Assembly: GCA_027064425.1 (NCBI GenBank)
Contig: JAMOPO010000026.1
Location: 1 to 45,941 of the forward strand
DNA from: Methanobacteriota archaeon
Lineage (GTDB): Archaea; JAADCQ01; Methanopyri; Methanopyrales; Methanopyraceae
DNA: 45,941 nucleotides
Direction of reading: 5' to 3'
Positions 1 through 45,941 of the stretch are shown here, piece after piece (position 1 is the stretch's first letter; each line of letters starts with the position of its first letter). The notes under the pieces were generated by a model that was given only the letters and a program-made list of their open reading frames with translations, had not been told where the DNA came from and did no database searches. A program made the translations under genes and the position numbers.

Positions 1-163
1 TACGCCGTGTCCGATAAGGGCTGAAAGCATCCAGGCCCGAAGCGGTCCCCGAAAATAGGCGGCCGTTGAGGCCTCGGGTAAAAGACCCGGTTGATGGGGC
101 GGGGGTGTAAGGGCCGAGGGGCCGTATGGCCCCGAGGCCCTAAGCCCACCGCTCCCAATCGGC
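1..163 (+). rRNA. 23S ribosomal RNA, 3' end (partial)
   Basis: The first ~160 bases match the conserved 3' end of archaeal 23S rRNA: the stretch GATAAGGGCTGAAAGCATC near position 11, followed by CGAAGCGGTCCCC, then the terminal domain ending in CCACCGCTCCCAATC around 150-163. The 5' part of the gene lies outside the window. The exact 3' end is approximate, since it was judged only by similarity to the usual archaeal terminus. No 5S rRNA follows within the next 590 bases. Confidence 0.9.
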
Positions 164-310
164 CGACGACCCGGCGGGGGCCGGGCCATCCCCGCCCGGG
201 GCCGGCGAGCGTGAGGGTCGGAGGGAGGACCAGCTGCGAGACTCCCGAAGAGACTCCCGGAGGATGGGCGCGCCCGGGGGAGGCGGGGCTGAATCCTCGG
301 AACGGCCTTC

Positions 311-337
311 GAATCGTTACGACATTCGAAACGATTC
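311..337. repeat. Palindrome family copy 1 (downstream of 23S rRNA)
   Basis: Inverted repeat GAATCGTTACGA-CAT-TCGAAACGATTC: 12-bp arms with one mismatch around a 3-bp centre. It matches the core CGTTACGA-NNN-TCGTAACG seen at five other intergenic places in this window. Confidence 0.75.
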
Positions 338-349
338 CCGGGACGCTCC

Positions 350-372
350 GCCCGGGTGAAGTCGATCATCCC
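350..372. repeat. 23-bp direct repeat, copy 1
   Basis: A 23-bp stretch beginning GCCCGGGTGAAGTCG recurs without mismatch at 456-478, 106 bp downstream, in the post-23S non-coding region. Its function is unknown. Confidence 0.85.
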
Positions 373-403
373 GCGGGGCCACCGGTCACCCTCAAGGGCC
401 GAC

Positions 404-429
404 GCTCTTCATCGCGGCTCTTCATCGCG
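404..429. repeat. 13-bp tandem duplication
   Basis: GCTCTTCATCGCG occurs twice head to tail (404-416 and 417-429), followed by a decayed third unit GTGTCTTCCGCG. It lies between the two copies of the 23-bp direct repeat. Confidence 0.8.
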
Positions 430-455
430 GTGTCTTCCGCGCCGGCCGAACCTCA

Positions 456-478
456 GCCCGGGTGAAGTCGATCATCCC
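456..478. repeat. 23-bp direct repeat, copy 2
   Basis: Identical to 350-372. See that entry. Confidence 0.85.
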
Positions 479-574
479 CGGCGGGTCACGCGTAACGAGC
501 CTCGTCACTGGCGCCGCTTCCCCACCGTTTCCCCGTGATGCCGCCGTACCCCGGTCGAGTTGAAGGCTTCGCCG

Positions 575-599
575 AATCGTTGCGGGGTTTAGAACGATT
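575..599. repeat. Palindrome family copy 2 (degenerate)
   Basis: AATCGTT (575-581) and AACGATT (593-599) form perfect outer arms; the inner positions have decayed. Outer arm spacing is the same as in the better copies. Confidence 0.5.
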
Positions 600-749
600 A
601 CCGGCCGGGATCGCGCCCGACGGGTCCCGCGGTCCTCGGCGTCCTGTCGCTCGGGTGCACGTTCGGGTGCGCCGGTGTGGTGCGTGTGCGGCCGGTCGTG
701 GTTGGCGAAGGGTTTTTAGTCTCGGTGCGGTGGGTGCGTGGGTGGAGGC

Positions 750-839
750 GCGGGGGCGCCCGAGCCTGGTCAAAGGGGCGGGAATGAGGATCCCGTGGCC
801 GTAGGGCCGTCCCGGGTTCAAATCCCGGCCCCCGCACCA
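750..839 (+). tRNA. tRNA-Leu (anticodon GAG), CCA encoded
   Basis: Class II tRNA. Acceptor stem GCGGGGG (750-756) pairs with CCCCCGC (829-835); discriminator A at 836, and CCA encoded at 837-839. The anticodon stem CGGGA/TCCCG (779-783/791-795) encloses a 7-base loop with anticodon GAG at 786-788, reading CUC and CUU. A long variable arm (TGGCC...GGCC type) and a T-arm with TTCAAAT loop (817-823) complete the fold. There is no intron. The TATA-like TTTTTAG at 713-719 lies about 30 bp before the 5' end. Confidence 0.95.
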
Positions 840-844
840 GCGGG

Positions 845-869
845 AATCGTTATGGGTCTCGTAACGTTT
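845..869. repeat. Palindrome family copy 3 (between convergent tRNA-Leu and vhuD)
   Basis: CGTTATGG-GTC-TCGTAACG (848-866) inside AATCGTTATG...CGTAACGTTT. The right half is perfect; the left half has two changes. It lies between the 3' ends of tRNA-Leu (+) and vhuD (-), just beyond the SECIS hairpin. Confidence 0.65.
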
Positions 870-885
870 GTGGGTCGGCGGATCC

Positions 886-917
886 GCCCGGGGGTCCCGT
901 TCGGGTTCCCCCCGGGC
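886..917 (-). promoter_or_regulatory. Archaeal SECIS element in the vhuD 3' UTR
   Basis: Read on the minus strand, 19 bases after the vhuD stop, the sequence folds as a 9-bp stem GCCCGGGGG/CCCCCGGGC (909-917 with 886-894), an asymmetric internal loop with GAA on the 5' side (906-908) and a single A on the 3' side (895), then an upper CCCG/CGGG stem with a very small AA cap. The GAA-versus-A internal loop between two GC-rich helices is the conserved core of archaeal SECIS elements, which sit in the 3' UTR and direct UGA decoding as selenocysteine. Position, strand and structure fit the two in-frame UGA codons of the adjacent gene. Confidence 0.9.
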
Positions 918-935
918 CTCATCCCGCCGGTGCGT

Positions 936-1340
936 TTACTCCTGGAAGGGTGGGCCGAGTTCTTCGGCCCGTTTGTGCATTTCTTTGGCGGCTTTGACGA
1001 ACTTGTCGGCGTCGGCGGAGCTCATGAAGTACATCTCGACGCGCTCGGGCTCTAGGCCCATGGCTTCGAGGAGCTTCTTGGTGGCCTGGACGCGGCGTTC
1101 GCACTTGAGGTTGCCGTCCTCGTAGTTGCACTCTCCCTTCTTTCACCCGGCGATGAAGACGGTCCAGGCGCCTCTGGCGAGGGCGGTGAGGATGTGTTCG
1201 ATGCCGATGCGGCCGGTGCAGGGTACTCGGACGATTCTGACGCTGGTGGGGTACTGCATGCGGCTGGTGCCGGCGAGGTCGGCGGCGCCGTAGCCTCACT
1301 CGTAGCAGCAGAAGGCGACGACGATGGGTTCTTCTGCCAT
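936..1340 (-). CDS. vhuD: F420-non-reducing hydrogenase iron-sulfur subunit D, selenoprotein with two Sec (VhuD/MvhD family)
   Basis: A 134-residue protein found only when two in-frame UGA codons are read as selenocysteine: Sec15 (1296-1298) in FCCYE-Sec-GYGAADLAG and Sec66 (1143-1145) in FIAG-Sec-KKGECNY. The rest matches the MvhD family well (SRMQYPTSVRIVRVPCTGR, GNLKCERRV). MvhD/VhuD is the small [2Fe-2S] protein that links the NiFe hydrogenase to heterodisulfide reductase, where electrons from H2 are bifurcated. In family members with standard residues the Sec positions are Cys, so they are probably cluster ligands. ATG 1340 follows GGGTGATCACC, a strong Shine-Dalgarno match. A SECIS hairpin follows the stop. 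The other hydrogenase subunits are not in this window. Ordinary ORF calling misses or shifts the frame of this gene. Confidence 0.93.
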
Positions 1341-1371
1341 GGTGATCACCCGTGCGGGCGCTGGTGGGCTT

Positions 1372-1384
1372 TGGCTTAAATGGC
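1372..1384. promoter_or_regulatory. Shared bidirectional TATA box for vhuD (-) and aroA (+)
   Basis: GGCTTAAATGG is near-symmetric about its TTAA core. Counting ~26 bp each way gives transcription starts near 1351 (-) and 1403 (+), 11 and 6 bases before the vhuD ATG and the aroA GTG. I see no second TATA box in the 68-bp divergent gap. The start sites are inferred. Confidence 0.5.
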
Positions 1385-1408
1385 TTGTCATCGGGGGGTT
1401 CGATCGGG

Positions 1409-2704
1409 GTGTCGAGCGTGGGTCGGGTGGTGTTGGAGGGGGTTCGGGAGGTGTCGGGTGAGGTCTCGCCGCCGCCGTCGAAGAGTGGGTCGCATCGGGC
1501 GTTGTTGGCGGCGGCGTTGTGTGAGGGGGAGACGGTGCTGAGGAACGTGTTGGAGGCGGATGATGTGCGGGCGACGGTGGGTCTGTGTCGGGCGTTGGGT
1601 GCGGGTGTGGGGGTGGAGGGTGAGGGTCGGTGGGTGGTGCGGGTGTCGGGGTTCGGTTGTGAGCCTGGGGTGCCGGGTGATGTGGTGGATTGTGGGAACT
1701 CGGGGACGACGTTGCGGTTGGGGTGTGGTGTGGCGGGGTTGGTGGAGGGTCGGGTGGTGTTGACGGGTGATGAGTCGTTGCGGTCGCGGCCGGTGGGGGA
1801 CTTGTTGGCGGCGCTGCGGTCGTTGGGGGTGGAGGCGTGGGGTCGGGTGCGGGAGGGTGAGGAGTTCCCGCCGGTGGTGGTGTCGGGGCGGCCGTTTCGG
1901 GATCGGGTGGCGGTGTACGGGCGGGTGAGCTCGCAGTTCGTGAGCGCGCTGTTGTTCTTGGGGGCGGGGTTGGGGGAGCTGCGGGTGGATGTGGTGGGTG
2001 GGCTGCGGTCGCGGCCGTACGTGGACTTGACGGTGGAGGTGTTGGAGGCGTTCGGGGTGTCGGTGGGGCGGGAGGGGTCGTCGTTCGTGGTGGAGGGTCG
2101 GCCGGAGTCGCCGGGGGAGTTTCGGGTGGAGAATGACTGGAGCTCGGCGGGCTACTTCGTGGCGTTGGGGGCGATCGGTGGGAAGGTGTGGGTGCGTGGG
2201 GTGGATCTGGACTCGTCGCATCCGGACCGGCGGATCGTGGAGATTGTGGAGGAGATGGGGGCGGTGGTGCGGGAGCGTGGTGATGGTGTGGTGGTGCGGT
2301 CGTCGGGGTCGTTGGAGGGGGTGGAGGTGGATCTGTCGGACGCGCCGGATCTGGTGCCGACGGTGGCGGCGTTGGGGTGCTTCGCGGAGGGTGTGACGCG
2401 GATCGTGAACGTGGGTCACGTGCGGTTCAAGGAGGTGGATCGGCTGCGGGCGTTGGCGGAGGAGCTGCCGCGGTTCGGGGTGGAGGTGCGGGAGGGGCGG
2501 GACTGGTTGGAGGTGAGGGGTGGTGAGCCGGTGGGGGCGCGGGTGAGCTCGCGGGGTGATCATCGGATGGCGATGGCGTTGGCGGTGGTGGGTGCGTTCG
2601 CGCGGGGTGAGACGGTGATCGAGGGTGCGGACGCGGTGTCGGTCTCGTACCCGGGGTTCTGGGAGGATCTGGCGTCGGTGGGGGTGCGGGTGCGGTCGGG
2701 GTAG
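1409..2704 (+). CDS. aroA: 3-phosphoshikimate 1-carboxyvinyltransferase (EPSP synthase)
   Basis: Sixth step of the shikimate pathway: transfers enolpyruvyl from PEP to shikimate 3-phosphate. About 431 residues, normal for the family. N-terminal PPPSKSGSHR carries the conserved S3P/PEP-binding Lys (about residue 25); CGNSGTTLRLG, RSRPVGDLL, SSQFVSALL and the C-terminal GDHRMAMALAVVG are all family signatures. An upstream ATG at 1352 keeps the frame open but lies before the TATA box (1372-1384), so GTG 1409 (or GTG 1418) is the likelier start. aroC follows 62 bp later with its own promoter. Codons strongly prefer GTG, TTG, CGG and GGT, unlike most genes in the window. Confidence 0.95.
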   Translation: MSSVGRVVLEGVREVSGEVSPPPSKSGSHRALLAAALCEGETVLRNVLEADDVRATVGLCRALGAGVGVEGEGRWVVRVSGFGCEPGVPGDVVDCGNSGTTLRLGCGVAGLVEGRVVLTGDESLRSRPVGDLLAALRSLGVEAWGRVREGEEFPPVVVSGRPFRDRVAVYGRVSSQFVSALLFLGAGLGELRVDVVGGLRSRPYVDLTVEVLEAFGVSVGREGSSFVVEGRPESPGEFRVENDWSSAGYFVALGAIGGKVWVRGVDLDSSHPDRRIVEIVEEMGAVVRERGDGVVVRSSGSLEGVEVDLSDAPDLVPTVAALGCFAEGVTRIVNVGHVRFKEVDRLRALAEELPRFGVEVREGRDWLEVRGGEPVGARVSSRGDHRMAMALAVVGAFARGETVIEGADAVSVSYPGFWEDLASVGVRVRSG

Positions 2705-2726
2705 GCCGGCGGGCCCGGCGCCTGGG

Positions 2727-2736
2727 GTATTTAAGC
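2727..2736 (+). promoter_or_regulatory. TATA box of aroC
   Basis: GTATTTAAGC lies ~26 bp before a predicted start site near 2756, just before the chosen TTG start of aroC at 2767. Confidence 0.5.
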
Positions 2737-2766
2737 GCGGTGGGCGGGTTCGGGGCGGGGTGCTCG

Positions 2767-3945
2767 TTGAACACGCTGGGTCGGTGGTTCCGGGTCACGA
2801 CGTGGGGTGAGTCGCACGGTCGGGCGCTCGGTGCGGTGGTGGATGGGTGTCCGGCGGGGCTGCCGCTCTCGGAGGAGGATGTGCAGCGGGAGCTGGATCG
2901 GCGGCGCCCGGGTCAGTCTTCGGTCTCGACGCCGCGGTCGGAGCGGGATCGGGTGGAGTTCCTGTCGGGCGTGTACGAGGGTCGTACGCTCGGGACGCCG
3001 ATCAGCATGGTCGTGTGGAACGAGGACGTGGACTCGTCCAGGTACGAGCCGGTTAAGACGCGGCCGCGGCCGGGGCACGCGGACCTGACGTACCGGTGGA
3101 AGTACGGGCACGTGGATTGGCGGGGCGGTGGTCGGGCGTCGGGTCGGACGACGGTGGGTGTGGTGATGGGTGGGGCGGTGGCGCGGAAGCTGCTGCGGGA
3201 GGCGCCGCTGGAGGATCCGTTGGGGATCGAGATCGCGGGTCACGTGGTGCGGGTGGGCTCGGTGGAGGTGGGTGAGGTGGGGGAGCTCTCCGCGTCGGAG
3301 ATCCGGCGGCGGGCGGAGTCGAACCCGGTGAGGTGCGTGGACGGGTCGGTGGCGGAGGAGATGGTGGAGGAGATCGAGCGGGCGCGGGAGGAGGGGGATT
3401 CGGTGGGTGGGACGGTGGAGGTGGTGGCGGAGAACGTTCCGCCGGGGTTGGGTGACCCGGTGTTCGGGCGGTTGGACGGGGAGCTGGCGGGGGCGTTGAT
3501 GAGCATTCCGGCGGTGAAGGCGGTGGAGGTCGGGTCGGGCGTGGAGTGCTCGGGCATGCGGGGCTCGGAGCACAACGATCCGATCGTGTGGCGGGAGGGG
3601 CGGCCGGTGGTGGACGGTGATCGGTGCGGTGGGGTGCTGGGTGGGATCTCGTGCGGTGGTCGGCTGGTGGTGCGGGTGCACGTGAAGCCGACGCCGTCGG
3701 TCTCGGTCCCGCAGCGGACGGTGGATCTGGCCTCGGGGGAGGAGGTGGAGCTGTCGGTGGAGGGCCGGCACGACCCGTGCATCTGCCCGCGGGTGGTGCC
3801 GGTGGTCGAGGCGGTGGTGGCGATCGTGCTGGCGGACGCGGTCCTGCGGGCGGGGTACGTGAACCCGGATAGCGTGGAGCTGCCGGCGGCGTCGGTGGAG
3901 GACCGGTGGGAGGTGCTGCGGCGGAATCTGCCGTCGGAGGAGTGA
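2767..3945 (+). CDS. aroC: Chorismate synthase
   Basis: Last common step of aromatic amino acid synthesis: 1,4-elimination of phosphate from EPSP, needing reduced FMN. About 392 residues. Signatures are LGRWFRVTTWGESHG at the N-terminus, the R-P-GHAD and GGGRASGRTT region with conserved Arg/His residues, CSGMRGSEHND, and the C-terminal RHDPCICPRVVPVVEAV. TTG 2767 gives the usual family N-terminus (NTLGRWFRV); an in-frame GTG at 2740 would begin only a few bases after the TATA box and is less likely. It directly follows aroA, its pathway neighbour, and shares its unusual G/T-rich codon choice. Confidence 0.95.
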   Translation: MNTLGRWFRVTTWGESHGRALGAVVDGCPAGLPLSEEDVQRELDRRRPGQSSVSTPRSERDRVEFLSGVYEGRTLGTPISMVVWNEDVDSSRYEPVKTRPRPGHADLTYRWKYGHVDWRGGGRASGRTTVGVVMGGAVARKLLREAPLEDPLGIEIAGHVVRVGSVEVGEVGELSASEIRRRAESNPVRCVDGSVAEEMVEEIERAREEGDSVGGTVEVVAENVPPGLGDPVFGRLDGELAGALMSIPAVKAVEVGSGVECSGMRGSEHNDPIVWREGRPVVDGDRCGGVLGGISCGGRLVVRVHVKPTPSVSVPQRTVDLASGEEVELSVEGRHDPCICPRVVPVVEAVVAIVLADAVLRAGYVNPDSVELPAASVEDRWEVLRRNLPSEE

Positions 3946-3995
3946 GCCCGGGGTGGGCCGGGCCGTTAACCGGAGGTGGGCGCCGGCGGTGTGAG

Positions 3996-4006
3996 CAGGT
4001 TTTAAC
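3996..4006 (+). promoter_or_regulatory. TATA-like element before the class V aminotransferase
   Basis: AGGTTTTAACC lies ~38 bp upstream of the ATG at 4039, which leaves room for a short leader containing GGGGGGTTCGGG. Confidence 0.4.
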
Positions 4007-4038
4007 CCGCGGCGTGGGGCCGGTGCGGGGGGTTCGGG

Positions 4039-5181
4039 ATGGAGAAGCTGGTGCTGCTGCCGGGCCCGGTCATGGTGCACGAGGACGTGCTGCTGCGGTC
4101 GGCCAAGCAGGTGATGAATCACAGGAGTGAGGAGTTCGAGGAGGTCCTGCGGGAGTGCTTGGAGCTGTCGCGGTACGTGTTTCAGACGGAGGGTGAGGTG
4201 GCGATCATCACGGGCTCGGGCACGGCGGGCATGGAGGCGGCGGTGTACAGCCTGGTGGAGCCGGGCGAGGAGGTGGTGGCGGTGGTGAACGGGAAGTTCG
4301 GGGAGCGGTTCGCGGACATCGCGGAGCGGCGGGGCGCGGAGGTGATCCGGGTGGAGTTCGAGTGGGGTGAGGCGGCGGACCCGGAGCGGGTGGAGGAGGC
4401 TCTGGCGGACTCGGACGCGGAGGTCGTGACGATGGTACACTGTGAGACGTCGACGACGGTGCTGAATCCGGTGGAGGAGGTGGCGCGGGTCTGCCGGGAG
4501 TACGACGTGATCTTCGTGGTGGACGCGATCTCGTCGCTGGGCGGTGCGGAGTTCCGCATGGACGACTGGGGCGTGGACGTGTGCGTGACGGGGTCGCAGA
4601 AGGTGCTGGGCTGTCCGCCGGGGCTGGCGCTGGTGGCGGTGAACGACCGGGCGCTGGAGCGGATGGAGGAGCGGGAGTCGGGCAGCTACTACCTGGACCT
4701 GCCGAAGTACCTGAGGTTCTTGAAGGAGGATCCGATGCAGACGCCGTACACGCCGGCGGTGAACGAGTTCTACGCGCTGTTGGAGGCGCTGAGGCGGCTG
4801 AAGAAGGAGGGGCTGGAGAACCGGTGGGAGCGGTGCCGGGAGCTGCAGCGGGTGGTGCGTGAGGGCATCAGGGCGCTGGGGCTGGAGCTGTTCGTGGAGG
4901 ATGACGAGATCGCCTCGCCGACGGTGACCGGGGTCGTGTACCCGGACGGTGTGGACGACCGGGAGTTCCGGGGCCTGCTGCGGGACAAGTACGACGTGGT
5001 GGTGGCGGGCGGTCAGGACCATCTGGCGGGCAAGATCTTCCGGATCGGTCACATGGGTGAGGTCCGGGTGCGCGACATGGTGACCGCGGTGACGTGCGTG
5101 GGCCTGGCCATGCGGGAGCTGGGCGTGGACGTGGACGTGGGCGCGGCGGCGGAGGCGATGGCGGACGCGATCGGTGGCTAG
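4039..5181 (+). CDS. Class V PLP-dependent aminotransferase (serine-pyruvate / alanine-glyoxylate type)
   Basis: A 380-residue fold-type I aminotransferase. Visible features are the N-terminal LLPGPVMVHEDV, SGTAGMEAAVYSLV (phosphate-binding loop), VDAISSLGG with Asp162 for the pyridine nitrogen, and VTGSQKVLGCPPG with Lys188 as the Schiff-base lysine. The family covers serine-glyoxylate and alanine-glyoxylate aminotransferases. In Methanocaldococcus a class V homologue (MJ0959) has been reported as a broad-specificity aspartate aminotransferase that can make phosphoserine, so a role in amino-acid synthesis is likely here; the substrate cannot be told from sequence. It ends convergently with the next gene: both TAG stops share the palindrome CTAG. 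Confidence 0.88.
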   Translation: MEKLVLLPGPVMVHEDVLLRSAKQVMNHRSEEFEEVLRECLELSRYVFQTEGEVAIITGSGTAGMEAAVYSLVEPGEEVVAVVNGKFGERFADIAERRGAEVIRVEFEWGEAADPERVEEALADSDAEVVTMVHCETSTTVLNPVEEVARVCREYDVIFVVDAISSLGGAEFRMDDWGVDVCVTGSQKVLGCPPGLALVAVNDRALERMEERESGSYYLDLPKYLRFLKEDPMQTPYTPAVNEFYALLEALRRLKKEGLENRWERCRELQRVVREGIRALGLELFVEDDEIASPTVTGVVYPDGVDDREFRGLLRDKYDVVVAGGQDHLAGKIFRIGHMGEVRVRDMVTAVTCVGLAMRELGVDVDVGAAAEAMADAIGG

Positions 5182-5924
5182 CGGAGCTCCCGCAGCGGCC
5201 AGCGCTCGGTCCCCGTCCCCGCCTCCAGGGCCTTCACGGCGTCGACGACGTTGCCGTTCAGGATCATGGTCACGGAGAAGATGACGGTGCCGGGCAGGAC
5301 CTCGGCGGGGGCGCCCCGGTACACGGGCCGGGCGCCCGCGCCCTTGCCCGCGCCGATGAGGGCGCCGACGGTGGGCCCGACCTGGCTGAGGTGGTCCGTG
5401 GTGGCGAGCAGGACGGGGTCGTCCGTCTCGGGACCGACGTAGCCCACGCCGGGGATCTCCGTCGGCTCGCGGATGGGGCCGCCGCCCACGTCGTAGCACA
5501 GGTTCTTGATCGCGCGCAGGCACACCTCCGCGACCTCGTCCACCCGGTTCTCCGCGGCGTAGGTGTCGAACAGGGCGACGACGAGGTCCTGGTACTCGGA
5601 CTCGGGGCACTCGGCCTCGGCGTACGACGGCCCCTCCCCGGCCGTCTCGGGCTCCTCCGAAATCCCCATAACGTCCTCGCCGCCGTACCTCTCGAGCACC
5701 TCCAGGATCGCGGCGTTCAGCTCCTCCACCACGTCCCGCTCAGCCACGTACACCACCGCCAGGTCGTCGCCGCAGGACGGGCCCAGCGCGACGTACAGGA
5801 GCCCCTCCTTGTACCTCGCCTCGAGCTCCTCCAGATCGCGCTCGAGGCTCCGCAGGACGGACCGGGGCACGCGGACGTCGTTCTCGGACACGTCGGCCGA
5901 GATCGCAACGGCGCGAAGGCCCAT
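5178..5924 (-). CDS. Protein of unknown function
   Basis: About 248 residues, acidic, without a signal peptide or membrane segment. I do not recognise the family. Visible are GPSCGDDLAVVYVAE near residue 50, an acidic middle rich in Glu/Pro (residues ~75-110), and a well-ordered second half with LCYDVGGGPIREP, GVGYVGPETDDPVLLATTDH and GALIGAGKGAGARPVYRG. The Gly-rich motifs and ATTDHLSQVGP look like those of a conserved enzyme or ligand-binding protein. The chosen ATG (5924) has GGGGGAGG seven bases upstream; a longer form from 5960 would run into the divergent tsaC start. It is divergent from tsaC with only 28 bp between. Confidence 0.7.
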   Translation of the reverse strand: MGLRAVAISADVSENDVRVPRSVLRSLERDLEELEARYKEGLLYVALGPSCGDDLAVVYVAERDVVEELNAAILEVLERYGGEDVMGISEEPETAGEGPSYAEAECPESEYQDLVVALFDTYAAENRVDEVAEVCLRAIKNLCYDVGGGPIREPTEIPGVGYVGPETDDPVLLATTDHLSQVGPTVGALIGAGKGAGARPVYRGAPAEVLPGTVIFSVTMILNGNVVDAVKALEAGTGTERWPLRELR

Positions 5925-5932
5925 GCGGCCCT

Positions 5933-5945
5933 CCCCCTTGGGGGG
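5933..5945. promoter_or_regulatory. Palindromic double Shine-Dalgarno between divergent genes
   Basis: CCCCC-TTG-GGGGG supplies a G-run ribosome-binding site on both strands: for the - gene starting at 5924 and for tsaC starting at 5953. It makes up the heart of the 28-bp divergent spacer. Confidence 0.6.
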
Positions 5946-5952
5946 AAGGCCG

Positions 5953-6600
5953 GTGATCACGGTGGTCGAGGAGGAGGACGCGAGCGCCGTGGATCAGGCC
6001 GTGAGCGCCCTGCGCGCGGGAAAGCTCGTCGCCCTCCCCTGCGACACGGTCTACTCGCTCAGCTGCGACGCGACCAGCCCCGAGGCCGTGAAGCGGGTGT
6101 TCGAGGTCAAGCGCCGGCCCCGGGACAAGCCCGTGAGCGTGGCCGTGCACTCGCCCGAGGCCGCGCTGAAGCTGCTTAAGCCCGTGCCGGGGCTCAAGAG
6201 GGCGCTGGAGACGCTCACCCCGGGTCCCGTGACCATCGTCGCCCCGGCCCGATCCGGGGTCGTGGCGGAGCAGGTGACGGCCGGTCGGGACACGCTGGGG
6301 GTGAGGATCCCGGACCACCCCTTCTTCCTCCGGGTCGTGCGCCGCTTCGGCAGGCCCGTGGTGACCACGTCCGCGAACGTCTCGGGCGAGCCGGCCCCGG
6401 TGGACGCGAACGGGGTGATCGAGCAGCTCGGGGACGACCTAGACCTCCTCGTTGAGGGCGAGTGCCCGATCAAGGAGCCGTCAACGGTCATCGAACTCAA
6501 GCCGGACGGTGAGATCGAGATACTCCGCGAGGGGGCCCTGTCCCGCGAGGAGATCCTCGAGGCCCTGGAAGGGGTGGTTCCCGGTGTCGGAAAAGGGTAA
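5953..6600 (+). CDS. tsaC: L-threonylcarbamoyladenylate synthase (TsaC/Sua5/YrdC family)
   Basis: Makes threonylcarbamoyl-AMP from Thr, bicarbonate and ATP, the first step of tRNA t6A37 formation. About 215 residues covering one YrdC domain. Features are AGKLVALPCDTVYSLSCDA, the signature KRRPRDKPVSVAV (K-R..K-P), TPGPVTIV, LGVRIPDHPF and VVTTSANVSGEPAP. The open frame extends upstream to 5563 only as a shadow of the opposite gene; GTG 5953 follows GGGGGGAAGG and gives the normal N-terminus. Its end overlaps the next gene by 17 bases, so the two are probably translated together. Confidence 0.92.
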   Translation: MITVVEEEDASAVDQAVSALRAGKLVALPCDTVYSLSCDATSPEAVKRVFEVKRRPRDKPVSVAVHSPEAALKLLKPVPGLKRALETLTPGPVTIVAPARSGVVAEQVTAGRDTLGVRIPDHPFFLRVVRRFGRPVVTTSANVSGEPAPVDANGVIEQLGDDLDLLVEGECPIKEPSTVIELKPDGEIEILREGALSREEILEALEGVVPGVGKG

Positions 6601-7048
6601 GGGGCTGAAGGCGTTCCTCAACGGCTTCCGGGAGGCGGTCCTCGACGTCACCGACGGCGAGGGGGTGCTCGTCTACTCCGGCTGCGCCGGCACGTGCACG
6701 CCCTTCGCCGAGCTCCTCGCTTTCACACTCCGCGAGACGGACCTCGAGCAGTACTACTCCATCGACCTCAGCCGCGAGTTCCACCGGATGGAGCTCCGGG
6801 AGCACGGGTTCACGGTCACGGACGAGACCGAGCGGCTGGAGGAGGCGGACGCGATCGTCCTCCTCGGCGGCCTGGCGATGCCCATCTCCGACGTAACGGT
6901 CGAGGACGCGCGCGAGTTCGTCGAGGAGCTCGGAAACCCGCCCGTCATCGGCGTCTGCTTCATGAACATGTTCGAGCGGGCGGGCTGGACGGAGAAGCTG
7001 GACTTCCACACCATCATCGACGGGTACCTCGAGGTTACCATCGAGTAG
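6584..7048 (+). CDS. Probable DUF2124-family protein (methanogen-conserved, unknown function)
   Basis: About 154 residues. The motifs LVYSGCAGTCTPFAELLAF, ADAIVLLGGLAMPISDVTV and PVIGVCFMNMFERAGW fit my memory of the DUF2124 family, a methanogen group with a Rossmann-like fold and several conserved Cys; I cannot confirm the assignment without a search. Its function is unknown. GTG 6584 gives a sensible N-terminus and overlaps the end of tsaC by 17 bases. The next gene follows at once after TAG-GGGG. Confidence 0.75.
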   Translation: MSEKGKGLKAFLNGFREAVLDVTDGEGVLVYSGCAGTCTPFAELLAFTLRETDLEQYYSIDLSREFHRMELREHGFTVTDETERLEEADAIVLLGGLAMPISDVTVEDAREFVEELGNPPVIGVCFMNMFERAGWTEKLDFHTIIDGYLEVTIE

Positions 7049-7087
7049 GGGGTCCCCCTGATCGGCGTACCCCGCCAGCCGGCGCGG

Positions 7088-7741
7088 GTGCGCGTGGGCG
7101 AGTACGAGCTCCGGTTCCGCCCCTGGGCGCTGGGCGACGCGGACGCGGTCGCCGACGTCCTGTACCGCGAGCTCTACCCGCACGAGCTCCTCGAGGACGC
7201 GCGCGAGGTCATCGACGCGGGCGCGCACGTGGGCGCCTTCACCCTGCTGGCCGCGGCCCTCGGAGCGAGGCGGGTGATCGCCCTCGAGCCGCACCCGAAG
7301 AACGCGGAGCTGCTGCGACGGAACGTGGAGGAGAACGGGATCGACGCCGAGGTAATTGAGGCGGCCGCCTACGACCGCGAGGATGAGGTGAAGATGTACG
7401 TGGCCCCCTCCACCGTCGCGCACTCCGTCGAGATGGTTCGGTCCCGGGAGACCATCCGCACTGAGACGGTCCGGCTGGACGATCTGGACGCGCGCCCGGA
7501 CCTGATCAAGCTGGACGTGGAGGGCGCGGAGGAGCGCGCCCTGCGCGGCGCCGAGCGGACCCTCGAGGAGCGCGCGCCCCGGGTCGTCGTCTCCGCGTAC
7601 CATTACCCCGGGCAGGAGGAGGACGTGCAGCGATGGCTGGAGGAGCGGAACTACCGGGTGGAGATCGAGGTGAGGGAGGCGAGCCCCTACCGGAGTCCGG
7701 CGCTGAGGGTACCGGTGGTGATCGCCGAGCCCCGCGCCTGA
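7088..7741 (+). CDS. FkbM-family SAM-dependent methyltransferase
   Basis: About 217 residues with a class I methyltransferase fold: VIDAGAHVGAFTLLAAALGA (motif I, SAM-binding), VIALEPHPKNAELLRRNV, and LIKLDVEGAEERALRGAE, the D-V-E-G-A-E motif typical of FkbM. The target is unknown; relatives methylate small molecules, glycans or RNA. The coordinates use GTG 7088, but no Shine-Dalgarno sits near it. An in-frame CTG at 7058 lies five bases after GGGGG (7048-7052), exactly as in the mtr genes, and would add ten residues. See the CTG-start finding. The stop overlaps the next gene (CTGA). Confidence 0.85.
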   Translation: MRVGEYELRFRPWALGDADAVADVLYRELYPHELLEDAREVIDAGAHVGAFTLLAAALGARRVIALEPHPKNAELLRRNVEENGIDAEVIEAAAYDREDEVKMYVAPSTVAHSVEMVRSRETIRTETVRLDDLDARPDLIKLDVEGAEERALRGAERTLEERAPRVVVSAYHYPGQEEDVQRWLEERNYRVEIEVREASPYRSPALRVPVVIAEPRA

Positions 7742-8259
7742 TCGTCCTTCACGCCGGCGACTGCGATCCCAAGGCCTGCACGGCGCTGAAGGCGCACCGG
7801 ATGGGCCTCGTTGACCTCGTCAAGCGCCCTCGAGACGTGCCGTCCGGGGCGGTGGTTCTCGACCCGACGGTGAAGAAGGCGCTCTCCCGGGAGGATCGGG
7901 AGGCGGCGGTGGAGCGCGGGCTGGTCGCCGTGGACTGCTCCTGGAAGCGCGTGGATCGGTACTTCGGGCCGCTGCGATCCCGGTGCGAGCCTCGCATCCT
8001 ACCCTACCTGGTCGCCGCGAACCCCGTGAACTACGGGAGGCCCTGCAAGCTCAGCACGGTGGAGGCCCTGGCCGCCGCGCTGTATATCCTGGGGTTCGAG
8101 CGCGAGGCGGAGGAGCTGCTCGGGCGGTTCAAGTGGGGCCCCGCCTTTCTCGAGCTCAACCGGGAGCGGCTGGAGGCGTACCGCAGGGCCCGAAACAGCG
8201 CCGAGGTCGTGCGGGCTCAGGAGCGCTTCCTGCCGGAGGACGCCCGGCGACAGGGTTAA
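7738..8259 (+). CDS. tsr3: 16S rRNA aminocarboxypropyltransferase Tsr3 (DUF367/RLI-like)
   Basis: Transfers the 3-amino-3-carboxypropyl group of SAM to a pseudouridine of small-subunit rRNA during ribosome maturation. The family hallmark [17 protein letters not shown] is at residues ~6-22; [58 protein letters not shown] and [11 protein letters not shown] follow. 173 residues from CTG 7738. There is no ATG, GTG or TTG between 7633 and the ATG at 7801, which would remove the CDPKACT motif. CTG 7738 overlaps the upstream TGA as CTGA and is preceded by GGTGATC (7717-7723), so CTG initiation is the simplest reading; the alternative is a 35-residue extension from ATG 7633. Confidence 0.88.
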
Positions 8260-8262
8260 GTC
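8253..8262 (+). promoter_or_regulatory. TATA box of rpl40e
   Basis: GGGTTAAGTC overlaps the last codons of tsr3, with a predicted start near 8283, about 15 bases before the L40e ATG. Confidence 0.45.
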
Positions 8263-8297
8263 GATCCGGGACCGCGCCCCCGCCGGGGGTGTTCGAG

Positions 8298-8447
8298 ATG
8301 GCGCGGTTCCCGGAGGCGGAGGCCCGGCTGTTCAACAAGCTGATCTGCATGCGGTGCAACGCCAGGAACCCGCCGGACGCCACCAAGTGCCGGAAGTGCG
8401 GGTACAAGGGGCTCCGACCCAAGGCCAAGGAGCCGCGAGGAGGCTAA
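8298..8447 (+). CDS. rpl40e: Large ribosomal subunit protein eL40 (L40e)
   Basis: A 49-residue zinc-ribbon ribosomal protein of archaea and eukaryotes. The N-terminus [18 protein letters not shown] is typical; Cys17, Cys20, Cys31 and Cys34 form the CxxC...CxxC zinc site, followed by the basic [13 protein letters not shown] 8298 has GGGGGTG (8285-8290) at good spacing. That G-run is the 3' arm of a CCCCC-GCC-GGGGG palindrome. It has its own TATA box inside tsr3 and is followed by GGGP synthase. Confidence 0.95.
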
Positions 8448-8467
8448 CGCCGACAGAGGTGGTCCGC

Positions 8468-9184
8468 ATGGGCGTCTTCGAGGAGCTGCGCGAGCGCTCC
8501 CCCTGCCACCTCACCCTCCTCGACCCGGTGGACGTCGAGCCCGAGGAGGTCGAGCACGCCCTGGAACCGGTGCTCGAGGCCGGCACGGACGCGATCCTGG
8601 TCGGCGGCTCCACCGCCCACTCCAGCCAGGTCGAGGCCGTCGTGAGCGCGGTCAAGGACGTGACCGACCGGCCGGTGATACTCTTCCCCAACGGCCCCGA
8701 GGGGCTCGCCCCCAACGCGGACGCCGTTCTTTTCATGAGCCTGCTTAACTCCCGGAGCACGTACTACCTGATCGAGGCCCAGGTCAAGGGCGCTCCCCTC
8801 GTCGAGGAGTTCGGGCTCGAGAGCATCCCGACCGGTTACCTGGTTCTGGGCGAGTGGGGCACGAGCGTCTCCGTCGTGGGCGACGCCCGGGTGCTCCCCT
8901 TCGACCGGCCCGAGCTGATCGTCGCCCACGCGCTCGCCGCCAAGCACCTCGGCATGCGCGCCGTGTACCTGGAGGCGGGGAGCGGCGCCCCCGAGCCCGT
9001 CCCGCCCGAGATCGTGGAGCGCGTCTCCGAGATCGGACTGTTCACCATCGTCGGCGGCGGGATCCGTGACCCCGACACGGCCCGCGAGCTCGTCCGTGCG
9101 GGCGCGGACGCGATCGTCACCGGCACGGCCGTCGAGGAGGACCCGACGCTCGCCGCCCGGATCGCCGAGGCCGTCAAGTCCTAG
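8468..9184 (+). CDS. Geranylgeranylglyceryl phosphate synthase (GGGPS)
   Basis: Forms the first ether bond of archaeal membrane lipids by joining geranylgeranyl-PP to sn-glycerol-1-phosphate. 238 residues, a TIM barrel. Features are HLTLLDPVDVEPEEV (Mg-binding Asp region), DAILVGGSTAHSS, VILFPNGPEGLAPNADAVLFMSLLNSR, VYLEAGSGAPEPV and the phosphate-binding VGGGIRDPDTAREL...GADAIVTGTAVEED. ATG 8468 follows AGAGGTGGTCCGC. It lies in a tight + cluster with rpl40e (20 bp) and dph6 (9 bp). Confidence 0.94.
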   Translation: MGVFEELRERSPCHLTLLDPVDVEPEEVEHALEPVLEAGTDAILVGGSTAHSSQVEAVVSAVKDVTDRPVILFPNGPEGLAPNADAVLFMSLLNSRSTYYLIEAQVKGAPLVEEFGLESIPTGYLVLGEWGTSVSVVGDARVLPFDRPELIVAHALAAKHLGMRAVYLEAGSGAPEPVPPEIVERVSEIGLFTIVGGGIRDPDTARELVRAGADAIVTGTAVEEDPTLAARIAEAVKS

Positions 9185-9193
9185 GGGAGCACC

Positions 9194-9868
9194 ATGCGCG
9201 CCGCCGCACTCCTCAGCGGCGGCAAGGACTCCACCCTCGCCGCCCACCTCGCCGCCGAGCAGGGCTACGAGCTAGCCTACGGCCTCACCGTCGTCCCCTC
9301 CGACCCCGAGAGCATGACGTTCCACGTGCCGAACGCGGACCTCGGCACCCTCGTCGCCGAGGCGATGGGCCTCGAGCCGGTGAAGGTGCGCTCCGGCCGG
9401 GACGACGACGCCGACATCGAGGAAATGACCCGCGTCCTCGAGAAGCTCGACGTGGACGCCCTCGTCTCCGGCGCGATCGCCTCCCGGTACCAGAAGGAGC
9501 GCTTCGACCGAGTCTGCGAGGAGCTCGGGATCGAGCACGTCCACCCGCTCTGGAACATGGATCCCTTCGAGGAGCTCGAGCTCCTCCTCGAGCTCGGCTT
9601 CGAGGTCATCATCGTCGCCGTCTCCGCCGCCGGCATGGACGAGTCCTGGCTCGGCCGGCGCCTCGACGAGAGCGCCATCCGCGACCTCCGCCGCCTCCAC
9701 GAGCGCTACCGCGTCCACCCCGCCGGCGAGGGCGGCGAGTACGAGACCCTAGTCCTCGACGCCCCCCTCTTCCGCAAGCGCCTCGTCATCGAGCGCGCCG
9801 TCAAGCGCTGGGAGGGAGACTCCGGCCACCTGGAGATCCGCGAGCTGCGCACGGAACCCAAGGACTAG
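9194..9868 (+). CDS. dph6: Diphthine-ammonia ligase (Dph6 family)
   Basis: Last step of diphthamide synthesis: ATP-dependent amidation of diphthine on the conserved His of elongation factor 2. 224 residues. The PP-loop SGGKDSTLAAH is at residues 8-18; VSGAIASRYQKERFDRVCEELG and the C-terminal EGGEYETLVLDAPLF (the E-G-G-E-Y-E-T hallmark) identify the MJ0570/Dph6 group. Its substrate, aEF-2, is encoded at the other end of this window. Confidence 0.92.
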   Translation: MRAAALLSGGKDSTLAAHLAAEQGYELAYGLTVVPSDPESMTFHVPNADLGTLVAEAMGLEPVKVRSGRDDDADIEEMTRVLEKLDVDALVSGAIASRYQKERFDRVCEELGIEHVHPLWNMDPFEELELLLELGFEVIIVAVSAAGMDESWLGRRLDESAIRDLRRLHERYRVHPAGEGGEYETLVLDAPLFRKRLVIERAVKRWEGDSGHLEIRELRTEPKD

Positions 9869-9905
9869 CCCCACCGGTGCGGAGCGGCCGCCCGAGACCG
9901 GTGCA

Positions 9906-9923
9906 GCTTTAACCGGTTAACTT
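9906..9923 (+). promoter_or_regulatory. Promoter of the His/Asp-rich protein gene
   Basis: CTTTAACC followed by GGTTAACTTT gives two overlapping TATA-like elements around the palindrome AACCGGTT (9911-9918). The first implies a start near 9936, about 12 bases before TTG 9948. CCGGTT repeats once more at 9924-9929. Confidence 0.5.
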
Positions 9924-9947
9924 TCCGGTTGCAAGGGGGTGCCTCCG

Positions 9948-11174
9948 TTGGGCAAGAAGGGCGGCAAGGATGACGAGCGTCACGATGACCACCACGACCA
10001 CCACGAGCGGGAGGACGACCAACCGGGCGACGACCACCACGGCGACCACGGTCAGGACCCGCAGCGGGACCACCCGGAACAGGATCTAGAGCATGACCTC
10101 CGAGACCTCGGCTCCCACAACGATCACGGGCACGATCACGACCACGGGCACGACCACGGCGAGCCCCAGCTCGACCTCGACTCGGACCACGACTCGAAGG
10201 CCGACCAGCCCGACGACGCCTCGGCCGGTCTGCCCGAGGACCCGTTCCGGGACCACGGTCGGGATCACGGCGAGGACCACGACCGGGCCCTCCACGACGC
10301 GTCGTCGGCGGGCGGGGACGACCACGGGTCTGGAGGCGACCCGGGCGACTGGCTGGACGAGCAGCTCAAGAGGTCGGGCTCGGCCGGCGACTCGTCCGGC
10401 GGTCCCGACGTGGGCTCGGACCTGCTCCAAAAGTCCGGGACCGAGGCCTCATCGTCCGGTGGAGGCTCCGGCGGGGACTCGGGGGGCGGAGACTCGGGCG
10501 GGGACGTGACGCCGGAGCCGGACGGCTCCGAGCCGCCGGAGATCGACGTGGACTGGACGAAGATCAACGTGTCCCAGGACGTCTCCGACACCGACGTGGA
10601 CATCACCAGCGTCAACGTCAGCGACAACGACGTGGACGTGGACGCCGACAGCTCGGTGAGCGTGGAGGACAACGACGTGAACGTGGTCGACTCGGACGTG
10701 AGCATCGACGCGGACGGGCCCATCGAGCTGGGTCCCAGCGACGACCCGTACCTCGTGATCGACCCGAGCGACGGGGTGCTGGAGATCAACGTGTTCGATG
10801 ACCCGATCTCGATCTCGGTCGGTGACACGGTGATCAACCAGCTGATCAGCGTCGTGAGCTGGCTGGAGGTACGGGTCGACTCCGGCGCCCTGCCCGAGGG
10901 TGTGGACCCGAGCAGCCTGCTGGACCTACTGTACCGGCTGCTGGCCTACCTGCTCGGCGTCTTCCACGAGGTCGCCCCGCTAAGCGCCATCATCGGCCTG
11001 TTCCAGCGGATCGCCGCCTACGTGCTCGAGGGAAGCCTCACGGTGTCCGTGGTGGAGCAGATCCTCCAGGTCCTGCAGACGGCGACCAGCCCGCTCACCG
11101 CCGCCCTGCAGCTGAAGACGATCCTAGCCGATGCGGGGATCTCGCTGGGCAGCCTCCTCGGCGGCCTCCTCTAA
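9948..11174 (+). CDS. His/Asp-rich modular protein of unknown function
   Basis: About 408 residues in four clear zones. Residues ~8-130 are extremely rich in His and Asp (runs such as HDDHHDHHERED and DHGHDHDHGHDHG), suitable for binding many metal ions. A Gly/Ser linker follows (~130-195, GGGSGGDSGGGDSGG). Residues ~200-285 alternate Val/Ile with Asp/Ser/Asn in short repeats (VNVSDNDVDVD, VSVEDNDVNVV), suggesting stacked beta strands. The last ~115 residues are Leu/Val/Ala-rich amphipathic or membrane-associated helices ending GSLLGGLL. There is no N-terminal signal peptide. TTG 9948 has GGGGGTG six bases upstream; GTG 9939 is the alternative. I recognise no family. Possible roles are metal storage (Ni, Co, Zn) or a surface scaffold; neither is shown. 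Confidence 0.85.
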   Translation: MGKKGGKDDERHDDHHDHHEREDDQPGDDHHGDHGQDPQRDHPEQDLEHDLRDLGSHNDHGHDHDHGHDHGEPQLDLDSDHDSKADQPDDASAGLPEDPFRDHGRDHGEDHDRALHDASSAGGDDHGSGGDPGDWLDEQLKRSGSAGDSSGGPDVGSDLLQKSGTEASSSGGGSGGDSGGGDSGGDVTPEPDGSEPPEIDVDWTKINVSQDVSDTDVDITSVNVSDNDVDVDADSSVSVEDNDVNVVDSDVSIDADGPIELGPSDDPYLVIDPSDGVLEINVFDDPISISVGDTVINQLISVVSWLEVRVDSGALPEGVDPSSLLDLLYRLLAYLLGVFHEVAPLSAIIGLFQRIAAYVLEGSLTVSVVEQILQVLQTATSPLTAALQLKTILADAGISLGSLLGGLL

Positions 11175-11307
11175 CCCGCCCCGCGATGATCGGACTGAGC
11201 TATGGCGAGCGCCGCCGGCGCGATGAGCGAGGACACGGGGGTGAGCGCGTCTAACGTAAACGAAACGAAAAGCCCGGGGAGCGCACCTCCGACCCTCCCA
11301 GCCCCGC

Positions 11308-11874
11308 CTACCTCCCGTACCACCGCTCGCGCAGCCTCAAGGACAGGTACGGGCGCCAGCGCCCGAGCACACGGCCCAGCTTCCTCCTCAACCGTCCCGG
11401 CAGCTCCGACAGCACGTCCTCCAGCCCCTCCCGCGACTCCTCGAACTTCTCCCCGAACAGCAGCGCATCCTCCACGCGCAGCGCGATCGAGAACGCGAGC
11501 CCCGACGCCGACTCCTTCAGCCCCTCCTCCACCACCTCGCGCACGACGGACCGCACGGCCGACACGACCCGGCCGATCAACCGCCGGAACTCCGACTCCG
11601 AGAGCCCACGCAGCCACCGCACGAACTCGATCGCCCACTCGTTCCGGCCGAGGTAGATCGTCCGACCCCGATTGAACCGGGAGTCCCTCCTCCAACGGGC
11701 CACGTAGTACGGCCCGTACTTCTTCTTCCGACCGTTCACGCGGCGGACCCGGTACGTCCTCTCAAGGCTCGGCGGCTTGCCCCGCCGCGCGCACTCCAGC
11801 AGGATCTTCGTCAGCCGGACCTTCTCCTCGGGCTCCGGCGGGAAGAACATCCGACCCGGGTCGAACCTGGGCAC
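11308..11874 (-). CDS. Small basic protein of unknown function with a 'GPYY..RWR..IYLG' motif
   Basis: About 188 residues (180 if it starts at ATG 11850), Arg-rich. Residues ~40-80 contain KKKYGPYYVARWRRDS followed by RTIYLGRNEWAIEFVRWLRG. This resembles the short G-P-Y-Y-x-x-R-W/Y...x-Y-I/L-G motif of DUF6788-like proteins often linked to mobile or DNA-related genes; the resemblance is weak and from memory. The C-terminal half is helical and charged. A TATA-like GTTTAAAGC at 11876-11884 (minus strand) would start transcription near 11850, favouring ATG 11850, while another (TTTTTAAATC, ~11957-11968) would allow GTG 11874. It stands alone next to the phased-repeat region. Confidence 0.65.
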   Translation of the reverse strand: MPRFDPGRMFFPPEPEEKVRLTKILLECARRGKPPSLERTYRVRRVNGRKKKYGPYYVARWRRDSRFNRGRTIYLGRNEWAIEFVRWLRGLSESEFRRLIGRVVSAVRSVVREVVEEGLKESASGLAFSIALRVEDALLFGEKFEESREGLEDVLSELPGRLRRKLGRVLGRWRPYLSLRLRERWYGR

Positions 11875-11989
11875 GCTTTAAACCCCCGGACCGGTCCGTC
11901 CCCCCACGCGGCCCCACATAACGCTTGCCCTCACCCCCCACACAACGTCCGGCCCGATTTAAAAAGCCCGATGCGACTTCGACAAGAGC

Positions 11990-12300
11990 ATCTATGCATA
12001 ATCCATGCATTGAGGTCGCTGGATCGTGCGTAATCGCTCATACCCACGACGCAACCTGGGCCCCTTAACCGTGCATTTGCTGACCACTGCCTACCGACTA
12101 TCTATGCATTATCTACGTATCATCCGTGCATCCAGGCCCGGCCCCGCACAACCGCCGGCCGCGGCCCCGGGTCCGGGGTAATACTGTATGCGCATGATCT
12201 ACGTACTAACCTTCCAGGACCATGCGTAGATCGTACCTCCGCAGGGCGCACTGCATGCGCACTATCATCGCGTGCTGTACGAACGATCCGTGCAATCCGG
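11990..12300. repeat. Cluster of degenerate ATGCAT-like palindromes, partly phased at 11 bp
   Basis: ATGCAT at 11994 and 12005 (11 bp apart); GTGCAT at 12071; then ATGCAT 12104, ACGTAT 12115, GTGCAT 12126, each 11 bp apart and each preceded by TCT or TCC; ATGCGCAT at 12188; TACGTA at 12114 and 12200; ATGCGTA near 12222; GCATGC at 12253; GTGCAA near 12290. The unit can be written ATC-NRYGYAT. This spacing of one helical turn suggests cooperative protein binding on one DNA face. Confidence 0.6.
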
Positions 12301-12303
12301 GAA

Positions 12304-12312
12304 TTTATTAAG
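12304..12312 (+). promoter_or_regulatory. TATA box upstream of the deacetylase-like gene
   Basis: TTTATTAAG, implying a start near 12334, seven bases before the ATG of a 21-codon ORF and ~155 bases before the deacetylase start. Confidence 0.5.
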
Positions 12313-12490
12313 CGGGCCGGGGGCTCCGACACGGGGGCGGATGAGCGGGCTGAACTCGGCCGAGGGTCTCGATGAGGAGGGGACCACGGGGCGACGCCCG
12401 CGGTAACCCGTCGGGATGATGATCGCTCCCGATACGGTTTCCCGCAGACTGGTGACGAGTGCGGGACCCATCTGACCCGGGGGGTTCCCC

Positions 12491-13858
12491 CTGCTCCCGC
12501 TCCCGCTCCTGGTGCTTCTTTGCCCGGCCCCGGCCGCCGCCGACGTGACCGTGGACGTGGTTCCCTACGTTGACAGCGACGCGTGGTCGAAGGAGCACGT
12601 GAAGGCGCTGGAGGACTTCCTGCGGTGGTGCGAGGAGCGCGGGATCAGGGCCGCGATCTTCCACTACAACCTCTGCGAGCGCACGGCGCCCGGGATCACC
12701 GAGGTGATCCGAGGGTTCGCGGACCGGGGCGTGCTCACGGTCGTCGGCCTGCACTCCGCCTCGCACGCGATGGGCGGGCTGCCGCTCGCGATCCAGTACT
12801 GGGAGCTCGCGGTGAACCGCGACTTTCTGGAAAAGAAAGTGGGCCGCGCGGACCCCGTGCTCTCGGTCCCGTACTGGGTCCTGGACGTGAACACGCTGCG
12901 GGCGTGCGCGATGGCGGGCGTCCGGATCCTCGTGGACGGGAACGACCCGGCGGGGATGGGGCCGGAGCCGGGCGAGTGGTCGTCGATTCCGGGGCTATCG
13001 CGGCGGCTGGTCGTGGGCCGGTGGGACGTGGACGGGGTGCGGCTGTACCGGCTGCCCGCGGTGGCGTGGTCGGACCTTTGGGAGGAGGGGTCGACGGTGG
13101 ACGAGGCCTGCAGGCGGCTTCAGCGGGCGGTGTCGGGGTTGGTGGACGGGGGCTGGTGCCGGGAGGGTCGGGTGACGGTGTGGGTCCTGGTGCACCCGTG
13201 GGAGCTGGCGCGGCGGGAGTTCCTGCGGTCGTTTGAGGAGTTCCTGGACCGGGTCCGGTCGGGGAGGCTGGACTTCGAGCACGGCGGCGTCCGGGTGCGG
13301 TTCCGGCTGGCGGACCCGAGGGAGGTGGTGGAGCGGGTGGAGGAGTACGTGGCGCGCCCGCTGCCGAGGCCGGACCTGCCGTGGATCCTGCGGGCGGAGG
13401 GGTTCCCGGATCCCGGGCGGCTGCGGGCGGAGCTGCTGAAGGAGGCGTCGGAGGGGAGGGAGGACGCGGTGAGGGGGCTGCGGGTGCTGGAGATTTGGGA
13501 GCGGTGCATGCAGATCCTGTGGGGTGTAGACGGCGAGCTGCTGGCGCTGACGCGGGCCGGGAAGGTCACCCGTAGGCTCCGGGAGCTGGTTGAGAAGGTG
13601 GTCTCAGTGATCTGGAACGACGTGGGCGTGTACTCGGCGATCCGGGAGTGGAGGGACCTCGACGCGGCCCTGACGTTCGCGCGGCGGATGCTCGCGGACG
13701 TGATGGAGCTGGCGGGGGCCGTCGAGTCGGCCTACGCGGAGTTGGTGGCGTCATCCGGGAGGAAAGGTGGGCGGCGCCCCGTGGCCGCCGTTCCGACCCC
13801 GATTCCTCGCCCGCGGTCAGGAGAGGACGAGGAGGGCGGCGACGACCTGTCCGAGTGA
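12491..13858 (+). CDS. Secreted polysaccharide deacetylase-like protein
   Basis: About 455 residues. The N-terminus, read from CTG 12491, is a hydrophobic signal peptide (LPLPLLVLLCPAPAAA, cleavage near AAA-DV). A NodB/glycoside hydrolase-deacetylase-like domain follows, suggested by VDVVPYVDSDAW, AAIFHYNLCERT, VVGLHSASHAMGG and SVPYWVLDVNTLR; the family call is tentative. The C-terminal ~190 residues are helical, with a Pro/Arg tail. The start is unclear: a TGA at 12473-12475 closes the frame, and the next candidates are CTG 12491, six bases after GGGGGG, and GTG 12512, which would cut the signal peptide. Its 3' end overlaps hypF by 42 bases on the other strand. Confidence 0.65.
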   Translation: MLPLPLLVLLCPAPAAADVTVDVVPYVDSDAWSKEHVKALEDFLRWCEERGIRAAIFHYNLCERTAPGITEVIRGFADRGVLTVVGLHSASHAMGGLPLAIQYWELAVNRDFLEKKVGRADPVLSVPYWVLDVNTLRACAMAGVRILVDGNDPAGMGPEPGEWSSIPGLSRRLVVGRWDVDGVRLYRLPAVAWSDLWEEGSTVDEACRRLQRAVSGLVDGGWCREGRVTVWVLVHPWELARREFLRSFEEFLDRVRSGRLDFEHGGVRVRFRLADPREVVERVEEYVARPLPRPDLPWILRAEGFPDPGRLRAELLKEASEGREDAVRGLRVLEIWERCMQILWGVDGELLALTRAGKVTRRLRELVEKVVSVIWNDVGVYSAIREWRDLDAALTFARRMLADVMELAGAVESAYAELVASSGRKGGRRPVAAVPTPIPRPRSGEDEEGGDDLSE

Positions 13859-16108
13859 GAGCCCGCCGTCTCCGGCCGGCACCTCGTGGTGCTCTTTGAG
13901 CCCCGGGACGCGCCGGCGGAGCTCGAGCGTGATGATCTCGTTGTTCATCACGCCGCCGGAGGCGAGCACGGGCTCGTCGTCGCGGTGCTCCTCGATGAGC
14001 CGGGCGAAGCCGCGGGCGAGGGCCAGGTGGGCGGTGAGGGCGTAGGCCCGGTTCCCGGTCTCCGCGGCGCGGGCGACGACCTCGGAGACGTCGAGCCGGT
14101 CTCCCTTCACCTCGACTTGTGGATCGGGCGCCTCCCGGACGCGGGCCGCGACGGCCTCGAGCTTCATGGCGGGCTCCCCCTCGTACGTGCGCCTGTAGCA
14201 GACGCCCAGGGCGGCGCTGACCGCGTCGAGGAAGCGCCCGGCGCTGGTGGTGTGCAGCTGGGGTCGCTCGAGCTGCGCGAGGAGCACCTCCAGCTCTCGC
14301 TCCCCGTGCTTGAGCGCGTCCGGGTGCTCGCGGAGGTGTCGCCTCAGGAGCTCTCGGATCTCCTCCGGGTCGCGGTCGGCGGCGTGCAGGTGGGCGGCGG
14401 TCATCCGCAGCGGGTGGTACGTGGCCGCGTCGCCGCCGGGCATGGGGACGGGCTCGAGGTGAGCCAGGCGCTCGTAGTCCTCGCCCTCGAGCAGGAGCAG
14501 CTCGCCTCCCCAGGCGTTTCCATCCTCGCCATACCCGTATCCGTCCATCACGAGGGCTAGGGCGGGCTCCTCGGCGGGGTTGAGCCCGTGCTCGGCGGCG
14601 CAGGCGAGGGCGTGGGCGTGGTGGTGTTGGACGCGGATCAGCTCCAGATCGTGCTCCTCGGCCCAGCGCCGGGCGAGCTGGGTGGTGGGGAAGTTGGGGT
14701 GCAGGTCGCAGGCGACGGCGTCCACGTCCTTCCAGTCGAGGCGCAGGAGTCGCATCAGGTGCTCCACGGCCCGCTGGAGGAAGTCCAGGGTCGGCGCGTG
14801 GCCGGTGTTGCCGATGTGCTGGCTGAGGTAGGCCTTGCCGCGGTGCAGGATGCAGGCGGTCACGTCCAGCTCGGGTCCCACGGCGACGATGGTGAGGTCC
14901 TCTGGAGCCCAGTCGAGCTCGATGGGCTCGGGCACGTACCCACGGGAGCGGCGTAGGGGGCGGGGCCTGCCTCCCACCACGCGGACGACGGAGTCGTCGC
15001 AGCGGGCCGCGATCCGGCGGTCGTGGACGAGGAAGTAGTCGGCGACGTCGCGGAGCCGCCGGAGGGCGTCCTCGTTCCGGATGGCCATAGGCTCGCCGGG
15101 CGGGTTGGCGGAGGTCATGACGATGGCGGGCTCGTCGAGGAACTTGCGGAACATGATGTGGTGGAGGCCGGCGTAGGGCAGCATGACGCCGATCGTGTGG
15201 AGGCCCGGTGCCACGAGGTCGGAGAGTGGAAACGGCTCGCGCTTCGGGAGCACGACGATGGGGCGGATGGGACTTCTCAGCAGCTCCTCGGCCGCCTCGT
15301 CCACGCGGGCGAAGGTGCGGACGTCCTCGAGGGAGCCGGACATGACGGCGAAGGGCTGCTGGGGACGGCCCAGCCGCTCCCGGAGGCGGCGCACCGGCTC
15401 GTCCTCCGTGGTCTTGCACGCCAGGTGGAAGCCACCGATCCCCTTGATCGCGACGATCTCGCCCTCCTCGATGGCTCGGCAGGCCTCGCGGATCGCGGCC
15501 AGCTCGTCGTCCTCGACGACCTCGCCCTCGGCGTCGAGCAGCCGGTAGCGCGGCCCGCACCTCGGGCAGCAGGCGACCTGAGCGTGGTACCGCCGGTCCT
15601 CGGGGTCCTCGTACTCGCGGCGGCACTCTCTGCACAGCGGGAAGTCGGCCATGGTGGTGTTCTCGCGGTCGTACGGGATCCCCTCGATGATCGTGAACCT
15701 GGGACCGCAGTTGGTGCAGCCGGTGAACGGGTACAGGTAGCGCCGGTTGTCGGGGTCGAAGATCTCGCGGAGGCAGTCCTCGCAGACGGGGGCGTCCGGC
15801 GGGATCTGGAGCTCGACCTCCTCGCGCTCCTCGCTCTCCTCGATGCGGAACCCGGAGCCGGGCTCGATCTCCTCCTCACAGGGCTCGATGCGGACCTCTC
15901 GGACGCGGGCCAGGGGTGGGTGCTCGCGCTGGAGTCGTCGGGCGAGCTCCTCGGCCCGCTCCCGGTCCGCTCGGACGACGATCTCGACCTCGGAGCCGAG
16001 GTTCCTGACGTACCCGTCGAGCCCCATCTCGGTGCACAGTCGGTACACGAAGGGCCGGAACCCGACGCCCTGGACGATGCCCCGGACGATCAGCCGCCAA
16101 GTGCTCAT
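13817..16108 (-). CDS. hypF: Carbamoyltransferase HypF (hydrogenase maturation)
   Basis: Makes the CN ligands of NiFe hydrogenases by activating carbamoyl phosphate and transferring carbamoyl to HypE. 763 residues with the full family layout: an acylphosphatase domain at 1-90 (GIVQGVGFRPFVYR), two CxxC...CxxC zinc fingers at ~105-185 (CEDCLREIFD, GCTNCGPRF, CRECRREYED, CCPRCGPRY), a YrdC-like domain at ~200-380 (KGIGGFHLACKTT) and a Kae1-like C-terminal domain with RVQHHHAHALACAAEHG. The ATG at 16108 overlaps the end of the upstream gene by 4 bases (ATGA). It fits the presence of hydrogenase genes such as vhuD. Confidence 0.96.
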   Translation of the reverse strand: MSTWRLIVRGIVQGVGFRPFVYRLCTEMGLDGYVRNLGSEVEIVVRADRERAEELARRLQREHPPLARVREVRIEPCEEEIEPGSGFRIEESEEREEVELQIPPDAPVCEDCLREIFDPDNRRYLYPFTGCTNCGPRFTIIEGIPYDRENTTMADFPLCRECRREYEDPEDRRYHAQVACCPRCGPRYRLLDAEGEVVEDDELAAIREACRAIEEGEIVAIKGIGGFHLACKTTEDEPVRRLRERLGRPQQPFAVMSGSLEDVRTFARVDEAAEELLRSPIRPIVVLPKREPFPLSDLVAPGLHTIGVMLPYAGLHHIMFRKFLDEPAIVMTSANPPGEPMAIRNEDALRRLRDVADYFLVHDRRIAARCDDSVVRVVGGRPRPLRRSRGYVPEPIELDWAPEDLTIVAVGPELDVTACILHRGKAYLSQHIGNTGHAPTLDFLQRAVEHLMRLLRLDWKDVDAVACDLHPNFPTTQLARRWAEEHDLELIRVQHHHAHALACAAEHGLNPAEEPALALVMDGYGYGEDGNAWGGELLLLEGEDYERLAHLEPVPMPGGDAATYHPLRMTAAHLHAADRDPEEIRELLRRHLREHPDALKHGERELEVLLAQLERPQLHTTSAGRFLDAVSAALGVCYRRTYEGEPAMKLEAVAARVREAPDPQVEVKGDRLDVSEVVARAAETGNRAYALTAHLALARGFARLIEEHRDDEPVLASGGVMNNEIITLELRRRVPGLKEHHEVPAGDGGLSLGQVVAALLVLS

Positions 16109-17229
16109 AGTCCGAACCGCTCTTCCTGCCAGTCCTGATCATCGAAGTACTCGGAGAGGACCTCCGCGGCGACGCTGGTGGAGACGCCGGTCCGGGCGGC
16201 CAGGTGCACGGTGGAGATGTTCTCCCCGTGGACGGCGAGCACGATCGGCAGCTCTCGCTCCGCCCGCTCGGCGTCGGAGGCGGCGTCCACGAGCAGGCTG
16301 ATGTCCACCTCGTCCTTCCACTTCATCTTCCGGTTCACGACGCTCCTCTTCGCCAGCTTCTCGGCCACGGAGCCACCGCGCGGGTGCTTGCTGAGGATGG
16401 CCCAGAACCCGCGCTTCAGGACGACCTCCGCCAGGACCTCCTCGTCGTCCAGCGCCCGCTCGCCCAGCTCCGTGGGCTCGCAGACCTCCGGGTCCGGGTG
16501 CACCAGGAGGTACCGGACCAGGGTCTTGTAGTACCGGAGGAACGTGCTCTCCGACACGCCCAGCTCGGACATGACGAGCTCCGGGTCGCGCAGCTCGTCC
16601 ACCAGCTCCAGCGTCTCCATCAGCGAGGGCGGTGACAGCGGGTTGGTCACGTAGGGCTCCAGCGAGAGCCTGACCCGCCACTGGTGCGAGGGTAGAAGCC
16701 GCGCGTAGGCGAACCCGTGCACCGAGGACTCCACGAACTCGGCGTAGTCCCGCGGGGCGGAGTTGATCGTGTAACCGATCGTCCTGCCGAGCACGCTGTT
16801 CGAGATCGAGCCCTCAGAGGCTCGGATGAAGGACATGTCCGGGCCCGGCTGTCGGCGGACCTCGCCCTCCCCCACCAGGAGCTCGTCCAGCCGCTTCAGC
16901 GCCCCCTCCAGCGTCCCCGAGTCGTTGACCGCGGACTCGACCGGCTCCAGCGTGTGCTCGCCGATCACCTCCCGAAACAGGCTCGCCTCCCGCAGGGCCG
17001 CGACCGTGAGCATGGCCCCCTCCCGCGGGTTCTTCAACCCCGCCAGGATGTCCCTGGCCTTGGAGTACTCACTGTGGACCAGGAGGGCCGCCGCCGTCGA
17101 GATGATGTACTCGTACTCGTTGGTGATCTCCGCCTCCCGGATGATCCTCGCCAGCCGCTGGTAGAGGGTCTTCACTTTTCGCAGCTCTGACCTCATCTCC
17201 ATCAGCGTGGCTATCGCGTCATGGTCCAA
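16105..17229 (-). CDS. Unknown protein with a helical N-terminus and helix-turn-helix segments
   Basis: About 374 residues; family not recognised. Residues 1-110 are helical and TPR-like (IISTAAALLVHSEYSKARDILAGLKNPREGAMLTVAALREA). Two segments look like helix-turn-helix units: MSELGVSESTFLRYYKTLVRYLL (~225-247) and VHLAARTGVSTSVAAEVLSEYF near the C-terminus. No transmembrane segment. TTG 17229 begins two bases after the mmp10 stop, with GGGGGAA overlapping the end of mmp10, and its own stop overlaps hypF, so mmp10, this gene and hypF form one operon. Location suggests a role in regulation or in maturation of MCR or hydrogenase; that is inference only. Confidence 0.75.
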   Translation of the reverse strand: MDHDAIATLMEMRSELRKVKTLYQRLARIIREAEITNEYEYIISTAAALLVHSEYSKARDILAGLKNPREGAMLTVAALREASLFREVIGEHTLEPVESAVNDSGTLEGALKRLDELLVGEGEVRRQPGPDMSFIRASEGSISNSVLGRTIGYTINSAPRDYAEFVESSVHGFAYARLLPSHQWRVRLSLEPYVTNPLSPPSLMETLELVDELRDPELVMSELGVSESTFLRYYKTLVRYLLVHPDPEVCEPTELGERALDDEEVLAEVVLKRGFWAILSKHPRGGSVAEKLAKRSVVNRKMKWKDEVDISLLVDAASDAERAERELPIVLAVHGENISTVHLAARTGVSTSVAAEVLSEYFDDQDWQEERFGL

Positions 17230-17231
17230 CG

Positions 17232-18479
17232 CTATTCCCCCAGCAGGTTGACCGTTTTGATCAGCTCCTCGAACGCGTTCAGCTCGAACTCGATGACCTC
17301 CTCCCGGGTCACTTCACAACTCGCCTCACCATCCAGCGTGAGCCTGTCCGGCCCCCGCAGCACGACCCTTTCGAAACCATCGCGTTTTAACAGTTCCTCC
17401 GCCGTGGAATCATGGACCAGCGCCCGTCCAGGAAGCACCACCGTCCGCTCCAGGGATCGAACGTCCAGCCTCCTCAAATCCTCCTCGGTGATCAGGCACG
17501 CGATGTCCTTCTCCACCGCCACCACGTCCACCCGGTCCCCGCCCCGCACGTGCCGGAACACCTCCTCCAGCATCGGCGCCGCCACCCGGCCCGTGATCAG
17601 CGAGCACCGCACCTCCACCTCCGGCAGCAGCTCACCCAGCTCCTCCCCCAGACTCCGCAGCGCGAACGGCGCCCCCGTCTCCGGGTCCCAGACCGGCGTG
17701 CCCGTCACCCGGAACGAGAACTCCTCGTGCACCTCCGAGACGATCCGCCGGAACTCCTCCAGCCCGTGCGGCTCCACGTCCAGGACCGGGTCATTGCCCA
17801 GGATGATCCCGTGCTCCCGCCGCGTCCCCAGCCGCATCAGCAGGAGCGCGTCGATCCCCAGCTCCTCCAACCACTCGCACGTCTCCCACAGGACGTCCCC
17901 GTCGTTGACCCCCGGGATCAGGACGGCCGCCACCATCACCTCCCGGCACTCGTCCGCGAACACCTCCAGCGCCTGCAGCGAGGCCTCCGGGGACCGATCA
18001 CCCATCCACTCGCGCCGCAGCTCCGGGTCCGCGGCGAAGAGCGTAAACGAGACCGACTCCACGCCCAGCCGGCACAGCTCCTCCACCTCCTCCGGGTCCT
18101 CGAACCCCTTCCCGCTCGTGTACCCGAGCTTGAACCTCCGCAGCCCCAGCGCGTCCCGGATCATGCCCAGCAGCTCGGACAACCACGGGTAGTTGCTCAC
18201 GTCCCCACCACCGCTCACCTCGACCACTCCATCCTCCGGCGGCCCCTGCATGGAGACCGACATGTGCACGGCCTGGAGCACCGCCTGCGGCGGTCGGAAG
18301 GGACCGTGATCCTCCCACACGCTGTCCCTACAGTACTCGCACCCCACCGAGCCCGGCGGGCAGTTCTTGCAGCCGAACGCCCGCTTACGCTCCCAGTCAA
18401 CGCCCCTGAAGTAACAGTACCGGCAGAACCCGCCGCAGTCGACGCCCGGACGACCGCCCACGTCCGCCAGGACGGGCAC
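17232..18479 (-). CDS. mmp10: Methanogenesis marker protein 10, radical SAM MCR arginine C5-methyltransferase
   Basis: Methylates a conserved Arg of McrA to 5-(S)-methylarginine using a [4Fe-4S] cluster, SAM and a corrinoid. 415 residues. VDCGGFCRYCYFRG contains the radical SAM CxxxCxxC (Cys15, 19, 22); a second Cys group GCKNCPPGSVGCEYC (Cys37, 40, 47, 50) is typical of Mmp10. EVSGGGDVSNYP, KLGYTSGKG and LIPGVNDGDVLWE follow along the barrel. The start at GTG 18479 follows GGGGTGGTCAG. It is divergent from mcrB, whose partner McrA carries the target Arg (Arg276, see mcrA). Confidence 0.93.
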   Translation of the reverse strand: MPVLADVGGRPGVDCGGFCRYCYFRGVDWERKRAFGCKNCPPGSVGCEYCRDSVWEDHGPFRPPQAVLQAVHMSVSMQGPPEDGVVEVSGGGDVSNYPWLSELLGMIRDALGLRRFKLGYTSGKGFEDPEEVEELCRLGVESVSFTLFAADPELRREWMGDRSPEASLQALEVFADECREVMVAAVLIPGVNDGDVLWETCEWLEELGIDALLLMRLGTRREHGIILGNDPVLDVEPHGLEEFRRIVSEVHEEFSFRVTGTPVWDPETGAPFALRSLGEELGELLPEVEVRCSLITGRVAAPMLEEVFRHVRGGDRVDVVAVEKDIACLITEEDLRRLDVRSLERTVVLPGRALVHDSTAEELLKRDGFERVVLRGPDRLTLDGEASCEVTREEVIEFELNAFEELIKTVNLLGE

Positions 18480-18555
18480 CTGACCACCCCGGGCCCGGTG
18501 AGTTCTCCGCCCACGCTCATGAGCACCGGGCCGGCTCGACCCGAGCTCCTCCTAC

Positions 18556-18569
18556 AAGGTAACACCGGA
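18556..18569. repeat. 14-bp shared motif, copy 1 (mmp10/mcrB divergent region)
   Basis: AAGGTAACACCGGA, identical to 30175-30188 in the divergent region between the two cobN halves. It lies 26 bp upstream of the mcrB TATA box. Confidence 0.55.
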
Positions 18570-18586
18570 ACCCGGTCGGTAAATAT

Positions 18587-18600
18587 GGAAACCCTTTAAA
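18587..18600 (+). promoter_or_regulatory. mcrB promoter (BRE + TATA)
   Basis: GGAAACCCTTTAAA: the purine-rich GGAAAC as BRE, then TTTAAA at 18595-18600. Predicted start ~18623, only 14 bases before the mcrB ATG. The same GAAAC + TATA arrangement precedes mcrG and mcrA. Confidence 0.75.
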
Positions 18601-18622
18601 CGCGGCCGGCACGCCAGACGCC

Positions 18623-18636
18623 GGGGGCCCGCCCCC
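18623..18636 (+). promoter_or_regulatory. SD-embedding hairpin of mcrB
   Basis: GGGGG-CCCG-CCCCC directly abuts the ATG at 18637 and would form the whole 5' leader. The G-run is the only ribosome-binding candidate and lies in the 5' arm. Confidence 0.5.
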
Positions 18637-19971
18637 ATGGCTCGCAAGTTCGAGGACACGGTCGACCTGTACGACGACCGGGGCAACTGCGTGGCCGAGG
18701 ACGTGCCCATTGAGGCGCTCTCGCCGATGAGGAACGAGGCCATTCAGAGCATCGTGAACGACATCAAGCGCACCGTGGCGGTCGACCTGGAGGGTATTGA
18801 GAACGCGCTCCAGAACGCCGCCGTCGGCGGCAAGGGCATGAAGATTCCGGGCCGCGAGCTGGACGTCGACGTGGTGGACAACGCCGAGGCGATCGCGGAC
18901 AAGGTGGAGGAGATGATCCGCGTTCACGAGGACGACAACACGAACGTCGAGCCGCTGTACGACGGCAAGCGACTCCTGGTCCAGCTGCCGGACGAGCGCG
19001 TGAAGGCCATGGCGGACCCGTACTCCGGCACCATGCAGGCCGGCATGGCCGTCGTGTACGCGATCATCGACGTGTGCGAGGTGGACATGTGGGACGCGAA
19101 CATGGTCAAGGCGGCCGTCTTCGGCCGGTACCCGCAGACGATCGACTACCACGGCGGCAACATCATGTCCATGCTGGACGTCCCGATGAAGCAGGAGGGT
19201 GTGGGCTACGCGCTGCGCAACGTCATGGTGAACCACATCGTGGCCGCCACGCGGAAGAACGCGATGCAGGCCGTGTGCCTGGCCGCGACGCTGGAGCAGA
19301 CCGCCATGTTCGAGATGGGTGACGCGCTGGGCCCGTTCGAGCGGCTGCACCTGCTGGGCTACGCGTACCAGGGCCTGAACGCGGACAACATGGTCTACGA
19401 GATCGTGAAGAAGCACGGTAAGGACGGCACCGTGGGTACCGTCGTCCGCGAGGTCGTGGAGCGCGCGCTCGAGGACGGCGTGATCGAGGTCAAGGAGGAG
19501 CTGGACTCCGGTTTCAAGGTGTACAAGGCCAACGACATGGACCTCTGGAACGCGTACGCCGCGGCCGGCCTCGTCGCCGCGGTCATGGTCAACCAGGGCG
19601 CGGCCCGGGCCGCGCAGGGTGTCAGCGCGACCATCCTGTACTACAACGACCTGCTCGAGTACGAGACCGGGCTCCCGGGCGTCGACTTCGGTCGAGCCCA
19701 GGGTACCGCCGTCGGATTCAGCTTCTTCAGCCACTCGATCTACGGCGGCGGTGGCCCGGGTATCTTCAACGGTAACCACATCGTGACGCGGCACTCGAAG
19801 GGCTTCGCGATCCCGCCAGTGGCCGCGGCGATGGCCCTGGACGCCGGAACGCAGATGTTCAGCCCGGAGGTCACCAGCAAGCTGATCGGCGACGTGTTCG
19901 GCGAGATCGACGAGTTCCGCGAGCCCATGAGGTACATCATGGAGGCGGCGGCCGAGGAGGCCAAGCGCTAG
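18637..19971 (+). CDS. mcrB: Methyl-coenzyme M reductase, beta subunit
   Basis: Part of the alpha2-beta2-gamma2 nickel-F430 enzyme that makes methane from methyl-S-CoM and CoB-SH. 444 residues, typical length. Family-specific stretches include [53 protein letters not shown], and the C-terminal [34 protein letters not shown], which lines the substrate channel. First gene of mcrBDCGA, with its own promoter; palindrome copy 4 lies in the gap to mcrD. Confidence 0.98.
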
Positions 19972-20005
19972 CCTCGAACCCCTCCCCTCCCACGCCCGCG
20001 CAAAT

Positions 20006-20024
20006 CGTTACGAAACTCGTAACG
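20006..20024. repeat. Palindrome family copy 4 (mcrB-mcrD gap)
   Basis: CGTTACGA-AAC-TCGTAACG: perfect 8-bp arms around 3 bp, 34 bp after mcrB and 22 bp before mcrD. This is the best copy of the family. Confidence 0.8.
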
Positions 20025-20045
20025 GAAGCCCGGGGGACGGTCCCC

Positions 20046-20600
20046 GTGGCCGAGCGCGAGCGCCCCCGCATGCTCGAGCGCAAGGTGCCCGAGGACGCCA
20101 ACCCCGAGGTCCAGATCTTCCCCGAGCGCCTGCTCAGCGCCGACACCGTGGAGAAGCTGCTCAACGAGCTCGTCGACCGCGTCGAGGGCATCGGCCGCAT
20201 CGTCCTCCACGGACCCGGCCTGCCCAAGGTGGTCCCCTTCGGCCCCGCCCGGGGTAAGCCCGTCAAGCACCCGGAGCGGAAGCCCATCGAGGTCAAGGGC
20301 GAGAAGATCCCCATGAAGATCCAGGCGGGTCAGGTCATCGTCGAGATCGAGGACGAGGAGCGCCTCGACGAGATCGTCGAGGAGATCGAGGAGGTCTGCC
20401 GCGAGGTCCTACCCTGCGACTTCCAGGTGCAGGTGGGACGCTTCACCAAGCACAAGCCCACGGTGACGGACTACCTCAAGTTCGGGGAGAAGGGCGTCGA
20501 GGAGCTCGACGACCGGCTCCTGGGCCTCGTCGAGCCGCGCGCCCGGCTCGCGGACCGGGTGGCCGTCCTGAAGAAGAAGGAGGAAGAAGAGGATGAGTGA
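20046..20600 (+). CDS. mcrD: Methyl-coenzyme M reductase operon protein D
   Basis: 184 residues. McrD is an accessory protein that in other methanogens binds MCR and is linked to its assembly or activation. [44 protein letters not shown], and [24 protein letters not shown] match the family; the C-terminus is a Lys/Glu tail. GTG 20046 follows directly on GGGGA-CGG-TCCCC (20033-20045), a hairpin that contains the Shine-Dalgarno. It overlaps mcrC by 8 bases. Confidence 0.95.
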
Positions 20601-21219
20601 GGGGGTCGTTACCACGCGCGTCGGCCGGGAGACCTACGTGGTCGCCTGCCGCGAGGCCATGGGGATGGGCAAGGGCGGCAGCCTCGCCCAGCGCGGCACC
20701 ATCGCCGAGGCGGAGCGCAACGAGGTCATCGCCGTCGCCATGTCCCCGGGCGCCCGGCACATCACCAAGCCGGTGTGCGAGATCACCTACGCGCTCCGGG
20801 AGGCCGGGATCCACACCAGCGTCATCGTCCTCAACGCGGGCGCCGGCGTGCCCGCCGAGGCCCCCGTCCAGACGGGCTCCACGATGGGCATCGAGCCGGA
20901 GGAGGCCGAGTACATCAACCGCCACGAGGTCGCCGTCATCCACCTGGGCAACGTCAAGCAGCACATCGTCTGGAAGGCCCGGCTGATCCTCAAGCACTGC
21001 GACGTCCGGGCCGTGATCGTCTGCCAGACGCCCGTCGACTTCGAGGACTTCGCCAAGGTCGGCTGCCGCACCCGGCTGGTCCACCCGCCCGAGCCCGAGA
21101 CCAAGGGGATCGTGGACGAGATCGTCACCGGCGTCATCCGCGGCGAGACCGTCCCGGCCGACAAGATCGAGGAGATCGTCGGCAAGGTCCGACGCGCCCT
21201 CCACCGCGCCCGGTCGTGA
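20593..21219 (+). CDS. mcrC: Methyl-coenzyme M reductase operon protein C
   Basis: 208 residues. McrC is part of the ATP-dependent MCR activation complex in methanogens. Features are [57 protein letters not shown] and the C-terminal [20 protein letters not shown] 20593 lies inside the end of mcrD behind a purine-rich AGGAAGAAGAGG site, implying coupled translation. About 116 bp of pyrimidine-rich DNA with a promoter separates it from mcrG. Confidence 0.96.
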
Positions 21220-21289
21220 TTACCCTCCCGACGCACCCGCACACTAACTCTCACCGTCAACCGGCGATCATAACCCCGCCCCCACTGTC

Positions 21290-21304
21290 GAAACCCCTTT
21301 AAAA
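21290..21304 (+). promoter_or_regulatory. mcrG promoter (BRE + TATA)
   Basis: GAAACCCCTTTAAAA, matching the mcrB element. Predicted start ~21325-21328, so mcrG would have a short leader (GGGGGTCCCGA) of its own. Confidence 0.7.
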
Positions 21305-21335
21305 TTAGGCGGGCCCCCGCCTCAGGGGGTCCCGA

Positions 21336-22133
21336 ATGGCCGAAAACGTCCGCGAGGAGATGGCTGAGAAGGCCCAGTTCTACCCGGGCGAGACCAAGAT
21401 CGCCGAGAACAGGCGCAAGTACATGGACCCGACCTACGAGCTGAAGCGCCTGCGCGAGATCCCGGACGAGGACATCGTCCGGCTGCTCGGTCACCGCGAG
21501 CCGGGTGAGGAGTACCCGAGCGTGCACCCACCGCTGGAGGAGATGGAGGAGCCGGAGTGCCCGATCCGCGAGCTCGTCGAGCCGACCGAGGGTGCCAAGG
21601 CGGGTGACCGGATCCGGTACATCCAGTTCACGGACTCCGTCTACTTCGCGCCGATCCACCCGTACATCCGCGCCCGCATGTACATGTGGCGCTACCGCGG
21701 CGTGGACACGGGCACCCTGTCCGGACGACAGATCATCGAGGTGCGCGAGCGGGACCTGGAGAAGATCTCCAAGGAGCTGCTCGAGACCGAGATCTTCGAC
21801 CCGGCCCGGACCGGCGTCCGCGGCGCGACCGTGCACGGTCACTCCCTACGACTCGACGAGAACGGCCTGATGTTCGACGCCCTGCGCCGGTACCGGCTGA
21901 ACGAGGAGACGGGTGAGGTCGAGTACGTCAAGGACCAGGTGGGCGTCGAGCTGGACGAGCCCATCTCCATGGGCAAGCCCGCGGACGAGGACGAGCTGAA
22001 GGAGCGGACGACCATCTACCGGATCGACGGCGTCCCGTTCCGCGAGGACGAGGAGCTCCTGCAGGTCATCCAGCGGATCCACGAGCTCCGGACCCTGGCC
22101 GGCTACCGGCCGGACAAGGCGGAGGGTAAGTAG
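21336..22133 (+). CDS. mcrG: Methyl-coenzyme M reductase, gamma subunit
   Basis: 265 residues, the smallest structural subunit of [49 protein letters not shown] and [39 protein letters not shown]-type segments are all family hallmarks. ATG 21336 has GGGGGTCCCGA in front. It lies between mcrC and mcrA, with its own promoter and an 88-bp gap to mcrA. Confidence 0.98.
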
Positions 22134-22170
22134 TCCCACCTCCTCACACTCTCACCCTCGCCCGGTATTT

Positions 22171-22182
22171 GGAAACACTTAA
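22171..22182 (+). promoter_or_regulatory. mcrA promoter (BRE + TATA)
   Basis: GGAAACACTTAA, third copy of the GGAAAC + TATA element. Predicted start ~22207. The leader before ATG 22222 contains GGGGTGGGG as ribosome-binding site, the 3' arm of a CCACCCC/GGGGTGG palindrome (22195-22214). Confidence 0.65.
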
Positions 22183-22221
22183 GAATCCAAACCTCCACCC
22201 CCCGGATGGGGTGGGGCCGTC

Positions 22222-23889
22222 ATGGCCTCCCGCAAGAAGGAAGAGAAGCTCTTCATGAAGGCCCTGAAGGAGAAGTTCGAGGAGGACCCGGAGGACGTCA
22301 CGACTCACTTCTACGACTACGGTGGCTGGAAGCAGTCCGAGCGTAAGAAGGAGTTCAAGGAGTACGCGGACAAGATCGCCGAGGAGCGAGGCATCCCGCA
22401 CTACAACCCGGACATCGGCGTCCCGCTCGGCCAGCGGAAGCTGATGTCCTACCAGGTGTCCGGTACGGACGTGTTCGTGGAGGGTGACGACCTGCACTTC
22501 GTGAACAACGCCGCGATGCAGCAGATGTGGGACGACATCCGGCGGACGGTCATCGTCGGACTGGACACGGCCCACCGCGTGCTGGAGCGCCGACTGGGTA
22601 AGGAGGTCACGCCCGAGACGATCAACGAGTACATGGAGACCCTGAACCACGCCCTGCCGGGCGGTGCGGTCGTCCAGGAGCACATGGTGGAGATCCACCC
22701 GGGCCTGACCGCCGACTGCTACGCGAAGATCATCACCGGTGACCTGGAGCTGGCCGACGAGATCGACGACAAGTTCCTGATCGACATCGAGAAGCTGTTC
22801 CCGGAGGAGCAGGCCGAGCAGCTGATCAAGGCCATCGGAGACCGAGTGTACCACGTGCTGCGGATGCCGACGATCGTCGGCCACATCTGTGACGGTGCCA
22901 CGATGTACCGCTGGGCCGCGATGCAGATCGCGATGTCCTTCATCTGCGCGTACAAGATCGCGGCCGGAGAGGCGGCCGTCTCCGACTTCGCGTACGCGAG
23001 CAAGCACGCCGAGGTCATCAACATGGGCGAGATGCTACCCGCCCGGCGGGCCCGAGGTGAGAACGAGCCCGGAGGCGTCCCGTTCGGCATTCTGGCGGAC
23101 TGCGTCCAGACGATGCGGAAGTACCCGGACGACCCGGCCAAGGTCGCGCTGGAGGTCATCGCCGCCGGAGCGATGCTGTACGACCAGATCTGGCTAGGAT
23201 CCTACATGTCCGGCGGCGTCGGCTTCACGCAGTACGCGACCGCCGTGTACACGGACAACATCCTGGACGACTACGTGTACTACGGCCTCGAGTACGTCGA
23301 GGACAAGTACGGCCTGGCCGAGGCCGACCCGAGCATGGACGTGGTGAAGGACGTGGCCACCGAGGTGACGCTGTACGGCCTCGAGCAGTACGAGCGGTAC
23401 CCGGCCGCGATGGAGACGCACTTCGGCGGCTCGCAGCGAGCGGCCGTGGTCGCGGCCGCGGCCGGCTGCAGCGTGGCGTTCGCGACCGGCCACTCGCAGG
23501 CCGGAGTGAACGGCTGGTACCTGTCGCAGATCCTGCACAAGGAGGGTCACGGTCGACTGGGCTTCTACGGCTACGACCTGCAGGACCAGTGCGGTGCGGC
23601 CAACTCGCTGAGCGTGCGGAGCGACGAGGGTCTACCGCTGGAGCTGCGAGGTCCGAACTACCCGAACTACGCGATGAACGTGGGTCACCTGGGCGAGTAC
23701 GCCGGTATCGTCCAGGCCGCGCACGCGGCGCGCGGCGATGCGTTCTGCGCCAACCCGCTGGTGAAGGTGGCGTTCGCGGACCCGGACCTGGTCTTCGACT
23801 TCACGGAGCCGCGGAAGGAGTTCGCCAAGGGCGCGCTGCGAGAGTTCGAGCCGGCGGGCGAGCGGGACATCATCATCCCGGCGGAGTAG
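22222..23889 (+). CDS. mcrA: Methyl-coenzyme M reductase, alpha subunit
   Basis: 555 residues; carries most of the active site with coenzyme F430. The positions modified in the well-studied Methanothermobacter enzyme are all present, offset by five: His262 (KHAEVI), Arg276 ([13 protein letters not shown], the Mmp10 target), Gln405 (FGGSQRA), Gly450 (the thioglycine of [10 protein letters not shown]) and Cys457 (DQCGAAN). Whether all are modified here cannot be seen. ATG 22222 follows GGGGTGGGGCCGT. It has its own promoter and ends with a pyrimidine-rich tract before the mtr promoter. Confidence 0.98.
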
Positions 23890-23920
23890 ACTCGCCCCTC
23901 ACGCCCTCCCCACTTTCACA

Positions 23921-23930
23921 ACATTTTTAA
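23921..23930 (+). promoter_or_regulatory. mtr operon promoter (TATA)
   Basis: ACATTTTTAA preceded by the purine/AC-rich CACAAC. Predicted start ~23953, inside palindrome copy 5 and 15 bases before the mini-ORF ATG. Confidence 0.65.
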
Positions 23931-23946
23931 GGCGAGCACCTGGGAT

Positions 23947-23965
23947 CGTTTCGGGAGGCGTAACG
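23947..23965. repeat. Palindrome family copy 5 (mtr operon leader)
   Basis: CGTTTCGG-GAG-GCGTAACG: same 8-3-8 layout. It covers the predicted transcription start of the mtr operon and contains the mini-ORF Shine-Dalgarno GGGAGG (23953-23958). Confidence 0.6.
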
Positions 23966-23967
23966 TA

Positions 23968-24000
23968 ATGTCGGTTGTGTTCTGCTCAACTGGAGTTTAG
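23968..24000 (+). CDS. Possible 10-residue leader peptide of the mtr operon
   Basis: ATG TCG GTT ... GTT TAG encodes MSVVFCSTGV. It has an ideal GGGAGG nine bases upstream and lies ~15 bases after the predicted transcription start. Its TAG stop is followed by GGGG, forming the ribosome-binding site of mtrE exactly as at the other mtr gene junctions. It is too short for standard gene calls, and its function is unknown; it could be a regulatory leader peptide coupling translation to mtrE. Confidence 0.4.
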   Translation: MSVVFCSTGV

Positions 24001-24011
24001 GGGGTCCACCC

Positions 24012-24908
24012 TTGGTCAGCTTCACGGAGATCGGCCTGGCCGCGGCGATGGGCGCGCTGGCGACCATCGCGGGCGCGTTCGAGGACGCCGAGTCCGACGT
24101 GGGCTCCCAGTCCAACCCGAACTCGCAGGTCCAGCTGGCGCCCCAGATGATGAACTTCCACCGGTACTTCAACAAGGCGATCTCCGGCGAGCCGGTCTCC
24201 TACATGATGTACGGCGCGGTGGCGGGCACGGTGACCTGGGTCATGATGACGAAGTTCGGCCTCCCCTTCCTGGCCGCGGCCGCGATCGGCGTGGGTGTGA
24301 ACGCGCTCGTCCACATGGTGTTCGCGACGACCGCCCACCTGGGTCGAATCGCCAGCGCGGCGGAGTTCGGTCACCCGCTCTACCTGGACGTGGTCCTGTC
24401 CCACCTGGGCCCGATCGCGGGCTTCGGTGGGATCGCGGTCTTCGCGATCGTGGCCCTGGCGTACCTGCAGTGGTCCGCCCTTAAGCACCCGTTCCCGATG
24501 CCGCTCCTGGCCGCGCTCTGGGGCGTGACGGTCGGCGCGATCGGATCCTCGACGGGAGACGTGCACTACGGCGCGGAGCGACTGTACCAGCACTACCCGT
24601 TCGGCGGCGGTGTCCCGGTGGCCGCGCACGGTAACATCACCCGGAAGGCGGAGACGGGCGTCCGGAACTCCATGGACAGCGTGTACTTCTGCGCGAAGTA
24701 CGGCTGCCCGCTCACGGGACTGTGCTTCGGGCTGGTCGTGTTCTTCAGCACGTGGGCGGGCCTGTTCGGCCAGTGGGGCGCGGTGATCGCGATGCTCCTG
24801 GTCACGCTGGCCTGCCTGATCGTGAGCAACCGGATCGAGAAGCGGGCGCGGGAGAACTACGGCACGTACGAGGACGTGGAGCTGGACGAGATCTGCGACG
24901 CGGTGTAA
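24012..24908 (+). CDS. mtrE: Tetrahydromethanopterin S-methyltransferase, subunit E
   Basis: One of the large membrane subunits of the Na+-pumping complex that moves the methyl group from methyl-H4MPT to coenzyme M. 298 residues. After an amphipathic N-terminus ([30 protein letters not shown]-type) there are about six hydrophobic segments. [49 protein letters not shown] and [18 protein letters not shown] are family landmarks. TTG 24012 follows TAG-GGGG-TCCACCC. First structural gene of the operon. Confidence 0.97.
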
Positions 24909-24921
24909 GGGGGACCAGGGC

Positions 24922-25695
24922 TTGGGCGAGGCCGCCAAGCTGAACGCCCGCGGCCTGGGCACGGCCTTCGTCATGCTCGCGATCGCCTTCGCGATGACCG
25001 CGGTCAAGTGGACGGCGGTGAGCAAGCTGATCGCGACGCTGGCCCTCATCGTCTACGGCAGCCTCCTCGTGAACGTGGGCGTGCACTACGTGCCCGTGGG
25101 CGGCGCGCCGGCGGCCATGGCGACGGCGACGGGCGTGGGTACGGGTACGACCCAGCTCGCCGCGGGCTCCGGACTGACGGGACTCATCGCGGCCGCGGCC
25201 ATGAGCGACAAGCCCTTCCTGGTGATCCTGGCGAACGGCGCCGCCGGCGCGGCCCTGATGATCGCGATCACGATGCTCGTGGGTAACCTGATCTACGTGT
25301 ACGGCGTGGGCTGCCCGCCGTGCTCGGCGAAGGTGGACAAGGACCCGATCACGGGGTGGGACCAGGAGCCCTACGTGACGCCGGGCACGGAGGGTCACGG
25401 GATCCCGACGGTGAGCTTCGTGAGCGGGATCCTGGGCGGCCTGCTGGGCGGGACGGGCGGCGCGATGACGTACTACGCGCTGTACAAGATCCTCGGCATG
25501 AGCGCGCCGCTCGCGGGCATCCTGGCCATGGGCTTCTTCTACGCTAACGCCGTCCTGGCCTCGTACAACATCGGTGGAACGATCGAGGGTTACCACGACC
25601 CGAAGTTCAAGAAGGTGCCCAAGGCCGCGGCCTGCTCGCTCGCCTTCGGAATCGTGGCGGCGCTGGCGGCCTACTACCTATCCACGTGCGTCTAA
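24922..25695 (+). CDS. mtrD: Tetrahydromethanopterin S-methyltransferase, subunit D
   Basis: 257 residues, integral membrane protein with roughly six to seven segments. Landmarks are [30 protein letters not shown]-like Gly/Ala/Thr-rich loop, [22 protein letters not shown] with two Cys, and [32 protein letters not shown] 24922 has GGGGG eight bases upstream, right after the mtrE stop (TAA-GGGGG). Confidence 0.96.
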
Positions 25696-25711
25696 GGGGG
25701 TGCGCCTCCCC

Positions 25712-26527
25712 TTGCTCGCCCGAACACTCCTCCTGGCGGCGGTGGCACCGGGAGGCGAGGAGGAAGAGGAGGAGGTGGAGGTCGCCGTCGCGATCCCGCC
25801 CTGGCAGATCGCGCTGGCGGGCATCGGCTCGGGGCTCGTGGGCGTCGCCCTGGCCTGGGTGCACCCGGTGATCCCGGCGCTGGCGGCGATCCCGGTGATC
25901 ATGTGGGGCGCGGACGCGGTGCGACGGGTGGCCGGGTACGGCCTGGGAACGGGCGTCCCGTCCATCGGGTTCATGGGACTCGGCGGCGGCTCGGTCGCCG
26001 CGATCCTGGCCGTGGGGCTGACCAACTGCGTGCCCGGCGTGGTCGCGGCGGCGATCGGAACGGTGATCGGCGCCGCCATCGGCGCGCTGCTGGGCGTCCT
26101 GGACCGGCGCGTGATCAAGATGAAGATCCCGGTGATGGAGCAGTGCAGCACGGAGATCGTGGCGGCCGGCACGCTGGCCCTGATCTGCCTGATGGCGGCC
26201 GTCGCCGGTGACTTCACGTGGCCCGCGGTGTACACCCGGGTGATCCAGACGGGCGTCATCGCCGTGCTGTGGGTCGCGTGCGCGCTGGCGCTGCTGCACC
26301 CGTACAACGCGTGCCTGGGTCCCAGCGAGACGCAGGAGCGGACGCTGGCCCTGGGGGCGGAGTGCGGGTCGATCTGCTCCATCATCACCGGGCTGGCCAC
26401 GCTGAACCCGGTCGTGCTGCTCGCGGGAGGCATCGCGTGGCTGATCTCCTTCTGGAAGTTCTGGGACCTGACGAAGCGGGACGCGGCGGACGTGGTCTGG
26501 ACGGGTATCGTGCCGAGGGGTGAGTAA
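25712..26527 (+). CDS. mtrC: Tetrahydromethanopterin S-methyltransferase, subunit C
   Basis: About 271 residues, integral membrane protein. An acidic N-terminal patch (GGEEEEEEVEV) is followed by about seven hydrophobic segments; GVPSIGFMGLGGGSVAAILAVG, NCVPGVVAAAIGTVIGA and HPYNACLGPSETQERTLALGAECG fit MtrC. TTG 25712 is the likely start: GGGGG (25696-25700) precedes it by 11 bases. GTG 25700 overlaps that G-run and is less likely. Confidence 0.94.
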   Translation: MLARTLLLAAVAPGGEEEEEEVEVAVAIPPWQIALAGIGSGLVGVALAWVHPVIPALAAIPVIMWGADAVRRVAGYGLGTGVPSIGFMGLGGGSVAAILAVGLTNCVPGVVAAAIGTVIGAAIGALLGVLDRRVIKMKIPVMEQCSTEIVAAGTLALICLMAAVAGDFTWPAVYTRVIQTGVIAVLWVACALALLHPYNACLGPSETQERTLALGAECGSICSIITGLATLNPVVLLAGGIAWLISFWKFWDLTKRDAADVVWTGIVPRGE

Positions 26528-26542
26528 GGGGGTAGCCCCCGC

Positions 26543-26881
26543 ATGGCGATCGTGATCGTGGACCAGGACGCCCAGATCGCGATGGACGCGGTGACCGGAG
26601 CGGTCGCGGAGTGGCGGGAGGACGTGGTCACGCTGGACGTGATGCCCCTGTACGAGGAGGTGGAGAGGCTCGAGGAGTACGTCAACGACATGATGCGCGC
26701 GATGGACCCGTCCACGACCACGTGGGGCACGCTGCCGGGTCGAGAGGGCGCGCACGGCACGGCCGGCTTCCTCACCAACTTCACCCACGGCTTCGTGATC
26801 GGGGCGATGCTGATCGCGCTCGTGGCGTTCACCCTGGCCGCGATGTACAAGCTGCACGCGTTCCGCATGCTGGGCATCTAG
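26543..26881 (+). CDS. mtrB: Tetrahydromethanopterin S-methyltransferase, subunit B
   Basis: 112 residues: a soluble helical N-terminal part (VMPLYEEVERLEEYVNDMMRAMDPST) and one C-terminal membrane helix (HGFVIGAMLIALVAFTLAAMY), as in MtrB. The ATG at 26543 is preceded by GGGGG-TAG-CCCCC, a 5-bp hairpin that includes its Shine-Dalgarno and directly follows the mtrC stop. Confidence 0.94.
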   Translation: MAIVIVDQDAQIAMDAVTGAVAEWREDVVTLDVMPLYEEVERLEEYVNDMMRAMDPSTTTWGTLPGREGAHGTAGFLTNFTHGFVIGAMLIALVAFTLAAMYKLHAFRMLGI

Positions 26882-26894
26882 GGGGGTGCCGCTC

Positions 26895-27641
26895 ATGGCG
26901 GAGAAGAAGGAGCCGGCCGAGGGCTGGCCCATCGTGGAGGGTGACTACGTCGTCGGCGACCCCGAGGCGCCCGTGCACGTGGTCACGCTCGGCTCTCACA
27001 TCGAGGAGGACATCCTGAAGGCGGCCGGTGAGGACAAGGTGGCCATCGCCGGCCCGTGCAAGACGGAGAACATCGGCATCGAGAAGGTCGTGGCCAACGT
27101 CATCGCCAACCCGAACATCCGGTTCTGCGTGCTCTGCGGCGCGGAGGTGACCGGGCACCTCACGGGGCAGTCGTTCAAGGCCATGTACGAGAACGGCGTC
27201 GACCCGGACTCGGGCGAGATCATCGGGGCGGAGGGCGCCATCCCGTACCTGGAGAACCTGCCGGAGGAGGCGATCGAGCGGTACCGGGACCAGATCGTGG
27301 AGCTCGTGGACCTGATCGACGTGGAGGATATCGACGAGATCGTGAAGGCGATCGAGGAGTGCGTGGAGAAGGACCCGGGAGCCTACGAGGAGGGCCCGAT
27401 GACGGTCTCGCTGGAGGAGGAAGAGGAGGAGGAGCTCGCGGAGGTCGCGGGACTGCCGGTGTCCGCGGAGACGGTCACCGTGGAGTACCGGGTGAACGAC
27501 GTGAAGATGGGCGTCAAGAGCGTGGGAGCGATGCAGCGCTACATGGCGGGCTACCTGTCCGGGCGGACCATGGGCCTGCTGTTCGGGCTGGTGTCGGGGC
27601 TGGTGTTCCTGTTCCTGCCCCTCGTCCTCGTAGGAACGTAA
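26895..27641 (+). CDS. mtrA: Tetrahydromethanopterin S-methyltransferase, subunit A (corrinoid protein)
   Basis: 248 residues. MtrA carries the cobamide that shuttles the methyl group. The soluble domain (1-~170) has EGWPIVEGDYVVGDPEAPV, TLGSHIEEDIL, and CVLCGAEVTGHLTGQSFKA, where His88 matches the axial ligand of other MtrA proteins. An acidic linker (EEEEEEELAEV) leads to a C-terminal membrane helix (GLLFGLVSGLVFLFLPLVLVG). The tail from ~205 (VNDVKMGVKSVGAMQRYMAGYL) looks MtrF-like, and no separate mtrF lies between mtrA and mtrG (12-bp gap). ATG 26895 lies behind GGGGGGTGCCGCTC. Confidence 0.96.
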   Translation: MAEKKEPAEGWPIVEGDYVVGDPEAPVHVVTLGSHIEEDILKAAGEDKVAIAGPCKTENIGIEKVVANVIANPNIRFCVLCGAEVTGHLTGQSFKAMYENGVDPDSGEIIGAEGAIPYLENLPEEAIERYRDQIVELVDLIDVEDIDEIVKAIEECVEKDPGAYEEGPMTVSLEEEEEEELAEVAGLPVSAETVTVEYRVNDVKMGVKSVGAMQRYMAGYLSGRTMGLLFGLVSGLVFLFLPLVLVGT

Positions 27642-27653
27642 GGGGGATGCGGC

Positions 27654-27875
27654 TTGGCCGAGGAGGAAGTGCCCAAGATGATCGCCCCGGAGGACGACAT
27701 CAAGGAGATCCACTCGCGGCTGGACGAGATCGAGCGGCGCCTGGACTTCGTGTGGGGTGAGGTTTACCAGCGCTTCGGCAAGCGGATCGGTCGCGACATT
27801 GGCATCCTGTACGGGCTCGTGATCGGACTGTACCTGTGCATGCTGTACATCCTGCTGGGGGTAGCCTTCCGGTAA
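27654..27875 (+). CDS. mtrG: Tetrahydromethanopterin S-methyltransferase, subunit G
   Basis: 73 residues: a coiled N-terminal part (IKEIHSRLDEIERRLDFVWGEVYQRFGKRIGRDIG) and one membrane helix (ILYGLVIGLYLCMLYILLGVAF). Both match MtrG. TTG 27654 follows GGGGG-ATGCGGC. Confidence 0.94.
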   Translation: MAEEEVPKMIAPEDDIKEIHSRLDEIERRLDFVWGEVYQRFGKRIGRDIGILYGLVIGLYLCMLYILLGVAFR

Positions 27876-27901
27876 AGTGACAATCTTGGGGGTGTTGGCC
27901 G

Positions 27902-28870
27902 TTGTTCTACTTCCCGGGTAAGGAGCAGAAGGTGGTGGACATCTGCGGGGTGAAGGTCGGCGGCCAGCCCGGTGAGTACCCCACGGTGCTCGCGGGCACC
28001 ATGTTCTACGCCGGGCACAAGATCGTGAAGGACGAGGAGAAGGGCGAGTTCGACGAGGAGAAGGCGGAGGAGCTCATCAAGATGGAGGAGGAGCTCGCCG
28101 ACGAGACCGGCAACCCGATGATGGCGCACATCATGGCCGAGTCGGAGGAGGCGATGATCCGGTACCTGGACTGGGTCGCCGACGTGACCGACGCGCCCAT
28201 CATCGTGGACTCCACGGAGGCGAACGTGAAGATCGCCGCCGTCAAGCACGCGCAGGAGGTCGGCCTGGCCGAGCGGATCGTGTACAACTCGATCAACGCC
28301 TCCGCCGAGGACGAGGAGATCCAGGTGATCAAGGAGTCCGACTGCAACTCCGCCATCGTCCTGGCCTTCAACCCGATGGACGAGTCCATCGAGGGTCGCC
28401 TGAAGATCCTCACCGAGGGTGAAGAGGGCGTCTCCGACAAGGGCATGCTGGAGATCGCCGAGGAGTGCGGCATCGAGAACCCACTGATCGACACCGCCGC
28501 CACGCCCTTCGGCTCGGGCGCCGGTCAGTCGGTGAAGGCCGTCATCGCCGTCAAGGCCAAGCTGGGGCTCCCGGCCGGAGGGGCCCCGCACAACATCCCG
28601 TCGGCGTGGGACTGGATGCGAGAGCTGCGGAAGAAGCTGCGCGAGGAGGGCAAGGAGGACTGGGCCAAGGAGATGTGGGAGGCGGTGGACTGGGGCTCGA
28701 ACTTCATCGAGCAGATCCTGGGCGCCGACTTCCTGCTGTTCGGACCCATCGAGAACGCGCCGGCGATCTGGGCAGCGGCGGCGATGATCGACGCGCTGAT
28801 CGCCGAGGCTAACGAGGACATCGGCATCGAGCCGCAGGTCGAGGACCACCCGGCCAACATCGTCCGCTAA
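27902..28870 (+). CDS. mtrH: Tetrahydromethanopterin S-methyltransferase, subunit H
   Basis: 322 residues, soluble TIM-barrel subunit that takes the methyl group from methyl-H4MPT and passes it to the corrinoid of MtrA. Landmarks are VDICGVKVGGQPGEYPTVLAGTMFY, DAPIIVDSTEANVKIAA, VYNSINAS, and NPLIDTAATPFGSGAG. TTG 27902 follows CTTGGGGGTGTTGGCC. Last gene of the operon; ends 11 bp from the convergent cobN half. Confidence 0.97.
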   Translation: MFYFPGKEQKVVDICGVKVGGQPGEYPTVLAGTMFYAGHKIVKDEEKGEFDEEKAEELIKMEEELADETGNPMMAHIMAESEEAMIRYLDWVADVTDAPIIVDSTEANVKIAAVKHAQEVGLAERIVYNSINASAEDEEIQVIKESDCNSAIVLAFNPMDESIEGRLKILTEGEEGVSDKGMLEIAEECGIENPLIDTAATPFGSGAGQSVKAVIAVKAKLGLPAGGAPHNIPSAWDWMRELRKKLREEGKEDWAKEMWEAVDWGSNFIEQILGADFLLFGPIENAPAIWAAAAMIDALIAEANEDIGIEPQVEDHPANIVR

Positions 28871-28881
28871 GCCCCCTCCCG

Positions 28882-30153
28882 CTAACGCCCCCACAGCCCC
28901 CTCTTTTTCGCCTCCTCCAGCACCTCCCGCGCGTACCTGACCACGTACGGATTCTCGTCCGAGAAGCGCCCCTCGTACCGCCGCAGCGTCTCCTCAATCT
29001 TCTCCCAGCACTCGTCCGGCACCCGACCCGTCGTCGCGTCCCAGCCCAGCAGGTTCTTCACCCGCTTCAGCCACTCCGACGCGCCCTTCGCCCCGTGCTC
29101 CAGCATCGCCTCGACCCACTCCTCGTTCGCCAGCTTCTGATCCACCAACCGCCGGAGCTCGTCCTCCAGCGATCGCGTGATCACCCGGTTCGGATCCGTC
29201 ACATCGTGATGATAGCACTCCACCCGCTCGCCCGAGAGCTCCTCCGCCGCCGCGACCATCCCACCGTGGAACGCGAAGTGGCAGCAGCAGCTGAGGATGT
29301 CCCACTCGTGCGAGGACTGCGAGATCGAGACCGCCCGCACGTTGGACAGCGCCCGCTCGAACTCCTCGAAGGCCTCCTCACCGAACGCCTCCCGACCGTA
29401 GGCGTACCCGCCCCACCGCACGTACACCCGCGCCAGGTCCGACCGGCCCTCCCACGCGGACGCGTGCACGGCGTAGTTCACGCCGGCCCCGTACGCCCCG
29501 GGCGGGTCCCCGAAGACGCGGTGACCGCCCCCGTGCCGCTTCACGAAGTTCTCCTCCTCCGACTCGTCCCGGTCCCGAACCAGCTCGAACGCCTCATCGA
29601 GCAGCTCGATCAGGTTCGGGAACGCGTCCCGGAACATCCCGCTGATCCGGACCACCACGTCCACCCTCGGCCGACCCAGCTCCTCGACCGGGACCACCTC
29701 CAGCCCCCGGACCACGCCCGACTCGTCCCACCGGGGTCGCACGCCCAGCAGCCACAGGACCTGCGCCAGCACCTCACCGCCCGTCCGCATCACGTCCGAC
29801 GCCCAGAGCACGACCCCCACCGCGCGCGGGTACTCGCCCCGCTCCTCCCGGTACCGCTCCAGCGTCTTCTCCGCGAGCCGGCGCCCCACCCGCCAGGCCC
29901 GCCGGGTCGGCACCTTCCTCGGGTCCACCGAGTAGAAGTTCTTGCCCGTGGGGAGCACGTCCACGTCGCCTCGCGTGGGGTTGCCCGAGGGGCCCGGCTC
30001 GACGAACTCACCCTCGAGCGCCCTCACCGTGACCTCCAGCTCCCGCTCGCACGCGAGCAGTCGGCGGAGCACCGACCGCGCGAACTCCCGGGCCTCCTCC
30101 GTCACCGCCTCCCGCACGCGCTCCTTAAGACTCAAACCGGACCCCGCCCGCAC
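28882..30153 (-). CDS. cobN: Cobaltochelatase CobN-like protein, C-terminal half
   Basis: About 423 residues equal to the C-terminal part of the CobN/ChlH large chelatase subunit, which inserts Co (or Mg) into tetrapyrroles. LPTGKNFYSVDPRKVPTRRAW, VVLWASDVMRTGGEVLAQVLWLLGVRP, VDVVVRISGMFRDAFPNLIELL and GAYGAGVNYAVHASAW are all CobN-type motifs. The start is set at GTG 30153, about 12 bases after a predicted transcription start from GGCTTATCC (~30188-30196, minus strand); the open frame runs on to 30240 but would overlap the divergent N-terminal half. The two halves together (~1,110 residues) make a normal CobN. Confidence 0.9.
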   Translation of the reverse strand: MRAGSGLSLKERVREAVTEEAREFARSVLRRLLACERELEVTVRALEGEFVEPGPSGNPTRGDVDVLPTGKNFYSVDPRKVPTRRAWRVGRRLAEKTLERYREERGEYPRAVGVVLWASDVMRTGGEVLAQVLWLLGVRPRWDESGVVRGLEVVPVEELGRPRVDVVVRISGMFRDAFPNLIELLDEAFELVRDRDESEEENFVKRHGGGHRVFGDPPGAYGAGVNYAVHASAWEGRSDLARVYVRWGGYAYGREAFGEEAFEEFERALSNVRAVSISQSSHEWDILSCCCHFAFHGGMVAAAEELSGERVECYHHDVTDPNRVITRSLEDELRRLVDQKLANEEWVEAMLEHGAKGASEWLKRVKNLLGWDATTGRVPDECWEKIEETLRRYEGRFSDENPYVVRYAREVLEEAKKRGLWGR

Positions 30154-30174
30154 ACCGTACCACGAAACGTTACT

Positions 30175-30188
30175 AAGGTAACACCGGA
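30175..30188. repeat. 14-bp shared motif, copy 2 (between divergent cobN halves)
   Basis: AAGGTAACACCGGA, identical to 18556-18569 between mmp10 and mcrB. Confidence 0.55.
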
Positions 30189-30208
30189 TAAGCCTTGAGG
30201 GGATCAGC

Positions 30209-32281
30209 GTGCGGGTCCTCTGCGTGTGCTCGAGCACCATCGTGAGAGCCGCCCGGCGCGTCGCCGAGCGCCTCCCCTTCGACCTCGAGGTCGCGACCCA
30301 GGACGACGCGCCCGGGTCCGGGAGCTACGACCTGATCGTCCTGCTCCGCGTCACCCAGCCCGTCGTCCCGGACGAGGACGCGGAGGTGGTGGCCGTCCCC
30401 CTCGACGGCTCCACCGGGGTCCAGACCCTGAACACCGTGCCCGACCGAGTCGTCGATCGCGTGCGCGAGTACGTCGAGCACGGTGGAGAGCGGAACCTGG
30501 AGCACGCCCTCCGCTACCTGGCGAGCGAGGTGCTCGGCCTGGACCTGGAGTACGAGCCCCCGGAGGAGCGACCGTGGGACGGTCTGTACCACCCGGACCG
30601 CGGCCTGCTGGAGGAGGCGCCCGAGCCCTCCGACCGGGAGACGATCGGGGTCTACCTCAGCCGGGAGATGTGGGTCTGGGGCTGCACCGACGTCCCCGAT
30701 CGGCTGATCCGGGAGGTCGAGCGCGCGGGCGGCCGGGCCCTGGGCGTGTTCACCAAGCCGGGCCGCGGGCGCCCGCTGGACGAGCTCCTCACGGTGGACG
30801 GTGAGCCGGTCGTGGACGCCCTGCTGGTCGTCAAGAAGCCCTCCTTCAAGCGGGGGTACGAGCGGGGCTTTGAGGCGCTCCGGCGGCTCGGCGTTCCCGT
30901 GATCAACGCGGTGATCTCCTGGTACCGAACCCGGGAGGAGTGGCGCGAGTCGGAGCAGGGGTTGAGCCCGGGCGACCTGGCGTACGGGGTCGCGATGGGC
31001 GAGCTTCAGGGCCGGGTCGATCCGATCCCGGTCGGGTTCAGGGCCGAGGGCGGGGGCTACGAGCCGGAGCCCGGGCGGTGCCGGCTGGCGGCTCGGCGGG
31101 CGCTGCGCTGGGCCCGGCTGCGCCGGAAGCCGCCGGAGGAGCGCCGGGTGGCGATCGTCCTGAACAACGGGATCTGCTCCCGGGGCGAGGCCGGGATCGG
31201 CGCGGCGATGGGGCTGGACACGTTCGAGAGCTTGGCCCGGCTGCTCCGGCGGCTGCGAGAGGAGGGGTACCGGCTGGACTGGGTGCCGGAGGATGGTCGG
31301 GAGCTGGAGCGGGAGTTCTTCCGGAGGAAGGCGTTCAACGAGTTCAAGAGCACGACCGTGGAGGACATCCTGGCCTCGGGTGGCGCGGTGGACCTGGTCC
31401 CGCTGGACCGGTACCTGGAGTGGTTCGAGGAGCTGCCGGAGGAGCTGCAGGAGCGGATGGTGGAGGAGTGGGGCGAGCCGCCCGGGGACGCGATGGTGGT
31501 GGACGACTGCATTGTAATCGCGGGGATCCGGACGGGCAACGTGTTCCTCGGCGTGCAGCCGAAGCGGGGGTGCGCCGGGACGGATTGTAGCGGCGAGGTC
31601 TGCAGGATCCTGCACGACCCGCACTGCCCGCCGACGCACCATTACTACGCCTTCTACCGGTGGATCCGGGACGAGTTCCGGGCGGACGTGCTCCTGCACG
31701 CGGGCACGCACGGCACGCACGAGTGGCTGCCGGGGAAGTCGGTGGGGCTGTCCGAGACCTGCTGGCCGGAGGTCTGCATCGGCGACCTGCCGGTCGTGTA
31801 CTGGTACATCGTGAGCAACCCGTCCGAGGGCACGCAGGCGAAGCGCCGCGGGTACTCGACGCTCGTGGACCACTGCCCGCCGCCGCTGGGCGGGACGGAG
31901 GCGGGCGTGGAGGAGGTGGAGGAGCGGCTGGACGAGGCGCAGCGGTCGGGCGAGGTGGACCCGCGCCTGTTCGAGGAGTGGGAGGCGAGGGCGGGTGCGT
32001 TCATCGAGAAGGGGCTGCACGTGATCGGGGAGCCGCCGCGAGATCCCGAGCGGCTCGCGGAGTTCCTGTACGCGCTCTGCCGGAACCGGCTCCGGGAGCT
32101 GATCGCCCGGGAGCTGGGCGTGGACCTCGAGGAGGTGCTGGAGCGGCCCGGGGAGGAGAACGAGGAGCTGGGGGTCGCGAACCGGGAGCTCGCCCGGGTC
32201 ATCGATGAGGTGGTTCGAGAGGTGTGTGAGGAGGTGGTGGCGGAGGAGCTCGGGTCCGAAAGGGATAACCCGCGGGAGTGA
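30209..32281 (+). CDS. cobN: Cobaltochelatase CobN-like protein, N-terminal half
   Basis: 690 residues equal to the N-terminal two thirds of CobN. LHAGTHGTHEWLPGKSVGLSETCWPEVCIGDLP (quoted in part as HGTHEWLPGK) and NPSEGTQAKRRGYSTLVDHCPPPLGG near residues ~490-570 are the family signatures; VVKKPSFKRGYERGFEALRRLGVPVINAV and VLNNGICSRGEAGIGAAMGLD are also as in CobN. It stops naturally just after the helical segment that precedes the region found in the divergent gene at 28882-30153. GTG 30209 is the first good start. The next gene begins 20 bp after its TGA. Confidence 0.92.
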   Translation: MRVLCVCSSTIVRAARRVAERLPFDLEVATQDDAPGSGSYDLIVLLRVTQPVVPDEDAEVVAVPLDGSTGVQTLNTVPDRVVDRVREYVEHGGERNLEHALRYLASEVLGLDLEYEPPEERPWDGLYHPDRGLLEEAPEPSDRETIGVYLSREMWVWGCTDVPDRLIREVERAGGRALGVFTKPGRGRPLDELLTVDGEPVVDALLVVKKPSFKRGYERGFEALRRLGVPVINAVISWYRTREEWRESEQGLSPGDLAYGVAMGELQGRVDPIPVGFRAEGGGYEPEPGRCRLAARRALRWARLRRKPPEERRVAIVLNNGICSRGEAGIGAAMGLDTFESLARLLRRLREEGYRLDWVPEDGRELEREFFRRKAFNEFKSTTVEDILASGGAVDLVPLDRYLEWFEELPEELQERMVEEWGEPPGDAMVVDDCIVIAGIRTGNVFLGVQPKRGCAGTDCSGEVCRILHDPHCPPTHHYYAFYRWIRDEFRADVLLHAGTHGTHEWLPGKSVGLSETCWPEVCIGDLPVVYWYIVSNPSEGTQAKRRGYSTLVDHCPPPLGGTEAGVEEVEERLDEAQRSGEVDPRLFEEWEARAGAFIEKGLHVIGEPPRDPERLAEFLYALCRNRLRELIARELGVDLEEVLERPGEENEELGVANRELARVIDEVVREVCEEVVAEELGSERDNPRE

Positions 32282-32301
32282 GTGGCCCGGAGGGGCTCTC
32301 G

Positions 32302-33744
32302 ATGGGGCTGCTCTCACGCCTTTTCCGCCGCGGCCCCCGGCCGCAGATCGCCGAGAGCGAGAAGGTCACGGGCCCGGCGGCGGTCAGTCGGAACTACTAC
32401 ATCGTCGCGTCGGTGGAGCTGGGCAACACGACGACGAAGTGCATCCTGACGGCCACGGACCTGAAGGAGGGCGTGACGTACCTGATTCACAAGGAGGTTC
32501 GGATGACGCGGGACGTGCGCCCGCCGAGGACGGGTGAGGAGGTGTTCGGGGAGACGGTGTGGGGGGTCAAGCTCACCCGGGAGGCGGTGGCCGAGCTGGT
32601 GGCGGACACGCTCAAGTCCGCGGTCAGGAGCGCGAACATTCGGATCGAGGACGTGCACTTCGTCGTCCGGTCCACCGGCGTCACCGCGGGGTTCGCCTCG
32701 CCCGAGGAGGTGGGCGAGATGATCAAGGCGCTGGCGGACGGGTGCCTTAAGGCCGGGATCCCGCCGAAGCGGATGACGGCGGCGATGAGCAAGGAGAGCA
32801 TCCCGGAGCCGTTCCGGGAGTACTCGCTGATCGACAAGGTGTACTTCGACGGCGCGGTCACCGGCGTCAAGCCGCCGGCGGGCAAGGAGATCGTGGCGAA
32901 CGAGATGGAGGGCGAGCTGGTGATGGCCGGGATCAAGGCGGGCGCCAAGTCCACCAAGGTGGACTTCCGGAACCCGTGCATGGCGATCGACTACGGGACC
33001 ACGCTGGCGGGTCGGATCACGAACGACGAGCTCCCGTACGCGGACACCATCGGCAACCTCTGCGGCCTGGCGGGTGCGATCATGGACGCGATCGCGCGCG
33101 GGTGCGGGGAGATCGACGAGGAGACGGGCTGCGCGCTGGACCTGCCGCAGGACGTGGAGCCGGACGTGGGCGAGAAGGCCCGAGAACTGGCCGAGGAGGC
33201 GCACGAGTACATCGACATTCGGGAGGTCCCGCGCTCCGCGAAGCGGTTCGGCACGGTGCCCGTGGACCCGAAGCGCGCGAAGAAGGCCGGGCTCAAGCTG
33301 ATCGGGTGCGACGTCGGCGAGAACGGCAGCGATCTGCCCGAGCTGACCGAGATCGGGCGGGAGGCGTACGAGGAGGGCGGGTACGAGCTGCTGTTCGGCG
33401 TGCTGGACTGGACCGCCGCGCTCATGGCCAAGCGCCTCATCGAGACCGCCCTCGACCTCGACCTGATCGACGAGAACACGGCCATCGGCATCACCGGGCG
33501 GGCCGGGATCACGGGCAAGAAGCCCGAGCTCATCTGCCGGATAATCCAGGAGGAGTTCGGTGACTACTGGGACCCGGAGGAGGACGTGGTCTTCGTCGAC
33601 GATGGACTCGCCCGCGGCGCCGCGACCATGGCCCGATGCATGAACTGCCTTGGAACGCCCGACAACCCGCTAGGCGGCAACCGAGGGGGAGGGTGCATTC
33701 TCGGCCTCAGAGTCAAGCACCAGCGGAAGGAGAAGGCTTCCTGA
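32302..33744 (+). CDS. Methanogenesis marker protein 14
   Basis: About 480 residues. Members of this family are found in methanogens with MCR; the function is not established. YYIVASVELGNTTTKCILTATDL looks like an ASKHA/actin-type phosphate-1 motif, CMAIDYGTTLAGRI repeats that theme mid-protein, and GITGRAGITGKKP and FVDDGLARGAATMARCMNC end the domain, so an ATPase of the acetate kinase/Hsp70 superfamily is plausible. ATG 32302 lies behind GGAGGGGCTCTCG. An upstream GTG at 32278 overlaps the cobN stop. Confidence 0.88.
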   Translation: MGLLSRLFRRGPRPQIAESEKVTGPAAVSRNYYIVASVELGNTTTKCILTATDLKEGVTYLIHKEVRMTRDVRPPRTGEEVFGETVWGVKLTREAVAELVADTLKSAVRSANIRIEDVHFVVRSTGVTAGFASPEEVGEMIKALADGCLKAGIPPKRMTAAMSKESIPEPFREYSLIDKVYFDGAVTGVKPPAGKEIVANEMEGELVMAGIKAGAKSTKVDFRNPCMAIDYGTTLAGRITNDELPYADTIGNLCGLAGAIMDAIARGCGEIDEETGCALDLPQDVEPDVGEKARELAEEAHEYIDIREVPRSAKRFGTVPVDPKRAKKAGLKLIGCDVGENGSDLPELTEIGREAYEEGGYELLFGVLDWTAALMAKRLIETALDLDLIDENTAIGITGRAGITGKKPELICRIIQEEFGDYWDPEEDVVFVDDGLARGAATMARCMNCLGTPDNPLGGNRGGGCILGLRVKHQRKEKAS

Positions 33745-33769
33745 GCTCCCGCCCGACTCCTTCGACGAG

Positions 33770-34291
33770 GTGCTCTCCGCCTTCGAGGGCATCGAGACCT
33801 ACCGGGAGCTGGCGGCCACCGTGCGGGAGCTCGCCGAGCGGACCGATTTCACGGTGCTCGGGCTCCTGCGCCGCGAGCTGTGGCGCCAGGCCCGCTACAT
33901 CCACCCCAAGCGGTACCGCGAGGACATCCTCAAGACCATGCAGCAGACGCTCGTTGACCGGCTCAACAGGGCGCGCGAGCTCGAGCCCGAGGACTACCCG
34001 AGCGAGCCCATTGAAGGGTACGACGAGTTCCTGCGCGTGGTGCGCGAGTACTCGGAGGACCCGGACTACGACTCCCCGCTGCTCCTGCTGTACGAGGGAC
34101 TGCTCGCGGCCCACGCCGTGTTCCTCGAGGAGGAGCCCGTCCACCCACCCGGCACCACCTTCCCGGGCGTCGGCCGCGTCCGCGAGGAGGATGGCACTTA
34201 TTACTGCCCGATCAAGCGGCTCCGGGAGGACCAGCCCGGCTCGTTCTGCGCCGTCTGCCCGGCCGAGCAGGACCCGGAGGTGAGCCCATGA
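33770..34291 (+). CDS. UPF0305 / DUF2115 family protein
   Basis: 173 residues, methanogen-specific family without known function. The C-terminal part TYYCPIKRLREDQPGSFCAVCPAEQ contains three spaced Cys typical of the family and may bind metal. The N-terminal part is helical. GTG 33770 is the first usable start after the stop of the upstream gene. Its TGA overlaps the metE ATG (ATGA), so the two are probably co-translated. Confidence 0.88.
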   Translation: MLSAFEGIETYRELAATVRELAERTDFTVLGLLRRELWRQARYIHPKRYREDILKTMQQTLVDRLNRARELEPEDYPSEPIEGYDEFLRVVREYSEDPDYDSPLLLLYEGLLAAHAVFLEEEPVHPPGTTFPGVGRVREEDGTYYCPIKRLREDQPGSFCAVCPAEQDPEVSP

Positions 34292-35205
34292 CGCCGACGG
34301 TGACGGTCGTCGGCAGCCACCCGGTCAAGCACGAGCCGGGGTTCAAGGACCGCCTGCTCGAGCGGCTGAGGCGAAGGTCCGCGTACGCCCCCGCCATACG
34401 AGAGGCCGTCAAGGACCAGCTGGAGGCGGGGATAGAGCTGATCTCGGACGGCCAGGTCCGCGGAGACATGATCGAGATTTTCGCCTCGTACATCCCCGGA
34501 CTCACCGCGGAGGACGAGCCCGCGGTGATCGGGCGGGTCGAGCCGCCCCGCTCCTCTCCACTGGTGCTGGACTACCGCGAGGCCGCGGAGACGGCGGGCG
34601 AGCGAGCGGAGGTGAAGGCCATCCTCACGGGCCCGGTCACGCTCGCCCACTCCCTACGCTTGGAAACGGATCTGTACCCGTCCACTGATCACCCCAGCCT
34701 GCTGAAGGACCTCTCCCGCGCCCTCGCGGCCGAGGCCCGCCGGCTCCGGGAAGAGGGGGCGGAGGTCCTGCAGGTGGACGAGCCCGTGCTGTCCTCCGGC
34801 GCCGTCGAGGTGGGGAGGGTGGCCCGCTACATCAACCGGGTCCTGCGGGCCTTCCGCGGCGGGACCCGGGTGCTTCACGTCTGCGGCAAGGTCACCGACG
34901 TGTACGAGGAGCTGGAGGAGAAGATCAAGGCGGACGTCCTGGACCACGAGCTCGCGGGCCATCCCGAGAACCTGGAGGTCGTAGCCTCCGGGTCCAAGCC
35001 CATCGGCGTGGGCGTGGTCCGCTCCGACTCGGAGCGCGTGGAGAAGGTGAGCGAGGCGGTGAGGGTGCTGGAACGGGCCCGGGAGGAGCTAGGGGAGCGG
35101 GTCGAGTTCGTGGACCCCGACTGCGGCCTCCGCAAGCTGCCGAGGCGGGTGGCCCGGCGGAAGCTCGAGGTGGTCCGGAAGGCCAGGGATCGTGTGTTTT
35201 CATAA
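34288..35205 (+). CDS. metE: Methylcobalamin:homocysteine methyltransferase (archaeal MetE core type)
   Basis: 305 residues: only the C-terminal catalytic barrel of cobalamin-independent MetE. The Methanothermobacter homologue uses methylcobalamin as donor. Zinc-binding residues are visible: His197 and Cys199 (RVLHVCGKVTD), a Glu near 221 (LDHELAG) and Cys279 (DPDCGLRKLP). QVDEPVLSSGAV matches the homocysteine-side motif. ATG 34288 overlaps the previous stop. The corrinoid-linked neighbours (cobN, mtr) fit the donor, though this is context only. Confidence 0.9.
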   Translation: MTPTVTVVGSHPVKHEPGFKDRLLERLRRRSAYAPAIREAVKDQLEAGIELISDGQVRGDMIEIFASYIPGLTAEDEPAVIGRVEPPRSSPLVLDYREAAETAGERAEVKAILTGPVTLAHSLRLETDLYPSTDHPSLLKDLSRALAAEARRLREEGAEVLQVDEPVLSSGAVEVGRVARYINRVLRAFRGGTRVLHVCGKVTDVYEELEEKIKADVLDHELAGHPENLEVVASGSKPIGVGVVRSDSERVEKVSEAVRVLERAREELGERVEFVDPDCGLRKLPRRVARRKLEVVRKARDRVFS

Positions 35206-35270
35206 TACGAAACCCGGGAAAGATGATAACCCTTAACTTGACTGGCTCGGGTGTGTACGAGGGGGTAACA

Positions 35271-35663
35271 ATGACCGAGCTCGAGGAGCGGATCGCCGAG
35301 ATCCTGGAGCGCGGCGACGGCAGGTACCTGGTCATGGGGATGGTGCAGGCGCACGGGCTGGGGCTGAGGTCCCTCGCCAACTCGCTGGGAGTGCCGGTCG
35401 AGGTGCTCGCGACGATCGAGATCGAGGGGTTCGGCAGGGTTCCCCACCCCTCGCTGGTCAGGAAGATCGCGGAGTGGGTGGAGGAGCGGGATCTGAATCC
35501 CGAGGAGCTGGTTGAGGTGGGTAGGGCCCGGTTCCGCTTGGAGTACGAGTGGGACGAGGTGAAGGAAGAGCTCGAGGAGGAGCTGCTGGACGAGGTGTCC
35601 GGTAAGCACCCGGTGGAGCTGGACTACCAGACGCTGCTCAGGGTGGCGCGGGCGCTGTCCTGA
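35271..35663 (+). CDS. Putative helix-turn-helix regulator
   Basis: 130 residues. LGLRSLANSLGVPVEVLATIEIEGFGRVPHPSLVRKIAEWV (residues ~34-74) has the layout of a Cro/CI-type HTH (LRxLAxxLGVPxxxLxxIE...P). A charged helical C-terminus (EEELEEELLDEV) may mediate dimer formation. ATG 35271 follows GGGGGTAACA; a TATA-like CCTTAACTT at 35230-35238 makes an earlier ATG at 35223 unlikely. Its target is unknown. Confidence 0.75.
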   Translation: MTELEERIAEILERGDGRYLVMGMVQAHGLGLRSLANSLGVPVEVLATIEIEGFGRVPHPSLVRKIAEWVEERDLNPEELVEVGRARFRLEYEWDEVKEELEEELLDEVSGKHPVELDYQTLLRVARALS

Positions 35664-35714
35664 GGCCCTCGGTCCGTATGCCCCTCTTCACGCGCTCCGC
35701 CACTCTGCGGCTCG

Positions 35715-36350
35715 TCATCGGGCGCTGAGGAGGAGCGTTAGCGAGCAGTAGGTGAGCGCCGCCCCGCCCGCCGTCCCCAGGACGATCTGGTCGAGGGTGT
35801 GCGCGTTCATTCTGAGGCGCGCCCAGCAGACGGCCCCGGCTACGGGGAGCCACGCGGTCAAGAGTCCCCAATCCCCGGCGTAGCACAGCAGCCCGATCAG
35901 CGTGCCTGCGGAGGAGGCGTGAATGCTGATCTTCCATCTCCTGGTGACCAGGTACACGATCAGGCACGCGAGCGCGTAGGTAAGGAGGATCGCGGAGGCG
36001 AGCGGTGAGGCGTCCAAGAGCCGGGCCGCGAGGGCCCCGGCCCCGTTGCACGCTCCCCCCACGGCGATCAGGGGCAGCCGGTCCTCTTTCCTCGTAAGGA
36101 ACACGTCGGTGTCGTTGGCCCTGATGTAAGCGAGGGCGGTCGCGAGGACCGTTCCGACGACGGTTAGGCCTAGGAGCGATCCCAGGACGTCCCCGCGCGT
36201 CCAGGGCCAAAGGACGGCGAGTCCCTCCACCGTGAGCGGATTGAGCACCAGGGAGAGCCCGTAAGCGACCCGGTCGGCGAGCGCCGGTCCGTACCGCTCG
36301 CCGCGCTCACTCTCTTCCCACGAGTACCGCTCCCACGACAATGAGTACAC
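35715..36350 (-). CDS. PAP2-superfamily-like membrane protein
   Basis: About 211 residues with five to six hydrophobic segments (LTVEGLAVLWPW, LLGLTVVGTVLATALAYI, ILLTYALACLIVYLV, AGTLIGLLCYAG, GTAGGAALTYCSLTLLL). WKISIHASSAGTLIG and RMNAHTLDQIVLGTAGG resemble the S-x-H...H-x-x-x-D parts of PAP2 phosphatases, so a role in isoprenoid or lipid phosphate metabolism is possible. GTG 36350 overlaps the upstream gene by 44 bases; TTG 36341 is another option. Confidence 0.7.
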   Translation of the reverse strand: MYSLSWERYSWEESERGERYGPALADRVAYGLSLVLNPLTVEGLAVLWPWTRGDVLGSLLGLTVVGTVLATALAYIRANDTDVFLTRKEDRLPLIAVGGACNGAGALAARLLDASPLASAILLTYALACLIVYLVTRRWKISIHASSAGTLIGLLCYAGDWGLLTAWLPVAGAVCWARLRMNAHTLDQIVLGTAGGAALTYCSLTLLLSAR

Positions 36351-36720
36351 ACCCTATCAGCGTGGTCGTGCTCGGTTTTTCCCTGAGGGCGAGGATCGAG
36401 AACAGGGTGGCGAAGAGTGGATACGTGCTGGACAGCGGTACAACCCGGGAGGCCTCGCCGGCGCTGAGCGCGAGGTAGTACAGGTACATCCCCACGCCGC
36501 CTCCTAGGATGCCCCCCAGCACCATGTACCACAGGTACCGGGTGCCGCTGATCCTGGCGTGCCCGACGAGGGCGTAGACCGCGAGGATGAACGCGATCGC
36601 CGCGCAGCTGCGCACGACCGTGGCCGTGAGCGGGTCCACCCCTCGCAGGCCGTACTTCTCCACGACGGGTGCCAGGCCCCAGACGACGGCCGTGAGCAGG
36701 GCGTACAGCTCCGCCTTCAT
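36307..36720 (-). CDS. EamA-like (half-size drug/metabolite transporter family) membrane protein
   Basis: 137 residues with four to five hydrophobic helices: ELYALLTAVVWGLAPVVEKYGL, TVVRSCAAIAFILAVYAL, YMVLGGILGGGVGMYLYYLALS, YPLFATLFSILAL, TLIGCVLIVVGAVLVG. Motifs V-x-W-G, ALSAGEASRVVPLSSTYPLFA and L-REKPS...G fit one EamA repeat. A normal EamA transporter has two repeats, so this should dimerise. ATG 36720 overlaps the upstream stop and follows GGTGGAGCTCCTGG. Confidence 0.8.
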   Translation of the reverse strand: MKAELYALLTAVVWGLAPVVEKYGLRGVDPLTATVVRSCAAIAFILAVYALVGHARISGTRYLWYMVLGGILGGGVGMYLYYLALSAGEASRVVPLSSTYPLFATLFSILALREKPSTTTLIGCVLIVVGAVLVGRE

Positions 36721-36965
36721 CCCAGGAGCTCCACCCTCTCCACCTCGATCACCTTCACCCGCTCGGTCGGCACGTTCTCCTCGGGCTCCTCGTAGTCGGA
36801 GACCACCTTCACCTCCTCGTGCGGCTCGAACTCTCGACCGCACTCCTCCAGGACCAGGTCCCCCTCCCGGAGCAGCATCGCGAACTTCCGCTCCACCCTC
36901 ACGCTCCCGATCCGCACCTCCAGCTCCCGCGTCGGTCCCTCGATGCGCACGCGGTTGAACTGCAC
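36717..36965 (-). CDS. Small protein of unknown function
   Basis: About 82 residues, acidic, beta-rich in appearance (VRIEGPTRELEVRIGSVRVERKF, VKVVSDYEEPEE, VKVIEVERVELLG). No family recognised. GTG 36965 has GGAGGG ten bases upstream; GTG 36977 would be too close to that site and overlap the spcS stop. It sits between spcS and the EamA-like gene in one operon. Confidence 0.6.
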   Translation of the reverse strand: MQFNRVRIEGPTRELEVRIGSVRVERKFAMLLREGDLVLEECGREFEPHEEVKVVSDYEEPEENVPTERVKVIEVERVELLG

Positions 36966-36969
36966 CGCG

Positions 36970-38283
36970 TCAACCACCCTCCAGCTCCTTTTCCATCCGC
37001 TCGACCGCCAGCCGGATGTCCTCCTCCCGGGCGCCGATCGCCGCGTTGATGGTCACGTAATCGGAGTGGTACCCTCGCAGCCGGCTGGTTCCGAAGGGAT
37101 CGTCGGCGCGGACGCCTCGGGGCCCCGTCACCCTCCGCACGTACAGCCGGGCGGCGAGGTCCACCGGGTCGTGACCCTCCACGGCGACCGCGGAGGCGAT
37201 GGGATTCTCCACGTCCAGAACGCGCACGTCGTCCCGTCTGCCCTCGAGGTCCTCCAGCAGTTCATCCAAAAGCGCTTTGCACTCCTTCTGCCTCTCCATC
37301 AGGCGCCGGTATCCTTTCATGCCTAGGGACAGGAGAGATATCAGCGCGTGCGCGACCGGCGCCGCGCTCGCCCGGCCCGGGTACGCCCGCGAGATCTCCT
37401 CGAGCACCTCTCGGTCCGGCGAGTAGATGATCCCGCCGCCCACCGGGGTCAGCAGGTTCTTGTCCGTGGAGCTCACGATCGCGTCCACGCGGCCCCGCTT
37501 GATGGCCCGGTTGATCAGGTCGCGGTAGTACTCGTGCTGGATCCCGTAGGCGGAGTTCACGATGTGCGGCACGTCGTACTCCTCGCACAGCTCCGCGATC
37601 TCCGGGAGCGGGTCGCTGCGTCGGGGCGGGAAGAACGTCGCCGTGCTCAGCACGGCCGCGGGCGATTCCGACCGCTCCAGCGCCTCCTCCACGTCCTCCG
37701 GCCGCACCACGATCTCGTCGCCCTCGATCTCCGTGTCCACCACCCGCATCCCCAGACCCGCGAGCCGCACCGCCTTGATCGGGCTCTTGTGCGCCGCGTA
37801 CGGGTAGATCACCTCCTCCCCCTCCGCCAGGGCCGACAGGCACAGGGTGATGCACAGCCCCGTCGCGCCGGGGACGACGAACGCGCCCTCGATGTTGTAA
37901 CCCAGTCGGCGCAGGAAGTCCTCCAGCAGCCGGTTCGTCAGCTGGTACATGATCGAGGCGCCCGGAGCCTTCGGCTGCGGGTCCACCAGCGTGCCGCTCC
38001 TGCCCACGCCGTGACAGAACCCGAAGACCGACTCCTCCGAGAGCCGAGACGCCACCCGAGCCTCCCGCTCCCCGATCCGCGCGGCCCGCGGGTCCTTGTC
38101 CGTGTCCATGCGCGAGAGCTCCCACAGAAAGCTCCAAATTAGGTCCTCCGGCCACCCTTCCTCCGGCACCCTCCGCTCCCTCAGCAGGCGCTCAACGGGC
38201 TCCCGGTAGGACTCCAGCACCACCCGACCGCGATCCAGCATGTGCCTGGGGATGAGGCCCTCGATGTCCTCCGGGTCCAGCAA
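36970..38283 (-). CDS. spcS: O-phosphoseryl-tRNA(Sec) selenium transferase (SepSecS)
   Basis: PLP enzyme that converts phosphoseryl-tRNA(Sec) to selenocysteinyl-tRNA(Sec) with selenophosphate. About 437 residues from TTG 38283. Motifs are CHGVGRSGTLVDPQPKAPGAS, FVVPGATGLCITLCL, ATFFPPRRSDPLPEIAELC, PHIVNSAYGIQHEY and SSTDKNLLTPVGGGII, where Lys275 is the PLP lysine. TTG 38283 lies behind GGGGGAGGGGCGC and gives the family N-terminus DPEDIEGLIP; upstream GTGs (38298-38301) collide with the divergent gene. It supplies Sec for VhuD at the other end of the window. First gene of a four-gene operon. Confidence 0.93.
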   Translation of the reverse strand: MLDPEDIEGLIPRHMLDRGRVVLESYREPVERLLRERRVPEEGWPEDLIWSFLWELSRMDTDKDPRAARIGEREARVASRLSEESVFGFCHGVGRSGTLVDPQPKAPGASIMYQLTNRLLEDFLRRLGYNIEGAFVVPGATGLCITLCLSALAEGEEVIYPYAAHKSPIKAVRLAGLGMRVVDTEIEGDEIVVRPEDVEEALERSESPAAVLSTATFFPPRRSDPLPEIAELCEEYDVPHIVNSAYGIQHEYYRDLINRAIKRGRVDAIVSSTDKNLLTPVGGGIIYSPDREVLEEISRAYPGRASAAPVAHALISLLSLGMKGYRRLMERQKECKALLDELLEDLEGRRDDVRVLDVENPIASAVAVEGHDPVDLAARLYVRRVTGPRGVRADDPFGTSRLRGYHSDYVTINAAIGAREEDIRLAVERMEKELEGG

Positions 38284-38302
38284 GCGCCCCTCCCCCACCA
38301 CC

Positions 38303-38641
38303 GTGAGGATCGACGGCGAGCTCCGGGCGGTCTCCCGCGAGGTTGCCGCGGCCCTCAAGGAGCTCGAGCGGGCCGGGGTCAACGTCGTGAGCGCCGGGGT
38401 GAGGGTCGATCCCGAGGACCGGCCCAGCTTCTACGCCGCCCCGTTCCTGGACCTGCCCACCCTCGAACTCGAGCGGGAGGAGCTCGCGGAGGCCATCCGG
38501 GGCGGCACCCGGGTCCGCGCCGAGCCGGGCGCCTATAAACTCTCGGTGAAAGGCGTCGCCATGGGCGCCGGTCGGGTGGGCGAGGACGGCGTCCTGCGCG
38601 TCCGCCTCCCGCGGAAGTACGCCCGGCTCCGGCTGTGGTAA
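38303..38641 (+). CDS. Protein of unknown function upstream of the NSUN methyltransferase
   Basis: About 112 residues: TVRIDGELRAVSREVAAALKELERAGV, SFYAAPFLDLPTLELEREELAEAIRGG and a basic C-terminus LPRKYARLRLW. I do not recognise the family. GTG 38303 is the likely start but has no Shine-Dalgarno (a C-rich leader precedes it), so the start is uncertain. Its start almost touches that of divergent spcS. It ends one base before the ATG of the RNA methyltransferase, suggesting a linked role in RNA modification. Confidence 0.65.
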   Translation: MRIDGELRAVSREVAAALKELERAGVNVVSAGVRVDPEDRPSFYAAPFLDLPTLELEREELAEAIRGGTRVRAEPGAYKLSVKGVAMGAGRVGEDGVLRVRLPRKYARLRLW

Positions 38642-38642
38642 G

Positions 38643-39572
38643 ATGAAGCCGCGACGCCTCGAGACCTTCCGGGAGCGCCTCGAGCTGGTCTTCGAGGACC
38701 GGGCCGAGGACGTGCTCCGCTACCTGCTGGAGGAGCGCCCGCCCACCTACGTCCGCGTGAACACCCTGAAGGCCGACGTCGAGTCCGTGGTCGAGTCCCT
38801 CGAGCGCGCGGGCGTGCGACTGGAGGAGACGCCGCTCCCCTACGCCTTCCGCGTGCTCGAGGCCCCTGGCCCGATGGGCTCCTCCCTGGAGCACGCGGCC
38901 GGGTTGATTTACGTTCAGGATCTCGCCTCAATGATCCCGCCGGAGCTGCTGTCGCCCGAGCCTCCGGGCCCGGTGATCGACGCGTGCGCGGCCCCCGGGA
39001 GCAAGACCACCCAGCTGGCGCAGCTGATGGAGGGCCGGGGCGTCATCCTGGCCGTGGACGTGGACCCCAAGCGGGTGCGCTCCCTGGCGCACAACGTGGA
39101 GCGGATGGGCGCGATCAACGTGATCGTGGCCCGGGAGGACGCGACGAGGCTCCGCGTGGGCGCTCCTTACATCCTCCTCGACCCGCCGTGCACGGGGGAG
39201 GGGACGTTCCACCGCGACTCGCACGCGAGGGAGACCTGGACGCCGGCGAAGGTGCTCCGGTTCGCGCGGAAGCAGGAGCGCCTCCTGCGGGCCGTCGTGG
39301 AGCTGCTGCCGCCCGGGGGCCGGCTGGTCTACTCCACCTGCACCTTCTCTCCCGAGGAGAACGAGCTCGTGATCCACCGGGCGCTCGGGGACGATGACCG
39401 GTTCCGCATCGTGGACGAGCGGCCCCGCTGGCTCCGCCGGCACACGGTGCCGGGCCTGACCGAGTGGGAGGGGGAGGAGCTGCGGCCCGACCTCCGCAAC
39501 GCCTTCCGCGTGGATCCTTCCAGCCTGCGCTCGGACGGGTTCTTCATCGCCGTCATCGAGCGCGTGTCGTGA
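38643..39572 (+). CDS. RNA (cytosine-C5) methyltransferase, NSUN/RsmB family
   Basis: 309 residues, Rossmann SAM methyltransferase for tRNA or rRNA m5C. DACAAPGSKTTQLA (residues 113-126, SAM), LAVDVDPKRVRSLAHNVERMG, DPPCTGEGTF with Cys183, and YSTCTFSPEENE with Cys233, the two family Cys that form and release the covalent RNA intermediate. There is no added PUA domain. ATG 38643 follows the upstream stop by one base (TAAGATGA). Confidence 0.92.
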   Translation: MKPRRLETFRERLELVFEDRAEDVLRYLLEERPPTYVRVNTLKADVESVVESLERAGVRLEETPLPYAFRVLEAPGPMGSSLEHAAGLIYVQDLASMIPPELLSPEPPGPVIDACAAPGSKTTQLAQLMEGRGVILAVDVDPKRVRSLAHNVERMGAINVIVAREDATRLRVGAPYILLDPPCTGEGTFHRDSHARETWTPAKVLRFARKQERLLRAVVELLPPGGRLVYSTCTFSPEENELVIHRALGDDDRFRIVDERPRWLRRHTVPGLTEWEGEELRPDLRNAFRVDPSSLRSDGFFIAVIERVS

Positions 39573-39576
39573 CCTC

Positions 39577-39587
39577 AAGTTTAACTA
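39577..39587 (+). promoter_or_regulatory. TATA box of rio2
   Basis: AAGTTTAACTA, ~40 bp before TTG 39621. Confidence 0.5.
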
Positions 39588-39620
39588 CCTCGGGGTGCGC
39601 GGTTCACGCCGGGGAACGCC

Positions 39621-40703
39621 TTGACCGAGGTCGGCGGTGAGACGGTCGACAAGCGGGACATCGCCATCCTCCGAGCGATGGAGGGACTCAGCCGAGCGTT
39701 CGAGTGGGTGCCCGAGGACAAGCTCCTGGAGCGCCTGCCGATGGACTACGCGGAGCTGGCGGCCCGGCTCGAGAAGCTGGACAACCTGGGAGTGATCGAG
39801 TACCGGTACATCGACATGTACCAGACTTACGCGGCGAAGATGAAGGAGAAGGCCTACGACACGCTCGCCCTCTGGGACATGAAAAAGCACGACGTGTACG
39901 AGCGGCTGGGCACGGTCATCGGCGAGGGCAAGGAGGCGACGATCCTGAACGCGAAGGATCCGGACGACGAGTTCATCGTGATCAAGCTCCACCGGTACCA
40001 CGCGCCCGAGTTCCGGCGGATCAAGAAGACGCTCGCGTACGCCGCGGTCAAGGTCCGCGGCGAGGAGCTACAGGTGGAGGATCACCGACTCGACGTGCCC
40101 CGGGCCAAGGCGCAGGTGGAGATGAAGGTGCTCCAGATCTTCAGCTCCAAGGGCTTTCCCGTCCCGGACCCGCGGTCCATCAACCGGCACGCCGTCGCCA
40201 TGGACATGATCGAGGGTAACGCGCCCGGCATCCCGGCCCCGCTCCTGGCCAAGGTCAAGGTCAAGAACCCGGAGGACGCGCTGGAGACGATCCTCGAGGA
40301 CTACAAGGAGATGGTCCTCGAGGGCCACTACGTGCACGGGGACCTCAGCGAGCACAACATCCTCGTCACCCCGGACGGGGAGCTGTACTACGTCGACTGG
40401 CCGCAGGCCGTGCCCGTCGAGCACCCGTCCGCGCCCAAGCTCTGCTACCGGGACATCAAGAACATCATCGAGCACTTCAAGCGCAAGTACCGGATCAACG
40501 TCCCGGACCCGAAGGAGGTGTACAACGAGATCGCCGACGACCTGCAGTCCCTGATGGAGGAGAAGAAGGAGGAGTACGAGGAGCACAAGGAGGCGGCCGA
40601 GAAGACGCTCGAGCGGTTCGAGGAGAGCGTGGAGCGGGTGGAAGGTAAGCGTGAGAAGCGTGAGGCCGGACGCCGGAAGGTTGAGGAGAGTGGGGTTTCC
40701 TGA
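39621..40703 (+). CDS. rio2: RIO-type serine/threonine kinase Rio2
   Basis: 360 residues. Archaeal Rio2 takes part in maturation of the small ribosomal subunit. A winged-helix domain (1-90, EKLDNLGVIEYRYIDMYQTY) is followed by the RIO kinase domain: IGEGKEATILNAK (P-loop), Lys122 (FIVIKLH), GHYVHGDLSEHNILV with catalytic Asp241, and YYVDWPQAV with metal-binding Asp259. The C-terminus is a long charged coiled coil. TTG 39621 is preceded by CGGGGAACGCC. Its last ~50 bases overlap larB. Confidence 0.94.
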   Translation: MTEVGGETVDKRDIAILRAMEGLSRAFEWVPEDKLLERLPMDYAELAARLEKLDNLGVIEYRYIDMYQTYAAKMKEKAYDTLALWDMKKHDVYERLGTVIGEGKEATILNAKDPDDEFIVIKLHRYHAPEFRRIKKTLAYAAVKVRGEELQVEDHRLDVPRAKAQVEMKVLQIFSSKGFPVPDPRSINRHAVAMDMIEGNAPGIPAPLLAKVKVKNPEDALETILEDYKEMVLEGHYVHGDLSEHNILVTPDGELYYVDWPQAVPVEHPSAPKLCYRDIKNIIEHFKRKYRINVPDPKEVYNEIADDLQSLMEEKKEEYEEHKEAAEKTLERFEESVERVEGKREKREAGRRKVEESGVS

Positions 40704-41334
40704 GGTCATCCTGGCCGAGGGCAAGACGGTGGAGGAGATCGAGCACGCCCTCAAGCGCCTCCTCCGCTCGGACGGCCTCGCCATCGTCTCCCGGCTCGAC
40801 CCGGACCGCCGGGAGGAGCTGGACCTGCCGGACGGAGTCGAGACCGAGTACGACGAGCGGGCCCGCCTCCTGATCGCCCGCGTCCCGGACTACGAGCCGC
40901 CCTACCGGGGCGGTCGCGTCGCCGCCCTGGCCGCCGGGACCTCCGACCTCCCGTACCTGCGCGAGTCCACCCGGATCCTCGAGGCCCTGGGCGTCGAGGT
41001 CCGAGAGTGGGTCGACGTGGGCCTCGCCGGCCCCCACCGACTCTTCTCCACCCTGCGCGAGCTGCGCGAGTTCCGCCCGCACGCGGTCATCGCCGCCGCC
41101 GGCATGGACGGGCACCTGCCCGTCCTCGTGAACGCCCTGGTGGACGCTCCCGTGATCGGCCTCCCGACCCCCGTCGGCTACGGGGTGGGCGGGTCCGGGG
41201 AGGCCGCCCTGCTCAGCATGCTCCAGACCTGCTCCCCCGGCCTGACGGTCGTGAACGTCGGGAACGGCGTCGGCGCCGCCGCGGCCGCGATCAAGATCGT
41301 CCGCACAGTCCTGCGGGAGGGAGGTGACGATTAG
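40651..41334 (+). CDS. larB: LarB-type protein (nickel-pincer cofactor biosynthesis; AIR carboxylase-like)
   Basis: 227 residues. LarB carboxylates nicotinic acid adenine dinucleotide in the synthesis of the nickel-pincer nucleotide. AAGTSDLPYLRESTRILEALG, VDVGLAGPHRLF, IAAAGMDGHLPVLVNALVDAPVIGLPTPVGYG and LTVVNVGNGVGAAAAA are the AIRC-like signatures. The N-terminus DAGRLRRVGFPEVILAEGKT has the LarB motif D-x-x-R-x-x-R-x-G-F-P-E only if translation starts at GTG 40651 (or 40660), i.e. inside rio2; GTG 40690 would lose it. larC and larE are not in this window, so a role in nickel-pincer synthesis here is inference. Confidence 0.85.
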   Translation: MRSVRPDAGRLRRVGFPEVILAEGKTVEEIEHALKRLLRSDGLAIVSRLDPDRREELDLPDGVETEYDERARLLIARVPDYEPPYRGGRVAALAAGTSDLPYLRESTRILEALGVEVREWVDVGLAGPHRLFSTLRELREFRPHAVIAAAGMDGHLPVLVNALVDAPVIGLPTPVGYGVGGSGEAALLSMLQTCSPGLTVVNVGNGVGAAAAAIKIVRTVLREGGDD

Positions 41335-41338
41335 CACC

Positions 41339-42667
41339 ATGGAGCTCCGCGCCTCGGACCTGCGCACGATCGAGGACGTGGAGCGCTACGTGGGCATCCG
41401 AGAGCGCCTCCTCAGGCGCGGGGTCGGAGGCACCTGCCGCGAGCGCATCGAGGACTTCCTGGTCATGGAGAAGCCGAGCCGGAACACCTACATCCCCCTC
41501 ACCCTGGTCGGCGAGTGTCCCGAGTGCCGGGAGTACCACCGGGGCCGCACCTGCCCCGACTGCGGGGTCGAGCTGAGGCGACCCCGGGTCCACCCGCAGC
41601 TCACGGTCCGGAAGCCGCACACCGTCTTCTACCTCGAGAAGTACGATTGGGACACCCTCAAGGCCGTCCGCCGCATCGCCCGGGCGCTCCACCGTCATCA
41701 CCGCGACTTCGGCATCGCCGGGATGAAGGACAAGCGGGCCGTAACCACCCAGCGCGTGAGCGCCCGCGGCGTCCCGCCGGAGTCCCTCCTCGGGGTCCGG
41801 GTCAGGGACATCCGGATCATCCCCGTCGGCGGAGCCCGACGCAAGCTGCGCCCGGGCGACCTTTGGGGCAACCGCTTCGTGATCACCGTGCGCGGGGCCG
41901 ACGCCCGCCGCGTGGACGCCCTGGTCGAGCGCGTGCGCGAGCTGGGTGGCGTCCCCAACTACTTCGGCCTGCAGCGGTTCGGCAGCCGGCGGCCCGTCAC
42001 CCACGTGGTCGGCAAGTACGTGGTGAAGGAGGACTGGGAGCGGGCCGTGAAGACCTTCCTAACCCTGGAGTACCCGCGGGAGTCCGAAGAGGCCATTGAG
42101 GCCCGCCGGTGGCTCAAGGAGAACTGGGGCGAGTTCGAGGAGGCCCTGCGGCGCTTCCCCCGCTTCCTGGACTACGAGCGGCAGATCCTGGAGCACCTGG
42201 CCCGGCACCCGAACGACTACATCAACGCCTTCCGCCGGCTGCCGATGTGGATCCGCAGGATGTTCATCCACGCGTACCAGTCCTACCTGTACAACCTGAT
42301 CCTCTCGGAGCGCATCGCCCGCGGCCTGCCGCTGGATCGACCCGTCGAGGGCGACATCACCCAGGACGGCCTACCCACCGTGCCGCTCCCCGGCTACCGG
42401 ACGGAGCTCAGCGAGGGTGAGCAGGGGGAGATCGAGCGGGAGATCCTGGAGCGGGAGGGGATTGAGCTGGAGGACTTCAAGATTAAGTCCATGCCGGAGC
42501 TCTCCGCGGGCGGCGACCGGAAGCCCGCCCTTCTCCGCGTGTACGGGCTGCGGGCCGAGGTGCTCCGGGAGGACGTTGTTAGGTTCAAGTTCTCGCTGCC
42601 GAGGGGCGGGTACGCGACCACGGTCCTCCGCGAGCTCCTCGGCTCGAAGGGGATCTACGCGGACTGA
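41339..42667 (+). CDS. truD: tRNA pseudouridine(13) synthase TruD
   Basis: About 442 residues. Catalytic Asp131 lies in FGIAGMKDKRAVTTQ; ERIEDFLVMEK, GNRFVITVRG, GGVPNYFGLQRFGSRRP and the C-terminal LPRGGYATTVLRELL match TruD. Between the N-terminal EDF motif and the catalytic region, residues ~58-90 hold CPEC...CPDC (Cys60, 63, 72, 75), a zinc ribbon not present in bacterial TruD. ATG 41339 lies after GGGAGGTGA (41318-41326); GTG 41324 is an alternative. It overlaps the last bases of larB either way. Confidence 0.93.
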   Translation: MELRASDLRTIEDVERYVGIRERLLRRGVGGTCRERIEDFLVMEKPSRNTYIPLTLVGECPECREYHRGRTCPDCGVELRRPRVHPQLTVRKPHTVFYLEKYDWDTLKAVRRIARALHRHHRDFGIAGMKDKRAVTTQRVSARGVPPESLLGVRVRDIRIIPVGGARRKLRPGDLWGNRFVITVRGADARRVDALVERVRELGGVPNYFGLQRFGSRRPVTHVVGKYVVKEDWERAVKTFLTLEYPRESEEAIEARRWLKENWGEFEEALRRFPRFLDYERQILEHLARHPNDYINAFRRLPMWIRRMFIHAYQSYLYNLILSERIARGLPLDRPVEGDITQDGLPTVPLPGYRTELSEGEQGEIEREILEREGIELEDFKIKSMPELSAGGDRKPALLRVYGLRAEVLREDVVRFKFSLPRGGYATTVLRELLGSKGIYAD

Positions 42668-42683
42668 GTCCCACCGCCGGGAA

Positions 42684-42702
42684 CGTTACGATCCTCGAAA
42701 CG
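42684..42702. repeat. Palindrome family copy 6 (between convergent truD and zinc-ribbon gene)
   Basis: CGTTACGA-TCC-TCGAAACG: 8-3-8 layout with one mismatch, 16 bp after the truD stop. Confidence 0.7.
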
Positions 42703-42722
42703 ATTCGGCCGGGGGCGTGGGG

Positions 42723-42887
42723 TCAGTACTCGTAAAAAGCGGCGCTACCGCACTCCTCGCACAGCCCGGCGAACTCCAGCTTCCGCCGCTTCTTGACGGC
42801 CTTCTTGTACTCCTCCTTCGTGCAGTTGGGGCACACGACCGCCGGGTCGTTCGGTGATACTATAGGCACGTGCGAGCTCTTCACCAT
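42723..42887 (-). CDS. Small zinc-ribbon protein
   Basis: 54 residues; too short for standard gene calls. VVCPNCTKEEYKKAVKKRRKLEFAGLCEECG shows two CxxC pairs (Cys19/22 and Cys43/46) around a basic helix, a typical small archaeal zinc ribbon that may bind nucleic acid or protein. ATG 42887 follows GGGGTGATGGAACC, a strong ribosome-binding site, and CTTTTTACC (42918-42927, minus strand) is a likely TATA box. It is convergent with truD and divergent from trpD. Confidence 0.75.
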   Translation of the reverse strand: MVKSSHVPIVSPNDPAVVCPNCTKEEYKKAVKKRRKLEFAGLCEECGSAAFYEY

Positions 42888-42949
42888 GGTTCCATCACCC
42901 CCCGGTCCCGGCGTCCCGGTGGGTAAAAAGCAGCACGGGGGCCCGGACC

Positions 42950-43975
42950 GTGAGCGAGGTGCTGGAGCGGCTCATCCGCGGCGAGGACCTCGCGCGCGAG
43001 GAGGCCCGGGAGCTGATGAGCGAGATCGTGGGCGGGGAGCTCTCCGAGGTTAAAATCGCCGGGATCCTCGTCGCGCTGCGCTGCAAGGGTTACTCGCCCG
43101 AGGAGCTGGCCGGGTTCGTCGAGGGGATGATGGAGCACGCCGTCCGCGTGCGGCCCGACGTGGACACCCTCGTGGACACGGCGGGCACCGGCGGCGACGA
43201 GCTGGACACGTTCAACGCCAGCACGCTGGCCGGCCTCACGGCCGCGGCCGCCGGCGTGCCGGTGGCCAAGCACGGTAACCGGAGCGTCACGAGCGAGTGC
43301 GGGAGCGCGGACCTGCTGGAGGCGCTGGGTGTGAACCTCGAGGCGGGCCCCGAGATCGTGGAGCGGTGCGTGGAGGAGGCGAACTTCGGCTTCATGTTCG
43401 CCCCGCGGTACCACCCGGCGATGAAGAACGTCATGCCCGTGCGCCAGGAGCTGGGCGTGAGAACGGTGTTCAACGTGCTCGGCCCGCTCACCAACCCGGC
43501 CCGGGAGGTCATCACGGGCCAGGTGGTGGGGGTGTACTCGGAGAACCTGCTGGAGCTGGTGGCGGGCGCCCTCGCGGAGCTCGGCGTCGAGCGGGCCGTG
43601 GTGGTCTACGGGCTGGATGGGGTGGACGAGCTCAGCGTCACCTGTGAGAACAAGGTCGTGTACGTGGAGGGCGGCGACGTGGAGGGGCCCGACACGATCG
43701 CTCCGGAGGATGTGGGGCTGGACCGTGCGGAGCCGGAGGAAGTAGCGGGCTCGAGCCCGGAGGAGGCGGCCGAAGAGGCTCGTGAGATCCTGGGCGGCGA
43801 GCTGCCCCAGGATCATCCGAAGGTGCAGATGACGGCGTTCAACGCGGGGGCGGCGATCTTCGTGGGTGGTGAGGCCGACTCGATCGAGGAGGGCGTGGAG
43901 CGGGCGCTGGAGGTGATCGGGGAGGGAGAGCCGCTGCGCGTGCTTGAGCGGGTGGTGGAGCTGTCCCAGGGTTAG
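42950..43975 (+). CDS. trpD: Anthranilate phosphoribosyltransferase
   Basis: Second step of tryptophan synthesis: joins anthranilate and PRPP. 341 residues. [17 protein letters not shown] (GTGGD phosphate loop), [36 protein letters not shown] and the C-terminal [15 protein letters not shown] identify it. GTG 42950 follows GGGGGCCCGGACC. No other trp gene lies nearby. Its TAG stop shares bases with the TAA of convergent fusA (TTAG, 43972-43975). Confidence 0.95.
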
Positions 43976-45941
43976 CCGCCGTACTCCTCGATGTAGTCCT
44001 CCGGCTCCGGCGGCTCCGGCTTCAGCCCCTTCCGCTCCCGGATCTCCCGGATGATGTCCTCCTCCAGCTCCTCCGGGACCCGCTCGTACCCGGCGTGCTC
44101 CGTGGTCCAGATCGCGCGGCCCTCCGTCGCCGACCGGATGTCGTTCGCGAAGCCGAACATCTCGGCCACCGGCGCCTTGCCCTTGATGATGACCGTGTCA
44201 CCCTCCTGGTTGATCTCCTCGATCGTACCGCGCCGGTTCTGGATCTCCTTCGTGACCGCGCCCATGTAGTCCTGCGGGACGGTGACGTACACGTACTGGA
44301 TGGGCTCCAGCAGGTGCGTGTCCGCCAGGAGCATGCCGCCGTAGATCGCCTTCTTGATCGCCGGGATCACCTGGGCCGGACCGCGGTGCACCGGGTCCTC
44401 GTGGATCTCGGCGTCCACGAGGATCACCTTCACGCCGCGGCACGGCTCCTTGGCCAGCGGGCCCTCCTCCATCGCCTCCTCGAAGCCCTCGATCAGGAGC
44501 TCCATCACCTCGTTCAGGTACTGGACACCGACCGTCTTGTCCAGGAAGAAGTTCGTGCCCTTCACCGCCTGCACGGCCTTCGCGTCGTCCTGGTCCATGC
44601 CGTACTCGATCAGGGCCTCCTCCAGCTCGTCCTCGCTCATCTCTTCCGGGTTGATCTTACCCTCCTCGATGGCCTCGACCACCTCCTCCTCCACGGGCTC
44701 GATGGTCACGTAGAACTTGTTGTGCTTGTTCGGGGACTTGCCCTCCACCTCCTCGTCGCACGTCCCGAACACGCCCTCCCGGTACACCACGATCGGCTCG
44801 GACACCTTGATGTCGACGCCGCGCTCCTTGATCCGGTGCGCGATGATCTCCAGGTGCAGCTCGCCCATTCCGGAGACCAGGTGCTGGCCCGTCTCCTCGT
44901 CGATCTTCACCTCCACCGTCGGGTCCTCCTTCGCGATCTGGTGCAGGATCTCGATCAGCTTGGGCAGATCCTGCGTGTTCTTAGCCTCCACAGCGACCGT
45001 CACCACCGGCTCCGCGAAGTGCCTCAGCTCCTCGAACGGCTCGATCGGGTCGTCCGGGTCCGTGACCGTCTCGCCCGCCCACACGTCCTTCAGACCAGTC
45101 ACCGCCGCGATGTTGCCCGCCGGCACCTCGTCCGTCCGGATCCGGTCCGGACCCATGTAGATGCCGACCTGCTGGACGCGGTCCTCACGCTGCGCGCTCG
45201 CCAGGTAGACCTCCTGCCCCTCCCTGATCGTACCGGAGTACACGCGGCCCGTCGCCACCTCACCCGCGTGCTCGTCGATGCGGACGTCCGTCACGACCAT
45301 CGCCAGCTTCCCGTTCGGGTCGCACTTCTTCAGCATCTCACCGTCCTCACTGTCCGGATCACCCGGCCAGATCTGCTCGATTCGGTACTTCTGCGCCGTG
45401 ACCGGGTCCGGCAGGTGCTTCACGACCATGTCCAGCACGACCTGGTACACCGGGGCCTCCTTCGCCAGCTCCTTCTGCGCGTCCGGCCCCTCCTGGCACG
45501 CCTCGATGATCTCCTTGAACGTGATCCCCGTCTTCTCCATGAACGGGTAGCTGATGCCCCAACCGTAGTACGCGCTGCCGAACGCGACCGAGCCGTCCTC
45601 CACCTTCACCTTCCACTCATCGCGGAACTCCTTCGGCGCCATCTGCTCGATCAGCTTGTTCACCTCCGAGATGATCTCCATGAACCGCTGCTGCATCTCC
45701 TCCGGGCTCAGCTTGAGCTCCGTGATCAGCCGGTCCACCTTGTTGATGTACAGGACCGGCTTCACGCGCTCCCGCAGCGCCTGCCGGAGCACGGTCTCCG
45801 TCTGCGGCATCACGCCCTCGACCGCGCAGACGACCACGATCGCACCGTCCACGGCCCGCATCGCCCGCGTCACGTCACCCGAGAAGTCCACGTGACCCGG
45901 CGTGTCGATCAGGTTGATCAGGTACTCCTCACCCTCGTACT
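43972..45941 (-). CDS. fusA: Translation elongation factor 2 (aEF-2), partial
   Basis: About 656 residues are in the window; the N-terminal P-loop part lies beyond the right edge. At the edge is [21 protein letters not shown] (G3), then [10 protein letters not shown] (G4, NKxD) and the later domains [21 protein letters not shown] contains the His that is modified to diphthamide (the first His after PV), the substrate of the dph6 product encoded at 9194-9868. The C-terminus [10 protein letters not shown] is as in other archaeal EF-2. Convergent with trpD, sharing the stop tetranucleotide. Confidence 0.96.

Follow-up and report, generated by a model that had tools for sequence, protein, structure and literature searches.

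A helically phased array of short near-palindromic sites in Methanopyrus: a candidate assembly site for a DNA-binding protein

Introduction

Plasmid centromeres of the parC/ParR type, such as that of R1, are built from 11-bp iterons, and in parC these direct repeats are bound side by side by a small, self-repressing protein. The arm-type sites of integrases (lambda, Tn916) are 10–11-bp repeats that are read by a three-stranded-sheet domain. Archaeal origins of the ORB type have short inverted and direct sites around an A+T-rich region. In the Sulfolobales, the SegB sites of the SegAB segregation system are short, near-palindromic and dispersed in the chromosome; some adjoin the gene of their own binder, and they are tied to chromosome organization and segregation (PMC12284271).

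Here, we describe an array of short sites in the hyperthermophilic archaeon Methanopyrus and compare it with these systems. The array lies in a 45.9-kb stretch of DNA (the window), which is part of a genome assembly of 1.54 Mb in 57 contigs (G000). Methanopyrus starts, organizes and segregates its chromosome without a recognizable Orc1/Cdc6, and the arrays are conserved cis-acting candidates in these processes. They also suggest a role for the orphan protein family DUF1678, and they are short enough for direct binding tests.

Results and discussion

Units, lattice and composition of the array

Eleven copies of the motif RTYYRYGYAY are found at 11990–12295 of the window, and two of the 11 are on the minus strand. 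Lattice positions were measured at the invariant G of the motif on either strand.

11990–11999, plus strand: array unit ATCTATGCAT, lattice position 0, 10/10 match
12001–12010, plus strand: array unit ATCCATGCAT, lattice position 11, 10/10 match
12026–12035, minus strand: array unit GATTACGCAC, lattice position 33, 9/10 match; its position equals minus site 33 of the type A elements described below
12067–12076, plus strand: array unit AACCGTGCAT, lattice position 77, 9/10 match
12100–12109, plus strand: array unit ATCTATGCAT, lattice position 110, 10/10 match
12111–12120, plus strand: array unit ATCTACGTAT, lattice position 121, 10/10 match
12122–12131, plus strand: array unit ATCCGTGCAT, lattice position 132, 10/10 match
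12186–12195, plus strand: second-module unit GTATGCGCAT, position 196, phase −2, 9/10 match
12197–12206, plus strand: second-module unit ATCTACGTAC, position 207, phase −2, 10/10 match
12222–12231, minus strand: second-module unit ATCTACGCAT, position 229, phase −2, 10/10 match
12286–12295, plus strand: array unit ATCCGTGCAA, position 296, phase −1, 9/10 match

The first seven sites are exactly on an 11-bp lattice (all 0 modulo 11), and the later ones are at most 2 bp off it. The sites at 12186, 12197 and 12222 (minus) repeat the module formed by positions 0, 11 and 33 (minus), which occurs twice in the window. The first-pass annotation had named 11-bp-spaced units at 11994–12005 and 12104–12115–12126, all of which are borne out, as the sites that begin here at 11990, 12001, 12100, 12111 and 12122. 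It had also proposed degenerate units up to 12,300; the array does run to 12295, but the sites at 12026 (minus), 12067, 12186, 12197, 12222 (minus) and 12286 had been missed or called degenerate. The region was rightly described as A+T-rich, with 57.6% G+C in the array versus 68.8% in the window.

The motif is concentrated at this locus. ATCYRYGYAT has six exact copies in the window, all within the array gap, whereas 100 dinucleotide shuffles of the window average 0.4 copies and reach at most 2. Throughout the 1.54 Mb of G000, seven of the 21 matches to ATCYRYGYAY fall inside 242 bp of the array, and solely the array locus has the doublet ATCYRYGYAT-N-ATCYRYGYAT when up to two mismatches are allowed (reversed control, 0).

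Plain autocorrelation in the gap is weak, with 11 of 1000 shuffles reaching the observed value at lag 11 and 567 of 1000 reaching it at some lag. Because this naive test is not strong, independent evidence was sought, and the motif-based phase extends over a long range: none of 3000 random placements matched the window array (at any period from 8 to 14 bp) or the type A arrays, where the phase of the window itself is partly circular, the motif having been learned from the window doublets, and the lattice in types A, B and C of other genomes is not. The background is flat, as 2099 site pairs within 300 bp in a complete related genome (G002) show no preference modulo 11. The case draws its strength from the motif, its phase over long range and its conservation, and not from the lag-11 autocorrelation.

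Known elements did not account for the array, in agreement with the first-pass annotation: no Rfam family of structured RNA scored over threshold in it, and the SegB motif TCTAGASTCTAGA has no match in the window with up to three mismatches.

Setting of the array and its conservation

The array lies between the following features, which also serve to place it in other genomes.

9939–11174, plus strand: Asp-rich 411-aa ORF, synteny marker; its C-terminal part has 43–44% identity over 126–140 aa to a homologue that G001 and G002 carry to the left of the array
11308–11874, minus strand: DUF1678 gene (188 aa), candidate array-binding protein; PF07913, 1.1e-33
11958–11963, minus strand: TATA-like TTTAAA, the putative DUF1678 promoter by its sequence, 26 bp from the first array doublet
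12412–12477, plus strand: C/D-box sRNA-like sequence, which bounds the gap and is not part of the array; weak Rfam sR7 match of 16.0 bits, below the cut-off
13817–16108, minus strand: hypF by Pfam, right-hand synteny marker; 79% identity to the G002 protein

We compared four other Methanopyrus genomes, of which G001 (1.42 Mb) and G002 (1,694,969 bp) are complete and G003 and G004 are incomplete assemblies. A search of these relatives with the doublet located the array at the syntenic place in both complete genomes, and so the strain comparison called for earlier upholds its conservation. In G000, G001 and G002, a diphthamide-synthase-type ATPase gene and the Asp-rich gene lie to the left, and the C/D-box sRNA-like sequence and hypF to the right. 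The geometry 0, 11, 33 (minus) and 132 is common to the syntenic locus of all three, though the sequences no longer align. No arrays were detected in the incomplete assemblies G003 and G004.

Several further features were seen around the locus. The boxes and guide of the C/D-box sRNA-like sequence are conserved in G001, G002 and G004, and the stretch at about 12335–12400 of the window is conserved with G002 only. To the right of the gap, a 448-aa ORF (12476–13858) without a Pfam match has a signal-peptide-like start; its sole listed start codon, GTG at 12512, is inside that stretch. A small pilin-like ORF with a class-III-type signal (GQGGVEYLLLAAAI) sits beside the array in G001 and G002 (L041:6734–6988 and L042:6734–6955), with no Pfam match in those checked.

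A family of related elements

In G001 and G002, the element at this place, type A, measures about 280 bp and has sharp edges and 32–45% G+C in a genome of 60% G+C. Each of these genomes has exactly two copies. The first locus, syntenic with the window array, is at 604.5 kb in one genome and 868.5 kb in the other, and the second is at 85.8 and 389.7 kb, in the same interval from an ABCE1-like ATPase gene to a phosphoesterase gene. All four copies have seven sites at 0, 11, 33 (minus), 55 (minus), 88, 132 and 154 (minus), each a multiple of 11. The 0/11/33 (minus) module occurs once in type A, and the pair 132/154 (minus) repeats its 11/33 (minus) part. The type A sequence model matches its own reverse complement, which makes the element an imperfect palindrome. 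The possibility of a hairpin RNA in type A was considered and rejected: single-strand folding is strong (z −3.6 as DNA), but covariation is near that of shuffles, and the structure is read as DNA dyads.

Two shorter kinds of related element, type B (about 105 bp) and type C, occupy other places in the chromosome. Types A and B are related, because the type B sequence model also matches type A. Sites are at 0, 44 and 55 in type B and at 0, 11, 22, 88, 110 and 121 in type C of G002; the G001 copy of type C is partly off the lattice and has too few sites for a phase test. Judged by their flanks, G001 and G002 have orthologous loci of type A (two), type C (one) and type B (at least three). Because copies of one type are kin, the evidence counts as independent only for the window array and for types A, B and C, each taken as one unit, and even these may share ancestry. 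Sequence models of types A and B gave only a marginal match in G000, G003 and G004, at the window array, and in G000 the ABCE1-like ATPase gene is present with no further array detected in that genome.

Taken together, the sequences describe a Methanopyrus-specific dispersed family at orthologous sites, with near-palindromic units (YRYGYA core, ATC-like flank) on both strands of one 11.0-bp lattice in A+T-rich intergenic DNA.

Constraint on the sites

The two type A copies of G002 are 97% identical to each other in the core and 66–76% identical to their orthologues, a case of concerted evolution. Across the seven sites of the four type A copies, 18 of 21 fixed motif columns are invariant versus 23 of 49 degenerate ones (P 0.003), and when the frame is slid by one to five bases as a control in type A, the invariant fixed columns fall to 8–16 of 21. 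The variable degenerate columns change by transition only in 25 of 26 cases. The sites drift through transitions and retain T2, G7 and A9 of the motif; the sequence changes and its recognition class stays, as expected of protein-binding sites.

These data bear on whether the array is a decayed, functionless tandem repeat, that is, an old 11-bp satellite whose surviving units are still in register. Direct units of such a repeat would keep an 11-bp lattice without selection. However, vacant lattice positions carry no residual units, plus- and minus-strand sites follow a common lattice, the sites survive in four copies although the cores of orthologues are down to 66% identity, and the fixed motif positions are constrained. 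We consider this origin very improbable.

DUF1678 as the candidate binder

The gene next to the array encodes a member of DUF1678 (PF07913) with 117 bits versus a Pfam gathering cut-off of 25; the profile match continues past the TAG stop, which lies inside it. The family is present in five of the 81 genomes searched, all Methanopyrus, with 19 matches in G002, nine in G000 and two to three in the others. In G002, the copies are dispersed as units of ~700 bp with about 80% identity, sharp ends (one shortly before the promoter, the other at the stop codon) and unrelated surroundings; DUF1678 is an orphan gene that spreads. None was found in viral contigs, and the literature examined makes no mention of the family. 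Its conserved N-terminal part is predicted to form a helix, a three-stranded sheet and a helix, and the models are of low confidence in their C-terminal half. Comparison with the PDB by sequence and fold (Foldseek) gave no significant match to a solved structure.

The promoters of these genes are flanked by inverted repeats that differ by subfamily. Nearly all main-subfamily genes of G002 have TTGTATGG upstream and CCATACAA downstream of the TATA box, 69–125 bp apart; some copies in G000 and G004 have TTGTAA/TTACAA, and the 542/604-kb subfamily has CGCACAA/TTGTGCG. These repeats are only loosely like the array unit. They look like co-evolving autoregulatory operators, by analogy with those of autoregulated DNA-binding proteins.

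The nearest rival to an architectural role is the regulation of DUF1678. According to this explanation, the array is an operator or promoter array that serves DUF1678 autoregulation and perhaps small non-coding RNAs, and the dispersed copies would be promoters and terminators of DUF1678 genes, current or former. In the window, 26 bp separate the TATA-like box of DUF1678 from the first doublet upstream of it, type C immediately precedes a broken DUF1678 copy, and in G002 seven of nine element loci are within 1.6 kb of a DUF1678 gene (0.30 at random; rotation P 0.001). Yet type B elements sit at the 3′ ends of DUF1678 genes, the 85.8-kb copy of type A has no DUF1678 match within 100 kb, and most elements persist in G001 without an adjoining DUF1678 gene, one having a remnant. 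Type A is placed between convergent genes and adjoins no gene start. Because the syntenic arrays of G001 and G002 have convergent neighbors, a single-gene operator, as the first-pass annotation had suggested among other roles, is unlikely. At the window array, which is directly upstream of a gene, an operator role is possible. As an account of the whole family, we hold regulation of DUF1678 to be rather unlikely.

DUF1678 is the candidate binder and is not settled as such, because most G001 elements are without it and G003 and G004 have DUF1678 genes without detected arrays.

Mobility and insertions

Compared with G001, G002 has extra DNA of about 6.7 kb at 904.7–911.4 kb and about 30 kb at 1285–1314 kb, in both cases with DUF1678 genes adjoining type B. 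Type B elements may mark insertion hot spots. A cluster at 606–608 kb of G001 (L045:2741–4820) contains a type B element, a 170-bp DUF1678 remnant, a tRNA-like sequence, a ParA-like ATPase gene and an unknown gene.

The elements might instead be what is left of a small, non-autonomous, MITE-like mobile element with recombinase sites at its ends. Their sharp edges, dyads and inverted B pairs would fit such an element, as would the large insertions that adjoin B elements in G002 relative to G001. Against this, they occupy orthologous positions between species in low copy number, no associated recombinase was found, and the positions of the sites are constrained. We regard a MITE-like source as improbable.

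Tests of an origin

The array had also been proposed as an origin in a genome without Cdc6/Orc1. The best hit to a canonical Orc1/Cdc6 (TIGR02928) in G000–G002 is 23.8 bits versus a cut-off of 181.3, and the canonical gene is indeed lacking. According to PMC5333045, however, the Methanopyrales possess an orc gene, albeit a highly divergent one. GC skew is weak throughout G002, and in 40 samples of 20 kb, about half the genome, it has no extremum at 86 or 604 kb.

One or more replication origins with iteron-like sites for an unknown or divergent initiator, where the A+T-rich element is the unwinding region, would suit the low G+C and palindromic form of type A, its two copies per genome at conserved places and the missing canonical initiator. 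However, the skew does not switch at either locus, the same sites recur in the related B and C elements, which are scattered over the chromosome, and the incomplete assemblies G003 and G004 yielded no arrays. Origin function is distinctly unlikely for these elements. A unique origin is unlikely because there are several dispersed loci (two full elements and several shorter relatives round the chromosome in each complete genome) and no GC-skew switch.

Proposed function

The best explanation, which we favor tentatively, is that the array acts in cis as the place where a sequence-specific DNA-binding protein assembles, with DUF1678 as the candidate binder and a dispersed centromere-like or chromosome-organizing role. 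The lattice supports the earlier suggestion that helically phased sites load a protein cooperatively on one face of the DNA. Subunits would bind side by side along one helix face through 12–14 turns, with 11 bp between direct sites and 22 bp between facing ones, and the bound protein would form a wrapped or bridged nucleoprotein structure. With less certainty, the binder may be a dimeric protein, perhaps from the DUF1678 family, and may also regulate its own promoter, a frequent trait of centromere-binding proteins. The elements might then act as dispersed centromere-like or chromosome-organizing sites, with a logic similar to that of SegB sites in the Sulfolobales, and not as one origin or one operator.

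The pitch of the lattice deserves comment. Heat changes DNA twist by 0.0105 degrees per degree C per bp (PMC8185306), and by arithmetic from 10.5 bp per turn at 37 °C, the pitch expected at 100 °C from heat alone is about 10.7 bp. Because the lattice is 11.0 bp, the bound DNA would be slightly underwound. A broader proposal is that Methanopyrus has its own chromosome-organizing or segregation system, in which a genus-only family (DUF1678 or another) acts on dispersed arrays and the lattice records the helical pitch of bound DNA near 100 °C over up to 14 turns; we offer this with reserve, as a somewhat unlikely possibility.

A ParA-linked centromere is not supported. No ParA-like gene of G000 or G002 is beside the window array or the type A arrays, and the only one near an element is at 606 kb in G001, by type B.

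Comparison with known systems

Like SegB sites, the sites of the arrays are short, near-palindromic and dispersed in an archaeal chromosome. SegB sites differ in being mostly intragenic and not arrayed at 11 bp, and, in contrast to SegAB loci, no SegA/ParA gene adjoins the window array or the type A arrays. The arrays resemble ORB-type origins in having short sites in both inverted and direct orientation about an A+T-rich region, but they occur at several dispersed loci, with no ORB identified, no canonical Orc1/Cdc6 and no skew switch. The likeness to integrase arm-type sites lies in the short repeats of 10–11 bp and their reading by a three-stranded-sheet domain, since a sheet of that order is predicted for DUF1678; however, DUF1678 has no recognized recombinase domain, and Foldseek gave no significant match. 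The parC/ParR system of R1 shares the 11-bp direct repeats, and as in parC-type iterons, tandem sites are in helical phase for a putative small DNA-binding protein. The Methanopyrus arrays differ from parC in being chromosomal and dispersed, with sites on both strands and gaps of whole turns. In summary, phased iteron arrays are of a known kind, and the array described here is a genus-specific variant of it, with an unusually exact long-range phase and sites on both strands.
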